DNA from: Verrucomicrobiia bacterium
GTDB lineage: Bacteria; Verrucomicrobiota; Verrucomicrobiia; Limisphaerales; CAIMTB01
NCBI GenBank assembly: GCA_019634625.1
Contig: JAHCBA010000004.1
Coordinates: 1 to 64,000 of the forward strand
Length of the DNA stretch: 64,000 bases
Direction of reading: 5' to 3'
A program made the position numbers and the translations under genes. Of the stretch, positions 1 through 64,000 are shown in pieces (the first letter of the stretch is position 1; every line of letters starts with the position of its first letter). The notes under the pieces were generated by a model, which saw only the letters and a list, made by a program, of their open reading frames with translations, searched no databases and was not told the origin of the DNA.

Positions 1-29
1 TCTCAGGCCGCCCCGCCTTATTGTCATGG

Positions 30-54
30 TTGACACAGTACTATGATTATAGTA
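30..54 (+). promoter_or_regulatory. Promoter -35 element with BlaI-type operator palindrome
   Basis: A consensus -35 hexamer TTGACA lies at 30-35. It is followed by a perfect inverted repeat, TACTAT at 39-44 and ATAGTA at 49-54, separated by GATT. The palindrome sits 26 bases before the repressor start codon and overlaps where a -10 element must lie (TATAGT at 48-53 or TAGATA at 53-58, neither ideally spaced). BlaI/MecI/CopY-family repressors bind TAC...GTA dyads of this kind, so autorepression of the repressor-protease pair is the natural reading. The site is seen directly; the binding is inferred. Confidence 0.65.
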
Positions 55-80
55 GATACGGTCTTCACAGTATTGATGCG

Positions 81-479
81 ATGAAGACCCGGCCGTCGGA
101 ACTTGAACTCGAGGTGCTGTCGCTGCTCTGGGATCGCGGGCCTCTGACCGTCCGCGAAATCCTGGAATCCCTTCCCGACCGCAAGAAGCGTGCCTACACC
201 AGCGTCCTGTCCGTCATGCAGGTCATGGAGAAGAAGGGCCTGGTCGGGCGCTCCCGCGAGGGCGTGACCGATCGATGGCGTCCGGCAGTACGCCGCCAGA
301 AGGTGATGGGACCGTTCCTGAAGAAGTTGGTCTCGCACCTCTTCGCCGGGCGCCCCAGCGCCGTGCTCCAGCAACTCCTGGATGCCTCGCCGACCAGTCG
401 CGAGGAAATCGAATCCCTGAAGCGCCTCATTCACGAACACGAGAAGCAACTCCCGCCGAAGGAGGGTGACCCCTCATGA
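81..479 (+). CDS. BlaI/MecI/CopY-family transcriptional repressor
   Basis: A 132-residue protein, the normal length for this family. Residues 1-70 form the winged helix: the N-terminal pattern with LELEVLSLLW followed by a VREILE helix and a YTSVLSVMQVMEKKGLV recognition region matches Penicillinase_R proteins. In BlaI/MecI the C-terminal half dimerises and is cleaved after a signal from the partner M56 protease. The ATG at 81 is preferred over the upstream in-frame TTG at 21, because the TTG would put the promoter and operator inside the gene. The stop overlaps the next start as ATGA, so the two genes are translationally coupled. The inducing signal is unknown. Confidence 0.9.
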   Translation: MKTRPSELELEVLSLLWDRGPLTVREILESLPDRKKRAYTSVLSVMQVMEKKGLVGRSREGVTDRWRPAVRRQKVMGPFLKKLVSHLFAGRPSAVLQQLLDASPTSREEIESLKRLIHEHEKQLPPKEGDPS

Positions 480-3400
480 ACGCCCTCATCGAAGCCCCCG
501 GGTGGACGCCGCTGGTCACCGCCCTCGCCCATTCGCTGTGGCAGGGGGCCGTCATCGCGGCCTTCCTCTTCCTCGCCCTCCGCACGGTCCCAACCCGCCA
601 CACCAACGCCCGGTACGCCCTCGCCGTCGGGTCCCTGCTGCTGCTGGTGCTGGGCTGGCTCATCACCTGGACCTGGCTGGAACGTGGCCTCCAACCTGTC
701 GCCGCCACCCCAACGTCCATCCACCCCCCTGCCGCGTCCCCTGCTCCTCCGGCCAATCCCCCCGCGCCGACCGCCCCCGCGTCCACCGCTCTCGCGCCTC
801 TCGCACCCGTCCCCAGCCCCGTGACCCGCCCGGCCCCGCCGCGAACCCCATGGCAACCCGACCCCCGCTGGCATGCCCGCCTCGGCATCGCCTGGCTGGC
901 CGGCATGCTCTTGTTCCAGATTCGAACCCTGGTCTCGATGGGACAGGCTCGCGCCCTGGTGCGGGACAGCCGGGTCCCGAACGACCCCGACCTCCTTTCC
1001 TGTTTCCACCGGGTCCGAACCCTCCTCGGCCTGCCGGTCCAGGTCCGCTTGCGAATCTGTCCCGCTCTGTCCGTTCCCGCCGCCTGGGGCGTCTTGAAAC
1101 CCGTCCTCCTGCTTCCGGCGTCCTGTCTGGCCCGGGTTTCGCCCTCGGAACTTGAGGGGATTCTCGCGCATGAACTCGCCCATATCCGACGTCACGACGT
1201 GCTGGCCAACCTCCTGCAAAGGGCCCTGGAGGGTTTATTTTTCTTCAATCCCTTCGTCTGGTGGATCGGCCGCCAAATCCGCCTCGAACGTGAAGTCTGC
1301 TGCGATGCCCTGGCTGTCGCCGCCACCGGCGAACCGGTGACCTATGCCCGGACCCTTACCACCCTGGTCGAGCAACACTCCCCCACCCTCCTGATTCCGC
1401 CCTCACCCATGCCCGCCCTGGGCCATGCCCGGCACCCGCTCGTCGAGCGCCTGCGCCGGCTCCTTCAACCCCACCAGGCACCCCACCTGCACCTGCCTCG
1501 ATCCTCCCTCGTCGCCACCCTGCTCCTCGGCGCGCTCGCCCTCGTCCTGATGAAGTGGACCACCGGCGCCGTCCTCGAGGCCCTCTCCCCGGCCCAGCGG
1601 ATCGAACGGTTCGCCGAACTCCGCAAAGCCTATCCCGATCCCAACCGCTACTTCGCACAAGAGCCTTCGGAGGACCCGGCACCGACCACCCTGGTCCAGG
1701 GTCTCGTCCAGACCGCAGATGGCGCAACCCTGCCCCGTGCGACCTGGGTCCACATCCAATCGCGAAGGTTCGGCCACACGGCATTCTCCAGCGCGCATGT
1801 GACCGCCGACGGACGGTTCTCCCATGCCGTTCAGTCCGGCACCCTCCACCTCGCCGCCCGGGCGGACGGCTACGCGCCCGACTTCGCCGGCCCTTTCGAA
1901 TCCCCCGCCCAATGGACCAACATCACCCTGACCCTCGGACCCGGATTCACCGGCGTCCTGCGACTGACCGATCCCGAAGGCCGCCCGGTGCCCAACGCAC
2001 GGGTCCTCTCCCGTTATGATCACCCCGCCGGCCTGAGCCAGCTGGAACATGTGTCGGATGACGACGGGCGGGTGACCTTCGAGCACCTCGGAAACATCCC
2101 GCTCCATCACCAGGTCGAGGCCGGGGGATTCCAGTTCGACACCCTCCTGAATGTGTCTCCCCCCGCCGGCGAACCACTCACCTGGGTGCTCCATCCCGCC
2201 GCTCCCGCCACCGGCGTCGTGGTCTTCGACGACACCGGAGAACCCGTCCCCAACGCCGAGATCCACCTGGGCCAGCGCACCGGCACGCCGCCGTTATCGT
2301 ACGGTGAAGCCGGTCCGCTCAACTTCCTGTCCCGGGCCGACGCCGACGGACGGTTCCAGCTCCGCAGCCTGCGGGACGACGCGACCTACCGCCTCCTCGT
2401 GTCCGGCCCCGGCGCCAGCGGGATCGTGACGGGCCCCATCGGCTCGGGCGACACCTCCCTCCGTTTCGAACTCCCGCGGGCCGTGATGCTGGAGGTCACC
2501 GTCCGGAACATCGCCCCCGCCCACCTCGACCGGATGGGCCGCCTGGCCCTTCATGCCGGCGCCTACATCCGCTACGAAGGTACCAGTCACGGCACCTCGA
2601 AGACGTTCCATGCAATCCCGGAAGACGGCGGGGCCACCCTCCGCGTCGGCCCCCTCTGGCGGTCGCCCACGTCCCTCAAGGTGGCGGATCGCGAGGTCAA
2701 CCTGACCTGGGAGGAAGCCCGGGCCCGCACCGAACCGCTGATCATCGACCTGGCCATCGAGGAACCCGCACCCCCGCCTGCCGTCGAACCCGTCCTGCGG
2801 ACCCTCCGCTTCGCGTTTCCCGACTCGCCCGGCCATCCAGCCCCCGGCGGGGCCGTGCTCGTCGAATACGTTCATGACCGCCGCATGAACCGCATCCTTG
2901 CCGGCATCACCAACCACCAGGCGGTGGCACAGGTCCCGGTTCCCACCCGCGTGGAACTGCTGCCCAACGCGCTCGATGGCTACTGGTTCGCTCCCCAATC
3001 CCTCCAAGTCCCCGCCGTTCCCGAACCCCTCGACATCCCCCTCAAGACGTTCCCCGCCGGCGCCATCCACGGCGACGTCGTCGAGGAAGACGGTCAGCCC
3101 GCCGCCAGCGTTCTGGTCAGTGTCATCCCGCTCGAACCCCTCCCCCAGGGAACCGGCTCCTCGCTCGGAGTCACGGTCAGGAACAGCACCGACTCCGGCG
3201 ACCGGCAGAACCGGTTCCTGGCGGGCCCGCTGCCCTTCGGCGGACGCTACGTCATCTGCGCCTACCGCGGCGCCACCTACACCGTGAGCGAACCGCTCCC
3301 GATCAACGCCACCCAGCCCTTCCACGAAGTCCGCCTCGTCCTCCCCCTCGGCATCGAACTGACTGGCACAGTGCTGCATCCCGACGGCACCCCGCGACCT

Positions 3401-3916
3401 CGTGCAACCGTCGAATTCCACTTCAGTCCAACGGCCGGTCACGGGTTCTCCGGGGCGAAATCCCTCACCGATCGCGCCGGCCGCTTCACCTTCCCGGCCA
3501 TCAATCCCGACGTGCGGGGCGAATACCACCTGCTGCTCCCCTCTCGCCGCGACGTCCTTCCCGTCCGCCAGCGCGTGGTTCCCGGTGAGCCTGTCGAAAT
3601 CCGCCTCGAAACCGGACTCGTCCTCGAAGGCCAGGTCCTCGACCACCCATCCGGTCTCCCCCTCGAAGGCGCGGAAGTCTTCGCCCTGCGCCAGCCCCCG
3701 ACCACCACCTCCTCCGGGGTCATCAACTGGACGGATGCGGAAGCGCCAACCGACACCGAAGGCCGTTTCCGCTTCAGCAACCTTGCTCCCGGCGCCTATC
3801 GGATCCTGTGCCGAAGTGGCCGCCTGGTCTCCCCAGACCGCATCGCGCAGGCTGGCGCAGGGGAAACGGTCACACTCACCATCGAACCCTACCCGTGGCA
3901 CCGCCCCCAACCGTAG
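476..3916 (+). CDS. M56 (BlaR1-like) membrane metallopeptidase with carboxypeptidase-regulatory-like ectodomain
   Basis: An 1146-residue polytopic protein. Hydrophobic segments lie near residues 20-38, 48-67, 135-152 and 343-361. Between the third and fourth is the zinc protease core: HELAH at 232-236 and a downstream glutamate in REVCCD near 273, the M56 signature. In BlaR1/MecR1 this domain triggers repressor cleavage when an outer penicillin-binding domain senses beta-lactam. Here that sensor is absent. After the last membrane segment come about 780 residues of repeated Ig-like beta modules of the carboxypeptidase regulatory type (G-V-V-x-D-x-x-G-x-P-V-x-x-A patterns). The Shine-Dalgarno GGAGGG at 461-466 and the ATGA overlap fix the start. 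The signal sensed is probably a cell-envelope one, but this is inference. Confidence 0.85.
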   Translation: MNALIEAPGWTPLVTALAHSLWQGAVIAAFLFLALRTVPTRHTNARYALAVGSLLLLVLGWLITWTWLERGLQPVAATPTSIHPPAASPAPPANPPAPTAPASTALAPLAPVPSPVTRPAPPRTPWQPDPRWHARLGIAWLAGMLLFQIRTLVSMGQARALVRDSRVPNDPDLLSCFHRVRTLLGLPVQVRLRICPALSVPAAWGVLKPVLLLPASCLARVSPSELEGILAHELAHIRRHDVLANLLQRALEGLFFFNPFVWWIGRQIRLEREVCCDALAVAATGEPVTYARTLTTLVEQHSPTLLIPPSPMPALGHARHPLVERLRRLLQPHQAPHLHLPRSSLVATLLLGALALVLMKWTTGAVLEALSPAQRIERFAELRKAYPDPNRYFAQEPSEDPAPTTLVQGLVQTADGATLPRATWVHIQSRRFGHTAFSSAHVTADGRFSHAVQSGTLHLAARADGYAPDFAGPFESPAQWTNITLTLGPGFTGVLRLTDPEGRPVPNARVLSRYDHPAGLSQLEHVSDDDGRVTFEHLGNIPLHHQVEAGGFQFDTLLNVSPPAGEPLTWVLHPAAPATGVVVFDDTGEPVPNAEIHLGQRTGTPPLSYGEAGPLNFLSRADADGRFQLRSLRDDATYRLLVSGPGASGIVTGPIGSGDTSLRFELPRAVMLEVTVRNIAPAHLDRMGRLALHAGAYIRYEGTSHGTSKTFHAIPEDGGATLRVGPLWRSPTSLKVADREVNLTWEEARARTEPLIIDLAIEEPAPPPAVEPVLRTLRFAFPDSPGHPAPGGAVLVEYVHDRRMNRILAGITNHQAVAQVPVPTRVELLPNALDGYWFAPQSLQVPAVPEPLDIPLKTFPAGAIHGDVVEEDGQPAASVLVSVIPLEPLPQGTGSSLGVTVRNSTDSGDRQNRFLAGPLPFGGRYVICAYRGATYTVSEPLPINATQPFHEVRLVLPLGIELTGTVLHPDGTPRPRATVEFHFSPTAGHGFSGAKSLTDRAGRFTFPAINPDVRGEYHLLLPSRRDVLPVRQRVVPGEPVEIRLETGLVLEGQVLDHPSGLPLEGAEVFALRQPPTTTSSGVINWTDAEAPTDTEGRFRFSNLAPGAYRILCRSGRLVSPDRIAQAGAGETVTLTIEPYPWHRPQP

Positions 3917-3920
3917 GGCC

Positions 3921-3948
3921 CGATTCCCCATTCCCCATTCCCGATTCG
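3921..3948. repeat. 7-bp tandem tract (CCATTCC-type, 4 units)
   Basis: Four heptads, CGATTCC, CCATTCC, CCATTCC and CGATTCG, lie in the gap between the M56 protease and sigma-fusion genes. The same CCATTCC-CGATTCG pair recurs at 26403-26416. Confidence 0.7.
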
Positions 3949-4112
3949 TCACCCGGCATCGCCTCCGCTGCGCCCTGCCCCGCTCAATACCCCGTGAGCG
4001 GCCACACGATTCCAGCAGGATGCGCGGCCAGCGCCTCAAGCGGGCCGTGCCCGGCTTCCAGGAGTTGTCCCCTTTTTCGCGGCGCGGCGATAAGAGAGGG
4101 ATCACGCAGGCG

Positions 4113-6818
4113 ATGAACGACTGGGAACTGATTCGGCGGTACGCGCAAAGCGGGGACGACTGTGCCTTCGCGGAGTTGGTGCGGCGGCATGGCCCCTTCG
4201 TGTATGCCAGTGCCCGGAGGCAACTCGGCGATGCACTGGCCGGGGACGCGACCCAGTCGGTGTTCCTGGTGCTGGCGCGCAAGGCGGCCGGGCTGGGTTC
4301 GAACGTCGTGCTGTCTTCCTGGCTGTTCCGAACCACCGGCTTCGTGGCGGCCCAGATCCGTCGCCGGGAGGCGCGACGCAACCGGCGGGAACGGGAGACC
4401 GCAGCGATGCTTTCCGATGCCATGGACAAGGAGGCCACCGATCCCCTGCGAGAGGAGGACGGGGAACGGTATCTCGACGACGCCCTGGCCGCGCTCTCGG
4501 AGCACGAACGCAGCGCGGTGCTGACCCGGTTCTTCGAGGGACTTCGCTTCGCCGAAGTGGGGGTACGATTCGGGATCGGCGAGGAGGCGGCGAAGAAGCG
4601 GGTGACGCGCGCGATCGAGCGGATGCGAATGCATCTGGTGCGGCGCGGGGTCTCGCTGTCGGCGGCGGCCCTCGGGACACTCCTGTCCGGACCCCGGGCC
4701 GTGGCGCTCCCGGATGCACTCGCACGGAGCATCGTCCGGGCGGCCTCGGGGCACGGGACCGCGGGCGTGACCGGAATCGGAGCGGTGTCGGGTCGCATTC
4801 GGGACGGGTTCGACGCGGGTCTGGCCGGATGGTTCCGGGTTCGACTCGGGCGGATCCTTGGCAACGCCGCGATCGGCGGTGCGACTCTGGCGGTGGCGAT
4901 CGCAACGGGAATGCTCCTCGTCGGGCCCGCGGAGGCTCCGGGTGGGTCCAAGGGATCGGGTGGCGTCGAGGCGGACCCCGTGGCGGCCACGGTGCTGGCC
5001 ATGCGGGCGCGGCGCGACCGATACGCCACGGTGGATCCGCACGTATCGCAATTGGAACTGACGGTGCTGGACGACGCCACCGACCAACCGCTCCCAGGGG
5101 CAGAGGTCATCGTGCGCCGCACGGGCAACACGGGCATCACAGATCTGCCCACCGAGGTGAGCGACCACGAGGGCCGTTCGGTGATCGCGGTGGACCCGCG
5201 TGGGCTGGCGATGCTGCAGGTGACGGTGACTTCCGCCGGCCGGGTGCCCGTACATCTGGACTGGCGCGGGTACGAATTCGATCGTCCCAGCCTCCGGCAC
5301 ACCCTTCGGCTGCCGGTCGCCGCGGTGTTGTCCGGGGTCGTCGTGGATCCCCAGCAACGCCCGGTGCCCGGCGCGAAAGTGCAGGTCACCGGTCCTTCAG
5401 GATTTGGCCATGGAAGGCGCGAGTCGGGGAGGAGCCAGTTGGAACTGGTGACGGATCGGGATGGAAGGTTTCGGTCGGACCAGGCTCCATGGTCGCGGGC
5501 TCCGGCGATGGACCCAACGACCGGGAGATTCCAACAGGGGGCCGCTCTCGGTCTCCTGGTGGACCACCCGGATTTCGCGCTGCACTCGATCGGCGTCGAG
5601 CCCGGGTCCATGGAACGGGATCTGACGATCGTGCTGGATCGGGGGGCGCTGCTTCGCGGCCAGGTCACGGATTCGGAGGGAACTCCGATCCATGGCGCCA
5701 CCGTTTCCGGGAACCTGCCGACGAGAGCCGAGGTTGTGACGGATATCGAAGGACGATTCGATCTGCCTCATGTCAGCCGGGGAGGGGGGCTCCATTTCGT
5801 CGTGGTCGCGCCGGGATTCGTCGAGCATGGGGTAATCGTTTTGTTCCCACCCACGGCTGGATGGGGTGGGCCGCCGCCGTCGATGCCGTGGAGGCCCGAG
5901 CGGGCGATCTACAGTGCGTTGCCGGGAAAGGGCGATTCGATCGAGAAAGGGATGCCGCTCGACACCGTTGTCGTCCTGGGTCGGGAAGAGAATTTCGTTG
6001 CAGCGCCTCCGGATGCGGTATCCGCCACGGCGATCTCCACCCGCGTCCTTGGGACCGTCATCGATCAGGAGACCCGCCAGGCCGTTCCGGCGTTTCGGGT
6101 GCTGCGCCAGGGATTCGGCACCCGACACCTGATCGGGGAGGGGGTGAACGGGCGGTTCGATTGGGACCTTGGTGTGACAAGCGACATCGAACGGAACATC
6201 GAAGTCGAGGCGGACGGGTACTTTCCCTCGCTGGGGATCGGCCGGGAGGTGGAGTCGGGCGAGGGCCGATCGACGTTGGAACTGACGTTCGAACTGAGGC
6301 GGTCTGCCGGGATGTCCGGCTGGGTGGAACTTCCCAACGCCCGGCCGGCCGTCGGCGCACGGGTGGCACCGGTGCGGAGTGGCCAAGGCACGTTGAATGC
6401 CGGGGAAGGATCCGGGGAGGAGGTCCTGACGGGTGCCGACGGGAGTTTCCGACTGACCGTCACCGGCGGCGTCCCGCTGGTGCAGGTATCGCACCCTGGG
6501 GGTTGGCTGGTGTTTCCCCTGGCACCAGGTAACCCGACAATCGTCCGGTTGGAATCCTGGGGCACGGTGGAAGGGACATTGGTGGACGCCGGGCTCCCCG
6601 TACCCGACGCCGAAGTGAGCTTGCGCCCGGATGCGGCATCGTACCCGGGAGGCGTGGTGGCGATGAACTTCGAGCACACCGTGCGGACGGATGCGGAGGG
6701 ACGGTTCCGGTTCGAGAAGGTGCCGGGCTTCCACCTGCGGGCGACCGCCGACGGCGCCACGGCGCAGGTCATTCTCATCCGCGGTAAGGCACCCGAGGTC
6801 CGGCTGGAACGTCGGTGA
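4113..6818 (+). CDS. ECF sigma factor fused to a transmembrane segment and carboxypeptidase-regulatory-like repeats
   Basis: A 901-residue fusion. Residues 1-190 are an ECF sigma factor: region 2 has LIRRYAQSGDDCAFAELVRRHG and the QSVFLVLARKA stretch, and region 4 has ALSEHERSAVLTRFFEGL followed by a helix-turn-helix with AAKKRVTRAIERM. A single hydrophobic segment follows near residues 250-272 (AAIGGATLAVAIATGMLLV). The remaining 600 or so residues are beta-rich modules with repeated G-x-V-x-D-x-x-G-x-P-x-x-G-A patterns, like those ending the M56 protease just upstream. Membrane tethering would hold the sigma domain inside and the modules outside. ATG 4113 is chosen because MNDWELIRRYA is the usual ECF start; the longer upstream frame has no family similarity. 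No separate anti-sigma gene is adjacent. Confidence 0.85.
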   Translation: MNDWELIRRYAQSGDDCAFAELVRRHGPFVYASARRQLGDALAGDATQSVFLVLARKAAGLGSNVVLSSWLFRTTGFVAAQIRRREARRNRRERETAAMLSDAMDKEATDPLREEDGERYLDDALAALSEHERSAVLTRFFEGLRFAEVGVRFGIGEEAAKKRVTRAIERMRMHLVRRGVSLSAAALGTLLSGPRAVALPDALARSIVRAASGHGTAGVTGIGAVSGRIRDGFDAGLAGWFRVRLGRILGNAAIGGATLAVAIATGMLLVGPAEAPGGSKGSGGVEADPVAATVLAMRARRDRYATVDPHVSQLELTVLDDATDQPLPGAEVIVRRTGNTGITDLPTEVSDHEGRSVIAVDPRGLAMLQVTVTSAGRVPVHLDWRGYEFDRPSLRHTLRLPVAAVLSGVVVDPQQRPVPGAKVQVTGPSGFGHGRRESGRSQLELVTDRDGRFRSDQAPWSRAPAMDPTTGRFQQGAALGLLVDHPDFALHSIGVEPGSMERDLTIVLDRGALLRGQVTDSEGTPIHGATVSGNLPTRAEVVTDIEGRFDLPHVSRGGGLHFVVVAPGFVEHGVIVLFPPTAGWGGPPPSMPWRPERAIYSALPGKGDSIEKGMPLDTVVVLGREENFVAAPPDAVSATAISTRVLGTVIDQETRQAVPAFRVLRQGFGTRHLIGEGVNGRFDWDLGVTSDIERNIEVEADGYFPSLGIGREVESGEGRSTLELTFELRRSAGMSGWVELPNARPAVGARVAPVRSGQGTLNAGEGSGEEVLTGADGSFRLTVTGGVPLVQVSHPGGWLVFPLAPGNPTIVRLESWGTVEGTLVDAGLPVPDAEVSLRPDAASYPGGVVAMNFEHTVRTDAEGRFRFEKVPGFHLRATADGATAQVILIRGKAPEVRLERR

Positions 6819-7221
6819 GGTCCACACCGGAGTCTTGCGCTGCGGGTGGTTTCTACACACCCGGTTTCTACACACCCTCGGTCCGGACCGCGGTCCAAAA
6901 TGGGTTCCGGGGGCGGCTCGGGCCACAGCGGCGTCTGAACGGCGCAGAGCCCGGGTGGCGGGTCAGATCTGGGCTGGCCCGAGCGTATGGGGGAGAGGCT
7001 CGGAGGCAGGCGGATCAGGCCGCGCTGGTCGAGTTTGCGGAGCAGGGAGCGGGCGGAACGATGGGGTGCGGCATGGGTGGCGATAAGATGCCGCAGCAGA
7101 GCCGGATCATCGGCGCTGATACGCCGCCCCGTGAATCACGTGATCATTCACCTCGGCCCGACAACGGCCGAAGAAACCCCGTGAGTCCTGCCCCCAGGCT
7201 CAGGCATTTGGAAACAGCCAA
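6819..7221. other. Intergenic stretch, no recognised gene
   Basis: No convincing coding sequence is visible; open frames here have no family resemblance and change frame freely. A 15-bp perfect tandem duplication, GGTTTCTACACACCC twice, occupies 6848-6877. The stretch leads into two copies of the dispersed palindromic element. Confidence 0.5.
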
Positions 7222-7374
7222 ACCCAAGTTGTCGGCAACGAGCCAGCGAATCGGAGGGACGAGCTCCGCGATTCCTCATCCCAACGCACCCCATCGTTGC
7301 GGCCTTGTGGAACTCGGCCCTCCGAGCCGATGCTTCGCGAAGTTCGCGCCTCTACCCACACCTCCGGGATGCAC
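7222..7374 (+). repeat. MITE-like palindromic element, copy 1 (one end degraded)
   Basis: This copy lies in direct orientation to copy 2 immediately downstream. It shares the core with inverted arms GGAGGGACGAGCTCC and GGAACTCGGCCCTCC, an inner TTCGCGAA palindrome, and the GGATGCAC end at 7367-7374. Its left GTGCATCC end is missing. Confidence 0.75.
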
Positions 7375-7387
7375 GATTTGGGTCTCG

Positions 7388-7546
7388 GTGCATCCCCAAG
7401 TTGTCGGTGAGGAGGCAGCCAATCGGAGGGACGAGCTCCGCGAGTCCTCATCCCAACGCTCCCCATCGTTGCGGCCTCGTGGAACCCGGCCCTCCGAGGC
7501 GATGCTTCGCGAAGCTCGCGCCTCTACCCACGCCTCCGGGATGCAC
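7388..7546 (+). repeat. MITE-like palindromic element, copy 2 (complete, 159 bp)
   Basis: The element is bounded by GTGCATCC (7388-7395) and its exact inverse GGATGCAC (7539-7546). Inside are nested inverted repeats (CGGAGGGACGAGCTCC against GGAACCCGGCCCTCCG) and a TTCGCGAA palindrome. A second complete copy of the same 159-bp length lies inverted at 18440-18598. There is no coding capacity, so if mobile it must be moved in trans. Confidence 0.8.
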
Positions 7547-7661
7547 GATTTGGGTCCTCCCTGCGGACTTGAGCCTTCCGGGACCCGGGTCGAAAGTCCA
7601 ACATTCCCCAATGAATGGGCTCCATCCGACTGCCATCCCCGGGAATCTCCCATCCCGTCCC

Positions 7662-9038
7662 ATGCATCGCAGGATTCCTCCGCTTGGATTGCTCGTGGGC
7701 GTGTTCTGCACCTGGAACCTCGCCGCCACCGCCCTCAATGCCACCGTGGAAATCGAGGAACCGGTGTACCAGTTCGCCCCGGCTCAAAACGGCGCCGGAC
7801 CCATGTGGTGCCATGGGTCCACCAGCCTCGTCCGGATCGGCGACATCGTCTTCGCCACCGGCCTGGAAACCCTGCCCGAACTGCCGCCCCTCAACAATTG
7901 CCGCTGGAACCTCTGGCGCCGCGACAACCAGGGCTGGCAACGCATCCATGTCGATGATCCCGGCCGCACCCGGGAACCTTCCCCGCTCGCGGTCCTCGGC
8001 CCCGACCAGATCTGGGTCTCCGCCAATCCCACCCTGAACCCTCCCGGTACGGCCGGCGGCGGCCCCGCCCGCCCTGAACTGGTGCGCTTTCCCGGCAGGC
8101 CCCCGTTCGACCCCAAACGGGAACTCCCGGTCTGGGACGGACAACCCCGGTTCACCGAACACAGTTACCGCTCCCTCGCCGCCGATGGCCCCGGCGGCGA
8201 ACTCCTGCTCCTTCAGAACATCGACTACGCCCATGCCGAATGGGCCTTCCGCGATCGCCGCGGACATTGGTCCGCCCAAGGCCGGCTGACCTGGCCCTGG
8301 GGCGCCGATTATCCCCGCCCCCAACCCATCCGCCTCTGTTATCCCAACGTCGCCCTGCGCCAGCGGGCCGTGCATTTCCTCGGAGTCAGTGACATCCTCG
8401 AACCCCGGCCGGAATGGCGCGCCGCCAGGAAGGAGATCACCGGGCGGGACTGGGATTATGACTTCCGCCGGCTCTTCTATTCCTGGACGCCCGACCTGAC
8501 CCGCGAAGCCTTCCGGCCCTGGATCGAGATCGCCAGTCGCGAATCCACCGCCGGTTCCATCTCGTCCGCCGACCTTCATGTCGCCCCGGACGGTCATGTC
8601 CACCTGCTCTGGATGGAAAAAGCCCTCGACGAACGGCTCCGCGAACGCTTCTTCCCCGACGCCCGCCAGGCCCATTCCCTGGAATACGCCGTGATCCGCG
8701 ACGGCCAGGTGGTGCGGCGCCGCACGCTGCTTCGTTCCACCGGGGAGGCCCCGGGCCCGGTCGCCTCCGCAGCCCGCTTTCATCCCCTTCCCGACGGCCG
8801 ATTGCTCGTCTTTGCCCACCTGCGCGATGCCGGCACCCCGGGCCACTCCCTGTTTGAAGTCACCGCCGATGGATGGCCCGGCATTCGCATTCCCGTCACC
8901 CTCCAATACCCGCTCACCTCCTTTTTCACCGCCACACCGCGGGCTGGAACCGAACCCTCCACCCTCCTGGACCTGCTCGGCATGACGCCCTCCCAACCCG
9001 ACACGCTGCGCTACGTCCGAATCCGGATCACCCCCTGA
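7662..9038 (+). CDS. Secreted protein of unknown function (beta-propeller-like)
   Basis: The product is 458 residues and I do not recognise the family. The N-terminus MHRRIPPLGLLVGVFCTWN followed by a small-residue stretch looks like a cleavable signal peptide. The body has aromatic-rich short blocks (for example SADLHVAPDGHVHLLWME and ARFHPLPDGRLLVFAHL) spaced like blades of a BNR/sialidase-type propeller. The frame is open much further upstream, but that part runs through the dispersed palindromic elements, so ATG 7662, directly before the signal peptide, is the best start; ATG 7611 is also in frame. The gene stands alone on the plus strand ahead of the ROK gene. An exported carbohydrate- or substrate-binding role is only a guess. 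Confidence 0.7.
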   Translation: MHRRIPPLGLLVGVFCTWNLAATALNATVEIEEPVYQFAPAQNGAGPMWCHGSTSLVRIGDIVFATGLETLPELPPLNNCRWNLWRRDNQGWQRIHVDDPGRTREPSPLAVLGPDQIWVSANPTLNPPGTAGGGPARPELVRFPGRPPFDPKRELPVWDGQPRFTEHSYRSLAADGPGGELLLLQNIDYAHAEWAFRDRRGHWSAQGRLTWPWGADYPRPQPIRLCYPNVALRQRAVHFLGVSDILEPRPEWRAARKEITGRDWDYDFRRLFYSWTPDLTREAFRPWIEIASRESTAGSISSADLHVAPDGHVHLLWMEKALDERLRERFFPDARQAHSLEYAVIRDGQVVRRRTLLRSTGEAPGPVASAARFHPLPDGRLLVFAHLRDAGTPGHSLFEVTADGWPGIRIPVTLQYPLTSFFTATPRAGTEPSTLLDLLGMTPSQPDTLRYVRIRITP

Positions 9039-9150
9039 TCCGACCCCGACGCCCACGGATGACGGAGCCGGGATCCGCGGAAGAACGCAGCGTTCCGCCT
9101 CGGAACTCACCCCGCTCGACGCCGACCGGCCGCCCGGTCAGAATCGTCCC

Positions 9151-10551
9151 ATGGATGCGCACCTGCCGTTCCTCGCCGCTCCCCGCGTGGTTCCCTCCCT
9201 GGATCCGGACTTCCGTCCGGCCGCGCTCGCCGTGCAGGCCTTCGAACGGGAGGCCATTGCCTCGGGCCAGCCCCTCACCCTCGGAATCGCCCTCGAACAG
9301 GCCGATGGTTCCACCTTCCAGTTCCAGCGCCGCTTCCTGCCCCTCGATCACCCCGCCGCCGCGGCCAATGCCTTCTTCCTCGAGCGCCTCGCCCGCTTCC
9401 TCCTCTGGTCCCGCGGCGGCTGGAGAATCCACCTCCAGGGACCCGCTCCCCTCGCCAACGCCCTTCGCGATTACTACTCCCAAACCGAGGCCGGTCGCTT
9501 CGATGCCCAGATCATGGGCGACCGCATTTACGAAAAGCCCTTCACCGTCGAGTCCGTTCCTTCCCTCCCCGGGGAACGCGCCGCCACCCAGGCCCTCGGA
9601 CGCCACTGGGACGGCTGCCGCATTGGCTTCGACCTCGGCGGCTCCGATCGCAAGGTCGCCGCCGTCCTCAATGGCGAACCCGTCTTCACCGAGGAAGTGG
9701 TCTGGGATCCCATCCCCCAGTCCGATCCCGCCTACCACTTCGACGGTGTCATGGATTCCCTCCGCAGAGCCGCCGCCCACCTCCCGCGGGTGGACGCCAT
9801 CGGAGGCAGCGCCGCCGGCGTCTATGTCAACAATCGCCCCAAGGTCGCTTCCCTATTCCGCGGCATCCCCATCCAGCTCTTCGAATCCCGCACCAAAAGC
9901 CTCTTCGCCGAACTCCGTGCCGCCTGGGGCGGCGTTCCCTTCGAAGTCGCCAACGATGGCGAAGTCACCGCCCTCGCCGGCTCCATGGCCCTCGGTCGAA
10001 ACGCCGTCCTCGGCATCGCCATGGGAACCAGCACCGCCGCCGGCTACGTCACCCGCGACGGCGGCATCACCTCCTGGCTCAACGAACTCGCCTTCGTCCC
10101 CGTCGATTACCGGCCCGCCGGACCCCGGGACGAGTGGAGCGGCGACCGCGGCATCGGCTCCCAGTACTTCTCCCAGCAGGCCGTCGGGCGCCTTCTCCCC
10201 GCCTCCGGCATCGAGGCCGATCCCGCCCTCCCGCTCCCCGAGAAACTCAAACTCGTCCAGCAACACATGGCCGCCGGGGACCCCCGCGCCCGCCGCATCT
10301 ACGAAACGATCGGCACCTACCTCGGCTACGGCCTCGCCCACTTCGCCTCCTTCTACGACTGCGACCATGTCCTCGTCCTCGGACGCGTCATGTCCGGCGA
10401 CGGCGGCGCCGTCATCCTCGACGGCGCCCGCGACGTCCTGCGAACCGAGTTCCCCGACCTCGCCGCCCGCATCGCCTTCCACACCCCCGACGAAACCTCC
10501 AAACGCCACGGCCAGGCCGTCGCCGCCGCCAGCCTGCCCGCCCCGGCATAA
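9151..10551 (+). CDS. ROK-family protein (sugar kinase-like)
   Basis: The product is 466 residues with an actin-like ATPase fold of the ROK group. An N-terminal region of about 150 residues of unclear function precedes the phosphate-1 motif IGFDLGGSDRK near residue 160. Later come the AIGGSAAG segment, a VANDGEVTALAGSMALG stretch and the adenosine-type motif AMGTSTAAGYV. ROK proteins phosphorylate hexoses or N-acetylhexosamines, or act as sugar-responsive regulators; no helix-turn-helix is visible here, so a kinase is more likely. The usual zinc-binding cysteine cluster of ROK proteins is not evident. The substrate is unknown. Confidence 0.8.
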   Translation: MDAHLPFLAAPRVVPSLDPDFRPAALAVQAFEREAIASGQPLTLGIALEQADGSTFQFQRRFLPLDHPAAAANAFFLERLARFLLWSRGGWRIHLQGPAPLANALRDYYSQTEAGRFDAQIMGDRIYEKPFTVESVPSLPGERAATQALGRHWDGCRIGFDLGGSDRKVAAVLNGEPVFTEEVVWDPIPQSDPAYHFDGVMDSLRRAAAHLPRVDAIGGSAAGVYVNNRPKVASLFRGIPIQLFESRTKSLFAELRAAWGGVPFEVANDGEVTALAGSMALGRNAVLGIAMGTSTAAGYVTRDGGITSWLNELAFVPVDYRPAGPRDEWSGDRGIGSQYFSQQAVGRLLPASGIEADPALPLPEKLKLVQQHMAAGDPRARRIYETIGTYLGYGLAHFASFYDCDHVLVLGRVMSGDGGAVILDGARDVLRTEFPDLAARIAFHTPDETSKRHGQAVAAASLPAPA

Positions 10552-10554
10552 CCC

Positions 10555-10634
10555 GGGGTCACATCTCTGAATTTGACATTTGGACCCGCTCCCCAGCCCC
10601 GGCCGGCAAATGTCAAATTCAGAGATCCGACCCC
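10555..10634. repeat. Long perfect hairpin, REP-like
   Basis: Perfect 20-base inverted arms at 10563-10582 and 10607-10626 (core CTGAATTTGACATTTG) enclose a 24-base GC-rich loop. An outer GGGGTC / GACCCC pair at 10555-10560 and 10629-10634 extends it. It starts four bases after the ROK stop codon. It could terminate transcription, but there is no T-run, and the structure resembles REP/BIME-type palindromes mobilised by Y1 transposases. No transposase is present nearby. Confidence 0.8.
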
Positions 10635-10643
10635 GCGAATTTT

Positions 10644-10734
10644 GTCTTCCGTCTTCCGTCTTCCGTCTTCCGTCTTCCGTCTTCCGTCTTCCGTCTTCCG
10701 TCTTCCGTCTTCCGGTTTCAGGTTTCAGGTTTCA
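10644..10734. repeat. 7-bp tandem tract: 10 x GTCTTCC then 3 x GGTTTCA
   Basis: Thirteen units hold one unbroken 7-bp register: ten GTCTTCC (10644-10713) switch directly to three GGTTTCA (10714-10734). The same two heptads are adjacent again at 55177-55240. The tract lies between the REP-like hairpin and rseP. Confidence 0.9.
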
Positions 10735-10824
10735 TCCCCCTCCCCCTCCCGCCCGACGCCATTGCCACTCCCGGGGCGACCCGTATAGTGCCCGGACCCG
10801 GACCGCCCCGCGGCCGCCCAATCT

Positions 10825-12455
<1,631 letters not shown>

Positions 12456-12456
<1 letters not shown>

Positions 12457-15400
12457 TGATCCCCCGCGCCCTCCCGCCGCTGCTCCAACCCGCCCTCGCG
12501 TTCCTGATCCTCCTGCCCCTCCTCGCCCGGGTCGCGCCCCTCACCGGCGCGACCGCGGCGGCCGCCACCGAACCGCACTGGATCTGGACCGCCCCCTCCG
12601 CCGACGCGCCCGACCCCGCCGGTGACCCGGCCGCGACGCAGACAGCCTGGTTCCGGCATTCCTTCCGCACCCCGCCCTACACCTGGAACGCCCGCCTCTC
12701 CCTGTCCGCCCCCGCCGGAACCGAGGTCTTCCTCAACGCCCGCCCCGTCGCCGCCTCCCGCGCCTGGGACGAACCGGTCCGCGCCGAGGTCTCCATGAAC
12801 CTCCTCCAGGGCGAAAACATCCTCGCCGTCCGCGTCCCCCGCCCCTCCGGCCAACCCGGCCTCCTTCTCCACCTCCAACTGGGCGGCACCGAAACCCGCC
12901 ACGTCTTCTCCAGTCCCGACTGGCGTGTCACCTCCGAGCAACGCCCCGACTGGCTCGCCCCCGCCTTCGACCCCTCAGGCTGGTCCCCGGCCGTCAGCCT
13001 CGGCGCCCACGGTGTCGAGCCCTGGGGCCATATCCTGGATCGCCCGGTCGCCACCCCCGCCGGGTCCCTCCAACTCCTCCCCGGCTTCGAGGCGACCCTC
13101 CTCCGCTCGGCCCGTCCCAACGAAGGCTCCTGGATCGCCCTCGCCATCGATCCCAAGGGCCGCATCGTCGTCGCCCCCGAAGGCGACGGCCATCCCCTCT
13201 GGCGCTTCACCCCCGCCCCCGACGGCTCCCTCTCCGATCCGGAACCGGTCCCCGCCCCGATCCGCGCCGCCATGGGCCTGCTGTTCGCCCACGGAAGCCT
13301 CTACGCCAATGCCCGCGGTCCCGAAGGCAACGGCCTCTACCGCCTCACCGACACCAACGGCAACGACCGCTTCGATCCGGAGGAAGTCCGCCTCCTCAAA
13401 CGCTTCGCCGGCGGCGGCGAACACGGCTATCACGCCGTCACCCTCGGTCCCGACAACCAGATCTACGTCCTCAACGGCAATACCACCGGCCTCCCCGAAG
13501 GCCTCTCCCCCCACTCCCCCTTCCGCAACGCCGCCGAAGACGTCCTCTCCCTCAATCCCGACGAAACCCACGCCGCCCGCGGTGCCCTCGCCCCCGGCGG
13601 TTATGTCGTCCGCACCGACCCCGACGGCCGCACCTGGGAACTCGTCGCCGCCGGACTCCGCAACGCCTACGACTTCGACTTCCATCCCGACGGCGAACTC
13701 TTCACCTGGGACAGCGACAACGAATGGGACTGGGGCACCCCCTGGTACCGCCCTGCCCGCGTCTTTCACCTCGTCTCCGGCGCCGAAATCGGCTGGCGCG
13801 ACGGCACCCGCGCCTGGCCCGACCACTACCCCGACGCGATCCCCGGCGTCGTGGACATCGGACTCGGCTCGCCCACCGGCGTCCGCTTCGGCACCCGCGC
13901 CCGGTTCCCCGAAAAGTACCGCCGCGCCCTCTTCCTCCAGGACTGGTCCTACGGCCGCATCCTCGCCGTTCACCTCGCACCGCACGGCGCCACCTACCGC
14001 GGCACGTTCGAGGAGTTCCTCAAAGGCCAGCCCCTCAACCTCACCGCCCTCGCCTTTGGTCCCGACGGTGCCATGTACTTCACCACCGGCGGCCGCGGCA
14101 CCCAGTCCGGTCTCTACCGCGTCACCTATCGCGACCCCCTCTCCCCCGCCGATCTTCAACCGGACCTCGCCTCCCCACCCACCCCCGCCCGCCAGCAGCG
14201 CCACGCCCTCGAACAGTTCCACGGCCGCGATCTGCCCGGCGCCGTCGAAGCGGTCTGGGAACTCCTCGGCGATCCCGATCCTGCCCTCCGCTTCGCCGCC
14301 CGCGTCGCCCTCGAAGCCCAGGACCTCTCCCGCTGGCGGCCCCGCGCCCTCGCCGAATCCCATCCCACCCGCGCCCTCACCGCCCTCCTCGCCCTCGCCC
14401 GCACCGGCGGGCCGGAAGACCAGACCGCCCTCTTCCGCGCCCTCGCCCGCTTCCCGCTCACCGGCCTCGACGAAGACCATCGCCTCCTCAAGTACCGCGT
14501 CCTTCAACTCTCCTTCCTCCGCCAGGGACGCCCCTCCCCCGAATGGACCTCCCGCGCCATCGAACGTCTCGGCCCGCTCTACCCCGCTCCCGGCTGGCGC
14601 GAGAATTTCGAACTCGCCCGGCTCCTGATCTTCCTCGAAGCCCCATCCGTCGTCGGCCGCACCCTCGACCTCCTCGCCGCCGCCCCCTCCCAACAACAGC
14701 AGATCCACTACCTCGCCCAACTCCGGCACCTCCGCTCCGGCTGGACCCCGCCGGACCGCGAACGCTACTTCGACGGGTGGCTCCAACCCCGCGATCACCT
14801 CCCCCAGCCCGGCTCCCTCCTCCACTGGTTCCACGATGTCGGACGCGACTACGTGGATGGCACCAACCTCGACCGTCACCTCGAAACGTTCCGCCGCGAC
14901 GCCATCGCCCACCTCTCCGAATCCGAACGCGCCGCCCTCCGCCCACGCCTCGACGCCCCCATCGTCCGGGCCCAGGTCATCCCGCCCCAGCCCCGGTCCT
15001 TCGTCCAGGAATGGACCATGGACGACCTCATCCCCCAGCTCGATCGCGCCTCCTACGGCCGCAACTTCGATCGCGGTCGCCGCGCCTTCATCGACGCCCA
15101 ATGCTACCTCTGCCACCGCTTCGGCAACGCCGGCGGTTCCATCGGACCCGACATCACCGCCACCGCCTCCAAATACGGCCGCCGCGAACTCCTCGAATCC
15201 CTCATCGATCCCTCCCGCGTCATCTCCGACCAGTACCAGAACGTCCGGGTCTTCCTCCTCGACGGCGATGAAGTCACCGGCCGGCTCCTCGCCGAATCCG
15301 ACTCAGGCTGGACCCTCGAAACCGACCCGCTCGCCGCCACCGAACGTTTCGTCCCCCGGGCCGACGCGGAATCCATCGAACCTTCCCCGATCTCCGGCAT

Positions 15401-15545
15401 GCCCGAAGGCCTCCTCAATGGCCTCACCGCCGGGGAAATCCTCGACATGATCGCCTTCATCGAAAGCGGTGGCCGCCCCGATGCCCCTGCCTTCCAGTCC
15501 CCCAATACCCGGCCCCAATACTCCGGCCCTGATTCCAGGCCCTGA
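12456..15545 (+). CDS. PVC-type secreted haem-binding (CxxCH) protein with beta-propeller
   Basis: The product is 1029 residues. An N-terminal signal-like helix (LAFLILLPLLARVAPL) leads to a galactose-binding-like beta domain (about 40-190). A glucose/sorbosone-dehydrogenase-type propeller follows, with blocks such as LRNAYDFDFHPDGELFTWDS and LTALAFGPDGAMYFTTGG. Then comes a helical repeat region and a C-terminal cytochrome-c-like domain with CYLCH at 883-887 and a downstream GPDITATASKYGRRELLESL segment. This architecture is typical of Planctomycetes and Verrucomicrobia and is probably periplasmic. The substrate is unknown. The gene is coupled to rseP and converges on the DUF1501 gene, a family that often accompanies such haem proteins. 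Confidence 0.88.
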
Positions 15546-15582
15546 TTCCCGGCCCTGACCGCACGCCCCACCCTGCCCGTCC

Positions 15583-17091
15583 TCACGCCAGCACCGCGCG
15601 GAGCACGTGCCCGTGCACATCCGTGAGCCGCCGGTCCGCCCCGTTGTGCCGGAAGGTCAGCCGCTCGTGGTCCAGCCCCAACAGGTGCAGCAGCGTGGCG
15701 TGCACATCGTAAGTCGTCACCTTTTCCCCCACCGCCTTCCACGACCACGCATCGCTCTCCCCGCAACTCACCCCCGCCCGCACTCCCGCCCCCGCCAGCC
15801 ATCCCACCGAGGTCCCGCCATTGTGGTCCCGCCCGGTGGCCCCCTGCGTGAAAGGCATCCGTCCGAACTCCGTGCTCCACACCACCAGGGTGTCCTCCCA
15901 CAACCCCCGCGCCTTCAGATCCCGCAGCAGCCCCGCAATCGGCCGGTCCGTCGCCACCGCCATCTTCGGCAGCTCCGTGATGATGTCCGCGTGGTTGTCC
16001 CAGTTGTTCGTCGGCCCCCCCGCCCCGCTCCACACCTGCACAAACCGCACCCCGCGCTCCACCAGCCGCCGCGCCAGTAAACACCGCCGCCCAAAATCCT
16101 CCGTGGCCGCCTCCCCCATCCCGTACAACGCCCGCGTCGCCTCGCTCTCCGATCCCACATCGAAGGCCTCGGGCGCCGCCAGTTGCATCCGCGCCGCCAG
16201 TTCGTAACTCCGGATCCGCGCCTCCAGCCGCGTGTCCTCCGGCGTGGCCGCCAGATGCCGCTCGTTCATCCGCCGCAACAACGCCCGCCCCGGTTCCTCC
16301 CCATCCCCCGACACCGACATCCCCCCCGCCGGCGGACGCAGATACGGAATCGGTTCGGCCGCCCCCGCCTGGATCACCGTCCCCGCATGCGTCACCGGCA
16401 GGAACCCCGCCGAAAAGTTCCCCCGCTGATTGTAGGGAAGCCCCCGCGGATCCGGCAGTACCACGAAGGTCGGCAGGTTGTCCGACAGGTTGCCCAACGC
16501 ATAGGACACCCAGGCGCCCATGCTCGGAAAACCCGGAATCAGAAACCCCGTGTTCATCAGGTAACTCGCCGGACCATGCACATTGGTCCGCGACTCGACC
16601 GCCATCAGGAACGCGATGTCATCCACACACCCCGCCAGGTTCGGAAACACATCGCTCACCCAACGCCCGCTCTCCCCATGCTGCCGGAAGGCAAACGGCG
16701 ACTTCATCACCCGCCCAGGCTCGCTCGTCGCCGCCTCCACCCGCGATCCATCCCCCGGATCGAACACCTCCCCATGCAACCGCTCCAGCGCCGGCTTGTA
16801 ATCGAAGGTGTCCATCTGGCTCACCCCGCCGTTCATGAACAACTGGATCACCCTCTTCACCTTCGGCGGAAAGTGCGGAGCCACCGCCCCCACCGCCCCC
16901 ACCGCCGCATCCGCCATCGCCCGCTCCCGGAACACCATCCCCGCCAGCGCCATGCCTCCCAACCCCCCACCCAGCCGCTCCAAAAACGCCCGGCGATCCC
17001 CCCGCCAACGCTCCCCTCCACCCGCGTATTCCAGCGCCCAACCCGCAGACCCTCCGCTGCGACTCGTCCTTCCCATGGATTCGGTGTTCAT
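15583..17091 (-). CDS. DUF1501 family protein with Tat-type signal
   Basis: The product is 502 residues. The N-terminus carries RRAFLERLGGGLGGMALAGM near residues 33-52, a twin-arginine-like export signal. The body has the DUF1501 pattern: KRVIQLFMNGGVSQMDTFDYKP, ARMQLAAPEAFDV, LVERGVRFVQVWSGAGGPTNNWDNH and TLVVWSTEFGRMPF, an alkaline-phosphatase-superfamily fold related to sulfatases. The C-terminus LLGLDHERLTFRHNGADRRLTDVHG is diagnostic. DUF1501 genes usually pair with haem-binding DUF1549/DUF1553 or CxxCH proteins in PVC bacteria, and one lies convergently 38 bases away. The reaction is unknown. Confidence 0.9.
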   Translation of the reverse strand: MNTESMGRTSRSGGSAGWALEYAGGGERWRGDRRAFLERLGGGLGGMALAGMVFRERAMADAAVGAVGAVAPHFPPKVKRVIQLFMNGGVSQMDTFDYKPALERLHGEVFDPGDGSRVEAATSEPGRVMKSPFAFRQHGESGRWVSDVFPNLAGCVDDIAFLMAVESRTNVHGPASYLMNTGFLIPGFPSMGAWVSYALGNLSDNLPTFVVLPDPRGLPYNQRGNFSAGFLPVTHAGTVIQAGAAEPIPYLRPPAGGMSVSGDGEEPGRALLRRMNERHLAATPEDTRLEARIRSYELAARMQLAAPEAFDVGSESEATRALYGMGEAATEDFGRRCLLARRLVERGVRFVQVWSGAGGPTNNWDNHADIITELPKMAVATDRPIAGLLRDLKARGLWEDTLVVWSTEFGRMPFTQGATGRDHNGGTSVGWLAGAGVRAGVSCGESDAWSWKAVGEKVTTYDVHATLLHLLGLDHERLTFRHNGADRRLTDVHGHVLRAVLA

Positions 17092-17240
17092 GGCTGCGTC
17101 CTTGCAATCGGGATGACAGTGATCCTACTCACCCTCCCACCCCCTTGTCGATCCACAGCGGTGCCTTCCCCACAGCCTCCGATCTGGGCCCGCCCTCCCG
17201 CCTTGAATCCCCCTCCTCCCCGCCCCACCCTCGCCCGTCC

Positions 17241-18422
17241 ATGTCCGAATCGCTGCGGCGCTGGACCGAATCCGCCGAAACCTTCTTCCTCGAAGTCATC
17301 TTCGAGCAGCGACGCGGTCGCCTCGCCACCCTCGTGCGCGCCGCCCTTCACGGCCTCTCTTACGGATACCGCCTGGCCATCAAGATCCGCAGGGTTCTCT
17401 ACGATTCCCGCCTCATCCGCGACAGCACGCTCGGCGTCCAGGTCATCGCCATCGGCAACCTCACCGTCGGCGGTACCGGCAAGACTCCCGTCGTCGAAAA
17501 ATTCGCCCGCCAGCTCAAGGACCAGGGCCGCACCGTCGCCATCCTTTCACGCGGTTACCGCTCCAAGCCTCCACCTCTCTCCCGCCGCTTCATCGACCGC
17601 ATCCTCTTCCGCCGCGAACAGACTCCCCCGCGGGTCGTCTCCGATGGCACCTCCCTCCTCCTCGACTCCGAAAGCGCCGGCGACGAACCCTACATGCTCG
17701 CCTCCAACCTCAAGGACGTCATCGTCCTCGTGGACAAGGACCGCGTTAAGGCCGGACGCTACGCCATCGAGAAGTTCGGATGCGACACCCTCCTCCTCGA
17801 TGACGGCTTCCAGTACTGGAAACTGCGCGGCCGCCGTCAGGACGTCGTCCTCGTCGATTGCCAGCAGCCCTTCGGCAATCAGTTCCTCCTGCCCCGTGGC
17901 ACCCTGCGCGAACCCCCGTCTCACCTCGCCCGCGCCCATGTCATCTTCATCACCAAGAGCGATGGCAACACCGTCGCCCTCCGGGAACGCATCGCCGCCC
18001 TCAATCCCAAGGCCCCCATCATCGAGTGCGTCCATCATCCCCTCTATTTCGAGGATGTCTTCACCGGGGAACGCCAGGCCATCTCTTTCATCGCCGGGCG
18101 CCGCATCGCCGCCCTCAGCGGCATCGCCCAGCCCGAAAGCTTCGAGGAGGGCGCCCGCAAACTCGGCGCCGAAGTCGTCTATCAGCGCCGCTTCGCCGAT
18201 CACCATCGCTTCACTCAGAAGGAACTCATCGACGCCATCAACCGCAGCAAGAAGCGCCGCGCCGAACTCCTCATCACCACTCAGAAGGACGCCGTCCGCT
18301 TCCCCAAACTCGACCGCCGCGACCTCCCCATCTACTTCATGCGCGTCGAAATCAAAATCATCTCCGGCGCAAACGGCTTCCGAGACTGCGTGAATCGCAT
18401 CTGCTTCCGTCATCCGGGCTGA
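17241..18422 (+). CDS. lpxK: Tetraacyldisaccharide 4'-kinase (lipid A biosynthesis)
   Basis: The product is 393 residues. LpxK phosphorylates the 4' position of the lipid A disaccharide at the inner membrane. The Walker A region reads IAIGNLTVGGTGKTPVVEKF around residues 70-88, followed by AILSRGYRSK, GDEPYMLA and the LLLDDGFQYWKL segment, all hallmark LpxK motifs. The N-terminal helix (LRAALHGLSYGYRLAIKIRR region) is the usual membrane-associated part. ATG 17241 is chosen because MSESLRRW begins the family-like N-terminus; an earlier in-frame start lacks similarity. It shows that the organism makes a phosphorylated lipid A. It is divergent from the DUF1501 gene, with about 150 bases between. 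Confidence 0.95.
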   Translation: MSESLRRWTESAETFFLEVIFEQRRGRLATLVRAALHGLSYGYRLAIKIRRVLYDSRLIRDSTLGVQVIAIGNLTVGGTGKTPVVEKFARQLKDQGRTVAILSRGYRSKPPPLSRRFIDRILFRREQTPPRVVSDGTSLLLDSESAGDEPYMLASNLKDVIVLVDKDRVKAGRYAIEKFGCDTLLLDDGFQYWKLRGRRQDVVLVDCQQPFGNQFLLPRGTLREPPSHLARAHVIFITKSDGNTVALRERIAALNPKAPIIECVHHPLYFEDVFTGERQAISFIAGRRIAALSGIAQPESFEEGARKLGAEVVYQRRFADHHRFTQKELIDAINRSKKRRAELLITTQKDAVRFPKLDRRDLPIYFMRVEIKIISGANGFRDCVNRICFRHPG

Positions 18423-18439
18423 TTCGCGATTCAGCAACC

Positions 18440-18598
18440 GTGCATCCCGAAGTTGTCGGGAGAGGTGCGAGTTTCGCGAAGCATCATCTCGGAGGGCCGG
18501 GTTCCACGAGGCCGCAGCGGAGTGATGCAATGGATTGAGGACTCGCTGAGCTCGTCCCTCCGATTCGCTGCCTCCTCACCCACAACTCCAGGATGCAC
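18440..18598 (-). repeat. MITE-like palindromic element, copy 3 (complete, 159 bp, inverted)
   Basis: The ends GTGCATCC (18440-18447) and GGATGCAC (18591-18598) bound 159 bp, the same length as the copy at 7388-7546 but in the opposite orientation. The inner TTCGCGAAGCAT, CGGAGGGCCGGGTTCC and GAGCTCGTCCCTCCG segments are conserved. It begins 17 bases after the lpxK stop codon. Confidence 0.8.
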
Positions 18599-18705
18599 CG
18601 ATTCAGCAACTCACCCTACATTCACCATTGACCCAGCCGTGTCTATCAGGGCAAGAATGCCTCCTCTGGTTCGTTTCAATAACGACTCATTATTCACACA
18701 CGTAC

Positions 18706-19026
18706 ATGATACCCAGTCCCGAAGCCTTGCGTCGCGCCGGTGAAATCCTCCGCGAGATCGAAGAACTTCAGCAGGAGATGGCATCCCTTTTCGGCGGTGC
18801 CACCAAACCCGCCGCCGCCCCGGCCAAACGCCGCGGCCGCCCGCCCGGCAGTGGCAGGGCCGCTGCCAGGGCCTCCGCCGCTTCCGGCGCCGCTTCCGCA
18901 GGCTCCTCCTCCGGCAAGTCCCGCCGTCAGATGAGCCCCGAAGGCCGCGCCCGTATCGCCGCCGCCGCCCGCGCCCGCTGGGCCCGCTACAACGCCGCCA
19001 AGAAGAAGAAGCAGGGCTCCGAATAA
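18706..19026 (+). CDS. Small basic AT-hook-like protein
   Basis: The product is 106 residues and not assigned to a named family. Residues 3-25 form a predicted amphipathic helix (SPEALRRAGEILREIEELQQ). Then a Lys/Arg/Ala/Pro-rich linker contains KRRGRPPGSG, an AT-hook core (RGRP), and the C-terminus has MSPEGRARIAAAARARWARY followed by a lysine cluster. This layout suggests a nucleoid-associated or DNA-binding protein, but no function is shown. ATG 18706 is preferred because the upstream extension to 18628 has no basic-protein character. A strong terminator follows at 19110-19147. Confidence 0.75.
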   Translation: MIPSPEALRRAGEILREIEELQQEMASLFGGATKPAAAPAKRRGRPPGSGRAAARASAASGAASAGSSSGKSRRQMSPEGRARIAAAARARWARYNAAKKKKQGSE

Positions 19027-19109
19027 CGTCCCCGTACCCCGCCACCCGGGATCCCTCGGGATCCCTCGGATCGCGGGCCTGCAAGCCGTCACCCTTCGGC
19101 TCGCACCCA

Positions 19110-19147
19110 CGAAAACCCACCTCCGCGCCCGCAGAGGTGGGTTTTCG
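19110..19147. terminator. Rho-independent terminator
   Basis: Perfect 14-base arms (CGAAAACCCACCTC at 19110-19123 and its inverse at 19134-19147) enclose a 10-base loop, followed by CTTTCCCCTTTC. It ends the AT-hook gene and, read the other way, could end the metal-transporter operon, whose last stop is at 19223. Confidence 0.85.
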
Positions 19148-19222
19148 CTTTCCCCTTTCACTTTCCCCTTTCGCCTTACGGCATCGCCCTTCAAGGCGAA
19201 CCGTGGTCGTTCATCCCAGCCC

Positions 19223-20248
19223 TCACGAATGCCTCGCTTTCCCGGACGCCCAGCCGGATCTCCCCGCCCCCGCCCCCTCGGGTGCGTCCGCCAGATCCGG
19301 AACCCGCCGCCTCGCCGCCCACCGCGACCACCCCCTCCATCCCCATACCAATCCAAACAAACACCCGCTCGCCACCACCATCGCCCCAGCCGTCGAGCAA
19401 TCCAACCACACCGCCAGATGCATCCCCGCCACCGAACTCACCGCAGCCTGAACCCCAATCCATCCCAGGATTCGCGGCAACCGGTCCGATATCATCGACG
19501 CCGTGGCCCCGGGAAACACCAGCATCGCCACCACCAGGATCGCCCCCACCGACTCGAACGCGCTGACCACCACCACCGCCAGCCATCCCATCAACAGAAA
19601 ATGCACCGTCCCCGCCCGGATCCCCAGCGATGTCGCCAGTCCCGCATCAAATGAACTCACCAGCAGCTCCTTGTAGAACGTCACGATCAGCACCACGGTC
19701 GCCCCCCCCACCACCCCCATCCGCACCACGGGTACCGGCGCCAGCTCCCGCCCGGCCCATGTCAGAAAAGCCTGAAACGGTACAAACCCGATCTCACCGT
19801 ACAAGACACAGTCCGCGTCCAGATCCACCTGGTCCGCGAACACTGTGATCACCACCACCCCCAGCGCGAACAGTGCCGTGAACACCGTCCCCATCGCCGC
19901 ATCCTGCTTGATCCGCGAACCCCGGATCAGCCACTCGATCAAGACCGTCGTCAGCACCGCCGCCACCACCGCCCCAAAATAAGGAACCGCCGAGTTCCGA
20001 ACGTCCACCCCCTCCCCCATCACCATGCTCCCCAGCAGATAGGCCCCGGCCAGCCCCGGCAGAATACCATGCCCGATCGCGTCCCCCATCAACGCCATCC
20101 TCCGCAATATCAAATACTGCCCCACCAGCCCGCAGGTGCCCGTCACCAGGAATCCCATCAGCATCACCCATCCACTCAAGGCAAGATCCTCCGTCCACGG
20201 CTGCACAAACACCCGGTGCCATTCCAGCGGCGGAATCAGCTCACTCAT
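19223..20248 (-). CDS. Metal-ion ABC transporter permease (second permease)
   Basis: The product is 341 residues of the ABC-3 permease family (ZnuB/MntB/SitC/D-like), with eight or so hydrophobic segments. Typical motifs include LMGDAIGHGILPGLAGAYLLG, IKQDAAMGTVFTALFALGVVVIT and FKELLVSSFDAGLATSLGI-like FYKELLVSSFD. It would form the inner-membrane channel with the upstream permease for Mn, Zn or Fe import. ATG 20248 overlaps the end of the preceding gene by eight bases, showing translational coupling; the longer frame upstream of it is a shadow. It is the last gene of the four-gene operon. The specificity cannot be told from sequence. Confidence 0.9.
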   Translation of the reverse strand: MSELIPPLEWHRVFVQPWTEDLALSGWVMLMGFLVTGTCGLVGQYLILRRMALMGDAIGHGILPGLAGAYLLGSMVMGEGVDVRNSAVPYFGAVVAAVLTTVLIEWLIRGSRIKQDAAMGTVFTALFALGVVVITVFADQVDLDADCVLYGEIGFVPFQAFLTWAGRELAPVPVVRMGVVGGATVVLIVTFYKELLVSSFDAGLATSLGIRAGTVHFLLMGWLAVVVVSAFESVGAILVVAMLVFPGATASMISDRLPRILGWIGVQAAVSSVAGMHLAVWLDCSTAGAMVVASGCLFGLVWGWRGWSRWAARRRVPDLADAPEGAGAGRSGWASGKARHS

Positions 20249-21728
20249 GACCCTCCTTCGACCGTCGCACGCCACGCATCGGCAATCCGGGTTCCTCCGG
20301 ACTCGGAATCCGCCGCCCGTGCGGATCGGTGGCCGCATAGTCCAGCCGCCGCTCCAATTGCCGCACCACGTCCTCCCCCAGCACATGCTCGATCTCTTCC
20401 GCATCCTCGTGCACATGGTCCGGCGCAATCTGCGCCGCATGGGTCAGATACAGCTCCCAGAGCCTGTGATTCCGTACCACCTCCGCCGCACGCTGCATCC
20501 CCGCCTCCGTCAACCGGAACCGCTCCCCACCCCCTTCCACCGTCGCCAATCCGTGCCGTGCCAGGCTCCGCACCCGCGCCATCGCATCCTCCAGCGTTTC
20601 CCGCCGCTTTTCCGCCAGCTCCCGAAGCGTCACCGTCTCCCCGCGAAATCCCCGGCCCTCCAGCACATGATAGGCCGCCTTCAATGCGTTCTCCCGCGTG
20701 GCGCGCCGCGTCGCCGCCCGGTGCCGCAACGCCCGTGGCACCACCCCGTGCCGCGATGCAAACAGGAACGCCCCCCCAAACCCCGCGCTCGCCATCAACA
20801 CAATCGTCGGCCCCGTCGGTAAATCCCCCCCAATAAATGAAACAAAACACCCTCCCACCCCCGCCCCCATCCCCAGCAGGGCCGACCACCCCAGCATCCG
20901 GTGAAACCGGTCCGTCAACAGATACGCCGTCGCCGCCGGCGTCACCAGCATCGCCGCCACCAGCACCACGCCCACCGCCTGCAACGCGCTGACCACCGCA
21001 AACGACACCAGCAGCATCAGCCCGTGATGCGCCCATGGCGCCGGAAATCCCGCCGACCGCGCAAACGCCGCATCGAAGCTCGTCACCAGAAGCTCCTTGT
21101 AAAACAGCGCGATCAACCCTCCGGTCGCCACCGTCACCGCCCCCATCAACCACAAATCCTCCGTCCCGATCGCCGCCGCCTGCCCAAACAGAAACGTGTC
21201 GATCCCGCTCTTGTTCCCCGTCGGCAGCCTCTGGATCATCGTCATCAGACAAATCCCCACCGCGTAGAACCCCGCCAGCACCATCCCCAGCGCCGCATCC
21301 TCCTTCAATCGCGTCGTCCGCCGGATCCACCCGACCGTCATCGTCCCCAGCATGCCCGCCCCCACCGCCCCCACGAAAATCGCCCACGGATCCTTGGTCT
21401 GATTCCACAGGAACCCCGCCGCCACCCCCGGCAGAACCGCGTGCGACAACGTGTCCCCCACCAGCGCCAGCTTGCGCACCACCAGGAACGCCCCCAGCAA
21501 CCCGCACGAAATCCCCAGCAGCACCGACCCCGCCACCGCGTACCGCACCGCCGGATCCCGCAAACTCACAAATCGTACCGCCTGCTCCCACCGTCCCGCC
21601 AGCTCTCCTCCCTCCCCTCCCATTCCCCCAACCGTCGCCGCGTCGCACGCAACGCCGGCCGCCAGGGTCAATGCCAGGCCCATCCCGACCCACCCCCAAC
21701 CCCCACCCCATGCGACACGCGCCCTCAT
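20241..21728 (-). CDS. Metal-ion ABC transporter permease fused to a DtxR/MntR-type repressor domain
   Basis: The product is 495 residues. An N-terminal signal-like helix and the ABC-3 permease occupy about residues 50-330 ([57 protein letters not shown]). The C-terminal 150 residues, after a basic linker [19 protein letters not shown], read as a winged-helix iron/manganese-dependent repressor. They contain a [20 protein letters not shown] recognition segment, a wing with [13 protein letters not shown], and a metal/dimerisation segment with [10 protein letters not shown] and [13 protein letters not shown], including the His/Glu ligands of MntR. The gene is ATGA-coupled to the ATPase gene and overlaps the next permease. 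A separate MntR gene would normally do this job; none is seen in the window. Confidence 0.9.
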
Positions 21729-22510
21729 CGCTGCACCCGAACGGCCTCGGCCACTTCGCTCAGAATCGTCAGGCGCCCGCCGTACGTCTTCTGCAGCAGT
21801 TCGTACCGGAAAACCTCGTCCGTCGGCCCATAGGCCACCAACCGCATGTTCAGCAGCAGCAGCCGGTCAAAGTAGTTCCGCGCCGTCGGCAGATCGTGAT
21901 GCACCACCAGAATCGTCTTCCCGCGGTCCCGTAACTCATGCAGCAGCGCCATGATCGCCGACTCCGTCGCCGCATCCACCCCCGCGAACGGCTCGTCCAT
22001 GAAATACACGTCGCTCTCCTGCGCCAGCGCCCGCGCCAGAAACACCCGCTGCTGCTGGCCCCCGCTCAGGTTCGAGATCTGCCGGTTCGCCAATGTCAGC
22101 ATCCCCACCTTCTCCAGACTCGCCCGCGCAATCTCACGGTCCGCCCGACCCGGACGCCGGAACAACCCCAGCCTCCCGTACCGCCCCATCAGCACCACAT
22201 CCAACACGCTCACCGGAAAATCCCAGTCCACCGATTCCCGCTGCGGCACATACCCCACCCGGCCCCTCGCCTCCGACATCGGCTCGCCAAACAGCTTCAC
22301 CCAGCCGCTCGCCGCCGGCACCACCCCCATGCACGCCTTGATCAACGTCGATTTCCCCGCCCCGTTCGGCCCGATAATCCCCACCAACCTCCCCGCCTCC
22401 ACCGCCACATCAATCCCCCACAGCACGGGCCGCCCCTGGTACGCCACCGTCAGATCGTGGATCTCCAGCGCCGGCGTCACGCCTCTCCCCCCTGCCTCGC
22501 CTGCACTCAC
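21725..22510 (-). CDS. Metal-ion ABC transporter ATP-binding protein
   Basis: The product is 261 residues of the ZnuC/MntA-type ATPase group. Walker [10 protein letters not shown] is at 47-55, the signature is [15 protein letters not shown], Walker B is [13 protein letters not shown], and the switch histidine is in VVHHDL. It energises import through the two permeases encoded directly downstream; the stop overlaps the next start as ATGA. The gap to the upstream binding-protein gene is 37 bases, so one transcript is likely. Confidence 0.94.
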
Positions 22511-22547
22511 CTGCCCTTTCCTCCCATGACACGTCGTTCCCGGCGTT

Positions 22548-23483
22548 TCACCGCAACCCCTCCACCACGGTATCCACGTTGTACCGCATCATCCCCAGAT
22601 AGGTGCCCACATCCACCCGCTCCTTCCCCGCCATCCGCATCTCCCCCGGCGCCCCCAGCGCGTCCGAATACAACTCACCCCCGATCCGTACCCCCGCATC
22701 GCGGCTGATCCGCTCCACCGCCGCCGGAGAAACGCTGCTCTCCACAAACATCGCCTTCAACCCGCGCCTCTTCACCAGGTCCACCAACCGCGTGATGTCC
22801 GACAAACTCGCCTCCGTCACCGTCGAAATCCCCTGCACCCCCACCACGTCCAGCCCGAACGCCCGCCCAAAATACCCGAAGGCATCGTGACTGGTGATCA
22901 ACACCCGCTGCCGCTCCGGTATCTCCGCCACCCGCCCCCGCGCCCACTCGCGCAACGCCTCCAACCCCTCCCGGTATCGCGCCGCCCGCTCGCCGTACTC
23001 CCGCGCCCCCTCCGGATCCGCCTCCGTCAATCCCCGCGCCACCGCCTCCGCCGCCCTCGCCCACAACGCCGGATCCCCCCACACATGCGGATCCCATGCC
23101 CCACCCGCATCCCCCGCCCGCAATCGCTCCGCCTCCGGCACCGCCTCAGCCACCCCAACCACAATCCGCCCGCGCCCCCGCATCCTCCGCAGCATCTCCT
23201 CCATCCGCCCTTCCAGATGCAGCCCCGAATAGAAGATCACCCGCGCCCGGCTCAGCCGCCCCATGTCCCGCGCCGACGCCTTGTACAGGTGCGGATCCAC
23301 CCCCGGCCCCATCAACCCCTCCACCACCACCCGCTCCCCTCCGATCTCCCGCACCAGATCCGCCACCAGCGTCGTCGTCGCCAGCGCCGCCAGCCGCCCC
23401 TCCGCCTTCGCTCCCATGCCCCCCGCCCCCACGACCACCCACCCCGCCACTCCCATCCACCCAAGTACCGTTCGCAATCGCAT
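22548..23483 (-). CDS. Metal-ion ABC transporter substrate-binding protein
   Basis: The product is 311 residues. A signal peptide is visible ([20 protein letters not shown]). The body is the ZnuA/MntC/SitA cluster-9 fold: [36 protein letters not shown] with the first metal His, [11 protein letters not shown] with the second, and [15 protein letters not shown] with the third. No His-rich loop typical of zinc ZnuA is present, and a D-rich Mn/Fe-type site is possible, so manganese is somewhat favoured. ATG 23483 has a good ribosome site (GGAGAG) and begins the signal peptide. It is the first gene of the operon, downstream of the palindrome at 23588-23601. Confidence 0.92.
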
Positions 23484-23587
23484 ACGCTCTCCTTCATCGA
23501 CGCCCCCGGCAGTGGCCCAACACCCCTGCAAACCGGGCGCCATCGCATCGCACCCTAGGCAACCCGCCCCCTGCCGCAAGCCCGAAT

Positions 23588-23601
23588 TTAGCCAAGGCTA
23601 A
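23588..23601 (-). promoter_or_regulatory. Candidate DtxR/MntR-family operator upstream of metal-transport operon
   Basis: The inverted repeat TTAGCC-AA-GGCTAA stands in an AT-rich context (AATTTAGCC...GGCTAATTTTTT) about 105 bases ahead of the binding-protein start. The six-base arms are exact. TTAG/CTAA-ended palindromes with a GC core are typical of DtxR/MntR/IdeR-family operators. The fused repressor domain encoded by the operon's third gene is the obvious candidate to bind it. Confidence 0.6.
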
Positions 23602-23666
23602 TTTTTTGAGCCTGGGCTCCCTTCGGGGACCCGCGCGAATCGTAAATCGCAAATCCCACCCCCCCC

Positions 23667-24668
23667 TCAGCCCGCCCCCCCTTCCGCACCCAACCCCGCG
23701 TGCGTGCCCGCCAGCCGTTCCACCACCTCCTCGTTCACCGTCACCCCCGCCGCCCCCAGCGCCAGAACCGCCGCCCCCAGCAACGGCGCCAGCCGCATCG
23801 GCTCGGTCCGCACCGGCACCTCCGCGTGCATCGCCCGCAACAGGCTTTCGCGCACCATGTCATTCAAGCGCACCACCGACCCGTTCAACCACACCGGCAC
23901 CGGCCGGAGACCCAGCCCCACCAACCGCACCGCCGCCAGTCCCTGACGCGCCAGCTCCCGCCCCGCCCGTTGTCCGATGTCCGCCCACACCGGATCCCCG
24001 GGATCCGCATGCTGCGACACAAACCCCGCCAATGCCGCAAACCGGTCCTTCGAGTACTTCGGCTGATACACGATCGGCACGATGTCGGTGAGCGCCTTCA
24101 CATTGAACCACTGCAGCACCACCTCCAGCAGGCACGTCGCCGGACCCGTCCCCTCCAGCGCACGGATCGCCGCCCGGATGCACTCGCGCCCGATCCAGTA
24201 CGCCCCGCCCTCGTCCCCCAGCAAATGGCCCCACGCCCCCACCTGGGCAAACTCGCCCCGCTCGTTCCGCGCCAGGAAACTCGACCCCGTCCCCCCCACC
24301 ACCAGCAGCCCCGGCCGGCCCAACCCCGCCGCATGAAACGACGCCATCACATCGCTCACCAACCGCGTCGTCTCCAGATCCAGAATCCCCCGGCACAACG
24401 CCTCCCGGTCCTTCGCGCTCCCCTCCGAAAACAGCGCCGCGCTCCCGATCACCGCCTGACAAATCCGGTTCCCCAGCGGCAACGACGTCTCCAGCGTTCG
24501 CACCAACTGGGTCAGACTCCGCCGCGCCTCCTGCAAGGTCGTCCCGAAGAAGTTCAACGACCCCGCCTTGGCGGTCGCCAGCGCCCGCCCGGACAAATCC
24601 ACCGCCACCCCAAAACTGTACGTCGCCCCCCCGTCGATCCCCACCACCACCGGAACGGATTCCACCAT
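23667..24668 (-). CDS. BadF/BadG-type ATPase, N-acetylglucosamine-kinase-like
   Basis: The product is 333 residues with an actin-like kinase fold. Phosphate-1 motif GIDGGAT is at 10-16 (with SFGVAVDLSG after it), a VSDVMASFHAAG segment follows, then the phosphate-2 motif VVGGTGSSFLAR, and WGHLLGDEGGAYWIGRE, which is diagnostic of the eukaryote-type GlcNAc kinase/BadF group. It probably phosphorylates an amino sugar recycled from peptidoglycan or glycans. It precedes the metal-transport operon on the same strand with a 183-base gap containing the operator, so it is likely a separate unit. It is divergent from the dynamin-like gene. Confidence 0.85.
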   Translation of the reverse strand: MVESVPVVVGIDGGATYSFGVAVDLSGRALATAKAGSLNFFGTTLQEARRSLTQLVRTLETSLPLGNRICQAVIGSAALFSEGSAKDREALCRGILDLETTRLVSDVMASFHAAGLGRPGLLVVGGTGSSFLARNERGEFAQVGAWGHLLGDEGGAYWIGRECIRAAIRALEGTGPATCLLEVVLQWFNVKALTDIVPIVYQPKYSKDRFAALAGFVSQHADPGDPVWADIGQRAGRELARQGLAAVRLVGLGLRPVPVWLNGSVVRLNDMVRESLLRAMHAEVPVRTEPMRLAPLLGAAVLALGAAGVTVNEEVVERLAGTHAGLGAEGGAG

Positions 24669-24806
24669 GCCCCATCCTCCGAACCCGCCGCCCCCGGCGC
24701 GAGACGAAATCCGCGCTCACCCCACACACCCCACCCCAACATCCCCCTGTCCCCATCATTGCCACGAACGCCCGACAACTTTAGCGTCCCCCCCCAAGGA
24801 ACCGGT

Positions 24807-26276
24807 ATGAGCAACCTCGCGCAGCGCGCCGCGGAACTTCACGAGCGCATCCTCCAACCCCTGGCTGAACGGCTGGCCTTCGAAAACAATCGCGGCCTCG
24901 CCGCCTCGCCGGGTACCCCCGTCGTCCTCTTCCTCGGCAACCATTCCTCCGGCAAATCCTCCTTCATCAACTACCTCCTCGGCCAGCAGGTCCAGGCCAC
25001 CGGACTCGCCCCCACCGACGACGGCTTCACCGTCCTCACCTGGGGCCTCCAGTCCGCCACCTCCGACGGCCTCACCGTCACCACCCATCCCCACCTCGGC
25101 TTCGACGACCTCGCCCATCTCGGCCCCGCTTTCACCTCCAAGCTCCGACTCAAAACCGTCCCCCACGACCTCCTCAACACCGTCACACTGGTGGACAGCC
25201 CCGGCATGATCGATGCCATCGGCGCCGCCAACACCCGCGGCTACGACTTCCCCGCCGCCGTCCGCGTCTTCGCCGAACGCGCCGACCTCATCCTCTTCTT
25301 CTTCGACCCCGACAAGCCCGGCACCACCGCCGAATCCATCTTCGTCCTCACCCAGACCCTCGCCGGACTCGGCTACAAGCTCATCCTCGTCCTCAACAAG
25401 GTCGATCGCTTCGCCAGCTTCCGCGACTTCGCCCGCACCTACGGCACCCTCTGCTGGAACCTCGCCAAGGCGATCACCACCAAGGACATCCCCCACATCG
25501 GCACCTGCTATCTCCCCTCCGGCACCGTCGCCCCCGATCCCCACGCCGGCAGCATCCCCCTCGACGACTTCGATGCCTCGCGCGACGAGATCCTCTCCGA
25601 AATCCAGCGCACCCCCGGACGCCGCATCGACAATCTCATCACCGAACTCCTCCAGCGCAGCAGCGAACTCCTCCTCCACACCCGCATCTGCCGCGAAGTC
25701 GGACGCGAATACCGCCGCCTCCGCCTCCAATGGTTCGGCGCCCTGATCCTCACCACCGCCCTCGCCGCCGTCGCCGCCTGGTTCGCCTGGCCCAACGCCA
25801 CCCTCTCCACCCGCGGATGGGTCGTCGGCATCGGCGTCGCCGCCATCGGCGCCGCCTGGTGGCTCGGTCGCTGGCAGGCCCGCAACTTCACCCGGCGCCG
25901 CCTCCACCAGACCCTCCTCGACGAAGCCTTCGCCCAGGCCTGCGAAACCGAACTCGCCCTCCGCGACCGCGCCGATCTCCGCGCCCTCTGGGCCGGCATC
26001 CGCGACCGCACCGCCCGCGCCATCGCCCTCATGGGCCCCGGCCGACTCGCCCTCGCCTTCGACCTCGGACGTCAGATCGCCCGCCTCGAAAAACTCGTCA
26101 CCCGCGAAATCCCCGCCCTTCGCCGCGACCCCGGCAGCCGCCAGCCCGAACTGGTCCTCGGCTCCAATCACGCCCCCGCCACCGCACCCGCCGCACCCGC
26201 CGCGCCCTCCACCACTCCCGATCCCGCCGGTCAACCCGCCCCAGCCTCCACACCCGAATCCGTCTCCCGCACCTGA
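24807..26276 (+). CDS. Dynamin/EHD-like GTPase
   Basis: The product is 489 residues. G1 is GNHSSGKSS at 44-52, G2-like threonine is in GLAPTDDGFTVL, G3 is DSPGM near 130-134, and G4 is NKVD near 196-199. GNHSSGKSSFINYLLG with TDDGFT is the EHD/dynamin-related pattern rather than a Ras-type pattern. Two hydrophobic segments follow (LILTTALAAVAAWFAWP and VVGIGVAAIGAAWWLG), giving membrane attachment, then a coiled helical tail and an Ala/Pro-rich end. Bacterial relatives remodel or protect membranes. AAGGA at 24796-24800 places the ATG at 24807; the upstream open frame is a shadow of the kinase gene. Confidence 0.87.
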   Translation: MSNLAQRAAELHERILQPLAERLAFENNRGLAASPGTPVVLFLGNHSSGKSSFINYLLGQQVQATGLAPTDDGFTVLTWGLQSATSDGLTVTTHPHLGFDDLAHLGPAFTSKLRLKTVPHDLLNTVTLVDSPGMIDAIGAANTRGYDFPAAVRVFAERADLILFFFDPDKPGTTAESIFVLTQTLAGLGYKLILVLNKVDRFASFRDFARTYGTLCWNLAKAITTKDIPHIGTCYLPSGTVAPDPHAGSIPLDDFDASRDEILSEIQRTPGRRIDNLITELLQRSSELLLHTRICREVGREYRRLRLQWFGALILTTALAAVAAWFAWPNATLSTRGWVVGIGVAAIGAAWWLGRWQARNFTRRRLHQTLLDEAFAQACETELALRDRADLRALWAGIRDRTARAIALMGPGRLALAFDLGRQIARLEKLVTREIPALRRDPGSRQPELVLGSNHAPATAPAAPAAPSTTPDPAGQPAPASTPESVSRT

Positions 26277-26310
26277 CCCGGCCCCAACCTCCCGGCCCTC
26301 ACTCCGCAAC

Positions 26311-26351
26311 GCAAAAAGCCCCGAACGCACTTCGCGTCCGGGGCCTTTTGC
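26311..26351. terminator. Bidirectional terminator
   Basis: An 18-base stem (arms 26311-26328 and 26334-26351, two mismatches) with a five-base loop and A/T-rich ends lies between the convergent dynamin-like and TPR genes. Confidence 0.8.
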
Positions 26352-26353
26352 TC

Positions 26354-26395
26354 CCAACCAACAACCGACAACCAACAACCAACAACCAACGACCA
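26354..26395. repeat. 7-bp tandem tract (ACAACCA-type, 6 units)
   Basis: Six units, CCAACCA, ACAACCG, three ACAACCA and ACGACCA, follow directly after the terminator. A related CAACC-rich stretch appears inside the Wzt coding sequence near 52950. Confidence 0.8.
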
Positions 26396-26423
26396 ACCAC
26401 TCGCCATTCCCGATTCGCCTCCC

Positions 26424-28094
26424 TCACAACCCCAACATCCGTCGCTCCTCCGGCAGGAACTGACCCGTCGCCGCCTTCTCCCGATACCGCCTCGCCTCAT
26501 CCGCCCGCCCGTTCGCCTGCAACACCAGCGCGTAATACCCCGCAATCGACGGCTGCTCCAACTGCTCCGCGCTCAGCGTCCCCATCACCCGCAGCGCCTC
26601 CTCATGCTTCTGCTGCATGTGCAGCGAAAACGCATAGGTCGAGACATACGTCGCATTCGTCGGCCCGCCCTCGTACACCTGACGCGCCAGGTCGTGCGGA
26701 CGCAACTCGCCCGCATCCAGCAGCAACGCCGTCATCGCCAGGTTGTTCCTGATCGTCAGATCCTCCGGATTCGCACTCAACTGCGTCCCGAACAGCGACA
26801 TCAACGACCGCGTCCGCCCCTCGGCAAACAGATTCTGCATCAGCATATCCGCCGCCCATTTCTCCCCCGGATACCGGTTCACCATCGCCGTCAGAATCTC
26901 CCGCATCTCATCCGCCCACCGCCACCGCGCCACCGTCTGCAATAGCATGTTCAACGCCCCACGATCCATCCCCGTACCCCGCATCGTCAGCCCCCACTCG
27001 ATCTCCGCCGCTCCCGACATTCCCTGGTTCCGCATCGCCAGAGTCCGGAACGCATGCCGCAGAAACTCCAGCGCCCCCCAGTTCTGCCCCTCCAACGATG
27101 CCTGCAACCCCGCCCAATCCTGCACCGCCACCTGCAAGTCCGACGTCATCAGCGCCACCCCCGCATTGGTCTGATACTCGTCCGGCAACGTCCCGATCCA
27201 CTCCAGCGTCGGACGCGGCGGCACCTTCGTCATCTGCCACAGAATCATCTGGTTCACCGTCCCTACCGAATTCGTCGCCAGCGCCCGCGCCGACATCAGC
27301 TCCTCGACGAAGTTCGTTCCCCGCGTCAACCCGATCACATCCAGCCGCAGCAACCGGTCACTGAACGCCACCTCGGGCTCCGCGATCATCCGCTCCGCCA
27401 GTGTCACCGCCCGGTTCGTCTCCCCCGTCCGCATCGCATGCCCGATCAACTCCCGGTACACCCGGCACCGGAACGCCGAATTCGTGGACGACGCCACCAA
27501 CCCCTCGAGCGACTCCCGGGCCTCGACCCACCGCGTCTCGTTCGTCCCCTGCATCCGCACCACCGCCAGGTTCAACCGGACGAAATCGTTCCCCGGCTCC
27601 ATCCGCGCCGCCTCCGAAAAATACTGTTCCGCCTCCGCAAACTGACCCAGCACCGACGCCACCCCGCCCGCCACGTTCTGGTACTCCGACGTCCGCCTCC
27701 CCGCCTCGCTCACCCCCGCCAGCGCATTCGTCGCCGTCATCGTGTCCCGGAACGAAATCGCCGTCTGCGCCAGCGCCAGCCGGTCCTCGATCGAGTTCGG
27801 CGCCAGATCCACCACCCGCTGACGCCACACCAGCGCCGACGGAGACCGTTCCCGCTCCATCATTCCCGCCATCAACCGCACCGCCTCGACATCCGTCGGT
27901 TTCGCCCGGATGGCCCGCTGCAGACTGATCATCGCCTTCCGCTCCTGACCCTCCTCCAGGAACGCCTTCGCCTGCGTGACGAACCGCTGCTGGCGCCACG
28001 ACTTGTATCCCCGATACCCCCCGTACGCCATCCCCGCCAGCAACGCGCACCCCACCAGACAAATCACCAGAATCCGAACCCACTTCGATTTCAT
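26424..28094 (-). CDS. Membrane-anchored TPR protein
   Basis: The product is 556 residues. A single N-terminal membrane helix is present (ILVICLVGCALLAGMAYGG), then helical tetratricopeptide-type repeats throughout (for example KAFLEEGQERKAMISLQRA, YFSEAARMEPGNDFVRLNLA, AFSLHMQQKHEEALRVMG). TPR proteins act as scaffolds; ones like this often accompany exopolysaccharide and PEP-CTERM genes, and a PEP-CTERM gene lies divergently 360 bases away. No catalytic motif is visible. It may tether a secretion or glycan complex, but this is inference. Confidence 0.85.
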   Translation of the reverse strand: MKSKWVRILVICLVGCALLAGMAYGGYRGYKSWRQQRFVTQAKAFLEEGQERKAMISLQRAIRAKPTDVEAVRLMAGMMERERSPSALVWRQRVVDLAPNSIEDRLALAQTAISFRDTMTATNALAGVSEAGRRTSEYQNVAGGVASVLGQFAEAEQYFSEAARMEPGNDFVRLNLAVVRMQGTNETRWVEARESLEGLVASSTNSAFRCRVYRELIGHAMRTGETNRAVTLAERMIAEPEVAFSDRLLRLDVIGLTRGTNFVEELMSARALATNSVGTVNQMILWQMTKVPPRPTLEWIGTLPDEYQTNAGVALMTSDLQVAVQDWAGLQASLEGQNWGALEFLRHAFRTLAMRNQGMSGAAEIEWGLTMRGTGMDRGALNMLLQTVARWRWADEMREILTAMVNRYPGEKWAADMLMQNLFAEGRTRSLMSLFGTQLSANPEDLTIRNNLAMTALLLDAGELRPHDLARQVYEGGPTNATYVSTYAFSLHMQQKHEEALRVMGTLSAEQLEQPSIAGYYALVLQANGRADEARRYREKAATGQFLPEERRMLGL

Positions 28095-28453
28095 ATTGCT
28101 TAAGTCTTGCCAACCCTAACCAACCGCCCCTGCAAAGCCAACCCCGCTTGAGCAAGGAGCTGCACCTCGAGGATCCACCAAAAGGCAGGTTTTGCGGCGG
28201 AACCCCAGAACGCAGAGGAAAGCCCGGAAAAACACCCCGATGCCCGATCTCTGGATGGATGCTCCGCAAAGGCCATTCCGCAGGCCATATCTCGGATCTT
28301 GCGAAGCCAGAGCGCCCTGGCATGTCCCAAAAGTGGCCCCGTTTAGCGTTGCCCTCGCGTACTGAATTTGACGTAAATCAATTGGCTAGCCGAATTGCCT
28401 CGCATTAGGTTCGCCGCCCATCGAATCAAACCAAGTCAAAGCACCAATCCCGC
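28095..28453. other. Divergent intergenic region, no gene recognised
   Basis: This 359-base gap separates the TPR and PEP-CTERM genes and should hold both promoters. No clear sigma-70 promoter stands out. A TTGGC...ATTGCC pair at 28383-28399 resembles a sigma-54 site, but the GG-to-GC spacing is one base too long. A perfect GGCTAGCC palindrome sits inside it. Confidence 0.45.
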
Positions 28454-29167
28454 ATGCAAATTCCACAACAAAAACTCTTTAAGTCGCCGCTTGTTCTCGC
28501 GGCGATTGCCAGCTTGGCCGCGTGCCAGGTCGCCAGCGCAGCGTTAAGCGTAACGGCATCCGTAGGGGGAGGTCCCCTTCCCAACACCGCAAAGCTGACT
28601 TTCGACGGTCTGCCGCTGGGCAGTGGTGGCGGGTACGCAGGCGCGGGCGTCACCGTGTCGTTCACACCCAACGCTCAGGTGGTTTCCGGATCTGTTGAGA
28701 ACCAATATGCGCAGCCCTACTTTTCCGGACTCAATGACGTTGGCTTCGGAAATGCCGCTGCCGGGCCGGATGGAACCAGGTATCTGACCACCGGTAGAAC
28801 GGGAGACAATGGTTCCATCACCTTCACCTTCGACAAGGACCATACATATCTCGGGCTCGTCTGGGGGTCGACCGATGACTACAATACCCTGACGTTCTAT
28901 GATTCCGCAAATAATGTAATTGGTTCTGTAATTCCAGGAACCACCACGGGGATGCCAAATGCCGGAGGAGCACAGGGCATTAACGGCACTTACTACGTCA
29001 ATATCACGTCGGATACGGCATTCAGAAAGGTTGTTGCCACGAGCGGCGAGTTTGCATTCGAGATGGACAATTTTGCAGTCGTTCCCGAGCCCTCGACCTA
29101 CATCGCGGGCGGCTTGGCGCTCCTTCCCTTGCTGCTCGGGCTTCGATCCCGCCTCGCGAAGAAGTAG
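28454..29167 (+). CDS. PEP-CTERM sorting-signal protein
   Basis: The product is 237 residues. The N-terminus is a signal peptide (LVLAAIASLAACQVASA). The C-terminus shows the full tripartite sorting signal: VPEPST at 210-215, a hydrophobic helix IAGGLALLPLLLGL, and a basic tail RSRLAKK. Such proteins are cut and transferred to the surface by an exosortase; none is encoded in this window. The middle is a beta-rich jelly-roll-like domain (FDGLPLGSGGGY, GSITFTFDKDHTYLGLVWGS) with no catalytic motif. A terminator follows at 29229-29257. Together with the polysaccharide cluster it suggests an EPS/PEP-CTERM system. Confidence 0.92.
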   Translation: MQIPQQKLFKSPLVLAAIASLAACQVASAALSVTASVGGGPLPNTAKLTFDGLPLGSGGGYAGAGVTVSFTPNAQVVSGSVENQYAQPYFSGLNDVGFGNAAAGPDGTRYLTTGRTGDNGSITFTFDKDHTYLGLVWGSTDDYNTLTFYDSANNVIGSVIPGTTTGMPNAGGAQGINGTYYVNITSDTAFRKVVATSGEFAFEMDNFAVVPEPSTYIAGGLALLPLLLGLRSRLAKK

Positions 29168-29228
29168 CCTCGGTCCCTTCATCGGCTGCCATTGATCGTT
29201 GTTTTCCCTTCGATAGGGCAGCAAGCAC

Positions 29229-29257
29229 GGCCCCGAATGCCCTCTGCATTCGGGGCC
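29229..29257 (+). terminator. Rho-independent terminator
   Basis: Perfect 12-base arms (GGCCCCGAATGC and its inverse) enclose a five-base loop and are followed by CTTTCC, about 60 bases after the PEP-CTERM stop. Confidence 0.85.
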
Positions 29258-29312
29258 CTTTCCATTTCCACGATCCCTCGACGGATCCCTTCCCCGTGCC
29301 ATCAATGGGAAG

Positions 29313-29375
29313 CCTGAAACCTGAAACCTGAAACCTGAAACCTGAAACCTGAGACCTGAGACCTGAGACCTGAAG
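29313..29375. repeat. 7-bp tandem tract (CCTGAAA/CCTGAGA, 9 units)
   Basis: Five CCTGAAA, three CCTGAGA and one CCTGAAG lie in one register. The complement (TTTCAGG) matches the GGTTTCA heptads seen elsewhere. Confidence 0.9.
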
Positions 29376-29379
29376 TCAA

Positions 29380-29515
29380 TTTCCGGAGGGACGAGCTCCG
29401 CGAGTCCTCCCCCCATGCGCCATCCCCCTGGTCCCATCCCTTCCCGAGGCACGAGCTCCGCAAGTCCTCACCGCCACATGATGGCCGCTGCGGCCTTTAC
29501 CGTTCTCCCTTCGCG
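29380..29515. repeat. Partial copies of the dispersed GGAGGGACGAGCTCC element
   Basis: CGGAGGGACGAGCTCCGCGAGTCC near 29385 and a second half-copy with GAGGCACGAGCTCCGCAAGTCC near 29440 are followed by CACATGATGGCCGC and CTCCCTTCGCG. The last part recurs at 31380-31425, and both times it abuts a truncated gene. Confidence 0.65.
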
Positions 29516-29745
29516 ACTAGAAGATTCCTCATTCCCGCGATCTTACGCCATGGAATCGACGAATGGAGCTGCCGGAAGGCTGGGTCGATAGCTCGCACCG
29601 CCTCGCCGATAATCATGAGATGATGCACCATCCAGACTTGGGTAAGCTCACTGTGGTCGAAGGCGGCCTTGCCCTTGGCCTGCTCTGTCTCGATCCTATC
29701 GACGGCATCCAGAATGTCCCGCAGCCGGTCTTGGGTCCCTCTCAC
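29497..29745 (-). pseudogene. Truncated HepT-like HEPN protein
   Basis: The product is 82 residues where HepT proteins usually have 110-140. It reads RLRDILDAVDRIETEQAKG, a WMVHHLMIIGEAVRAI core and SSIPWRKIAGMRNLLV, then stops after AKGER. The RNase-like HEPN motif R-x4-6-H should follow RNLLV, but the histidine and tyrosine are lost because the frame runs into the dispersed repeat. The start is a GTG at 29745 overlapping the stop of the MNT gene (GTGA). It is probably inactive. HepT/MntA pairs act as toxin and adenylating antitoxin. Confidence 0.75.
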
Positions 29746-30029
29746 AGCGGGATTGCCTCCTTCAGGACGCGCTCCCGGAGGTGGGGCTTCAGACCACTCT
29801 CCGTGACCAGATCCACTCGGCAGCCGAGAAGATCCTGCAAATCCTCGAGCAACCCGCCCAAGTCGAGCAGCGAACAACCACGACGGGTATTGATCAACAG
29901 GTCCAAATCGCTCCTTTCGCCCGCATCACCTCGCGCGACCGAACCGAACACCCGCACGTCGCAAGCCCTGTGCCGTTCGGCCAGTGCCAGAATTTGGGAC
30001 CTCCGGTGAAGTACAACTTGCAGTGTCAT
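29742..30029 (-). CDS. MntA-like minimal nucleotidyltransferase
   Basis: The product is 95 residues. GSVARG at 29-34 and the catalytic DLD at 41-43 define the MNT fold of MntA antitoxins, which AMPylate and silence HEPN toxins. It is translationally coupled to the truncated HepT gene, so this is the antitoxin half of a decayed pair. Confidence 0.85.
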   Translation of the reverse strand: MTLQVVLHRRSQILALAERHRACDVRVFGSVARGDAGERSDLDLLINTRRGCSLLDLGGLLEDLQDLLGCRVDLVTESGLKPHLRERVLKEAIPL

Positions 30030-30126
30030 ACTTGAGGCAGATTACCTGGGAATAGCCCGCCCGAAAAGCCCCCAATCGCTTCGCCGATTACGACCCCGCA
30101 CACCATCATGCATCGACTATCTGCAT

Positions 30127-30175
30127 CCTGAAACCTGAAGTCTGTGGCCTGAGACCTGAAGGCTGACACCTGAAC
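30127..30175. repeat. 7-bp tandem tract (CCTGAAA-type, 7 units)
   Basis: CCTGAAA, CCTGAAG, TCTGTGG, CCTGAGA, CCTGAAG, GCTGACA and CCTGAAC keep a 7-base register despite unit changes. Confidence 0.8.
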
Positions 30176-30309
30176 AAAGCCGAAGGCTGGGGCGCTTTGG
30201 AACCCGTCCACCAGCTCCCTGAACAACCGGATCACCCCCCCCTGCAAACCCCTTTCGTCCGAGCCCAAAGATCGATCTTCCTCCCCTCATAACTGTCCTC
30301 CCACTCCAT
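30176..30309 (-). pseudogene. Remnant of a four-helix-bundle protein gene
   Basis: Reading from ATG 30309, the first 19 residues (ending DLWARTKG) match the start of the four-helix-bundle protein at 31673. A one-base shift around a G-run near 30240 then moves the continuation GFAGGVIRLFREL to another frame. The sequence breaks off at the heptad tract at 30127-30175. Confidence 0.7.
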
Positions 30310-30320
30310 CCTCTCCCTCA

Positions 30321-30390
30321 GGTCTCCGGTCTCCGGCCTCCGGTTTCAGGCCTCAGGCCTCAGGCCTCAGGCCTCCGGCCTCCGGCCTCC
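30321..30390. repeat. 7-bp tandem tract (GGCCTCA/GGTCTCC, 10 units)
   Basis: Ten units are in register: two GGTCTCC, GGCCTCC, GGTTTCA, three GGCCTCA and three GGCCTCC. The stop codon of the HEPN gene (30367) lies within it. Confidence 0.9.
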
Positions 30391-30879
30391 GTTTCCATCC
30401 GCCGGCCACGGTATCGCGTGCATCGCCGCGACCGCCTCAACAAACCGCAGCACCTCAGTCCGCAGCCGAGCCGCCACCCGATCCCCATCGCCACGCAGCA
30501 ACTTCAGTCGATCCCGCCGTAGAACCAGATCGTACGCATGCGTGAAGACATGCCGAAAGCCGCGCAAATCGGCGAGCGGCCCCTCGATATCCCGCGGCAA
30601 CAACGCCGGCCGAACCCCTGGAATCTCCAGCGTCACCCGCCGAATCAGTTCCGCATGCCAACGGCTCGGATCGTCAATCGCGTTCTCGAACCGCTTCGCC
30701 ACCCGCAACGCCATCTGTTCGATCGCATTGTACAGTCGGCAGAGCTGGTGACCGGCCGCCTCCTCGTGGGCAATTCCCGCTCCCTCCAGCCGCTCACCGA
30801 CCGCCGCCGCCGCCGACTCCACCACCTCCGCGTCCCGCAGAAGCTCCTGCTGCAACGTCATCAATTCGACCGCGTCCAT
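30367..30879 (-). CDS. HEPN-domain protein, partner of an MNT nucleotidyltransferase
   Basis: The product is 170 residues. Helical HEPN fold with QLCRLYNAIEQMALRVAKRFE and the putative active motif R109-H-V-F-T-H114-A-Y116 (R-x4-H). It overlaps the MNT gene upstream by 19 bases, the standard HEPN/MNT arrangement. HEPN toxins of this kind cleave RNA and are modified by the MNT partner. The C-terminus after IPWPADGNG is written by the heptad tract. Unlike the neighbour at 29497, the active motif is intact, so this module may function. Confidence 0.8.
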   Translation of the reverse strand: MDAVELMTLQQELLRDAEVVESAAAAVGERLEGAGIAHEEAAGHQLCRLYNAIEQMALRVAKRFENAIDDPSRWHAELIRRVTLEIPGVRPALLPRDIEGPLADLRGFRHVFTHAYDLVLRRDRLKLLRGDGDRVAARLRTEVLRFVEAVAAMHAIPWPADGNGGRRPEA

Positions 30880-31193
30880 CGCTGGCCCTCCCTTCGCACC
30901 GCCTCGGCAAACCGCGACTCCGACAACAATACCACGTCCACCTCCCGCCCCAGCACCTCGCTCAATTCCGCCTGCAGACGGTAGATCGTCACCCCCTCCG
31001 GCTCCCGTTCCAACGCAATATCCACATCCGAGCCCTCCCGAAACTGCCCCGGACGAACCACCGACCCGAACACCCAGACCTCGTCCCACCCCAACCACCG
31101 CGGCAACACCTCGCGCAACCGCTCCAACACCGCCAGACGCAACTCTTCGCGGCGCCTTCCCAGAGCCAGATCCCGCTGCTGAAGCAAAGTCAT
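30861..31193 (-). CDS. MNT-type nucleotidyltransferase (HEPN partner)
   Basis: The product is 110 residues. GS at 43-44 in VFGSVVRPGQ and catalytic D56-x-D58 in GSDVDIAL mark the MNT fold. The preceding helix QRDLALGRRREELRL is a typical lead-in. It is the upstream gene of an overlapping MNT/HEPN pair and likely the antitoxin. ATG 31193 is preferred; longer frames run into the heptad tract and repeat. Confidence 0.85.
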   Translation of the reverse strand: MTLLQQRDLALGRRREELRLAVLERLREVLPRWLGWDEVWVFGSVVRPGQFREGSDVDIALEREPEGVTIYRLQAELSEVLGREVDVVLLSESRFAEAVRREGQRWTRSN

Positions 31194-31203
31194 CAATGGG
31201 AAA

Positions 31204-31252
31204 CCTGGAGCCTGAGACCTGAAACCTGAAGCCTGAAACCTGAGACCCGAAT
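31204..31252. repeat. 7-bp tandem tract (CCTGAGA-type, 7 units)
   Basis: CCTGGAG, CCTGAGA, CCTGAAA, CCTGAAG, CCTGAAA, CCTGAGA and CCCGAAT lie immediately upstream of the MNT start. Confidence 0.85.
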
Positions 31253-31255
31253 TCA

Positions 31256-31450
31256 ATTTCCGGAGGGACGAGCTCCGCGAGTCCGCCCCAAATCCTCCAT
31301 CCGTCCTCCCAAAATCCTCCATCCCCCTCGTCCCCTCGTCCCCTCTCTGCCCGAGGCACGAGCTCCGCGAGTCCTAACCGCCACATGATGGGCGCTGCAA
31401 ACTATGCCGGTCTCCCTTCGCGTCTTGGCGTCTCTGCGTGAGATCCGCCC
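31256..31450. repeat. Partial dispersed-element copies and CTCTGCGTGAGA-type end
   Basis: CCGGAGGGACGAGCTCCGCGAGTCC at about 31260 and GAGGCACGAGCTCCGCGAGTCC at about 31352 are followed by CACATGATGGGCGC, CTCCCTTCGCG and a GCGTCTCTGCGTGAGA end. The order matches 29380-29515. The truncated four-helix-bundle gene starts right after. Confidence 0.65.
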
Positions 31451-31451
31451 T

Positions 31452-31673
31452 TTACTGAATCCATTGGAACTCGGCATTTGATCGTGCCCGCGACGCCTCC
31501 CGATAATTCGCCGCCACAGAAGTCCCAGACCGGAGCAACTGCTTCCCGATCACCGCCACCTCCACCCGCTCCCGCGGCAGCTCCCTGAAGAACCGGATCA
31601 CCCCCCCTGCGAACCCTTTCGTCCGAGCCCGCAGATCGCTCTTCTTCCCCTCATAACTATCCTCAAGTTCCAT
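31452..31673 (-). pseudogene. Truncated four-helix-bundle protein
   Basis: The product is 73 residues against about 120 for the family (TIGR02436-type, as in the copies at 53278 and 53719). It has the conserved RTKGFAGGVIRFFREL, VIGKQLLRSGTSVAANYREA and RSNAEF blocks, then ends in QWIQ where the dispersed repeat begins. The C-terminal two helices are missing, so it is likely non-functional. Confidence 0.8.
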
Positions 31674-31685
31674 CTCTCCCCCTCC

Positions 31686-31902
31686 AGCTTCCGGCCTCAG
31701 GCCCCAGGCCTCAGGTCTCAGGTCTCAGGTCTCAGGCTTCAGGTCTCAGGTCTCAGGCCTCAGGTCTCCGGCCTCAGGTTTCAGGCCTCAGGCCTCAGGC
31801 CTCAGGTCTCAGGTCTCAGGTCTCAGGCCTCAGGCCTCAGGTCTCAGGTTTCAGGTTTCAAGCTTCAGGCCTCAGGTTTCCGGTTTCCGGCCTCAGCTTT
31901 CA
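31686..31902. repeat. Longest 7-bp tract (GGCCTCA/GGTCTCA/GGTTTCA, about 31 units)
   Basis: About 31 heptads of the pattern GGYYTCA with a few variants (GGCCCCA, AGCTTCA, GGTTTCC) run from 31686 to about 31902. They include the last dozen codons of the dehydratase gene, whose stop is at 31865. Unit types are interspersed rather than in blocks. Confidence 0.9.
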
Positions 31903-33769
31903 AGCTCCCCCCTCTATACCCCGGCACCGTCTTCCGCAGCCAGGTACGAACCTGCTCCCCCGTCATCCCGTGCAACTCCCCGGACATTGCGACGAACACC
32001 CGCCGCATCTCCCCCACATCCTCCGCCTTCGACACGAACCGGAAAATCTTCCGGTGCGGTGTCGCCACAAAATCCTCCCCCTGGTGCGTGATCTCCTCGA
32101 ACAACTTCTCCCCCGGCCGCTTTCCCGTGATCTCGATCCGGATATCCTCCTCCGGCTTCAACCCGCTCAACTCGATCATCTGACGCGCCAGATCCATGAT
32201 CCGCACCGGCTTCCCCATATCCAGGACGAAGATCTCCCCGCCCTCCCCCTGCATCGCACTCTGCAACACCAGCATCACCGCCTCCGGAATCGTCATGAAA
32301 TACCGCGTCATGTCCGGATGCGTCACCTTCACCGGCCCCCCCTCCGAAATCTGCTTCTGAAACAACGGAATCACGCTCCCTGACGACCCCAGCACATTGC
32401 CGAACCGCACCGCCATGAACTTCGTCCGCCCCGGATGCGCCGACGCCAGCGCCTGGACATACATCTCCGCCAGCCGCTTCGTCGCCCCCATCACACTCGT
32501 CGGATTGATCGCCTTGTCCGTCGAAATCAGCGTGAACCGGTCCACCTCATGACGCAGACACAACTCCGCCAGCCGCGCCGTCCCCAGGACATTATTCTTC
32601 AGCGCCTCCCCCGGATGCGCCTCCATCATCGGCACATGCTTGTGCGCCGCCGCATGAAACACCACCCGCGGACGGCACGCCTGGAACACCTGCTCCATCC
32701 GCTCCTCATCCATCACATCCGCAATCACCGGCACGATCCGTCCCCCGTGCCCCATCCCGATCAGCTCCTGCTCGATCGCGAACAGACTCGGCTCCGACCG
32801 CTCCACCAGCAGCACCTTCCCCGGACCATACCCCGCAATCTGCCGGCACAACTCGCTCCCGATGCTTCCTCCCGCCCCCGTCACCATCACCACCTGCCCC
32901 TCGAGAATCCCGCGAATCCCCTCCGTCGCCAACGTCACGTGATCCCGGCCCAGCAAATCCTGGATCTCCACGTTCCTCAACTGACTCACCTTCACCTGCC
33001 CGATCGCCAGTTGATGAATCGACGGCACCGTCCGGCATCCCAACCCCGCATCCCGCAGCAACCGGACGATCTCCCCCACCCGATGCGCCGGCGCCGACGG
33101 CATCGCAATGATCGCCTCATCGAACTGGATTTCCTCACGCGCCCGCGCAATCCCCTCCGGCGACCCCACCACCGGGATCCCGTGCAACCGCGACCGCCAC
33201 AACGCCTGGTTATCCTCGAAGAACGCCACCGGAACCATCCCGTGCGCCGGCTTCAGCATCAGGTCCTGCGCCAGCATCGCCCCCGTGTCCCCCGCCCCGA
33301 TGATCGCCACCCGCTTCACCTGCCGACTCCGCCCCGCATCCCCGTGCGGACGCGACTCCCAAAGCGCCCGCAACGCCAGCCGCACCCCTGCCAAGGCCAC
33401 CAGCGCAAAAATGAAATTCCCCATGATCACCCCGCGCGGAGGCGCCAGCGTCGTCCCCGCAAAAAGCCACACCACCCCCGCCACCACCGCCGACAGCAGC
33501 AACGCATGGAACATCCGCGCCAGGTCCGGCGTGCTGAAATAGCCCAGCAACGGATTCAACTGCTGGAACAGCCCCAGGAACGCCAGTTGCAGCGGCACGA
33601 ACCACAGCAGCACGATCAACCGCTGATGCTGCGCCTCCGCATCCACCGCGAAATCGAACCGCAACTCATACGCCAGCCACAACGTCGCGCACAACTCCAC
33701 CCCATACATCAACCCCAGCATCCACACCCGCACCCGCGGCGAATACTTGAACAAATTCATTCTCATCAC
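31865..33769 (-). CDS. WbpM/PglF-type nucleotide-sugar 4,6-dehydratase
   Basis: The product is 634 residues. Four N-terminal membrane segments fall within residues 15-135, then a CoA-binding-like domain with VAIIGAGDTGAMLAQDL. The catalytic SDR domain begins near 290 with TGAGGSIGSE, and continues with AAAHKHVPMME, ISTDKAINPTSVMGATKR and VRFGNVLGSSGSVIPLF. Members convert UDP-GlcNAc to 4-keto-6-deoxy sugars for O-antigen, capsule or glycoprotein. It opens the polysaccharide locus. The C-terminal residues after PGYRGG are encoded by the heptad tract and are not family sequence. Confidence 0.93.
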   Translation of the reverse strand: MMRMNLFKYSPRVRVWMLGLMYGVELCATLWLAYELRFDFAVDAEAQHQRLIVLLWFVPLQLAFLGLFQQLNPLLGYFSTPDLARMFHALLLSAVVAGVVWLFAGTTLAPPRGVIMGNFIFALVALAGVRLALRALWESRPHGDAGRSRQVKRVAIIGAGDTGAMLAQDLMLKPAHGMVPVAFFEDNQALWRSRLHGIPVVGSPEGIARAREEIQFDEAIIAMPSAPAHRVGEIVRLLRDAGLGCRTVPSIHQLAIGQVKVSQLRNVEIQDLLGRDHVTLATEGIRGILEGQVVMVTGAGGSIGSELCRQIAGYGPGKVLLVERSEPSLFAIEQELIGMGHGGRIVPVIADVMDEERMEQVFQACRPRVVFHAAAHKHVPMMEAHPGEALKNNVLGTARLAELCLRHEVDRFTLISTDKAINPTSVMGATKRLAEMYVQALASAHPGRTKFMAVRFGNVLGSSGSVIPLFQKQISEGGPVKVTHPDMTRYFMTIPEAVMLVLQSAMQGEGGEIFVLDMGKPVRIMDLARQMIELSGLKPEEDIRIEITGKRPGEKLFEEITHQGEDFVATPHRKIFRFVSKAEDVGEMRRVFVAMSGELHGMTGEQVRTWLRKTVPGYRGGSLKAEAGNRKPEA

Positions 33770-33778
33770 TCTGAAATT

Positions 33779-33859
33779 GGGACTATGGGACTATGGGACC
33801 TTGGGACCTTGGGACTTTGGGACCTTGGGACTTTGGGACTTTGGGACCTTGGGACCCTT
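33779..33859. repeat. 8-bp tandem tract O1 (GGGACTTT-type, 10 units)
   Basis: Two GGGACTAT, then mixed GGGACCTT and GGGACTTT units, ending GGGACCCTT. It lies just upstream of the dehydratase start. Confidence 0.9.
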
Positions 33860-34176
33860 GGGAGTCGGTAGGTTAAAAGTATGGAGGCCCCGTGAGGAAC
33901 CGAAGACCCCATGGTGACCTGGACATACCGGCGCCCTTCCAATCCAATCAATAGGCCTACCGGTGGAGAACCTCGGAGCGGGCCCAATCATCCTTACTGC
34001 CTCAGAGCGGGCAATCTCGGCGCCATCACGCCACAACCGCCCAATTTCGGAGAATCCCGCAGGGTCTCCAGACATTAACCGCGAGTCGAATCCGCCACCG
34101 AGGATTCCCATCCCGGAACGCCCCACCCCACTCCGCAATCCCTACCACTTACCCCTCCCCACCCCAACCTTCCATC
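33860..34176. other. Intergenic stretch, no recognised gene
   Basis: The 317 bases between octamer tracts O1 and O2 hold small open frames in several phases without family resemblance. No hairpin or promoter is clear. Confidence 0.5.
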
Positions 34177-34218
34177 GTCCCAAAGTCCCAAAGTCCCAAA
34201 GTCCCAAAGTCCCAAAGT
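34177..34218. repeat. 8-bp tandem tract O2 (GTCCCAAA, 5 units)
   Basis: Five units of GTCCCAAA, the complement of TTTGGGAC, end against the stop codon of the antitoxin gene. Confidence 0.85.
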
Positions 34219-34472
34219 CAAGAAAGGTCCCCCCTGCTGGCCGCAATCCCGCCCGCCACCTCCTCCGCGTCGTAACACGTCTCGCCGAACGTCCGATTCA
34301 GCCGCGCCTCGATGTCCGGCATCCTGAACCGGCCTGGCCGATGCGGCTCGGCAGGAACCAGTCGCGCAAAGCGCTTGCCGCCCTTGGTGATCTCCACCGG
34401 CTCCCCCTCCTCGATCCACTTGGAAATCCGCGCGAACCCATTCCTCAAATCCCTGACCGTGGCCGTCTTCAT
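34218..34472 (-). CDS. Phd/YefM-type antitoxin, orphan
   Basis: The product is 84 residues. MKTATVRDLRNGFARISKW and a GEPVEITKGGKRFARLVP strand are the classic Phd/YefM DNA-binding half; the C-terminal part (IEARLNRTFGETCYDAEEV) would grip a toxin, usually a PIN-domain VapC. The toxin gene expected directly downstream is missing: the octamer tract O2 begins within a few bases of the stop. A perfect operator palindrome sits at the start codon. Confidence 0.8.
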   Translation of the reverse strand: MKTATVRDLRNGFARISKWIEEGEPVEITKGGKRFARLVPAEPHRPGRFRMPDIEARLNRTFGETCYDAEEVAGGIAASRGDLS

Positions 34473-34473
34473 C

Positions 34474-34493
34474 GTGATACGATCCTGTATCAC
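34474..34493 (-). promoter_or_regulatory. Antitoxin autoregulatory palindrome
   Basis: GTGATAC at 34474-34480 and GTATCAC at 34487-34493 form an exact seven-base inverted repeat around GATCCT. It lies one base from the antitoxin ATG, where Phd/YefM proteins bind to repress themselves. Confidence 0.75.
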
Positions 34494-34540
34494 ACCTCCC
34501 CCAACGTCCATCGGCAATCCGTTCCCGGGAACGCTTCCGC

Positions 34541-34643
34541 TGCATCCCCGCGTTGTGCGTACCGAGGAGGCAACGCCTCCGAGGGACGAGCTTCGCGACT
34601 CCTCGACCCAACACTCCACACCATTGCGGCCTCGTGGAACTCA
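34541..34643 (+). repeat. Divergent partial MITE-like element
   Basis: It keeps TGCATCCCCGCGTTGTGCG at one end, GAGGGACGAGCTTCGCGACTCC and GCGGCCTCGTGGAACTC, but lacks the other terminal repeat. Confidence 0.6.
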
Positions 34644-34764
34644 ACGTAACCGTTCGCGGGCTTTTCGGGCGGCGGAGCGGACGGAGGTGTTCGGCCCCGC
34701 GACGAAGCCGAAGTGTTCTCGAAATGTCCAGAACACTTCGCACTCCAGCGACATTCCGGGTGGA

Positions 34765-34900
34765 GCATCCCGCAGGGATGCCAGAGGGTAGCCGGAGGTC
34801 GAGCCTTGCGAGACCTCCGGAACCCGTTCGATCAACCCATCCCGACCCCGTCAGGGGTCGCAGACCCGCACGAACGTCCGATCGTTCCGGGGAAACGATC
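34765..34900. repeat. Cluster of four perfect short hairpins
   Basis: The stems are GCATCCC/GGGATGC (34765-34781), CCGGAGGTC/GACCTCCGG (34792-34820), GACCCC/GGGGTC (34844-34859) and GATCGTT/AACGATC (34880-34900). There is no coding capacity. It looks like a structured repeat or RNA. Confidence 0.65.
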
Positions 34901-35001
34901 TACGCCCCCTGCAGGGTCGTGACGTTGGTCCCGCCCTTCCATTCTGCCACACCACCCTATTCAGACACTTCCTCATTGACTTCCCCCCCCCTGCCACGCT
35001 A

Positions 35002-35119
35002 GTCCCAAAGTCCCAAAGTCCCAAAGTCCCAAAGTCCCAAAGTCCCAAAGTCCCAAAGTCCCAAAGTCCCAAAGTCCCAAAGTCCCAAAGTCCCAAAGTC
35101 CCAAAGTCCCAAAGTCCCT
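35002..35119. repeat. 8-bp tandem tract O3 (GTCCCAAA, about 15 units)
   Basis: Fourteen identical GTCCCAAA units and a final variant. It abuts the stop codon of the truncated glycosyltransferase at 35118. This is the most homogeneous octamer tract in the window. Confidence 0.95.
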
Positions 35120-35525
35120 AAGCTTCCCGCCCCACCTTCCCTCCAACCATCGCCTCATAGAGTTCCTCGTAGCGCCCGATGAAGTGCGGCATCGAATATT
35201 CCTCAACGACCTTGGCCCTCATCCTCCTCCCCAGAACCGCCCGCGCCTCGGGGCCCAATGCCTTCACCTCAATCAATTTGCTCGCCAGGGCTTTAGAATC
35301 ACCTGGAGGAACCAAGCAATCCGGAAAATCGGCCAGAATGAAATTGATCCCTGAAGTATTGGTTCCCACCACAACCCTCGCCGACGCCATCGCCTCGACC
35401 GGGGCCATCGGCATACCTTCCGTCCACATTGGTGGGCGTCGCAACCGTCCGATCCAACTGCGCCTCATGCGGCTTCCTTCCGTTGGTTGAAAGATGCCCA
35501 ATCGCAATGAGCCTTGGCACCACAA
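35118..35525 (-). pseudogene. GT4 glycosyltransferase, C-terminal fragment
   Basis: The 135-residue frame carries the C-terminal GT4 signature: TEGMPMAPVEAMASARVVVG, TNTSGINFIL, FPDCLVPPGDSKALASKLIEV and a final YSMPHFIGRYEELYE helix. Intact GT4 enzymes are about 370 residues; the whole N-terminal acceptor domain is missing, and the residues before TEGMPM do not match the family. The end runs into octamer tract O3. It is a remnant rather than an active enzyme. Confidence 0.75.
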
Positions 35526-35532
35526 CGGGGCC

Positions 35533-36279
35533 CTACTTCCGACAAATGGCGAACAAGTGAGCCGTTCGCTGCCCTGAGTCGTCCAGGCCTTGTGACTCCC
35601 ATCTGTTGATCAAATTGCTAATCATTGCCACCATCGTTCGAACGGGTCTTTTCACCGACATCCCTCGAATACCTCGAACTCTGTGCTTACCGGTCCGAAC
35701 GCCATACTTGACGCTGACCGTGGAAAAGTCCTTCGAGAGCAGCCTCTCGAGGTTGTCCCTGGTATAGTGACGAATGTGGTCCGGATTGTAGTGAGGCGGT
35801 TCGTTTTTGATGTAGTCGCCGTTGGGAGTTGTAAAATAGGCAAAGCCGCCGGACCTGCAGACACGGGCAATCTGGCCAACAAATGCAACGTCGTCCGGCA
35901 CATGCTCAATAACCTCTACGCTGATCACTCCGTCGAACGCGCCGTCCGGAAGCGTGGATTGTGTCATGTCCTCCAGTATAAGTCCCGTTATGTTGGATCG
36001 CCGCCGCCGTATCTCGGCCATCACCGACTCCGTCCATCCCAGGTGCAACCGCTCCTGAACCGCCGAGACACGGGGCAGTTCAACAATGGTGATATCAGCC
36101 CGCAATCCGACCGTGTACGGCGACTTACGGCCTCCGACATCGAGCAGCCTGGGCCGCCCTCCTATGCTGCCACTTAGAAACTCAAGGTCACGTTGCACCC
36201 GCCCCAGGTGCGCGGACATGCAAGGGCTCGCCCCAAGCATGAGGTTTTCGTACAATGTACGCATATCGAATGCTCCCAA
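35533..36279 (-). CDS. Class I SAM-dependent methyltransferase
   Basis: The product is 248 residues. Motif I is LLDVGGRKSP near residues 45-54, motif II is GLILEDMTQSTLPDGAFDGVISVEVIEHVPDD, then ARVCRSGGFAYFTTPNGD. It most likely methylates a sugar or lipid-linked glycan in this locus. A start at MRTLYENLMLG (36264) is equally plausible. Confidence 0.8.
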   Translation of the reverse strand: MGAFDMRTLYENLMLGASPCMSAHLGRVQRDLEFLSGSIGGRPRLLDVGGRKSPYTVGLRADITIVELPRVSAVQERLHLGWTESVMAEIRRRRSNITGLILEDMTQSTLPDGAFDGVISVEVIEHVPDDVAFVGQIARVCRSGGFAYFTTPNGDYIKNEPPHYNPDHIRHYTRDNLERLLSKDFSTVSVKYGVRTGKHRVRGIRGMSVKRPVRTMVAMISNLINRWESQGLDDSGQRTAHLFAICRK

Positions 36280-36331
36280 TCTCGCAGAGTCAGCGCTGAA
36301 ATCATCTCGACACCGACTTCAATTCCTCCAT

Positions 36332-37294
36332 TCACCCTGACTGTCTTAGTGGATGAAGTCCGGGTATGGGCGGCAGGATGTACGCACGAAGGATGCTATG
36401 CCCCACGGCCACCGCCTGCGCACCCTGCGATGCCTCCAAACAAAGCCAGTTGCCATGAGCACCAGGGCTGTTCCTCTCGCATCGCGGCCGAACACCCCAC
36501 CTTCCGAGCGTCCAGATCCGGTATCCCAGATCACGAACCATCCCGGCCAATTCCGATACCGTCCGCCCCGCCCTCTGTTGCAGCGTTTCAGACGCTTCCA
36601 GCACCAGGGGTGGCTTGTTCTTTTGTAGATATCTCTCTCCACCCTCCAGCACCGCGCATTCCCAGCCTTCCACATCAATGAATACTGCAGCAGCGGCCGG
36701 CAATTTCTCCTGGTCAAGGCTTCGACACTCCACCTCGATGGACTTGCCGAGGCGACTGCCGGGACTACTTGACTCCGGTAGGAGCAGATGGCCGAGGCCT
36801 GACTCTGCCTTATTTTCCGGAAGTTGAAAGTTCATCCGCCCCGACGCGGTCCCCAAGGCGCATCGGTGGAGTGTGACATTCTGAAGCGCGTTGTTTCGCA
36901 GGGTCATTTCCAATAGCTCGGCGTTTCCGGGATTCGGCTCATAAGCGACGACCCTTCCCGATGGCCCCACCACACCGCAAAGATCCAGGGTCTCCGTCCC
37001 GACATTCGCCCCGATCTCAATAACCCATTCTCCGGTCCGACACAGGACCCGTGCCACACAGGCATTGCGCCAATCATAGCACCCATGGAACAGCATCCTG
37101 TACTGGTGCCGATCATTCAGCGGCGCCAGCAATCGCGTACCATGCAGGCTCTCCGATTCCACCAGATCCGTATGCTTCGCCACCTCCCGGTAGGGCAACA
37201 GTAGCTCCCTCGCCCTTTGGGCCAGGATCAGCGGCAACCAGCGGGTGATGGCCCGGGCCCGGCGAATTCTGCGCTGAAGCGATTCCTTATCCAT
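36332..37294 (-). CDS. FkbM-family methyltransferase
   Basis: The product is 320 residues. WVIEIGANVGTETLDLCGVVG and VVAYEPNPGNAELLEMTLRNN are the FkbM SAM-binding core, with FIDVEGWECAVLEGG and PPLVLEASE later. The family O-methylates sugars or polyketides. ATG 37294 overlaps the stop of the sugar transferase gene by eight bases, so the genes are coupled. Confidence 0.88.
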   Translation of the reverse strand: MDKESLQRRIRRARAITRWLPLILAQRARELLLPYREVAKHTDLVESESLHGTRLLAPLNDRHQYRMLFHGCYDWRNACVARVLCRTGEWVIEIGANVGTETLDLCGVVGPSGRVVAYEPNPGNAELLEMTLRNNALQNVTLHRCALGTASGRMNFQLPENKAESGLGHLLLPESSSPGSRLGKSIEVECRSLDQEKLPAAAAVFIDVEGWECAVLEGGERYLQKNKPPLVLEASETLQQRAGRTVSELAGMVRDLGYRIWTLGRWGVRPRCERNSPGAHGNWLCLEASQGAQAVAVGHSILRAYILPPIPGLHPLRQSG

Positions 37295-38321
37295 TTTGCA
37301 TCCCGCTCGTTCGGCAGTCCCGCCGCTCATTAGCGCCCGCTCGCCATTCCCGAACCTGGATGCCCAACCTTTGCAGTCCCTGACACAAGCCTTCCTCCAT
37401 CGGTCCACTCGCCAGGACCACATCCACCCGCTCCCGCCAACCGGCGTTCAGCAGGCATTCAGGCATCCCAACCACCCGCACCCCACGAACCACCCTGTGC
37501 CATCGCCGTGGATCCTCATCGAACACCCCCACCACCTCAACCCCTGGGCATCCTTGCAGCGCTGCAACCATCCGCACGGCTGCATTCCCCCCGCCCACCA
37601 CCGCAACCCGCATGCCTGCCCGCACTCCTAAGGTCGCCCCATCCGCAACCCCAAGGGCCTCACTCTTCGCCTCCCCATCCCGATCCCCATCCCAAAGTCC
37701 CAAAGTCCCAAAGTCCCAAAGTCCCAAGGTCCTCAACACCACCCCGGCATCCGTCCACCACGTCGCCATCGCCTGATACTCCAGGTTCAACGCGATCTTC
37801 CGAGGCAGACACTCTCGCACATAAAAGCCCTCCACATCGTCCGCGCCGGCCAGCAACTCCTCCTCATGCCGGAACGCCAGCGATGCCACGTCTGTGATCC
37901 CCGGTCTCAGCCTCAACACCTCCCGCTGCCCTTCATCATAGAGTGCCACGTACCTGGGCACCTCCGGACGCGGCCCCACCAGGCTCATCTCTCCGACCAG
38001 CACGTTCCACAACTGGGGCAGCTCATCCAGCTTCCACCGCCTCAACCAACGCCCCACCCTCGTGATCCGCGGATCCCGTCCCTGGGTCACCGCAATCCCC
38101 ACCCGGTCCGCGTTGGGAACCATCGTTCGGAACTTCCAGATCCTGAACGGACGCCCGCCCCGACCCATCCGTTCCTGCCCGAAGAATACAGGGCCGCCAT
38201 CGCCCAGTTTGACCGAAAGCGCGATCAGCAGACCCAGTGGCGACAACACCAGCAAACCAAGGGCCGACGTAACGACATCGGTGAGCCGCTTGAGGTTGGG
38301 ACCATGGGACTTTGGGGCCAT
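37287..38321 (-). CDS. Initiating sugar transferase (Bac_transf) joined to a CoA-binding-like domain by an octamer-encoded linker
   Basis: The product is 344 residues. Residues 14-200 are the polyprenyl-phosphate sugar-1-phosphate transferase domain: one membrane helix (LGLLVLSPLGLLIALSV), FRIWKFRTM, KLDELPQLWNVL and GEMSLVGPRPE. Next comes LGLWDFGTLGLWDG, the translation of the octamer repeat at 37690-37729. After that a Rossmann-like domain starts at RVAVVGGGNAAVRMVAAL. The first nine residues (MAPKSHGPN) are themselves octamer-derived, so the true start may be lost or later. It loads the first sugar onto undecaprenyl phosphate. Confidence 0.85.
   Translation of the reverse strand: MAPKSHGPNLKRLTDVVTSALGLLVLSPLGLLIALSVKLGDGGPVFFGQERMGRGGRPFRIWKFRTMVPNADRVGIAVTQGRDPRITRVGRWLRRWKLDELPQLWNVLVGEMSLVGPRPEVPRYVALYDEGQREVLRLRPGITDVASLAFRHEEELLAGADDVEGFYVRECLPRKIALNLEYQAMATWWTDAGVVLRTLGLWDFGTLGLWDGDRDGEAKSEALGVADGATLGVRAGMRVAVVGGGNAAVRMVAALQGCPGVEVVGVFDEDPRRWHRVVRGVRVVGMPECLLNAGWRERVDVVLASGPMEEGLCQGLQRLGIQVREWRAGANERRDCRTSGMQNG
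37690..37729. repeat. 8-bp tandem tract O4 inside a coding sequence (5 units)
   Basis: Four TCCCAAAG and one TCCCAAGG lie inside the sugar transferase gene at the boundary between its two domains, without breaking the frame. Confidence 0.9.
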
Positions 38322-38452
38322 GGGACTATGGGACTATGGGACTATGGGACTATGGGACTTTGGGACTTTGGGACTTTGGGACTTTGAGACCATGGGACCA
38401 TGGGACCATGGGACTTTGGGACCATGGGACTTTGGGACCATGGGACCACGGG
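38298..38452. repeat. 8-bp tandem tract O5 (GGGACTTT/GGGACCAT/GGGACTAT, about 19 units)
   Basis: A mixed tract of GGGACTAT, GGGACTTT and GGGACCAT units with occasional variants. It contributes the first codons of the sugar transferase gene on the minus strand. Confidence 0.9.
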
Positions 38453-38489
38453 CGGATTGCGTTCAGGTGGTCCTGGCCTGATCGTCACT

Positions 38490-38830
38490 CCGTCAGGGCT
38501 TTCCACTGGCCTACGAGGTGATGGGCTGGCAACACGGCCGACAAGACGACCTTGGAGGGGTTCCTGGAGAATATCGAAGCCCAAGACGGGTAGGCCCAGC
38601 GGAACTGGGTGATGGACCGGGGTATTCCGACCGAGGAGGTGTTGGAGAAGATGCGCCGGCACGATCCGCCGGTTCAGTATCTGGTCGGCACGCCCAAAGG
38701 GCGGTTGAGTCGGTTGGAGAAGCGCCAGACCGATCTGCGGTGGCAGGAGGTGCGCGAAGAATAGGCTCTGCCAGGTCAGGCGCCAGGAAGGCCGGTATCT
38801 GTTACGGACGAACCAGAAAGACGGCGATCC
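38490..38830 (+). pseudogene. Degenerate IS1634/IS4-type transposase fragment
   Basis: In two frames the sequence reads GFPLAYEVM, then ADKTTLEGFLENIEAQDG, a TAG stop (38591-38593), then AQRNWVMDRGIPTEEVLEKM and PPVQYLVGTPKGRLSRLEK, typical of IS1634-like DDE transposases, with a later RQEGRYLLRTNQ piece. Frameshifts and stops rule out function. No inverted terminal repeats are recognisable. It sits between octamer tract O5 and the CTCTCACGGAGG inverted repeat. Confidence 0.7.
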
Positions 38831-38874
38831 GGGTCGGGAGACTGATTTGTTCCCTTGCGAAATCGAGTGGATGC

Positions 38875-38967
38875 CTCTCACGGAGGCACAAAGACACGGA
38901 GATGGAAGAGAACACCATGGGGACCATCCCAATCAGGATCCTCCGTGCCTCGGTGCCTCCGTGAGAG
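38875..38967. repeat. 27-bp inverted-repeat element (CTCTCACGGAGGCAC type)
   Basis: Arms at 38875-38901 and 38941-38967, three mismatches in 27, flank 39 bases. The arms start CTCTCACGGAGG and contain AAGACACGGAG. A second copy lies at 59771-59901 and a diverged one near 61287-61410. Confidence 0.8.
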
Positions 38968-38994
38968 AGAAATTCATCGAACATGCGGTCCAAT

Positions 38995-39058
38995 CGTCCC
39001 AAAGTCCAATGGTCCCAAAGTCCCAAAGTCCCAAAGTCCCAAAGTCCCATCGTCCCAT
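38995..39058. repeat. 8-bp tandem tract O6 (GTCCCAAA, about 8 units)
   Basis: Units of GTCCCAAA with GTCCAATG and GTCCCATC variants fill the gap between the inverted-repeat element and the stop of the aminotransferase gene. Confidence 0.85.
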
Positions 39059-39062
39059 TCCC

Positions 39063-40325
39063 CTACCCTCTCATGATCCCCTCCACCACCGCCTGGCAAA
39101 CTGCATCCACATCCCCTTCCTCCATATCGGGAAAAAGCGGCAACGTCACCAGTTCCGGATACAACCGCGCCGCCACCGGAAAGTCCTCGGGTTTGTACCC
39201 ATACATCTCCCGATAATACGGATGCATGTGCAGCGGCAACCAATGCACCGACGATCCGATTCCCCGCTCCGAAAGTCTGCGGATAAACTCCCCACGATCG
39301 ATCGACAACCGGTCCAACCGCAGCCGGATTGGGTACAGATGCCAGGAATGAATTCGTCCAGGCAACTGCTTTGGCAGAATAATCTCCTCGATGCCTCCCA
39401 GGCGCTGCTGATAGGCCGCCGCAAGGTCCGTCCGACGGCGGTGCAGTCGATCCGCCTTCCGCACCTGATGAATCCCGATCGCCGCCGCGATATCGGTCAT
39501 GTTGTACTTAAACCCCGGCGCCAGAATCTCGTAGTACCACGATCCCTCTCCCGTGTACCGCTTCCATGCATCCTTCGAAATCCCGTGCAACGACATGATC
39601 CGCATCCGCTCCGCGTACGCATCATTCCCGGTACAGGCCATCCCCCCCTCCCCGGTCGTAATCGTCTTATTCGCATAGAACGAATAGCAACTGATATCCG
39701 CCCCCCACCCCACCGACCGCCAAACGCCCTCCTCCTGCACCTCTCCCTTTTCAGGTTTCAGGTCTCCGGCTCCAGGTTTCAGGTTTCTGCTTTCTGCTTT
39801 CTGCTTTCTGCTTTCCCAAAAATGCGCCGGACAACAATGCGCCGCATCCTCGACAATCCTCAACCCATGCCGCCTCGCCAGATCCTGCACCCCCGCCACA
39901 TCCCCGATCTGCCCCCCGTAGTGCACGGGAATGATGGCCAACACCCGACGCCCCTTACCCTGTTCGGCCACAATCCGTCGCTCCGCGTCCGCCACGTCCA
40001 GATTGAAATCCTCCTCGCGGCAATCGACCAGGATCGGGTGCGCCTGGAAATACCGGACCACCTCGGCCGTCGCCGCAAAGGTCATCGTCGGCACCACCAC
40101 GCCGTCCCCGGCCTGCACTCCGATGGCCTCAAGGGCCAGGTGCAAGGCCGCCGTACAGGAATTCACCGCGACCGCGTGACGCTGGCCCAGGTACGCCGCG
40201 AACTCCCCTTCGAACTGTTTGGTCCGCGGACCGGTCGTCAACCACCCGCCCCGAAGCGTCGCCACCACCTCCGCGATTTCCTCCTCGCCCACACACGGCC
40301 GGTAAAAGGGTACCTTGCGCATCAT
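39063..40325 (-). CDS. DegT/DnrJ/EryC1-type PLP aminotransferase with heptad-encoded insertion
   Basis: The product is 420 residues. Sugar aminotransferase motifs are present: GGWLTTGPRTKQFE, NSCTAALHLAL, VHYGGQIGDV, EDAAH and the PLP lysine in YANKTITTGEGGM near 220. The C-terminus has MTDIAAAIGIHQ and SSVHWLPLHMHP. It transfers an amino group to a 4-keto sugar, the likely product of the WbpM-type dehydratase. Between HFW and the GADISCYSFY strand, about 21 residues (ESRKQKAESRNLKP onward) come from nine heptads at 39754-39816. A one-turn insertion at this loop probably does not destroy folding. MMRKVPFYRP marks the start. Confidence 0.9.
   Translation of the reverse strand: MMRKVPFYRPCVGEEEIAEVVATLRGGWLTTGPRTKQFEGEFAAYLGQRHAVAVNSCTAALHLALEAIGVQAGDGVVVPTMTFAATAEVVRYFQAHPILVDCREEDFNLDVADAERRIVAEQGKGRRVLAIIPVHYGGQIGDVAGVQDLARRHGLRIVEDAAHCCPAHFWESRKQKAESRNLKPGAGDLKPEKGEVQEEGVWRSVGWGADISCYSFYANKTITTGEGGMACTGNDAYAERMRIMSLHGISKDAWKRYTGEGSWYYEILAPGFKYNMTDIAAAIGIHQVRKADRLHRRRTDLAAAYQQRLGGIEEIILPKQLPGRIHSWHLYPIRLRLDRLSIDRGEFIRRLSERGIGSSVHWLPLHMHPYYREMYGYKPEDFPVAARLYPELVTLPLFPDMEEGDVDAVCQAVVEGIMRG
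39754..39816. repeat. 7-bp tandem tract inside the aminotransferase gene (9 units, 63 bp)
   Basis: GGTTTCA, GGTCTCC, GGCTCCA, GGTTTCA, GGTTTCT, three GCTTTCT and GCTTTCC. Nine units make 63 bases, exactly 21 codons, so the frame is kept. Confidence 0.9.
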
Positions 40326-40361
40326 GTCAGATTCCCACGGATTCAATGGAACAACACCCGC

Positions 40362-41102
40362 CTACTTCCGTGCCCGAAAGAACCCGATGTAGAGCCAGTC
40401 CCGCGGCAGGCAACGCGATAGCCACTCCTCCATCTTTCCTCGCCACCGATTCCACCTTCCCTCCCCGTTTCCCGCCCCGATGAAGCCGAACGGCTTGACT
40501 TCACGTTCCGAAAACTCACGCAGAAGCCAGTCCAGCTCCACCGGGCTCATGTGCCTCCAACCCAGATTTCCTCGGTGCCTGCGCAGTCGCACCCACTGAT
40601 GGAGCACATTCCCCCGCAAGTTCTCAGCTCCCAGGAATAGTCCACCGGGACGCAAGACCCTCCGGGCCTCCTCCACCGCGAGCCCATGGTTCTCCAAGGT
40701 CCGACTGGACCGGACCTTTCGAATCCCCTTTACCCCGCCTATCACCGACTTGCACGCAACAATGTCAAACGAATCGGCCTCATAGGGAAGCCCCATGAGG
40801 CTGGCGGCGGCATACTCGATTCGATCCGTGACACCATGGCGCTGATGAATCTCCTTCGCCAAGGGAGTAGGACCGTCCACATCGGTGCAAACCACCCGAC
40901 AACCCATCCTGGCGAACCACAAGCTCATCCCACCATTTCGCTCACCGACAGCCAGGACCCTCAAGGGCTCCACCCCGTTCGATGGAATCCACTCCCGCCA
41001 GTACGGAAGGCACCGCGCCCAATTTCCAACGTCCCACTCGATGATATCCCGGAGCAGGGCGGGTTGAGGCGTGTCGGGGAGGACCATTCCGGGCAGCTTC
41101 AC
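40362..41102 (-). CDS. SAM-dependent methyltransferase
   Basis: The product is 246 residues. VLAVGERNGGMSLWFARMG is motif I, VVCTDVDG follows, then SFDIVACKSVIGGVKG and EARRVLRPGGLFLGAENL. The start is GTG 41102, overlapping the preceding stop (GTGA); ATG 41087 is an alternative. It likely modifies the glycan. Confidence 0.8.
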   Translation of the reverse strand: MKLPGMVLPDTPQPALLRDIIEWDVGNWARCLPYWREWIPSNGVEPLRVLAVGERNGGMSLWFARMGCRVVCTDVDGPTPLAKEIHQRHGVTDRIEYAAASLMGLPYEADSFDIVACKSVIGGVKGIRKVRSSRTLENHGLAVEEARRVLRPGGLFLGAENLRGNVLHQWVRLRRHRGNLGWRHMSPVELDWLLREFSEREVKPFGFIGAGNGEGRWNRWRGKMEEWLSRCLPRDWLYIGFFRARK

Positions 41103-42196
41103 CGGGTCAAACGCTCATATCCCGCCCTCGCCCGACGGCGCAGCAGGACGAAGTCCACCAACCCTCCCAGGAATCCCCAACCATAGGCCACATGGTAGGT
41201 GGCAAAGACCACGGGAAGCGCCGGCAAAAGATCCCATCCCCACCGCCTTGCAGTCGTCCATGAGGCGACCAAACAGCCGCCTCCGTAAAGGGCGACCACA
41301 CTCCCCAACACCCACCAAAGCCACGGCAAAAAGGTCCCCCCAAGCGCCAGTCCTGCCAGTGTCAGAAGGAATCCTGCGGGAACAACATGCCTCCACGACG
41401 CCGGCAGCCGATGCTTCTGGATCACCCGGACTTTCCAGTAGCCGTACTGCGCGTACTGCCGGAACAAGGCCTTCAAGGAGCCCCTCGGACGATACCAACT
41501 GCGGATCCTCGGATCCTGCCAGATCCTCCCGCCCCCCCGGACAATCCGAAGGTTATGCTCATCGTCCTGGTTCCGGACCAGCTCCTCGTCGAAGTATCCG
41601 AACTTCTCAAATGCCTCCCGGCGCCAGCACCCATAGGTCACGGTGTCCACCGGCCCCTCATAGTCCACATCATGAAATCGGGCACCACCCACAGCGAAAC
41701 GGGAATGATAGGCGGCGGCGATCGCACGCGGCCAGTACCCCTCCGCCCGGGTGCGGGCCGGCCCGCCCACGTTGTCCGCGCCTGTCTTCTCCAGGACTTC
41801 AACACATCGCCGCACGTAATCCGGGGCATACTCCGTGTGCGAATCCATCCTAACCAGGATCCTTCCCCGCGCCTCGCGGATCGCCTGGTTCAGGCCTGTC
41901 GAGACGATGCGCCCCGGATTCCGCACCAGCCTGATCTCCGACGCCGCACCCGCTTCCCCCGGCTTCCGCTGCTGCAAGTACCGTTCCACGACCTCCAAGG
42001 TCCCATCCTCCGACTCCCCATCCGCCAGGATCACTTCCAAGCCACCGTCCGGGGCCTCCTGTCTCCTTACCGACTCCAGGCAGGCCACGATGCTATCCGC
42101 CTCGTTCCTGCACGGGATCAGGATGGACACGCGTGGGCCACGGTCCCCGGTCCCCTCGGCGGAACCCGCCACACTCTCGTCGCTTTGCAGGCTCAT
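41099..42196 (-). CDS. GT2 glycosyltransferase with C-terminal membrane segments
   Basis: The product is 365 residues. The GT2 fold starts at VSILIPCRNEADSIVACLESV, and has LADGESEDGT, GRILVRMDSHTEY (D-x-D-like), and NQDDEHNLRI. Two or three hydrophobic segments end the protein (FLLTLAGLALGGTFLPWLWWVLGSVVALYGG and LPALPVVFATYHVAYGWGFLGG regions), as in ExoA-type enzymes that build repeat units on membrane carriers. ATG 42196 is fixed by an ATGA overlap with the GT4 gene upstream. Confidence 0.88.
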   Translation of the reverse strand: MSLQSDESVAGSAEGTGDRGPRVSILIPCRNEADSIVACLESVRRQEAPDGGLEVILADGESEDGTLEVVERYLQQRKPGEAGAASEIRLVRNPGRIVSTGLNQAIREARGRILVRMDSHTEYAPDYVRRCVEVLEKTGADNVGGPARTRAEGYWPRAIAAAYHSRFAVGGARFHDVDYEGPVDTVTYGCWRREAFEKFGYFDEELVRNQDDEHNLRIVRGGGRIWQDPRIRSWYRPRGSLKALFRQYAQYGYWKVRVIQKHRLPASWRHVVPAGFLLTLAGLALGGTFLPWLWWVLGSVVALYGGGCLVASWTTARRWGWDLLPALPVVFATYHVAYGWGFLGGLVDFVLLRRRARAGYERLTR

Positions 42197-43353
42197 TCCC
42201 GACCCATGCCCTCCCGGCCCCGACTCCAAGTCACGATCTCTCCGTAGAGTGCCTCGTGGGCCGCAACCTCCGCTTCGATGGTGAACCTCTCGAGAACGCG
42301 GCGCCGCGCCTCCATCCCCAATTGCTGGCGAAGTCCCGCGTCGGCCACCAGGGCTGCCAGCGCGCCCTTCATCGCCTCAACGTCTTCCGGCGGCACCAGC
42401 AACCCCGACACGCCAGTCTCCACGAGGTCTCGAGATCCGGGAATGTCTGTCGCCACACAAGCCTTCCCGCAGGCCATGGCCTCCAACAGGGCCACCGGAC
42501 ATCCTTCCATCCTCCACCTGGCCCAGGTGGGCAGGACGAATACATCCACTTCCGAGAGCAATGCCGGAACATTCGAAACCTGCCCCAGAAAGTGCACTCG
42601 ACGTTCCAGCCGCAGCCTCCGCGTCAACGCGTCCAGTTCCCTCGCGTATTCAGCATCGAGTGGAGCGCCCGCCAGAAGCACGTGGAGATCCGCCGACGTC
42701 GCCACCGCCTCCAGCAGCGTCGCATGTCCTTTTACGGGCAAAAGTTGGGCCACGCAGGCCACCACGACGTCGTCAACTGGAATGCCAAGCCTACAACGCA
42801 AATTGAGTTCCGGGACGGCCTCGGGGTGGAATCGCTCCGTGACCACCCCGCGGGGGACTAGGCGCGTCTTGCGGGCCCATGCCGGACGTCCGAAGAACTC
42901 CCGAAGCATGTCGGTGTTCTGCGCTGCGATCCGGGTGGCAAACTGCGTCCTCAACCTCCATGCCCGCTCGCCCCAGCTCATGTTCTTCTTGGTGAAAACC
43001 CATGCTCGCGCCCCAGCCATTCGGGCGATGATGGCCTCCGTGTAGTCGGAACTGTAATGGAAACTGTGCCAGATCTGGAAGCCACCGCGGCGGAGCCGCC
43101 GCGCTGCCCGCCACGCCCGCCACGCCAGACTCAGATAGGGCCTCGCCGGAACCGTGAACTCCGCCTCGATGAACGGCAACCCCAACTCCTCGACCACCCG
43201 ATCGAGTTCTCCGCCTTTCCGACTTACACACACTCCCGGCGCCAACCGCCTTCGGTCCAGTCGCTCGACAATGTTCAGCATCGCACGACCCGAGCCCGCG
43301 GTAATGAAGTTCGGAATGGTGAAAAGTACCCGGATCGGATCCACGGAAGGCAT
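42193..43353 (-). CDS. GT4 glycosyltransferase
   Basis: The product is 386 residues. N-terminal domain: FTIPNFITAGSGRAMLNIVERL. C-terminal domain: ACVAQLLPVKGHATLLEAV, VHFLGQVSNVPALLSEVDVFVLPT and MEGCPVALLEAMACGKACVATDIPG, which holds the EX7E-type catalytic region. It adds a sugar to the growing glycan. MPSVDPIRVLF (43353) is the likely start; the open frame extends to 43398, overlapping asnB. Confidence 0.9.
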   Translation of the reverse strand: MPSVDPIRVLFTIPNFITAGSGRAMLNIVERLDRRRLAPGVCVSRKGGELDRVVEELGLPFIEAEFTVPARPYLSLAWRAWRAARRLRRGGFQIWHSFHYSSDYTEAIIARMAGARAWVFTKKNMSWGERAWRLRTQFATRIAAQNTDMLREFFGRPAWARKTRLVPRGVVTERFHPEAVPELNLRCRLGIPVDDVVVACVAQLLPVKGHATLLEAVATSADLHVLLAGAPLDAEYARELDALTRRLRLERRVHFLGQVSNVPALLSEVDVFVLPTWARWRMEGCPVALLEAMACGKACVATDIPGSRDLVETGVSGLLVPPEDVEAMKGALAALVADAGLRQQLGMEARRRVLERFTIEAEVAAHEALYGEIVTWSRGREGMGRE

Positions 43354-43378
43354 TGCAAAGGGAATTACCTCGGAGAAA

Positions 43379-45238
43379 TCAACGCGAAGGAGCGCCAAGC
43401 CATCGCTGTGCCCACCACTGCAGCGACAACAGGGTCCACAAGGTCCACTTGTGATCCGCCCGACCCTCCAGGTGCTCGTTCCACAGTGTCCTCAACTCCC
43501 GAACGTCGAACATCCCCGAAGGCATCAGCTTTCCGCCGAACAGCGTATCCTCCACCACCCCCTTCCACGGTCCACGAAGCCATCCCGCCAGGGGAACACT
43601 GAAGCCCATCTTCCTTCGTGAGATCAGTTCCTCACCCACCTCCCGCGCCAGCAGGTCTCTCAGGGGCGCCTTCCGCTCCCCTCCCCTAAGGCATTCCATG
43701 GGATCCAGTCGCAAACTCAGTTCAACGACCTCCCGATCCAGCAGCGGCACCCGCACTTCGAGACTGTTATGCATCGATGCCATGTCCACCTTCTTGAGGC
43801 ACCGCTGCATCTGCCCGTAATACTCGGCGCGACGTGAAAAATGAGCCAGGTCCCGGATCCCTCTCGTGGCCGGCTCCGCATACAGATCAAACCCCTTCAG
43901 CCCCCCCCTCAGGTCAGGAGCCAGCCGGCGCAGCCACGCCTCCGATAGGCGGCTGTTGACCCCGGAGTAGTACGCCCCTGGAGACGGGGCCAGCAGGGAC
44001 CCGCTGCGCCGCCCCAGCAGGCCGATCTTGCCCGCCCCATACAGGCACCGCCGTACCCACCCCGGCCATCGCCAGTCGCCGGCATGGCGCAGAAGCGACC
44101 AGGGACGTTCATACCCGAAAAACAGCTCGTCCCCGCCATCCCCGCTCAAGACCACCGTCACCTCCGTCCTTGCCAACCGGCTCACCAGAAGGGTCGGAAC
44201 AATGGAAAAGTCACCCAGCGGCTCATAGCTGGCTTCGCGAACCTCCCCCAACACCGCCAACGCGTCCTCTCCCCGAATCTCCGTCAACCGATGCGTGACA
44301 TCCAGCCGGGCCGCGTAGGCGGCCGCCATGGCTCCTTCGTCCTGACCCCATCCCGGATTGCCGATTGTGAACGCCCGCAACCCTCCATCGGTCTGCCTCC
44401 GCGCCACAGCGGTCACCAGCGGGGAATCCACCCCCCCGGACAAATACACGCCCAATGGAACGTCTGCGATTCGCTGCCGCCTCACCGCCCTGTCCAGCAC
44501 CGCTCCCAGCCCCTCCAAGGCCTCCTCCCCATGCAGATCGGACTCCGGCGCCTCATCCGGAAGCGACCACCATCGTCCCTCCCTCCACGCGCCACCCGGT
44601 CCGACCTCAATCCACCCCCCCGGCGCCACCTGTCCGGTATTCCTCAACAGGCCCAGTGCCGGCGGCACATGGTGCCAGCGGAGATAGACCTCCAACACCT
44701 CCGCGTCCACCTCGGCTCCGCCGCCCCAGGGTACCGTCACCAGGCAGTTCAACTGCGACGAAAATGCCACCCCTCCGCCGGCTGGATCCCGGCGCCAGTA
44801 CAAGGGCTTGATCCCCGCGTGATCGCGCGCCAGCAGCACCGTGCGCGCCCGCCGGTCGTACCAGGCCAGACCGAACATCCCATTCAAGCGCCCCAGAAAC
44901 CCCCTACCCCAGGTCTGCAAACCCTCCAACACCACCTCCGTATCCGTCCCTGACCGAAACACCCGCCCCTCCCGCTCCAGTTCAACCCTCAATTCCCGGA
45001 AATTGTACACCTCCCCGTTGAAAACCAGCACCGAACCCTCGTCATGCGACACCATGGGCTGATGCCCGGCCTCGCTCAGATCCACGATCGCCAGCCTCCG
45101 AAACACCAGATGGCACATCCCTTCCGGGCACACCCATTCCCCTGCGTCATCCGGTCCCCTCCGCTCCAGGCGACAGCCCACCTCCTCGGCTTCCCAACCG
45201 GACCAAAGCCCTGCAAACCAACCTGCGAATCCACACAT
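43379..45238 (-). CDS. asnB: Asparagine synthetase (glutamine-hydrolysing), AsnB-like
   Basis: The product is 619 residues. MCGFAGW leaves catalytic Cys2 at the N-terminus after Met removal; RRGPDDAGEW and FNGEVYNFREL are the glutaminase site. The synthetase PP-loop is LSGGVDSPLVTAVAR. In polysaccharide loci AsnB homologues commonly amidate uronic acids, so this enzyme may decorate a sugar rather than make free asparagine. It is the only one of the three homologues here with the catalytic cysteine. Confidence 0.92.
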   Translation of the reverse strand: MCGFAGWFAGLWSGWEAEEVGCRLERRGPDDAGEWVCPEGMCHLVFRRLAIVDLSEAGHQPMVSHDEGSVLVFNGEVYNFRELRVELEREGRVFRSGTDTEVVLEGLQTWGRGFLGRLNGMFGLAWYDRRARTVLLARDHAGIKPLYWRRDPAGGGVAFSSQLNCLVTVPWGGGAEVDAEVLEVYLRWHHVPPALGLLRNTGQVAPGGWIEVGPGGAWREGRWWSLPDEAPESDLHGEEALEGLGAVLDRAVRRQRIADVPLGVYLSGGVDSPLVTAVARRQTDGGLRAFTIGNPGWGQDEGAMAAAYAARLDVTHRLTEIRGEDALAVLGEVREASYEPLGDFSIVPTLLVSRLARTEVTVVLSGDGGDELFFGYERPWSLLRHAGDWRWPGWVRRCLYGAGKIGLLGRRSGSLLAPSPGAYYSGVNSRLSEAWLRRLAPDLRGGLKGFDLYAEPATRGIRDLAHFSRRAEYYGQMQRCLKKVDMASMHNSLEVRVPLLDREVVELSLRLDPMECLRGGERKAPLRDLLAREVGEELISRRKMGFSVPLAGWLRGPWKGVVEDTLFGGKLMPSGMFDVRELRTLWNEHLEGRADHKWTLWTLLSLQWWAQRWLGAPSR

Positions 45239-45299
45239 TCCCCTCCTCCTCCTTTTAGACTACCTTACACCCACCCCGCATTCCTGATATCCCAGCAAA

Positions 45300-46073
45300 T
45301 CAAATCCCTAGAATATGTACTTCTTTCGTAGAAGAAATAACATTAACAGGCCAGTCATTTGGTACGACTCGTTCATTCGACATGTCGATAAAGTAACTAT
45401 ACCCAACACTCTCCAAATACTCGAAAATCGCCTGACATGCATCGTTCACTTCAACGATCGCCACCGGGTGACTGCGCCGAAGGACGCAACCGGCACCCCG
45501 TAATACGCTTAAGTCGTGACCATCTGTATCAATCATCAGCAGTTGCACATTCTGCTTACCAATAGCCGCATCCACAGTGAGCATCTTCTCCTCGTCAGCT
45601 GCGCCTGCACCACAGGCAATCACCTCGATCCTCTCCTGGAGTCGATTTGTCTCCACATTGGAACGGAGTACGGTCGCAACCCTCGGATCCCTTTCGAAAA
45701 CAACCACTCGCCCTGTTGGACCTAATGCCTAACCTAGCATGACGGCCACAAACCCATAGTTTCCTCCGACCTCAACGGCCGTGTCACCTTCCTTCAGAAC
45801 GGCGCGCGCGAGCCTACACAACCTGTTCTCAATACCCCGCTTCTGGGCACGATGCAGCACCCGTGGAGGAGCGGCGAACAGGAAGTGTAGAGCCTCCCAT
45901 ACGACTTTTCCCTGGACTATCCATGGATCCCCGTGTGGGCGGATCAGAAGATCCCGTGGCTTCCTGAGGACAGGAGACCCAGCTACACGTCGGGCGACAG
46001 TTGGAGGAAATACAAATTGTAGGAAACGACAAATTCCGTACCAAAGAAAATTCATTTTCCAACCCTCAACCAA
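45300..46073 (-). pseudogene. FkbM-family methyltransferase interrupted by an amber codon
   Basis: Two frame-compatible parts. The upstream part (46073-45729) ends DTAVEVGGNYGFVAVMLG, then TAG. Without a shift the next residues are ALGPTGRVVVFERDPRV, the normal continuation of the FkbM SAM-binding core, and the rest runs to 45300 (QLLMIDTDGHDLSVLRGAG and EVNDACQAIFEYL). A CAG-to-TAG change would explain it. Upstream residues 1-90 look intact. It is a recent pseudogene, or a read error, or readthrough. Confidence 0.8.
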
Positions 46074-46281
46074 TCTAGAGTTTGTCCCCGCAAGGACTGA
46101 TTTTGAAAGGCTCCAAGGCCAGTAAGGACCCTTGTGGCGACATGACGAGGTAACGGATTTCTGAGTCGCATGGCGAGCCGGATATCTAGCCCTTCTTCTC
46201 TATGCACGTTCCTCCTTCCGACCCGCCGCTGCGCTGGACCACCACTGCCTCCGGACACCGAATTCTCCAGGTGCCACCAGG

Positions 46282-48123
46282 TCACACGTCCACCCTTGCC
46301 TCACCCACCCGATGCCAGGCCGCAGCAATAAACCCCAAACTCTCGTTTCCGTCATAAAGCGATCTCTCTCCGGAACGGATACTTTCAAACCGCGCACGGA
46401 CCGCCCTTTGTTCAAAAATCTCGGGTAGGCCGAGGAAAATTCTCTCATAGGCTCCAAGACCCCCAGAGGCTCTCAGCCATTCATTGAAATTGACCCACGA
46501 CCTCGGCCGGGCTTTGCGCCTTCCCCACCTATCAATGGCCCTGCCAACCACCCGGCTGACCTCCATCACAAACTGTGCACGATCTACCCTCCCATACAGA
46601 TTTGGTACCGCAATCTTCGCCAGTGCAGGATAGAGGCGCCGAAAAAGCAAATAGTACAGCCTGTGGTCATATCGCAACGCGGGGTCCAGGTTTGTCAGCC
46701 ATGGTGCAAAGGTTGAATCCATTGAAGGTAGTACCAGAACTCCAAACGCCATTAGCTGCAATTCCTGGCCGAAAATGAATTTTCTATCCCTATGCTCGCA
46801 CAAGTACCGCTCCTTCACCTGCTCCAACTTGGAAGCACCCTCTCCAACATAACCACCGAGAACCGAAAGGACCCGTTCCTTTAACCCTGCGAGACTGATC
46901 GCCATCGTGGCTCGCAGCTCATCCCGTAAGAGTGCTCCGTGATGCCTCATTCGCTTTGTCGCCTCCGCAACGATCACGTCCGCCAGGCCGTCCAGTTTGG
47001 CACGGTCCGCGTCGGTAGCCTTAAGTGTCCACCCAAGACTCCCAATCAGATTTCTGGTTAGGCGACGACCAGCAGACGCGTCAACATAGTACGATCCGCC
47101 TATCAACGCGTCGCCCAGGCAACCGGTTGTCAACGCACTGCAGTTGCGCTCCTGAAGCAGCATACCCGACCCCCACCATACCGGATTGACTAGCAGTTCA
47201 GTCTCTAAAAAGACATCCCTCAGATGCAGGTTCTCTATGGAGAATCGGCCATCCACGGCATTCAGGGTCCACGGAACTTGAAGGACTCTCGCCACCTCCT
47301 TCGCCAGATCCACCTCCACACTATCGGGATCACCGTGGGTGCATGCGACAGTATCTGCACCTAGTGCACTGAATCCGCCAAGCACAAGGCGGGAGTCCAA
47401 TCCGCCGCTCAACATTACACCCACCCTCCCTGCCAATCGCCCCAGGGTCGCCAGACTCATTCGCCAGCGCTCCGCGGCCTCGTCACCCAAATCCGCCAGC
47501 TTTCCCCCCAGGCAGTTCGACCAAGCGCTTGACCAACGGTGCACTCTTGGCGACCTACTACCCCTCAGCGATAATCTAACCATTGAACCAGGCGCGATTC
47601 GCGCCAAATTCTTGACTAATGTCCGTTCTCCCACCACGTATCCAAGAGCGTACTGCTCTGCAAAGGCTACATCGTCGATTTCCAGGCCCCAAGCCCTTGC
47701 CATTCGAAGAGAATTGCAGCACAGAACCTCGTCTGGTTTTTCACCGTAATAGAGCGGTAATGATCCGAAATCATCGCACATCAGCAAAAGCGTGCATTCC
47801 TTCGTGTCCACCAACGCGACATTGAATACTCCATGCCAGTACGCAGGATCTGGCGTCACCTCCTCATTCCAACCGCATAGCAAGTCTGCTGCTGTCAGAT
47901 AGGTTCCATCCCCGAGAACGGGTCGTCCCATCACAACCACTCCCCGTCCCGTTCTGGGGTCGAAATGCCAGTCAAATCCCTGCTGCACCCTGAATCCCTG
48001 CCAAATTCCAGCAAAGGATTCCGGCCTCGACTCCCACTCCGACCAGCGGTACCGCGCAGATGCTGGACCAAGGGGCACCACGTTAGGAGTAGTCCCAATT
48101 CTGATAAGAAATCCGGCTTTCAC
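46282..48123 (-). CDS. AsnB-like protein lacking the catalytic cysteine (1)
   Basis: The product is 613 residues. The C-terminal synthetase half has the PP-loop GVMLSGGLDSRLVLGGFSALG and a GCLGDALIGGSYY segment. The N-terminal half has a degraded glutaminase fold (FNVALVDTKECTLLLMCDDFGSLPLYYG) but starts MKAGFLIRIG with no Cys2. It therefore cannot use glutamine by the normal class II mechanism; ammonia-dependent amidation or a beta-lactam-synthetase-like reaction are options. Position in the low-GC part of the glycan locus suggests a decorating role. Confidence 0.82.
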   Translation of the reverse strand: MKAGFLIRIGTTPNVVPLGPASARYRWSEWESRPESFAGIWQGFRVQQGFDWHFDPRTGRGVVVMGRPVLGDGTYLTAADLLCGWNEEVTPDPAYWHGVFNVALVDTKECTLLLMCDDFGSLPLYYGEKPDEVLCCNSLRMARAWGLEIDDVAFAEQYALGYVVGERTLVKNLARIAPGSMVRLSLRGSRSPRVHRWSSAWSNCLGGKLADLGDEAAERWRMSLATLGRLAGRVGVMLSGGLDSRLVLGGFSALGADTVACTHGDPDSVEVDLAKEVARVLQVPWTLNAVDGRFSIENLHLRDVFLETELLVNPVWWGSGMLLQERNCSALTTGCLGDALIGGSYYVDASAGRRLTRNLIGSLGWTLKATDADRAKLDGLADVIVAEATKRMRHHGALLRDELRATMAISLAGLKERVLSVLGGYVGEGASKLEQVKERYLCEHRDRKFIFGQELQLMAFGVLVLPSMDSTFAPWLTNLDPALRYDHRLYYLLFRRLYPALAKIAVPNLYGRVDRAQFVMEVSRVVGRAIDRWGRRKARPRSWVNFNEWLRASGGLGAYERIFLGLPEIFEQRAVRARFESIRSGERSLYDGNESLGFIAAAWHRVGEARVDV

Positions 48124-48153
48124 ATGCCTCTCGCCTGACGTGCCATAGTTTTC

Positions 48154-48480
48154 CTAACGCGCTGGCAGTGCAATGTCGTCATCCCCCATGATTGCAATAA
48201 GGCGGCCCAGCGCCTCTCGAATGCCCTGGTTGAACGCCTGAGCTGGTCCTACGCGAATCCTGTTGCAGACCAAACGACAGCGCTTGTCCCCAGAAAGTCG
48301 ACTCCTCAACCCATCCACCACCCCATCGTCTGAGGCATCATCCACCACCAGTAGTTCCCAGTCCCGTATAGTCTGGTTCCGGATAGATTCAACCGCTTCC
48401 CAAACCAAGATCGGGCGATTGCAGGTTGCGATAACAACCGAAACTTCCACATGGCCAGCATTGCATGCTTTCACTATGGG
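48154..48480 (-). pseudogene. GT2 glycosyltransferase, N-terminal fragment next to an IS
   Basis: EVSVVIATCNRPILVWEAVESI, WELLVVDDASDDGVVDGL and IAIMGDDD form the first 100 residues of a GT2 fold; the frame then stops soon after DIALPAR. Whole GT2 enzymes exceed 250 residues. The upstream border is the terminal repeat of the IS at 48481, which supplies the apparent start (MLKLLLRA). Confidence 0.75.
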
Positions 48481-49796
48481 AGCGCGCAACAATAACTTGA
48501 GCATTTAAGCCTTGCAATCGAGGACGAATGGCATTCACCTCTTTGAGGTGACCGATCCCAAACTTGTGAAGCGGATTCGGCTCAAGTACCGCTCCCTGTC
48601 GGGCATGATGGATGAGCGGATGCGTCGCCAGTGGGCGGCCTCGGAGGCGGCTGACTTGGGCTGGGGAGGCGTGAGTACCGTGGCGAAGGCTACGGGGCTG
48701 GCCCGTAACACGATTATCGCGGGAACCCGTGAACTGGAGCATCGCCGAACTCACCCCGATGAGGCGATCACCGTTCGGATCCGCCGAGAGGGTGCCGGTC
48801 GTAAGCCGCTCGTCGAGACCGATCCCGACTTGCTGGCCGCCCTTTCGGCGCTGGTGGACCCTATGACTCGCGGACACCCGGAGTCGCCGCTTCTGTGGAC
48901 CTGCAAGAGTACAGCGAAGCTGGCAGCGGAGCTGCGGCGCGAGGAGCATGTGGTCAGTGAGCGAACGGTGGCGGCCCTTCTGAAGGCTTCGGGTTACAGC
49001 CTCCAGGCCAATCGCAAGACACGGGAGGGCGCGTCGCATCCGGACCGGAATGCCCAGTTCGAACACATCAGCCGGCAGGTACTTCATTTCCAGCGCGGAT
49101 CGCAACCTGTGATCTCCGTGGACACGAAAAAGAAGGAATTGGTGGGCGAATTCAAGAATCCCGGAAGGGAATGGGAAGTGAAGGGAGAGCCCACAGCGGT
49201 CAACGTGCATGACTTCCCCGATCCCAAGCACGGCAAGGCCATTCCGTATGGAGTCTATGACCTCGCGAGCAACGAGGGTTGGGTCAGTGTCGGGATTGAC
49301 CACGATACCGCCCGATTCGCCGCGGCGAGCATCCGCCGGTGGTGGCAGGAGATGGGATCTCGGAGATTCCCCGGCGCGAGCAAGTTGATGATCACCGCCG
49401 ACGGTGGTGGAAGCAACAGCAGCCGCAACCGCCTGTGGAAGGTGGCATTGCAGGAACTGGCGGATGAAATCGGCCTTCGCCTTGATGTGTGTCACTTCCC
49501 ACCTGGTACCAGCAAGTGGAACAAGATCGAGCATCGCCTTTTCAGCTTCATCACGAAGAACTGGAGAGGCCGGCCATTGACTGGATACCAAGTCATCGTG
49601 AACCTGATCGCTAACACAACCACGAAGGAGGGGTTGCTGGTTCGAGCTGCATTGGACACAACTGAATACGAGACCGGCATCACTGTGACTGACGAGGAGT
49701 TGGCACGAGTGAAGATCACGAAGTCCACGTTTCACGGCGATTGGAACTACGCGATTCATCCCCGAGTCTGAATTGATCAAGTTATTGTTGCGCGCT
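48481..49796 (+). mobile_element. ISAzo13-type insertion sequence (1316 bp)
   Basis: Perfect 19-base terminal inverted repeats (AGCGCGCAACAATAACTTG at 48481-48499 and its inverse at 49778-49796) flank one transposase gene. No clear target duplication is visible: the left flank ends ATGGG and the right begins GCCTA. It separates two GT2 glycosyltransferase reading frames on the other strand, and its ends write the last residues of one and the first of the other. Confidence 0.9.
48512..49771 (+). CDS. ISAzo13-family transposase
   Basis: The product is 419 residues. DPKLVKRIRLKYRSLSGMMDERMRRQWAA, a TGLARNTIIAGTREL helix-turn-helix and VISVDTKKKELVGEFKN (first catalytic Asp) are typical; MITADGGGSNSSRNRLWK is the second acidic site, and HFPPGTSKWNKIEHRLFSFI carries the glutamate. 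A TTG start at 48512 is required for the full-length family N-terminus; GTG 48548 is a shorter choice. The reading frame looks intact, so the element could be active. Confidence 0.92.
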   Translation: MQSRTNGIHLFEVTDPKLVKRIRLKYRSLSGMMDERMRRQWAASEAADLGWGGVSTVAKATGLARNTIIAGTRELEHRRTHPDEAITVRIRREGAGRKPLVETDPDLLAALSALVDPMTRGHPESPLLWTCKSTAKLAAELRREEHVVSERTVAALLKASGYSLQANRKTREGASHPDRNAQFEHISRQVLHFQRGSQPVISVDTKKKELVGEFKNPGREWEVKGEPTAVNVHDFPDPKHGKAIPYGVYDLASNEGWVSVGIDHDTARFAAASIRRWWQEMGSRRFPGASKLMITADGGGSNSSRNRLWKVALQELADEIGLRLDVCHFPPGTSKWNKIEHRLFSFITKNWRGRPLTGYQVIVNLIANTTTKEGLLVRAALDTTEYETGITVTDEELARVKITKSTFHGDWNYAIHPRV

Positions 49797-50781
49797 GCCT
49801 AAGCCCTTCAGGCATGGCACCCTCCCTTCTGCGCAAATACCTGGCCAGGCGCATCCCTGCACCCTTCTGCCGAAGGAACGTTGTCACCATGACCAACCGC
49901 AGATGCCACCTACCCCTCTGCCCCAGCTGCCAATGGATAGCCTCCCGGAGCATTCGATGAGTCCTCCCAAACAATCCCGCATCGAGCCCAATGACTCCCA
50001 TAGACCAAGCAAGCGTCCGAAGCCGCCATTGCACAACATCAATCTCGACCCACCGGCTACACCGCAGCGCTCGCGAAATGAGAACATATGCTTGCAGCAT
50101 ACTCACTGCCTTTCGGCGTAGATGCTTCTTACCACTGCCCTGGCTGACCCGGCCCGGCACCGAAACCCCAACCCGACACAGCGGCTCCGGCAAGTGTGCA
50201 ATGGCAACATCATGGCACCCAACCCTAACATCGTGGACATAGTCCTCCCAGGCATAGAGCGCTTCCCAGGGAGCCCCCAGAACATCACAGGACGTACGCC
50301 ACATGCAACCGGAAGTAGGCCAAGGCCTTCCAAACAACACTGCTGGTAGGATAGCATCAAAGCCCTCTGAACTCCGTCTCCGAACACCTAAAGATCCTAG
50401 ATCCGTGACTTCCTCCGCCGTGGAGTAGACCATACCCAAATTGGGTTGATCTATCAGCACTCCCAGCAACCTTTGAATCGCGTCCTCCCGAAGTTTATCA
50501 TCGGAGTCAACGTAGAGAACATGGGCTTTGTCGACCCTACTTCTCCCCGCTTCCCTAGCTGTTCCTGGACCACGATTCTTATCAAGTCGCAGCCACTCGA
50601 TGTTGAGGTCCGGATAGGTCCGTGAAATGCTATTTCTCAGTGGAGGCTCAGATGCATCGTCAACCACTATTGTCCGGCTCGGTAACACCGTTTGCCTTTC
50701 CAGGCACTCAAGAACACAAGTCAAAGCATCAACCCTGTTATAGGCCGGAACAACCACATTCAGATCTCCACGCAACTTCAT
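49777..50781 (-). CDS. GT2 glycosyltransferase with IS-derived C-terminus
   Basis: The product is 334 residues. LNVVVPAYNRVDALTCVLECL, TIVVDDASEPPL, GTAREAGRSR and HVLYVDSDDKL are the GT2 core. The final residues after MPEGLR (QRATIT) come from the IS terminal repeat, so the native C-terminus is altered, but the catalytic domain is complete. It probably still works. Confidence 0.85.
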   Translation of the reverse strand: MKLRGDLNVVVPAYNRVDALTCVLECLERQTVLPSRTIVVDDASEPPLRNSISRTYPDLNIEWLRLDKNRGPGTAREAGRSRVDKAHVLYVDSDDKLREDAIQRLLGVLIDQPNLGMVYSTAEEVTDLGSLGVRRRSSEGFDAILPAVLFGRPWPTSGCMWRTSCDVLGAPWEALYAWEDYVHDVRVGCHDVAIAHLPEPLCRVGVSVPGRVSQGSGKKHLRRKAVSMLQAYVLISRALRCSRWVEIDVVQWRLRTLAWSMGVIGLDAGLFGRTHRMLREAIHWQLGQRGRWHLRLVMVTTFLRQKGAGMRLARYLRRREGAMPEGLRQRATIT

Positions 50782-50863
50782 ACTAGGGCAAAATCGGCCC
50801 GGCTTTCAGTATCTCAAGAGATTTGCAAATGCGCGCATTCGTTTGCTCTTAGCAGTCGCATAT

Positions 50864-51757
50864 CTAACTACGCAGCATTTCGGAACTAATACGGGTGATT
50901 TTCCCAGGAAATGACGCAAGCAGCCCTCTCTGCATCTCTACTAAGTTCGTCCCAGCTACTATCCGCAGAGCCTGGTCTTCTACAAGACGCCTTTGCACTC
51001 TTTCGTCTGACAAATCATTGTTTTGCAGATCTAGGGGTACACTTATCCCAGCCCCTATTGACTCGATGTAGTCCAAGTATTTTGCTTCTCCACCATTTTG
51101 GCATATGGCATTCGACCACTTAACCCAAACAGAGGGAATTCTGTACGCATTGGCGACAATTAATCCGTGCAAACTAGAGCTAACAATTAGTGAACAGCAA
51201 GCAATTTCATCAATTACACTCACCGGATCCTGCGTAACTTCGATCAAGCGCCATTGGGAAGGCAATTGTGATTTCCTGATAGCTTCCAGTTCCATGAAAT
51301 GGGGCACAACCCCAACCTCCCATTTACGCACTCCTGGAGCAGGCCAATAGATGGGCGCAAGCAGAGCTGGATCGCCAAAGGAAATTGCCTGAGAGCGATC
51401 AATTGCCCCATTCTTTAATAGCCATTCTTGTGTGATATAGCCACGTACCGCCAGCACGGTCGCGCCTCGGCTTTCCATTGAATCATGGAAGGTCTTGATC
51501 CCAGAACCCCAGACTACACAGTTCGGCCGAGCACGACGTATAATACTCCCGATTCCGAGCAACACCGGCCTTGTCTCGCACGCAGTGCTTGGCCTAGACC
51601 ACCTAACGCGTCTTCCAGAAATCTTTTCAATTATGCGCTTAGATAGTAGATCTCCGAAGTTCTCGTAGCCCAACTGCCGCTGGATCTTCTCTGATGCCCA
51701 GTACAAGCGAATTGGTTGCCGCATCATTTGCCAAAGCCTGGCTATCCAATTTTGCAT
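50864..51757 (-). CDS. Polysaccharide pyruvyl transferase-like protein
   Basis: The product is 297 residues. GYENFGDLLSKRIIEKISG matches the N-terminal G-N-x-GD pattern of PF04230, LGIGSIIRRARPNCVVWGSGI follows, and the C-terminal SLIVSSSLHGLIVANAYRIPSVWV carries the family's S-x-R-x-H/SSLHG motif. The family ketal-links pyruvate to sugars. Codon use is AT-richer than in neighbours: a 60-base sample at 51181-51240 is about 38% GC. MQNWIARLWQ (51757) overlaps the Wzt stop region closely (27 bases apart). Confidence 0.8.
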   Translation of the reverse strand: MQNWIARLWQMMRQPIRLYWASEKIQRQLGYENFGDLLSKRIIEKISGRRVRWSRPSTACETRPVLLGIGSIIRRARPNCVVWGSGIKTFHDSMESRGATVLAVRGYITQEWLLKNGAIDRSQAISFGDPALLAPIYWPAPGVRKWEVGVVPHFMELEAIRKSQLPSQWRLIEVTQDPVSVIDEIACCSLIVSSSLHGLIVANAYRIPSVWVKWSNAICQNGGEAKYLDYIESIGAGISVPLDLQNNDLSDERVQRRLVEDQALRIVAGTNLVEMQRGLLASFPGKITRISSEMLRS

Positions 51758-51783
51758 GTGGGTCGCTGTATACAATTGGTGCA

Positions 51784-53193
51784 TCAGATACCGGATGTCC
51801 CGCCTTCGACTGCTATTAAGTTGTGTGATGGTGAACACTCATGCCCTTGTTTGTATTCCCAACGGTGCTCTACCATGCAGCAACAGTTTTTGCGGCTTGG
51901 AGTTCTACCTGATTTGTAGAACACCGAACCAGCGACCTCAAGTTGCCTCCCGATCTCTATTCGATCGAGAACCCTTCCATTCTCCTGTAGCGCCAGTGCG
52001 AGTCTGTACCTTCCAGGAAGCAGTGGTAGCACCGGCATCGAACATGTGAGGCTACCTTCCCCGATAGCCGTGGGTACCGTGGCTCCTACATAGCAGGTCG
52101 AAAGACTTATGATTCCTATATTGTTGTCGTCATAGATTGTTATTGCAACATCAAGGTTGCAGACCGTCCTTTCACTACTATAGCCTACTCTTATGGACAA
52201 TGGGGCACCCGCAAGAATAATCTTGTCGCCTCCTGACTCGCCGGCCAGAAGTTCGATGCTAGTAGCTCTTAATTTTGAATGCTCTCGTCTAGTGGATTCT
52301 AGATGCTTGCTGAAATTGGTGTCATTCACGGAGTTTGAGTAGCAGTCTAGGCATCTTTCAACGGCACCGTCGAAGATTATTGTTCCGCTTCCGATCAACA
52401 AGCCTCGGTTGCAGAGTGCTCGGACCGCTCCAAGATTGTGACTTACAAACAAAACAGTCCGTCCCAATACCGCGATATCTTGCATTTTTCCCAAACACTT
52501 AGTTTGGAATTCCGCATCCCCTACCGCCAGCACCTCATCGACGATCAGAACTTCTGGTTCAAGGTGGGCCGCCACTGCGAACGCCAGTCTCACCCGCATC
52601 CCGCTCGAGTACCGCTTCACGGGCGTATCGATGAACTTCTCCACGCCGGAGAAGTCCACGATTTCATCGAACCTGGCATCCACCTCCCGTTTCTTCATGC
52701 CAAGAATCGTTCCGTTCAAATAGACATTTTCACGCCCCGTCAGGTCCGGGTGGAATCCCGTGCCAACCTCCAGCAGGCTTCCCACCCGGCCGTACACCGT
52801 GGCCCGGCCCGAGGTGGGTTCGGTGATGCGGGAGAGGATCTTCAGCAGGGTGGACTTGCCCGCCCCGTTGCGTCCGATAATCCCCAGCACCTCGCCGTGC
52901 TTGACCTCGAACGAGACGTCCTTGAGGGCCCAAATGATGTCTGAGGGGTCGTTGTTGGTGGTGGGTTGGTGGGTATTGGCGGTTGGGTCCTGGGTACCTC
53001 CCGGTTGGGTTGGCGGATTGGAATCTTGGGAGAGGTCATCAAAGCGGCTCAACTTGCGGAGATTCCGAAAGTTGCGCAACGGCGCCCTCACGAAGGAGGC
53101 CATGGCCCCCAGCAGCGTCTCATGACGCTGTTCCTCCTGCCCGATGCGGTAGGCCTTGCTAAGATTCTCGACGCGGATGGCGATATTGCTCAT
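51784..53193 (-). CDS. wzt: Polysaccharide ABC exporter ATPase with glycan-binding C-terminus
   Basis: The product is 469 residues. Walker A GRNGAGKST is at 107-115, the YSSGMRVRLAFAVAAHLEPEVLIVDEVLAVGD segment gives signature and Walker B, and the switch His is in VSHN. Residues 55-84 are a low-complexity insert (PTQPGGTQDPTANTHQPTTN) read from a CAACC-rich tract. Residues after about 330 form the Wzt C-terminal beta domain that selects the finished glycan. Base composition changes sharply inside the gene near 52540. It works with the permease at 54122. Confidence 0.92.
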   Translation of the reverse strand: MSNIAIRVENLSKAYRIGQEEQRHETLLGAMASFVRAPLRNFRNLRKLSRFDDLSQDSNPPTQPGGTQDPTANTHQPTTNNDPSDIIWALKDVSFEVKHGEVLGIIGRNGAGKSTLLKILSRITEPTSGRATVYGRVGSLLEVGTGFHPDLTGRENVYLNGTILGMKKREVDARFDEIVDFSGVEKFIDTPVKRYSSGMRVRLAFAVAAHLEPEVLIVDEVLAVGDAEFQTKCLGKMQDIAVLGRTVLFVSHNLGAVRALCNRGLLIGSGTIIFDGAVERCLDCYSNSVNDTNFSKHLESTRREHSKLRATSIELLAGESGGDKIILAGAPLSIRVGYSSERTVCNLDVAITIYDDNNIGIISLSTCYVGATVPTAIGEGSLTCSMPVLPLLPGRYRLALALQENGRVLDRIEIGRQLEVAGSVFYKSGRTPSRKNCCCMVEHRWEYKQGHECSPSHNLIAVEGGTSGI

Positions 53194-53202
53194 TCCAGTG
53201 AA

Positions 53203-53237
53203 GAAAGCAGAAAGCAGAAAGTAGAAAGCAGAAATTG
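53203..53237. repeat. 7-bp tandem tract (GCAGAAA, 5 units)
   Basis: GCAGAAA-type units lie directly before the wzt start codon on the minus strand. Equivalent short tracts are at 53643-53676 and 54094-54121, each bordering a four-helix-bundle gene. Confidence 0.8.
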
Positions 53238-53277
53238 GCCAATCATGAAGGTATTGATGGAGTGGCTTTAGGGCACT

Positions 53278-53643
53278 TCATCGACTTGCCTTGGTTCTAT
53301 TGATCATTGTGGTGAGGATTGCAATCAGCTCTGAGGCTTCTCTCTCCAGCGGCTGCGTGCTGTCAGGATCTACTCCGCACTCTTCACGAAGGAGTTCCAA
53401 CCAGAGCTGGCTTTCGTCGGCTTCCTGGAGTGCGCCTCCGAGTTTCGAAGCGAATTCCTCATTGGACCGTGCGCGGGAGGCCTCGCGCACCTGTGCAGCC
53501 ACCGATGTTCCCGAGCGCAGCAGTTGCTTCCCGATCACTCGCAGTTCCTCCCTTCCCTTGGGAAGACCCACAAATAGCCGGATCGCCCCTGCCGCAAATC
53601 GCTTCGTACGTCCCCGAAACTCCTCCGGCAACCGGCCACTCAC
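53278..53643 (-). CDS. Four-helix-bundle protein, copy A
   Basis: The product is 121 residues, the full length for the TIGR02436/S23-type four-helix-bundle family. RTKRFAAGAIRLFVGLPKG, VIGKQLLRSGTSVAAQVREASRARS and a QEADESQLWLELL segment are conserved. It lies between the Wzt and Wzm genes and is about 95% identical to copy B. No function is established for free-standing members; some relatives (Avd) are partners of diversity-generating reverse transcriptases, but no reverse transcriptase is present here. Confidence 0.88.
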   Translation of the reverse strand: MSGRLPEEFRGRTKRFAAGAIRLFVGLPKGREELRVIGKQLLRSGTSVAAQVREASRARSNEEFASKLGGALQEADESQLWLELLREECGVDPDSTQPLEREASELIAILTTMINRTKASR

Positions 53644-53676
53644 AAAAGCAGAAAGCAGAAACTAGAAAGCAGAAAT
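53643..53676. repeat. 7-bp tandem tract (GCAGAAA/CTAGAAA, 4-5 units)
   Basis: GCAGAAA-type units mark the boundary between four-helix-bundle copies A and B. Confidence 0.75.
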
Positions 53677-53718
53677 TGGATGATCATGATGGCTTTGATG
53701 GAGTGGCTTTGGGGCACT

Positions 53719-54084
53719 TCATCGACCTGCCTTGGTTCTATTGATCATTGTGGTGAGGATTGCAATCAGCTCTGAGGCTTCCTTCTCCAGCGGCTCAGTG
53801 CTGTCAGGATCCACTCCGCACTCTTCACGGAGGAGTTCCAACCAGAGCTGGCTTTCGTCAGCTTCCTGGAGTGCGCCTCCGAGTTTTGACGCGAACTCCT
53901 CATGAGACCGGGCACGGGATGCTTCCCTGACGTGCGCGGCGACCGACGTCGCAGAACGCAACAACTGCCTTCCGATCACACGCAGTTCTTCCCTTCCTTT
54001 GGGCATGCCGACGAACAGACGGATCGCCCCTGCCGCAAATCGCTTCGTACGTCCCCGAAACTCCTCCGGCAACCGTCCACTCAT
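53719..54084 (-). CDS. Four-helix-bundle protein, copy B
   Basis: The product is 121 residues, with only a handful of differences from copy A (for example SATSVAAHVREA for SGTSVAAQVREA). The genes repeat at a 441-base interval including the flanking sequence ending in GCAGAAA heptads. ATG 54084 begins MSGRLPEEF; the longer frame upstream is heptad sequence. Confidence 0.88.
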   Translation of the reverse strand: MSGRLPEEFRGRTKRFAAGAIRLFVGMPKGREELRVIGRQLLRSATSVAAHVREASRARSHEEFASKLGGALQEADESQLWLELLREECGVDPDSTEPLEKEASELIAILTTMINRTKAGR

Positions 54085-54093
54085 AACTTTTTC

Positions 54094-54121
54094 TGCTTTC
54101 TGCTTTCTACTTTCTGCTTTT
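54094..54121. repeat. 7-bp tandem tract (TTTCTGC/TTTCTAC, 4 units)
   Basis: TTTCTGC-type units (the complement of GCAGAAA) separate copy B from the stop of the wzm gene. Confidence 0.75.
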
Positions 54122-54964
54122 CTAAGCGACGTCAGCAAACACCCTCTCCGTCCTTCGAAAATACATCGCTCCCGCGACGAAGCACAAGGTCGCCGACAGG
54201 CCACCCATGCCGATGAGATCCCAGGGCATGGGGCCGGTGTTTAGAATGGCGGCCCGGAAGCCTTCGATGACGCCCGCCATGGGGTACAGACCATACCAGA
54301 GCCGGAACTCCTCGGGGATCTTGGAAGCGGGCCAGACGACAGGGGCGGCGTACTGCAGTAGGGTGACCGCAAAGCCCATGGCGTGACGAACGTCCCGGAA
54401 TTGAATGGCCAGGGCGGAGAGGCCCATGCCGATGCCCGCCGAGGTCAGGATCATCAGAAGAATGGGTATGGGAAGCAACAGCACATTGGCCGACGGCACA
54501 ATCCCGTACCAGACCATGAGCAGGGCCAGCAGGCTCGAGGCGATCGCAAAATCGACCAGCTTGGAAAGGACAGGAACGAGAGGTATGAACACTCGTGGAA
54601 AATACACCTTAGTGAACAGGCCTGTGCCGCTGATCAGACTGCCGGTTGAACCTGTCAGCGAATTGGCAAAGTAGGTCCATGGCAGCAGGGCGGCGAAGCT
54701 GAAGATCGGGTACGGCACACCATCGCTGGGCACCCCGATGAGGCGGCCGAAGATGATGGAGAAGACCACCATCGAGAAGAACGGCGTCAGCACCGCCCAG
54801 GCGATGCCCAGCACAGTCTGCTTGTAGAGAACCGTGACGTCCCGCAGGACGAGGAAGTACAGGAGGTCCCGGTACTCCTTGACCTCCCGCCAGTCAATCA
54901 GGCGCCAGCCCTTGCGGGGTTCGATGATGACGATGGGGGTGTCGGCTGATGCGGAGGGGGGCAT
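54122..54964 (-). CDS. wzm: Polysaccharide ABC exporter permease
   Basis: The product is 280 residues of the ABC-2 (Wzm/TagG) family. LLYFLVLRDVTVLYKQTVLGIAW is the characteristic amphipathic lead and first helix; six hydrophobic segments follow, with SLTGSTGSLISGTGLFTKVYFPR and NPMAGVIEGFRAA-like LYPMAGVIEGFRAAIL near the end. With Wzt it exports undecaprenol-linked glycan. Two four-helix-bundle genes are inserted between the exporter's two genes, which are usually adjacent. Confidence 0.93.
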   Translation of the reverse strand: MPPSASADTPIVIIEPRKGWRLIDWREVKEYRDLLYFLVLRDVTVLYKQTVLGIAWAVLTPFFSMVVFSIIFGRLIGVPSDGVPYPIFSFAALLPWTYFANSLTGSTGSLISGTGLFTKVYFPRVFIPLVPVLSKLVDFAIASSLLALLMVWYGIVPSANVLLLPIPILLMILTSAGIGMGLSALAIQFRDVRHAMGFAVTLLQYAAPVVWPASKIPEEFRLWYGLYPMAGVIEGFRAAILNTGPMPWDLIGMGGLSATLCFVAGAMYFRRTERVFADVA

Positions 54965-54968
54965 AGGG

Positions 54969-55080
54969 AAACCTGAAAGGGCAAAGCAGAAATTGAAAAG
55001 CAGAAATTGAAAAGCAGAAAGCAGAAAGCAGAAAGCAGAAATTGGAAACCTGAGGCCTGAAACCTGAGACCTGATAGCTA
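54969..55080. repeat. 7-bp tandem tracts (GCAGAAA then CCTGAAA/CCTGAGA)
   Basis: GCAGAAA units and AATTGAAA variants, then CCTGAGG, CCTGAAA, CCTGAGA and CCTGATA. The two heptad types adjoin here in the same stretch. Confidence 0.8.
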
Positions 55081-55176
55081 ATGGTGAAGATCGAAGAGCT
55101 GAGGGATTCGGTGGCTGCGCTGATGGCTGACGGTCGGACGGTTCGGTCGGGGCTGGGAAGCGTTCGAGAATCTACC

Positions 55177-55240
55177 CGCCGTCTTCCGTCTTCCGGTCTC
55201 AGGCTTCAGGTTTCAGACTTCAGGTCTCAGGTTTCGCTAA
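55177..55240. repeat. 7-bp tandem tract (2 x GTCTTCC then GGTCTCA/GGTTTCA types)
   Basis: GTCTTCC twice, then GGTCTCA, GGCTTCA, GGTTTCA, GACTTCA, GGTCTCA and GGTTTCG. This repeats the GTCTTCC-to-GGTTTCA switch of the tract at 10644. It overlaps the end of the following AsnB-like gene. Confidence 0.85.
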
Positions 55241-57037
55241 GAATGTTTCAAGCGCCACCGACGTCGTAAGCAGCATCGACACCGTGTACCCCTCGGCGCC
55301 ACCGGATCGGCCCGGGGCGAAGGTCTTGAGAAGGTCTTGGATGGCGGCGCGCGGGAAGAGATCGTGAAGGCGCAGTCCGGGTCGGGTCAGCCAGAGTTCC
55401 AGACCGGCGCGGCCCTGGGGTCCGCCGAACTGCACCTCCCAGTTGCGGGACCATCCCGGATCCCCGCGGCGAACCCGGTCGAGCTTGTTGAGAAGTCGGT
55501 GCAGCAAGGCTGTGACTCCGGCGGGTGCAGGGGAGAACAGGTCCACCCCGGTTTCCTGCCACGGCACCCGGGCCAGGGCGGGCGCCTGGCGCTTTAAGTA
55601 CTCGATTTGCAGACGACGGCCGGCGAGTTGCCGGGTGGGCACGGTAAGAAAGAAATCGGCGATTCGAGAATCATAGAACGGCAATCTGGGAATGGTGGCC
55701 GCCCGAAACATGCGGATGCTCGCCAGGGTCCATCGAGACGACCAGTGATCCGTCTTCCACGCCTTGATGCGAAAATCGGGATCGGACAGGTGATGGTAGT
55801 TCTCCAGGGTGGATGTCATCCACTCCCGCACTGTCCGCTCGACGACTGCGGAGCCTGCGCTCAGATCCGCCGTGAGATGTGTCAGGAGCCATTGCCGGCC
55901 CTTCTTGGCGACCTTGCCCCAAAGGTGCCGCACCACCGCTTCCTCCTCGCTTCCCGATCGGTCGGCGCTCTCCCAGCCCATGTCATCGAACCAGACGTCG
56001 CCCCAATGGGCAGCGATCACGGCATCCGAGCGCTGGGCCAGCGGCCGTCGGACGAAGGCCTGCCGGCATTGGGTGACATCCTGAAAGCCCTCGACGGCGC
56101 CCATGACGACAGGGAGATCGTCGAACAGGTAGGGTTGAAGGGTGAAGGCCGTGAAGGGCAACCCAGCCTCCCGGGCGATGGCCGAGGAAAGCCGCGTTTC
56201 CACCGAGCCATCGCTGTATCCGTAGGAGTAGGCCCAGACACGGTCACGGTCGGCGTGCCCCATCAGAGCCGCCACGGTGGAACGGGCGTCCAGTCCACCA
56301 GAGATGGGTACGGCTACCCGCCCTTCCCGGGTCTGCTCCTCCATCACTGCATGAAACCGGTCCGCAAAGGCGTCCACCGCTGCCGCATCGGAGCGATCCG
56401 CGAGAGGTTGGTGGCTCCAGTGCCAGTAGCGCCTTGAGGAGATCCGCCTCAGATCCTGGTCGAACACGTGATGCCTGGCCGGTTCCAGGACCCGAATGTT
56501 CGAGAACCACGTACGGTCTCCCGGGAAGAATCCCAGCGTGAGGAATCCGCTCAGGCCCAAGGCATCCAAGGCATTCCCACCCGACAGGCGGACGAGAGAC
56601 GCATAGCAGGTCCCGATGGCACGCGGTCCCGGGCCTTCCCGGTGATAGGCGTGAACGGTGCCGAAGCGGTCGGTGAAGACATGCCATTGACCCCTCTCGC
56701 GCTCCCAGGCGATCAGAAGGCAAGATCGTCGAAAGGCCTCCTGTTGGAGCGGTGCGGCATCGAAGCTAGGGGTATCGAACGCGCGCTGCAGGGCATCGAG
56801 GTCCTGCGTCGGCACCTCGCCGAGGCACCAACCCCTCCCCCAGGGCGCATCCCATTGGTGGCAGGGATATCCGGCCCAGTCCCCGGTGGGCGGCGCGATG
56901 CCTTGCCTCGCCTCATCCTTCCGCGAAGGCACCTCACTCCAATGAAACCCGGTTGGAAGCGTGCCCTCCCCAATCCGACATGCCAGCCATGCCCCGATCG
57001 ACTCGTCCGCAGCGATCTTGGTGTCCGGTGGCTTCAT
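55220..57037 (-). CDS. AsnB-like protein lacking the catalytic cysteine (2)
   Basis: The product is 605 residues. The PP-loop is VPISGGLDARSTVAALMG (SGGLDA, with Ala in place of the usual Ser), with an AHWGDVWFDDMGWE segment downstream. The N-terminal half has only a rough glutaminase fold and no Cys2. An internal ATG at 57037 with AGGG eight bases upstream is preferred to a GTG at 57085. The tail (FLAKPET) is encoded by the heptad tract. It may be an ammonia-dependent or otherwise altered ligase acting on the glycan. Confidence 0.82.
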   Translation of the reverse strand: MKPPDTKIAADESIGAWLACRIGEGTLPTGFHWSEVPSRKDEARQGIAPPTGDWAGYPCHQWDAPWGRGWCLGEVPTQDLDALQRAFDTPSFDAAPLQQEAFRRSCLLIAWERERGQWHVFTDRFGTVHAYHREGPGPRAIGTCYASLVRLSGGNALDALGLSGFLTLGFFPGDRTWFSNIRVLEPARHHVFDQDLRRISSRRYWHWSHQPLADRSDAAAVDAFADRFHAVMEEQTREGRVAVPISGGLDARSTVAALMGHADRDRVWAYSYGYSDGSVETRLSSAIAREAGLPFTAFTLQPYLFDDLPVVMGAVEGFQDVTQCRQAFVRRPLAQRSDAVIAAHWGDVWFDDMGWESADRSGSEEEAVVRHLWGKVAKKGRQWLLTHLTADLSAGSAVVERTVREWMTSTLENYHHLSDPDFRIKAWKTDHWSSRWTLASIRMFRAATIPRLPFYDSRIADFFLTVPTRQLAGRRLQIEYLKRQAPALARVPWQETGVDLFSPAPAGVTALLHRLLNKLDRVRRGDPGWSRNWEVQFGGPQGRAGLELWLTRPGLRLHDLFPRAAIQDLLKTFAPGRSGGAEGYTVSMLLTTSVALETFLAKPET

Positions 57038-57074
57038 GCTGTCCCTGGAACCCAGGTTCCTTGTACCGGGGAGT

Positions 57075-58238
57075 TCATGATGCACCCCTCAGAGTCTGGC
57101 ACTTCCGATCGGAAGCACATCCCCGCGCCAACAACTCGCGGTAAATGGCCGCGTAGGCTTCCACCATCGGCTCCGGTGAAAACAGACGTTCGGCGGTAGC
57201 CCTCGCCCGATCCACCAATCGTTGACGCAGGGTCTCATTCTCCAGGAGATTCAAGATTCCCTCGGCGAATCCGGCTACGTCGCCGGTGTCCACCAGCCAG
57301 GCGTTCTCCTGATGCACCAGGAACTCGGACGGACCCTCGGCACGGGACGAGACCACTGGCACGCCAACCTTCATCGCCTCGATGATCGAAGTGCCCAGGG
57401 CTTCGGTTTCGGAGCAGGAGACCAGAATCGAAGATTGAGCCAGCAGGGCGGGGACATCCGTTCGGCGTCCGAGAAACTGGACATGTTTCTCCAGGGAGAG
57501 TCGTCGGCATTCCAGGCGAAGCTGGTGCTCGTATTCCGTGTCGTAGGCCTCACCCACGAGGCGAAGCATGATGTCGGATTGACGCTCCCGAACGCGGGCG
57601 ACCGCACGAATCAAATCTATCTGCCGCTTCCCGCGCTGCAGATGGGCAACACAAAGAATGCCGGGGACCGCAGCCTTGACGCCCTGCGGCACCGATAGAT
57701 GGAAGCCATTGTACACGCGCCGGATCTTCGACGGCGCCACTTGGAGCGATCTCAAATACCCGCACACCCCCTCGGAGATGCCTACGACCACGCCCGCTCG
57801 TCGGGCTCGTGCCTTCAGGGCCCACCGATACCCATTCCGATTCATGCTCCGTTGCGTGAAAAGGAAGTGATCCGCGAACGACGGACTCGACCACGCCTCC
57901 AGTGGCATGCTGGTGAAGTCCAGGGAGTGGTGGATGGCGTATCGTCCCCGGCCTCGAATCACCCTTCGGTACTTGAGAAATTCAAGCCAACCCGACAATC
58001 CATACTCGGCCGGCCGAAACCGCGCGACAAACCAACCGACTCCCATCGCCGCCAACTGACTCCCCGTGATGTCACTGCCGTTGGGACGCAACGAACATAC
58101 GTCCAGCCGGAACCCCCGACGGGTCAGGCCTTTGCACAGCGCCATCAACTCCCGGTACGGACTTGAGGTAGCTTCCAGTTGAGGGACGGTGAGGAGCACC
58201 CGCTCGCCGCAATCGGCCACATGCCTGTGTTCAGCCAT
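57075..58238 (-). CDS. GT4 glycosyltransferase
   Basis: The product is 387 residues. LTVPQLEATSSPYRELMALCKGL leads the N-terminal domain; CVAHLQRGKRQIDLIRAVARV, VQFLGRRTDVPALLAQSSILVSCSETEALGTSIIEAM and VGVPVVSSRAEGP are the C-terminal sugar-nucleotide site. ATG 58238 overlaps the CapK-like gene by eight bases. It acts in glycan assembly. Confidence 0.9.
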   Translation of the reverse strand: MAEHRHVADCGERVLLTVPQLEATSSPYRELMALCKGLTRRGFRLDVCSLRPNGSDITGSQLAAMGVGWFVARFRPAEYGLSGWLEFLKYRRVIRGRGRYAIHHSLDFTSMPLEAWSSPSFADHFLFTQRSMNRNGYRWALKARARRAGVVVGISEGVCGYLRSLQVAPSKIRRVYNGFHLSVPQGVKAAVPGILCVAHLQRGKRQIDLIRAVARVRERQSDIMLRLVGEAYDTEYEHQLRLECRRLSLEKHVQFLGRRTDVPALLAQSSILVSCSETEALGTSIIEAMKVGVPVVSSRAEGPSEFLVHQENAWLVDTGDVAGFAEGILNLLENETLRQRLVDRARATAERLFSPEPMVEAYAAIYRELLARGCASDRKCQTLRGAS

Positions 58239-59667
58239 GATGGACTCCCGGTCCCACCGCCGCTCCTGCCCCGGCCCTCCACTCCTTCCAGCCCACCACC
58301 GCCTTGAACTTCCCGTTGGAACCCCGAGGAATCCTCTCCACCAGGACGATCTCGATGCGCATCGCACCCACACGCTCCATGAGCGCCCGCCGCAGGCTCT
58401 CCTCGGCCGTCGGGCCGTAGCCATGTCCCGGCACCACCCTCACCTCGATCCGGTCTGGTCCCAGCTGCTGAATCTGCGCTTCGACCACCGGTAGTCCCCC
58501 CTTGAACACGGGATCGAGGCGCCCGATCCAGCGACCGTCTGGTGTGCGAATGAGATCATCCGAGCGCCCCTCGATCCGGGTCAGGACAGGAAGCGTCCGC
58601 CCGCACGGACAACGCCAACCCGGTTCCACCACGGCGCCACGGTCCCCGGTGTCGTAACGAATCAGCGGCTGTTCCCGATGCAGCAGACCGGTGCACACGA
58701 TCCGGCCCGTCTCCCCAGGCAGCACCGGGGTATCCGAGTCATCCCTCAGAATCTCCAGCACCCCCGCCTCCGGCCACCAGTGCAGGGTGCCCGACTCGCA
58801 CTCGCTGGCGGCCCCGACGTGTTCGCTCATGCCGTAGGTATCATACACGGGACAGCCGAAGACGCGCCGAAGAACCTCCCTTTGGTGGGTGTAAAGCGGT
58901 TCCGCATTGCTGAGCACCGCCTTCAGCGGCGGTGCGCTCAGACTCTGTTCCTCCATCCAACCGGCAAGGAGGGCAAGGGCGGAAGGGTACCCGAGAAGGT
59001 AGGTGACCCGATGCACCATCAGCGCCTCGGCATAAGCGGCAGCCGTCGTCCTGGAGAGATGGTAGGTGCTGCAATAGAGCTGTCGCATCGGGCTGTTCCA
59101 AACCCAGAATGGCGGACGCTGCCGACCGGGCGGGGCTACCAACTGGCCGCCTAGAATCGCCCACCGGTCATGCCGGCTCAATCCGGCCCAACCCCGCCAT
59201 CGCGCTTCGAAGAGGGCATACCAGGCCCGAATTCCCTCCACCCCGTGGTAGAGGGTCACCGGAGTCCCCGTACTCCCGCTGGTCCGCTCGATCATCAACG
59301 AACGGGGATCGATCCGTTCGTCCACAAACGACAACGGGGCGGACCTGAGGGATTCCTTGGCTAATACAGGCCAGTATTCCAGGCCTCCCGCCTCTCCGGA
59401 ATCTGTCCGACCCAACCTTTGCCTTGCCCAGGAACGGTAATGCGGAACGTGTTGGGCCGCGTCGGTCAGCAAGCGCTGGAGAATAGGCTGACGCCAGGCA
59501 GCCCAAGCCTCGTTCGACCAGCGTTCACGGGCCCACGCCGCTCGGACCCGCTCGTCTGTCTCCCGGCCATATCGCAGTCGCTGCAACCGCCATCCGCGGG
59601 CGCTGGCCGCCGCCACTTTCATGGGATAGGGCAGCCGCCGGTAGATTGTATCGATACCGAACGACAT
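58231..59667 (-). CDS. CapK/PaaK-like adenylate-forming enzyme
   Basis: The product is 478 residues. The core is IERTSGSTGTPVTLYHG (AMP-binding loop), LLGYPSALALLAGWM, YDTYGMSEH, PVLPGETGRIVCTGLLHREQPLIRYDTGDRG and FKAVVGWK with the C-terminal lysine. CapK-like proteins are common in capsule and EPS loci and presumably activate an acid for transfer to the glycan; the substrate is unknown. ATG 59667 is used because the longer frame upstream is a dispersed repeat. Confidence 0.88.
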   Translation of the reverse strand: MSFGIDTIYRRLPYPMKVAAASARGWRLQRLRYGRETDERVRAAWARERWSNEAWAAWRQPILQRLLTDAAQHVPHYRSWARQRLGRTDSGEAGGLEYWPVLAKESLRSAPLSFVDERIDPRSLMIERTSGSTGTPVTLYHGVEGIRAWYALFEARWRGWAGLSRHDRWAILGGQLVAPPGRQRPPFWVWNSPMRQLYCSTYHLSRTTAAAYAEALMVHRVTYLLGYPSALALLAGWMEEQSLSAPPLKAVLSNAEPLYTHQREVLRRVFGCPVYDTYGMSEHVGAASECESGTLHWWPEAGVLEILRDDSDTPVLPGETGRIVCTGLLHREQPLIRYDTGDRGAVVEPGWRCPCGRTLPVLTRIEGRSDDLIRTPDGRWIGRLDPVFKGGLPVVEAQIQQLGPDRIEVRVVPGHGYGPTAEESLRRALMERVGAMRIEIVLVERIPRGSNGKFKAVVGWKEWRAGAGAAVGPGVHHG

Positions 59668-59680
59668 GGATGTCGTCTTC

Positions 59681-59753
59681 CGGAGGGACGAGCTCCGCGA
59701 GTTCTTATCCCATCGTTCCACTCCCCTGCGGCCTCGTGGAACTCGGCCCTCCG
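59681..59753 (+). repeat. Core of the MITE-like element without terminal repeats
   Basis: GGAGGGACGAGCTCCGCGAG and GGCCTCGTGGAACTCGGCCCTCC bound the segment, matching the inner arms of the 159-bp elements. It lies just upstream of the CapK-like gene. Confidence 0.7.
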
Positions 59754-59770
59754 ATTTCAACCGTTAGCCT

Positions 59771-59901
59771 CTCTCACGGAGACACCAAGACACGGAGGAT
59801 TCCGATCCAGATACCCATGGTAGCAACGCAACAGCGCCTTCGACGAGAAGGATCCCACTGGCGTTCTCGTTCATCTCCGTGTCTTTGTGCCTCCGTGAGA
59901 G
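59771..59901. repeat. 27-bp inverted-repeat element, second copy
   Basis: Arms at 59771-59797 and 59875-59901 (two mismatches in 27) flank 77 bases. The right arm provides the last codons and stop (59871) of the GT4 gene that follows on the minus strand. Confidence 0.8.
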
Positions 59902-61046
59902 TCATTCTCCTTCATCGAACCGTGACTCATCGACGCACTCCCGCCATCGGCCACCTCACGAAGCAGCCTCATCCATTGCGGAAGCACAGCACCCCAATCA
60001 TACGCCTCCACTTTTCTCCTGGCATGGACGGACAACCTCCCCGCCAGCCCGGGCTCCCGGAACAGCCGCAAAACGGCCGCCGCGATCGCTCCCGCATCGC
60101 CGGGCGGCACCAGCAGTCCGTCGTGACCCTCCTCGATCAGGTATGGGGTGCCTCCCACGTTCGTGCTCACCACGCACAGTCCGCACGCCATCGCCTCGAT
60201 CACACTGACCGGGGTATTGTCCACATCGGTGGTGTTGAGAAAAATGTCCCCTCCCGACAACGCCCTGGGAACATCGGCTTTGGGTACACCGCCCGCCCAG
60301 GACACCTCGCGCCCCACGTCGAAGGCGGCCACCGCCGCCTCCCAATCCTGCCGTGCCCCGTCCCCCTTGTCGGGACCGTAGAGCGTCAAACCAATGCCCG
60401 GCAGTTCCCGCTTGAGACGGGCCACGACCTCGGCGGCCAGTTGCGGGCGATAGATGCGATGCAACGCGCGCAGCCACACCAGGATCGGCTGCGGCCTCTC
60501 CCGGGACCGCCAGGGATACCGCGAGATCTCGAGGGGATTGGGCAGAATCCGGATGTCCCGCCGAGAACCGGCCATGTGGTCTGCAAGGTACCGGGAGGGA
60601 GCCGTCACCACCCGGGCTGCACTCAGCACTCGTTTCACCCGGCGCGGCCAGCGCGCGGCGAATCGGGGCAGATTGCCACCGTGCAACGTTGCGACGAACG
60701 GTACGCCCCTTCGTTTCAGCCATGCCGCAGCCGTTTCCGCCCACAGAAACGCCGCCCCACTGAAGACATCCAGATGCGCCACCTCCGCCCAGCCCGCATG
60801 CTGGCGGACCACCCGCATCATCTGGAACCAACGGGCCCATCGGTTCAAACGGTCCGACGTGGTGACCACCGGCCAGCCGACCACCCGGAGCCGGTCGGCC
60901 AGCTCTTCGCCCACCCCCCGCGCCAGGCCGTGGCCGGAGAGAAAGTTCCCCACCATCAGAAGCCGCCGGCTTTCACCGCCTTCCCCGGGCCCTCGGGTCG
61001 TATCGAGCCCATGCCCCAGGGGTTCTGATCTCGTCACCTCGAACAT
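59871..61046 (-). CDS. GT4 glycosyltransferase with repeat-derived C-terminus
   Basis: The product is 391 residues. RLLMVGNFLSGHGLARGVGEEL is the N-terminal domain; ILVWLRALHRIYRPQLAAEVVARL, GGDIFLNTTDVDNTPVSVIEAMACGLCVVSTNVGG and PYLIEEGHDGLLVPPGD form the C-terminal domain with the E-x7-E region. The tail after MKEND (SHGGTKTRR) is written by the inverted-repeat element. ATG 61046 begins MFEVTRSEP; the open frame upstream has no family sequence. Confidence 0.88.
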   Translation of the reverse strand: MFEVTRSEPLGHGLDTTRGPGEGGESRRLLMVGNFLSGHGLARGVGEELADRLRVVGWPVVTTSDRLNRWARWFQMMRVVRQHAGWAEVAHLDVFSGAAFLWAETAAAWLKRRGVPFVATLHGGNLPRFAARWPRRVKRVLSAARVVTAPSRYLADHMAGSRRDIRILPNPLEISRYPWRSRERPQPILVWLRALHRIYRPQLAAEVVARLKRELPGIGLTLYGPDKGDGARQDWEAAVAAFDVGREVSWAGGVPKADVPRALSGGDIFLNTTDVDNTPVSVIEAMACGLCVVSTNVGGTPYLIEEGHDGLLVPPGDAGAIAAAVLRLFREPGLAGRLSVHARRKVEAYDWGAVLPQWMRLLREVADGGSASMSHGSMKENDSHGGTKTRR

Positions 61047-61262
61047 ACAGACCAGGAACCACTCGGCTGCTCCATCGATCGAATGGGCGGCGTGGCGGTC
61101 GGAACACAGCCCATTCCCAAGGACCCGTCGAAGCCGCATCCATGCGGTCGCGAGTGTACGCGATGACCCGGTCATCGCGGCGAGGGCATTCGATTTGATC
61201 GCTGGTGCGACGCTGGAGATGGCACACCCAAAGGTCATCCGGGCATCGTGCCGTCTTGGCAT

Positions 61263-61343
61263 CCGATCCCTGTTCCCAAGCGTTTCCCTCCGTGGCCTCC
61301 GCGCCTCCGCGTGCCCATCCCTGCTATATGGATACGGTCAAAC
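61263..61343. repeat. Diverged inverted-repeat material
   Basis: CTCCGTGGCCTCCGCGCCTC at about 61290 and GCGTCTTTGCGCGTGGG near 61391 echo the 27-bp arms. The 3' end of the ligase-like gene runs into it. Confidence 0.45.
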
Positions 61344-62813
61344 CTACCCGAGGGTAACGACACGATGGTCCTGGACCGGATCTCCCTCATCGCGTCTTTG
61401 CGCGTGGGCGTGAGCTTTCCTCGTGTGTCCAACAGAATGGATACGGCGAGGTCGAGGCTGCCCCTCGTGCCTTGCCAGTGCCATACCAATCAGGAATCCC
61501 GGCGTGGCCGTCCGCATGGCGGTGACCGCCATGAACAGCATTCCCCACAGGTAGCCCGCCACCAGGCTGGATCGGATGTAGGGTTGCCCACGGGCACGCC
61601 ATGCGACCCATCCGATTGCGGCCAGGAACCCCCCAGCAGCCAACCCAAGCAGGCCGTGCTCCGACAACAGCCGGGTGTACTCCGTGTGGGATGCCGTGCC
61701 CCGCTCCATTCGTGCGACGGCGATCCCGCCACCGAACACGGGGTTCTCCATCCACAACCTCAAATCCTGCATCACCAACCGATCGCGACCGGTCGAATCG
61801 GTATTCATAAACCGCTCCACGATCCTTCCACCCGTGAAGTTCACCAGGTATCCCCAGATTCCCAGCCCGATGACCACCAACGCCGCCCCCAGCATCCCAT
61901 TGCGCGCCGTCAGCCATCGACGCAGGGGCAACAACGGAGCCGCTCCCATCAGGGATCCGGCGAAGAGATACAGCCCGGTACGCGAAAAGGACAACACCGC
62001 GTGCGCCAGAAACCAGACTGCGACCGCGGCGAGCAGATAGGGGAGCAGACCGGCCCGCCGCAACTGTAACGAAAGCAATACCGCGCAGATCGCCCCCAGG
62101 GAGAGGATGCTGGAAACCTGGTTCGGCCCGTAACCCCCGGACGCATGCACCGCGGATCCTCCCGAGAAGTCTGAGGTATCCAACTCGCGGACGCCCATGA
62201 GCACGATGGTCGCGATGGTAACCACCCCTAATACCAGCCAGACCTGCAAGCGCTGCAGGGATGATTCATCCATCCTAAGCCGGCTGAAGTACCAACCGCA
62301 GACCGCCAGGCTTAGCGGTCCGGAGAGGTAGAATCGGATTGTTTCACTGGCAAACTGCGGAGAAAAATTGATGAAGGTGGGCACGACCCCGGGCAGCAGC
62401 AGCCCAAAGTATGCCCAAGGCAGCCAGGACGACCGCCCACCGGGCATTCTTGATCCAGCGATGACCAACACGAACGCCAGGGCGTACTTTCCGAATTCCC
62501 ACGGGACGGGGGCCTTGGTCATTCGCCAGAATATCTCCATCCCCACCACATAAGCTGCCCAAGCCGCCAATCGGAAGGGCCGACGATCCGTAAAAGCCCA
62601 GAAAAGGCCCACCCCAAGCGTCAGCAACGCGTGCCCCCCGGACACCAGCGCACTCGACTTGCCCGCCACGCCCAACCCCACATGCACCAGCAAGCCGACC
62701 ACGAACCACCGTGTGTGGATCGGAGCCGTCCCCGTCGCCGGCACTCGACGCACCGGCGCCCCCCTCCGTCGCCCCACCCCATTCCCAAATGCCATCTCTC
62801 CCATCGCAGTCAC
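61344..62813 (-). CDS. O-antigen ligase/polymerase-like membrane protein
   Basis: The product is 489 residues with about eleven hydrophobic segments and a large periplasmic loop containing FMNTDSTGRDRLVMQDLRLWMENPVFGGG and ASHTEYTRLLSEHGLLGLAAGGF, the R-x-R/H and SHxxY-x5-E-x-G signature of Wzy_C/WaaL proteins. It either joins or polymerises the glycan. The C-terminal residues from HSVGHTRKAH on look repeat-derived. Of several early Mets, MGEMAFGN or MTAMGEM are possible starts. Confidence 0.85.
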   Translation of the reverse strand: MTAMGEMAFGNGVGRRRGAPVRRVPATGTAPIHTRWFVVGLLVHVGLGVAGKSSALVSGGHALLTLGVGLFWAFTDRRPFRLAAWAAYVVGMEIFWRMTKAPVPWEFGKYALAFVLVIAGSRMPGGRSSWLPWAYFGLLLPGVVPTFINFSPQFASETIRFYLSGPLSLAVCGWYFSRLRMDESSLQRLQVWLVLGVVTIATIVLMGVRELDTSDFSGGSAVHASGGYGPNQVSSILSLGAICAVLLSLQLRRAGLLPYLLAAVAVWFLAHAVLSFSRTGLYLFAGSLMGAAPLLPLRRWLTARNGMLGAALVVIGLGIWGYLVNFTGGRIVERFMNTDSTGRDRLVMQDLRLWMENPVFGGGIAVARMERGTASHTEYTRLLSEHGLLGLAAGGFLAAIGWVAWRARGQPYIRSSLVAGYLWGMLFMAVTAMRTATPGFLIGMALARHEGQPRPRRIHSVGHTRKAHAHAQRRDEGDPVQDHRVVTLG

Positions 62814-63270
62814 GCATCATCGCCCCCCAGTCACCCCCTCGCCCGTCACCCCCCTCATGCCCCAGGTCTCAGGCCTCAGGCTTCAGGTCTCAGGTTTCAG
62901 GCTTCAGGCCTCAGGCCTCAGGCCTCAGGCCCTCCTTCCCCACAGCTCCGCCCCGTCACGTCGCAACGGGGCCGAACAACGGGCCCCGCGAAGTGCTTCA
63001 TCCCCCAACGCCCTACCATCGGCACCGCAGGCCCGCTCCTAAAGCCCGATCCCCGCCCTCTCGGGCTCCCCCTACGCAAATGTCCCAATCCCATATTTCT
63101 ACTTTCTGCTTTCCAGTTTCTGCTTTTCCCCCTCCCCCTAGCCCTTCCAACCCAGCGAATTTAAAGGGAGGAAAAAGAGCCCAATTCCCATTCATTTCCG
63201 CTGGACCCATCCGATAGAACCCTCCATAGGCTGCTTGGCCGACCGGCCCTGCCGCTGCCCGGAACCTCCG
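62814..63270. other. Intergenic region with heptad tracts
   Basis: A 7-bp tract (GGTCTCA, GGCCTCA, GGCTTCA, GGTTTCA units, about 9 units) occupies 62865-62930. Short TTTCTGCT-type heptads are near 63100-63127. No gene is recognised. It presumably includes the promoter of the following plus-strand gene. Confidence 0.6.
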
Positions 63271-64000
63271 ATGAACACCCCAAATCTCCACCTTCTGCGG
63301 CGATCCCTTCTCCCAGCCCTTGTGGGTCTCGCCCTTCTCTCCCCGCCGGCCGTACGGGCGGCCAACGTTCTGAGCCAAGCCAACTTCCACAACGGCCCGG
63401 GCCTCTACACCGGCTTCGACGGCAGCGCCCAAACCCGGGTCAACCACTTGCTGACCCGGTACGACGGATGCTTCCTCGAAGCCGGGAGCCTGGCGGGAAT
63501 CCCCGCAGCGTCTCGGATCGCCTCCGACACTGGCCGCATCCGCAACTGGATCCACGAGCACACCTGGACCACCGTCACGGCCCCCGCCGTCCGCCTGGCG
63601 GCCGACGGAGCCCGGATTCCCCTCCGCTTCGAGAATCTCCAGCCCGGTGTCTATTTCGTCCGCCTCGTGGGCCGGGTGGACAACGCGCCGACCCCCCGCA
63701 TCCGCCGTCCCCTGTACGTGCATCTTCGGATCAATGACGGCCCGGCCGGGGAGGTGAACGAGTACCGGATGCGTGTGCTGTACTCGGAAAACTACGAGGA
63801 AACCGGCCGTATCTTTTTCTACGCGCTCAACCCGAACAACACCCTCGACGCGGAACTGTTCGTCGGCCCGGGCAGCCAGGAGGCGCTGATCCTGCATCGA
63901 ATCGACTTTTTTGACGCCCTTGCCGGAACCGATCGCCGGGCCAACAAGACGGCCGCCTACACATTCACCCCGGAGGAACGCCAGTTGGTGCGGGCGCAAG
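63271..64000 (+). CDS. Secreted protein of unknown function, 3' end outside the window
   Basis: The reading frame is open from ATG 63271 to the window edge (243 codons). The N-terminus is a signal peptide (SLLPALVGLALLSPPAVRA). It continues NVLSQANFHNGPGLYTGFDG, an IRNWIHEHTWTTVTAPAVRLA segment and FYALNPNNTLDAELF. I do not recognise the family; the beta-rich pattern resembles a CBM-like or lamin-tail-like fold. It follows the polysaccharide locus on the other strand and may be the start of a new unit. Confidence 0.75.
   Translation, partial: MNTPNLHLLRRSLLPALVGLALLSPPAVRAANVLSQANFHNGPGLYTGFDGSAQTRVNHLLTRYDGCFLEAGSLAGIPAASRIASDTGRIRNWIHEHTWTTVTAPAVRLAADGARIPLRFENLQPGVYFVRLVGRVDNAPTPRIRRPLYVHLRINDGPAGEVNEYRMRVLYSENYEETGRIFFYALNPNNTLDAELFVGPGSQEALILHRIDFFDALAGTDRRANKTAAYTFTPEERQLVRAQ

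Follow-up and report, generated by a model that had tools for sequence, protein, structure and literature searches.

Heptad-repeat DNA most probably entered, or persisted and turned over in, one indel-tolerant surface loop of a DegT-family sugar aminotransferase, where selection keeps the reading frame, and we give this reading a probability of about 0.7. The gene lies in a 64-kb window, the whole stretch of DNA that was analysed, and the elements of the loop are as follows, in window coordinates:

39063–40325, minus strand: DegT/DnrJ/EryC1/StrS sugar aminotransferase gene, 420 residues from ATG at 40325 (Pfam PF01041, E 5.7e-111)
39741–39815, minus strand: 75-bp (25-residue) insertion relative to empty orthologues, ends approximate (loop comparison)
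39784–39815, minus strand: 4.6 perfect AAAGCAG heptads, TTTCTGC on the forward strand (TRF)
39749–39783, minus strand: five imperfect CCTGARR-type heptads (TRF and reading of the coding strand)

That heptads lie in frame in a loop of this DegT enzyme, which is canonical in other respects, had been recognised from the sequence alone, and both TRF and the Pfam match confirm it, the latter with 371.7 bits against a curated cut-off of 19.8, which places the protein in the DegT/DnrJ/EryC1/StrS family. The open frame reaches further upstream, to TTG at 40346. On the coding strand, four perfect AAAGCAG units are followed by five imperfect CCTGARR-type units, the whole array spanning 39749–39815, and TRF reports 39749–39787 as 5.6 copies of TTTCAGG at 75% match. 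The nine heptads of the sequence-only reading are thus present, as nine to ten units in frame in this DegT/ArnB-like gene, but only four of them are perfect. Period-7 identity over the insert amounts to 0.71, a value reached by 0 of 2000 first-order Markov shuffles, and first-order Markov simulations, run on the window and on 400 kb of the same genome, produced no perfect period-7 run with at least 14 matches. The gain had been put at 21 residues or 63 bp; comparison with empty orthologues instead gives 25 residues or 75 bp, the loop segment comprising 70 residues versus 45 in the protein alignment and 126 bp versus 51 bp at the DNA level. A length of 75 bp cannot be divided by seven, so the heptad count by itself does not fix the frame.

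The insert is located upstream of the catalytic lysine, K219, which is invariant among 25 homologues. The best solved relatives are ArnB enzymes, both by sequence and by fold, ArnB structures being the top PDB matches to the model (TM-score 0.79 by query, 0.91 by target). Query and ArnB/PseC-type DegT aminotransferases share the fold and the catalytic-lysine motif, the difference being 25 extra residues in a loop whose matching stretch in ArnB counts about 12. Because the protein falls under the curated cut-off of the PseC profile TIGR03588 (332.9 bits versus 423.5), its sugar substrate is left unassigned. In the AlphaFold2 model (25 sequences, mean pLDDT 85.4) the insert sits between strands 167–171 and 199–203, with pLDDT of about 59–66 compared to about 90 in the flanks, which is consistent with a flexible hairpin tip. 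The loop would then lie at the tip of a beta-hairpin on the protein surface, after the PLP-site strand and before the catalytic lysine, a place predicted to tolerate changes in length.

The uniqueness of the insertion, which the earlier reading had wished to see confirmed by homologue alignment, holds at broad range only. Among 99 homologues from many phyla, 96 lack a large insertion at this loop, and the three that have it are the query and two metagenome-assembled records from Verrucomicrobia, AV5 and AV7. When 320 genomes of the order were searched, however, 22 genomes, query included, had close orthologues, and repeat DNA with differing units occupies the same loop in nine of these orthologues, again counting the query; an insertion unique to the query genome is ruled out by the eight others (G101, G139, G586, G078, G583, G059, G093 and G579). 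At least 14 copies are empty, namely those of G566, G066, G009, G048, G297, G499, G124, G022, G058, G012, G588 and G172 (the last from outside the order), the second enzyme copies of G101 and G139 and, by reading of the sequence, that of G539. The G101 protein is 100% identical to that of AV7, and the G139 loop is identical to the AV5 loop. The insert of G579 is cut by a contig end, up to which the loop is open and in frame, and the remaining seven are complete. Besides heptads, the G579 loop (L222, reverse strand upstream of 2142) contains REP-like palindromes (CCCTCTCCCCGGCCGAGGCGGAGAGGG and another). Across lineages the inserts range from 25 to 68 residues, whereas over some 370 residues outside the loop the 22 orthologues show one 1-residue deletion, so that the enzyme is almost free of indels except at this site.

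An insertion shared with other species but made of DNA other than heptads would have marked ancestral protein sequence, according to the sequence-only reading. Other species are indeed inserted at the same point, but there too with heptad DNA, in spellings such as GTCAGTG, ATCAACC, GACCACA and AGAGGAC. Period-7 identity exceeds that of shuffles in all eight complete inserts, query included (0 of 2000 in seven, 2 of 2000 in G093), which rules out ordinary ancestral sequence for these eight; the 54 extra bases of the G085 loop, which show neither heptads nor a period-7 signal, may be of that kind. A different concern is that repeats were misjoined in draft assemblies, given that the named relatives are metagenome-assembled and that simple repeats are error-prone. 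We regard this as extremely improbable, since the window lies within a 264.7-kb contig, and misassembly would not be expected to place inserts at one codon boundary in separate genomes, all in frame and without stops.

The reading frame is kept throughout. All seven complete heptad inserts of the other genomes, each from a different species with one genome per species, are a multiple of three bases long and in frame; the N-terminal and the C-terminal part were each placed separately, a procedure that would have revealed an out-of-frame allele. With random phase about one third would be expected in frame, giving (1/3)^7 or about 5e-4 for all seven, a figure that is somewhat weaker if AV5 and AV7 count as one lineage. 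Across the nine inserts the reading frame contains no stop, while the two alternative frames contain 9 and 8, or 17 in total. According to translations of pure arrays, AAAGCAG units are stop-free in all coding-strand frames, while an array of pure CCTGAAA meets TGA within a few units whatever the frame. In the query the third imperfect unit reads GAGCCGG, where the consensus at that phase would give an in-frame TGA stop. Between AV5 and AV7 the differences amount to exactly 21 and 63 bp, steps of the sizes permitted when heptads must preserve the frame.

These observations bear on the proposal, made from the sequence alone, that length changes of one or two units act as an on/off switch for the enzyme. 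Such a switch would work through slipped-strand changes, like that of neuO. In neuO of E. coli K1 and prophage CUS-3, AAGACTC heptads number from 3 to 53, most commonly 20, and the gene is OFF in 65.6% of genomes (PMC13001214). Both systems place coding heptads in a glycan-modifying enzyme, with the frame set by unit number modulo three (PMC13001214), and the query gene sits in a glycan cluster, the usual target of such switches. Its unit is not a multiple of three, and a gain or loss of one or two units indeed leaves a product of 172–193 residues that ends before the lysine motif, while three units in either direction cause no truncation. However, the neuO tract is long, perfect and near the 5' end, with most genomes OFF, whereas the query tract is short, imperfect and internal, its perfect part comprising only 4.6 units, and its complete relatives are in frame, with OFF alleles in 0 of 7 between species. 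Half of the array is moreover degenerate, which slows slippage, and one degenerate unit is required to escape the stop. Of the neuO hallmarks, we thus found truncation by frame-shift, but neither OFF alleles among genomes nor a long perfect tract. Phase switching at the DegT array is accordingly not supported, within a sampling of one genome per species that cannot reveal rare variants, and we consider the switch quite unlikely.

A tree of 18 proteins did not separate one from two origins of the insert (AU p 0.27). The best larger tree, in which G579 was counted as inserted and the non-heptad G085 was not, requires four changes of state; grouping every inserted gene in a single clade is rejected (AU p 0.019), and is retained at p 0.31 if G566 is treated as a secondary loss. 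Several gains, or one old gain with turnover, would both be compatible with the tree. RRAGCAG-type units are common to the query genome, G139 and G093, and judged from the unit spellings we lean towards some common descent among these three, while the GACCACA and ATCAACC units look lineage-specific. The loop could be a coding microsatellite of great age: one codon position would have kept an in-frame heptad array through the history of the order, and its unit sequence would have been repeatedly overwritten from neighbouring arrays, in both orientations, by a copying process, with selection vetoing only frame breaks and stops; we hold this variant to be possible, though doubtful. Recurrence or persistence of the insert at one site in several lineages, together with the open frame, could also point to a functional variable loop, in which the inserted peptide tunes stability, partner binding or substrate access and is kept by selection. 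Against this, units, peptides and lengths are wholly different between lineages, and the insert is absent from the second copies in G101 and G139 as well as from G566, which is nested among inserted genes, rendering such a function unlikely in our view.

Both unit families of the query form further arrays in the same genome, and repeats of period seven and eight are concentrated in the window. The window contains 24 perfect period-7 and period-8 runs compared to 7 in 400 kb from 20 other contigs, a density about 21 times higher, or about 12 times when a second sample with a dense patch on contig 31 is included (19 in 600 kb). These statistics derive from 864 kb of sequence and from pattern searches over the whole 6.74-Mb assembly. 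Genome-wide, CCTGARR arrays give 422 overlapping pattern matches versus 8 for the reversed control, while AAAGCAG arrays occur only in this cluster, at one place on contig C23 and as a single two-unit near match on C2; in the class, three perfect copies of AAAGCAG are rare (11 of 384 genomes). AAAGCAG-type arrays also flank the DegT gene of AV5. The dense patch (L174, C31:1–20000) contains eight heptad runs and one octad run, one of its heptad arrays reaching 20.6 copies. The DegT gene belongs to a glycan cluster of lower GC than the rest of the contig, together with a Polysacc_synt_2 dehydratase, a bacterial sugar transferase, glycosyltransferases, methyltransferases, a Wzt-like ABC transporter and asparagine-synthase-type enzymes. 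The other arrays of this region, located by TRF, are:

53202–53234, plus strand: intergenic AAAGCAG array in the same cluster, at the start of a 441-bp tandem duplication
53645–53675, plus strand: AAAGCAG array at the second copy of the duplication
54090–54120, minus strand: AAAGCAG array in opposite orientation
54983–55074, plus strand: composite array, AAAGCAG followed by CCTGARR units, in the same order as in DegT
37690–37732, minus strand: AAAGTCCC octads in frame in the neighbouring sugar-transferase gene (37287–38321)
33777–39057, both orientations: all AAAGTCCC octad arrays of the assembly, at 33.8, 34.2, 35.0, 37.7, 38.3–38.45 and 39.0 kb

The two copies of the 441-bp duplication (53204–54083) begin within heptads of the AAAGCAG family, as though recombination between arrays had produced them. 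A whole-genome search found the AAAGTCCC octads confined to those 5.3 kb of the 6.74-Mb assembly, where some are intergenic, some stand ahead of gene starts and some lie inside one gene, in frame. From such distributions, repeat arrays seem to be copied locally. The sugar transferase with octads is missing a hydrophobic-looking segment of some 130 residues that its AV5 and AV7 homologues possess, and the octads stand at the junction. Elsewhere in the window, heptads (31200–31251) lie within the N-terminal part of an open frame (30367–31386) with a HepT-like C-terminal domain, and the open frame 20241–21728 joins an ABC-3 metal-transport permease to an iron-dependent-repressor C-terminal domain.

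Repeat DNA in frame in working genes, apparently at tolerated places, is also a feature of the Rickettsia palindromic elements, palindromes of about 150 bp that encode a conserved peptide and are spread over many unrelated genes (PMC10969869). The present system differs in consisting of heptads, in its non-conserved peptide and in that one loop of one enzyme was hit repeatedly or long held. Long inverted arms are missing from the query insert, and the nine inserts share no common peptide; besides this loop, the octads of the sugar transferase are the case seen in another gene. Inverted arms are present in only some inserts: that of G583 (L223) is a near-perfect hairpin with arms of about 32 bp made of the heptads GACCACA/TGTGGTC. 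A parallel to the genomic distribution is provided by the dispersed heptanucleotide repeats of Nostoc and Xanthomonas (PMC4692102) and the TAACTGA repeats of Beggiatoaceae (PMC4679880), where heptad arrays are likewise scattered over the genome with few favoured units per lineage; the arrays reported there are, in contrast, mainly intergenic. A literature search on heptanucleotide repeats in Verrucomicrobia and on short tandemly repeated repetitive sequences found no paper, and no published description of recurrent coding heptad insertion at one site was found in a search that fell short of the whole literature. Dispersed heptads are hence already known, and as far as the literature was searched, the recurrent coding insertion in a single loop is the new element.

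We propose a model in which the query heptads would belong to the dispersed heptad-repeat DNA of the genome. Across one order of Verrucomicrobiota, such DNA would have entered the loop repeatedly, or an old array would have stayed there with its units turning over. Units would be gained and lost, the survivors being changes that keep the frame and add no stop. The enzyme would stay on and carry the repeat as a peptide that we infer to be disordered in the real protein and probably neutral. The loop could nevertheless affect the enzyme, and long inserts (68 residues) may carry a cost. The analysis revealed no mechanism of spread, and for the presumed route into the loop a dispersed source is not apparent in G583, whose GACCACA unit is seen nowhere else in its 87% complete genome, yet has 32 matches in G588, a genome of the same family with an empty loop.

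When the length of a repeat unit cannot be divided by three, one expects the repeat either to be kept out of genes or to serve as a switch. Here, in several lineages, heptads contribute 25 to 68 residues at one point of a conserved enzyme that is nearly indel-free elsewhere, and coding heptads by themselves are consequently no proof of phase variation. As a natural series, the loops of these orthologues allow one to ask how repeat DNA turns into protein, by what route heptads spread in genomes and whether such loops benefit glycan enzymes.
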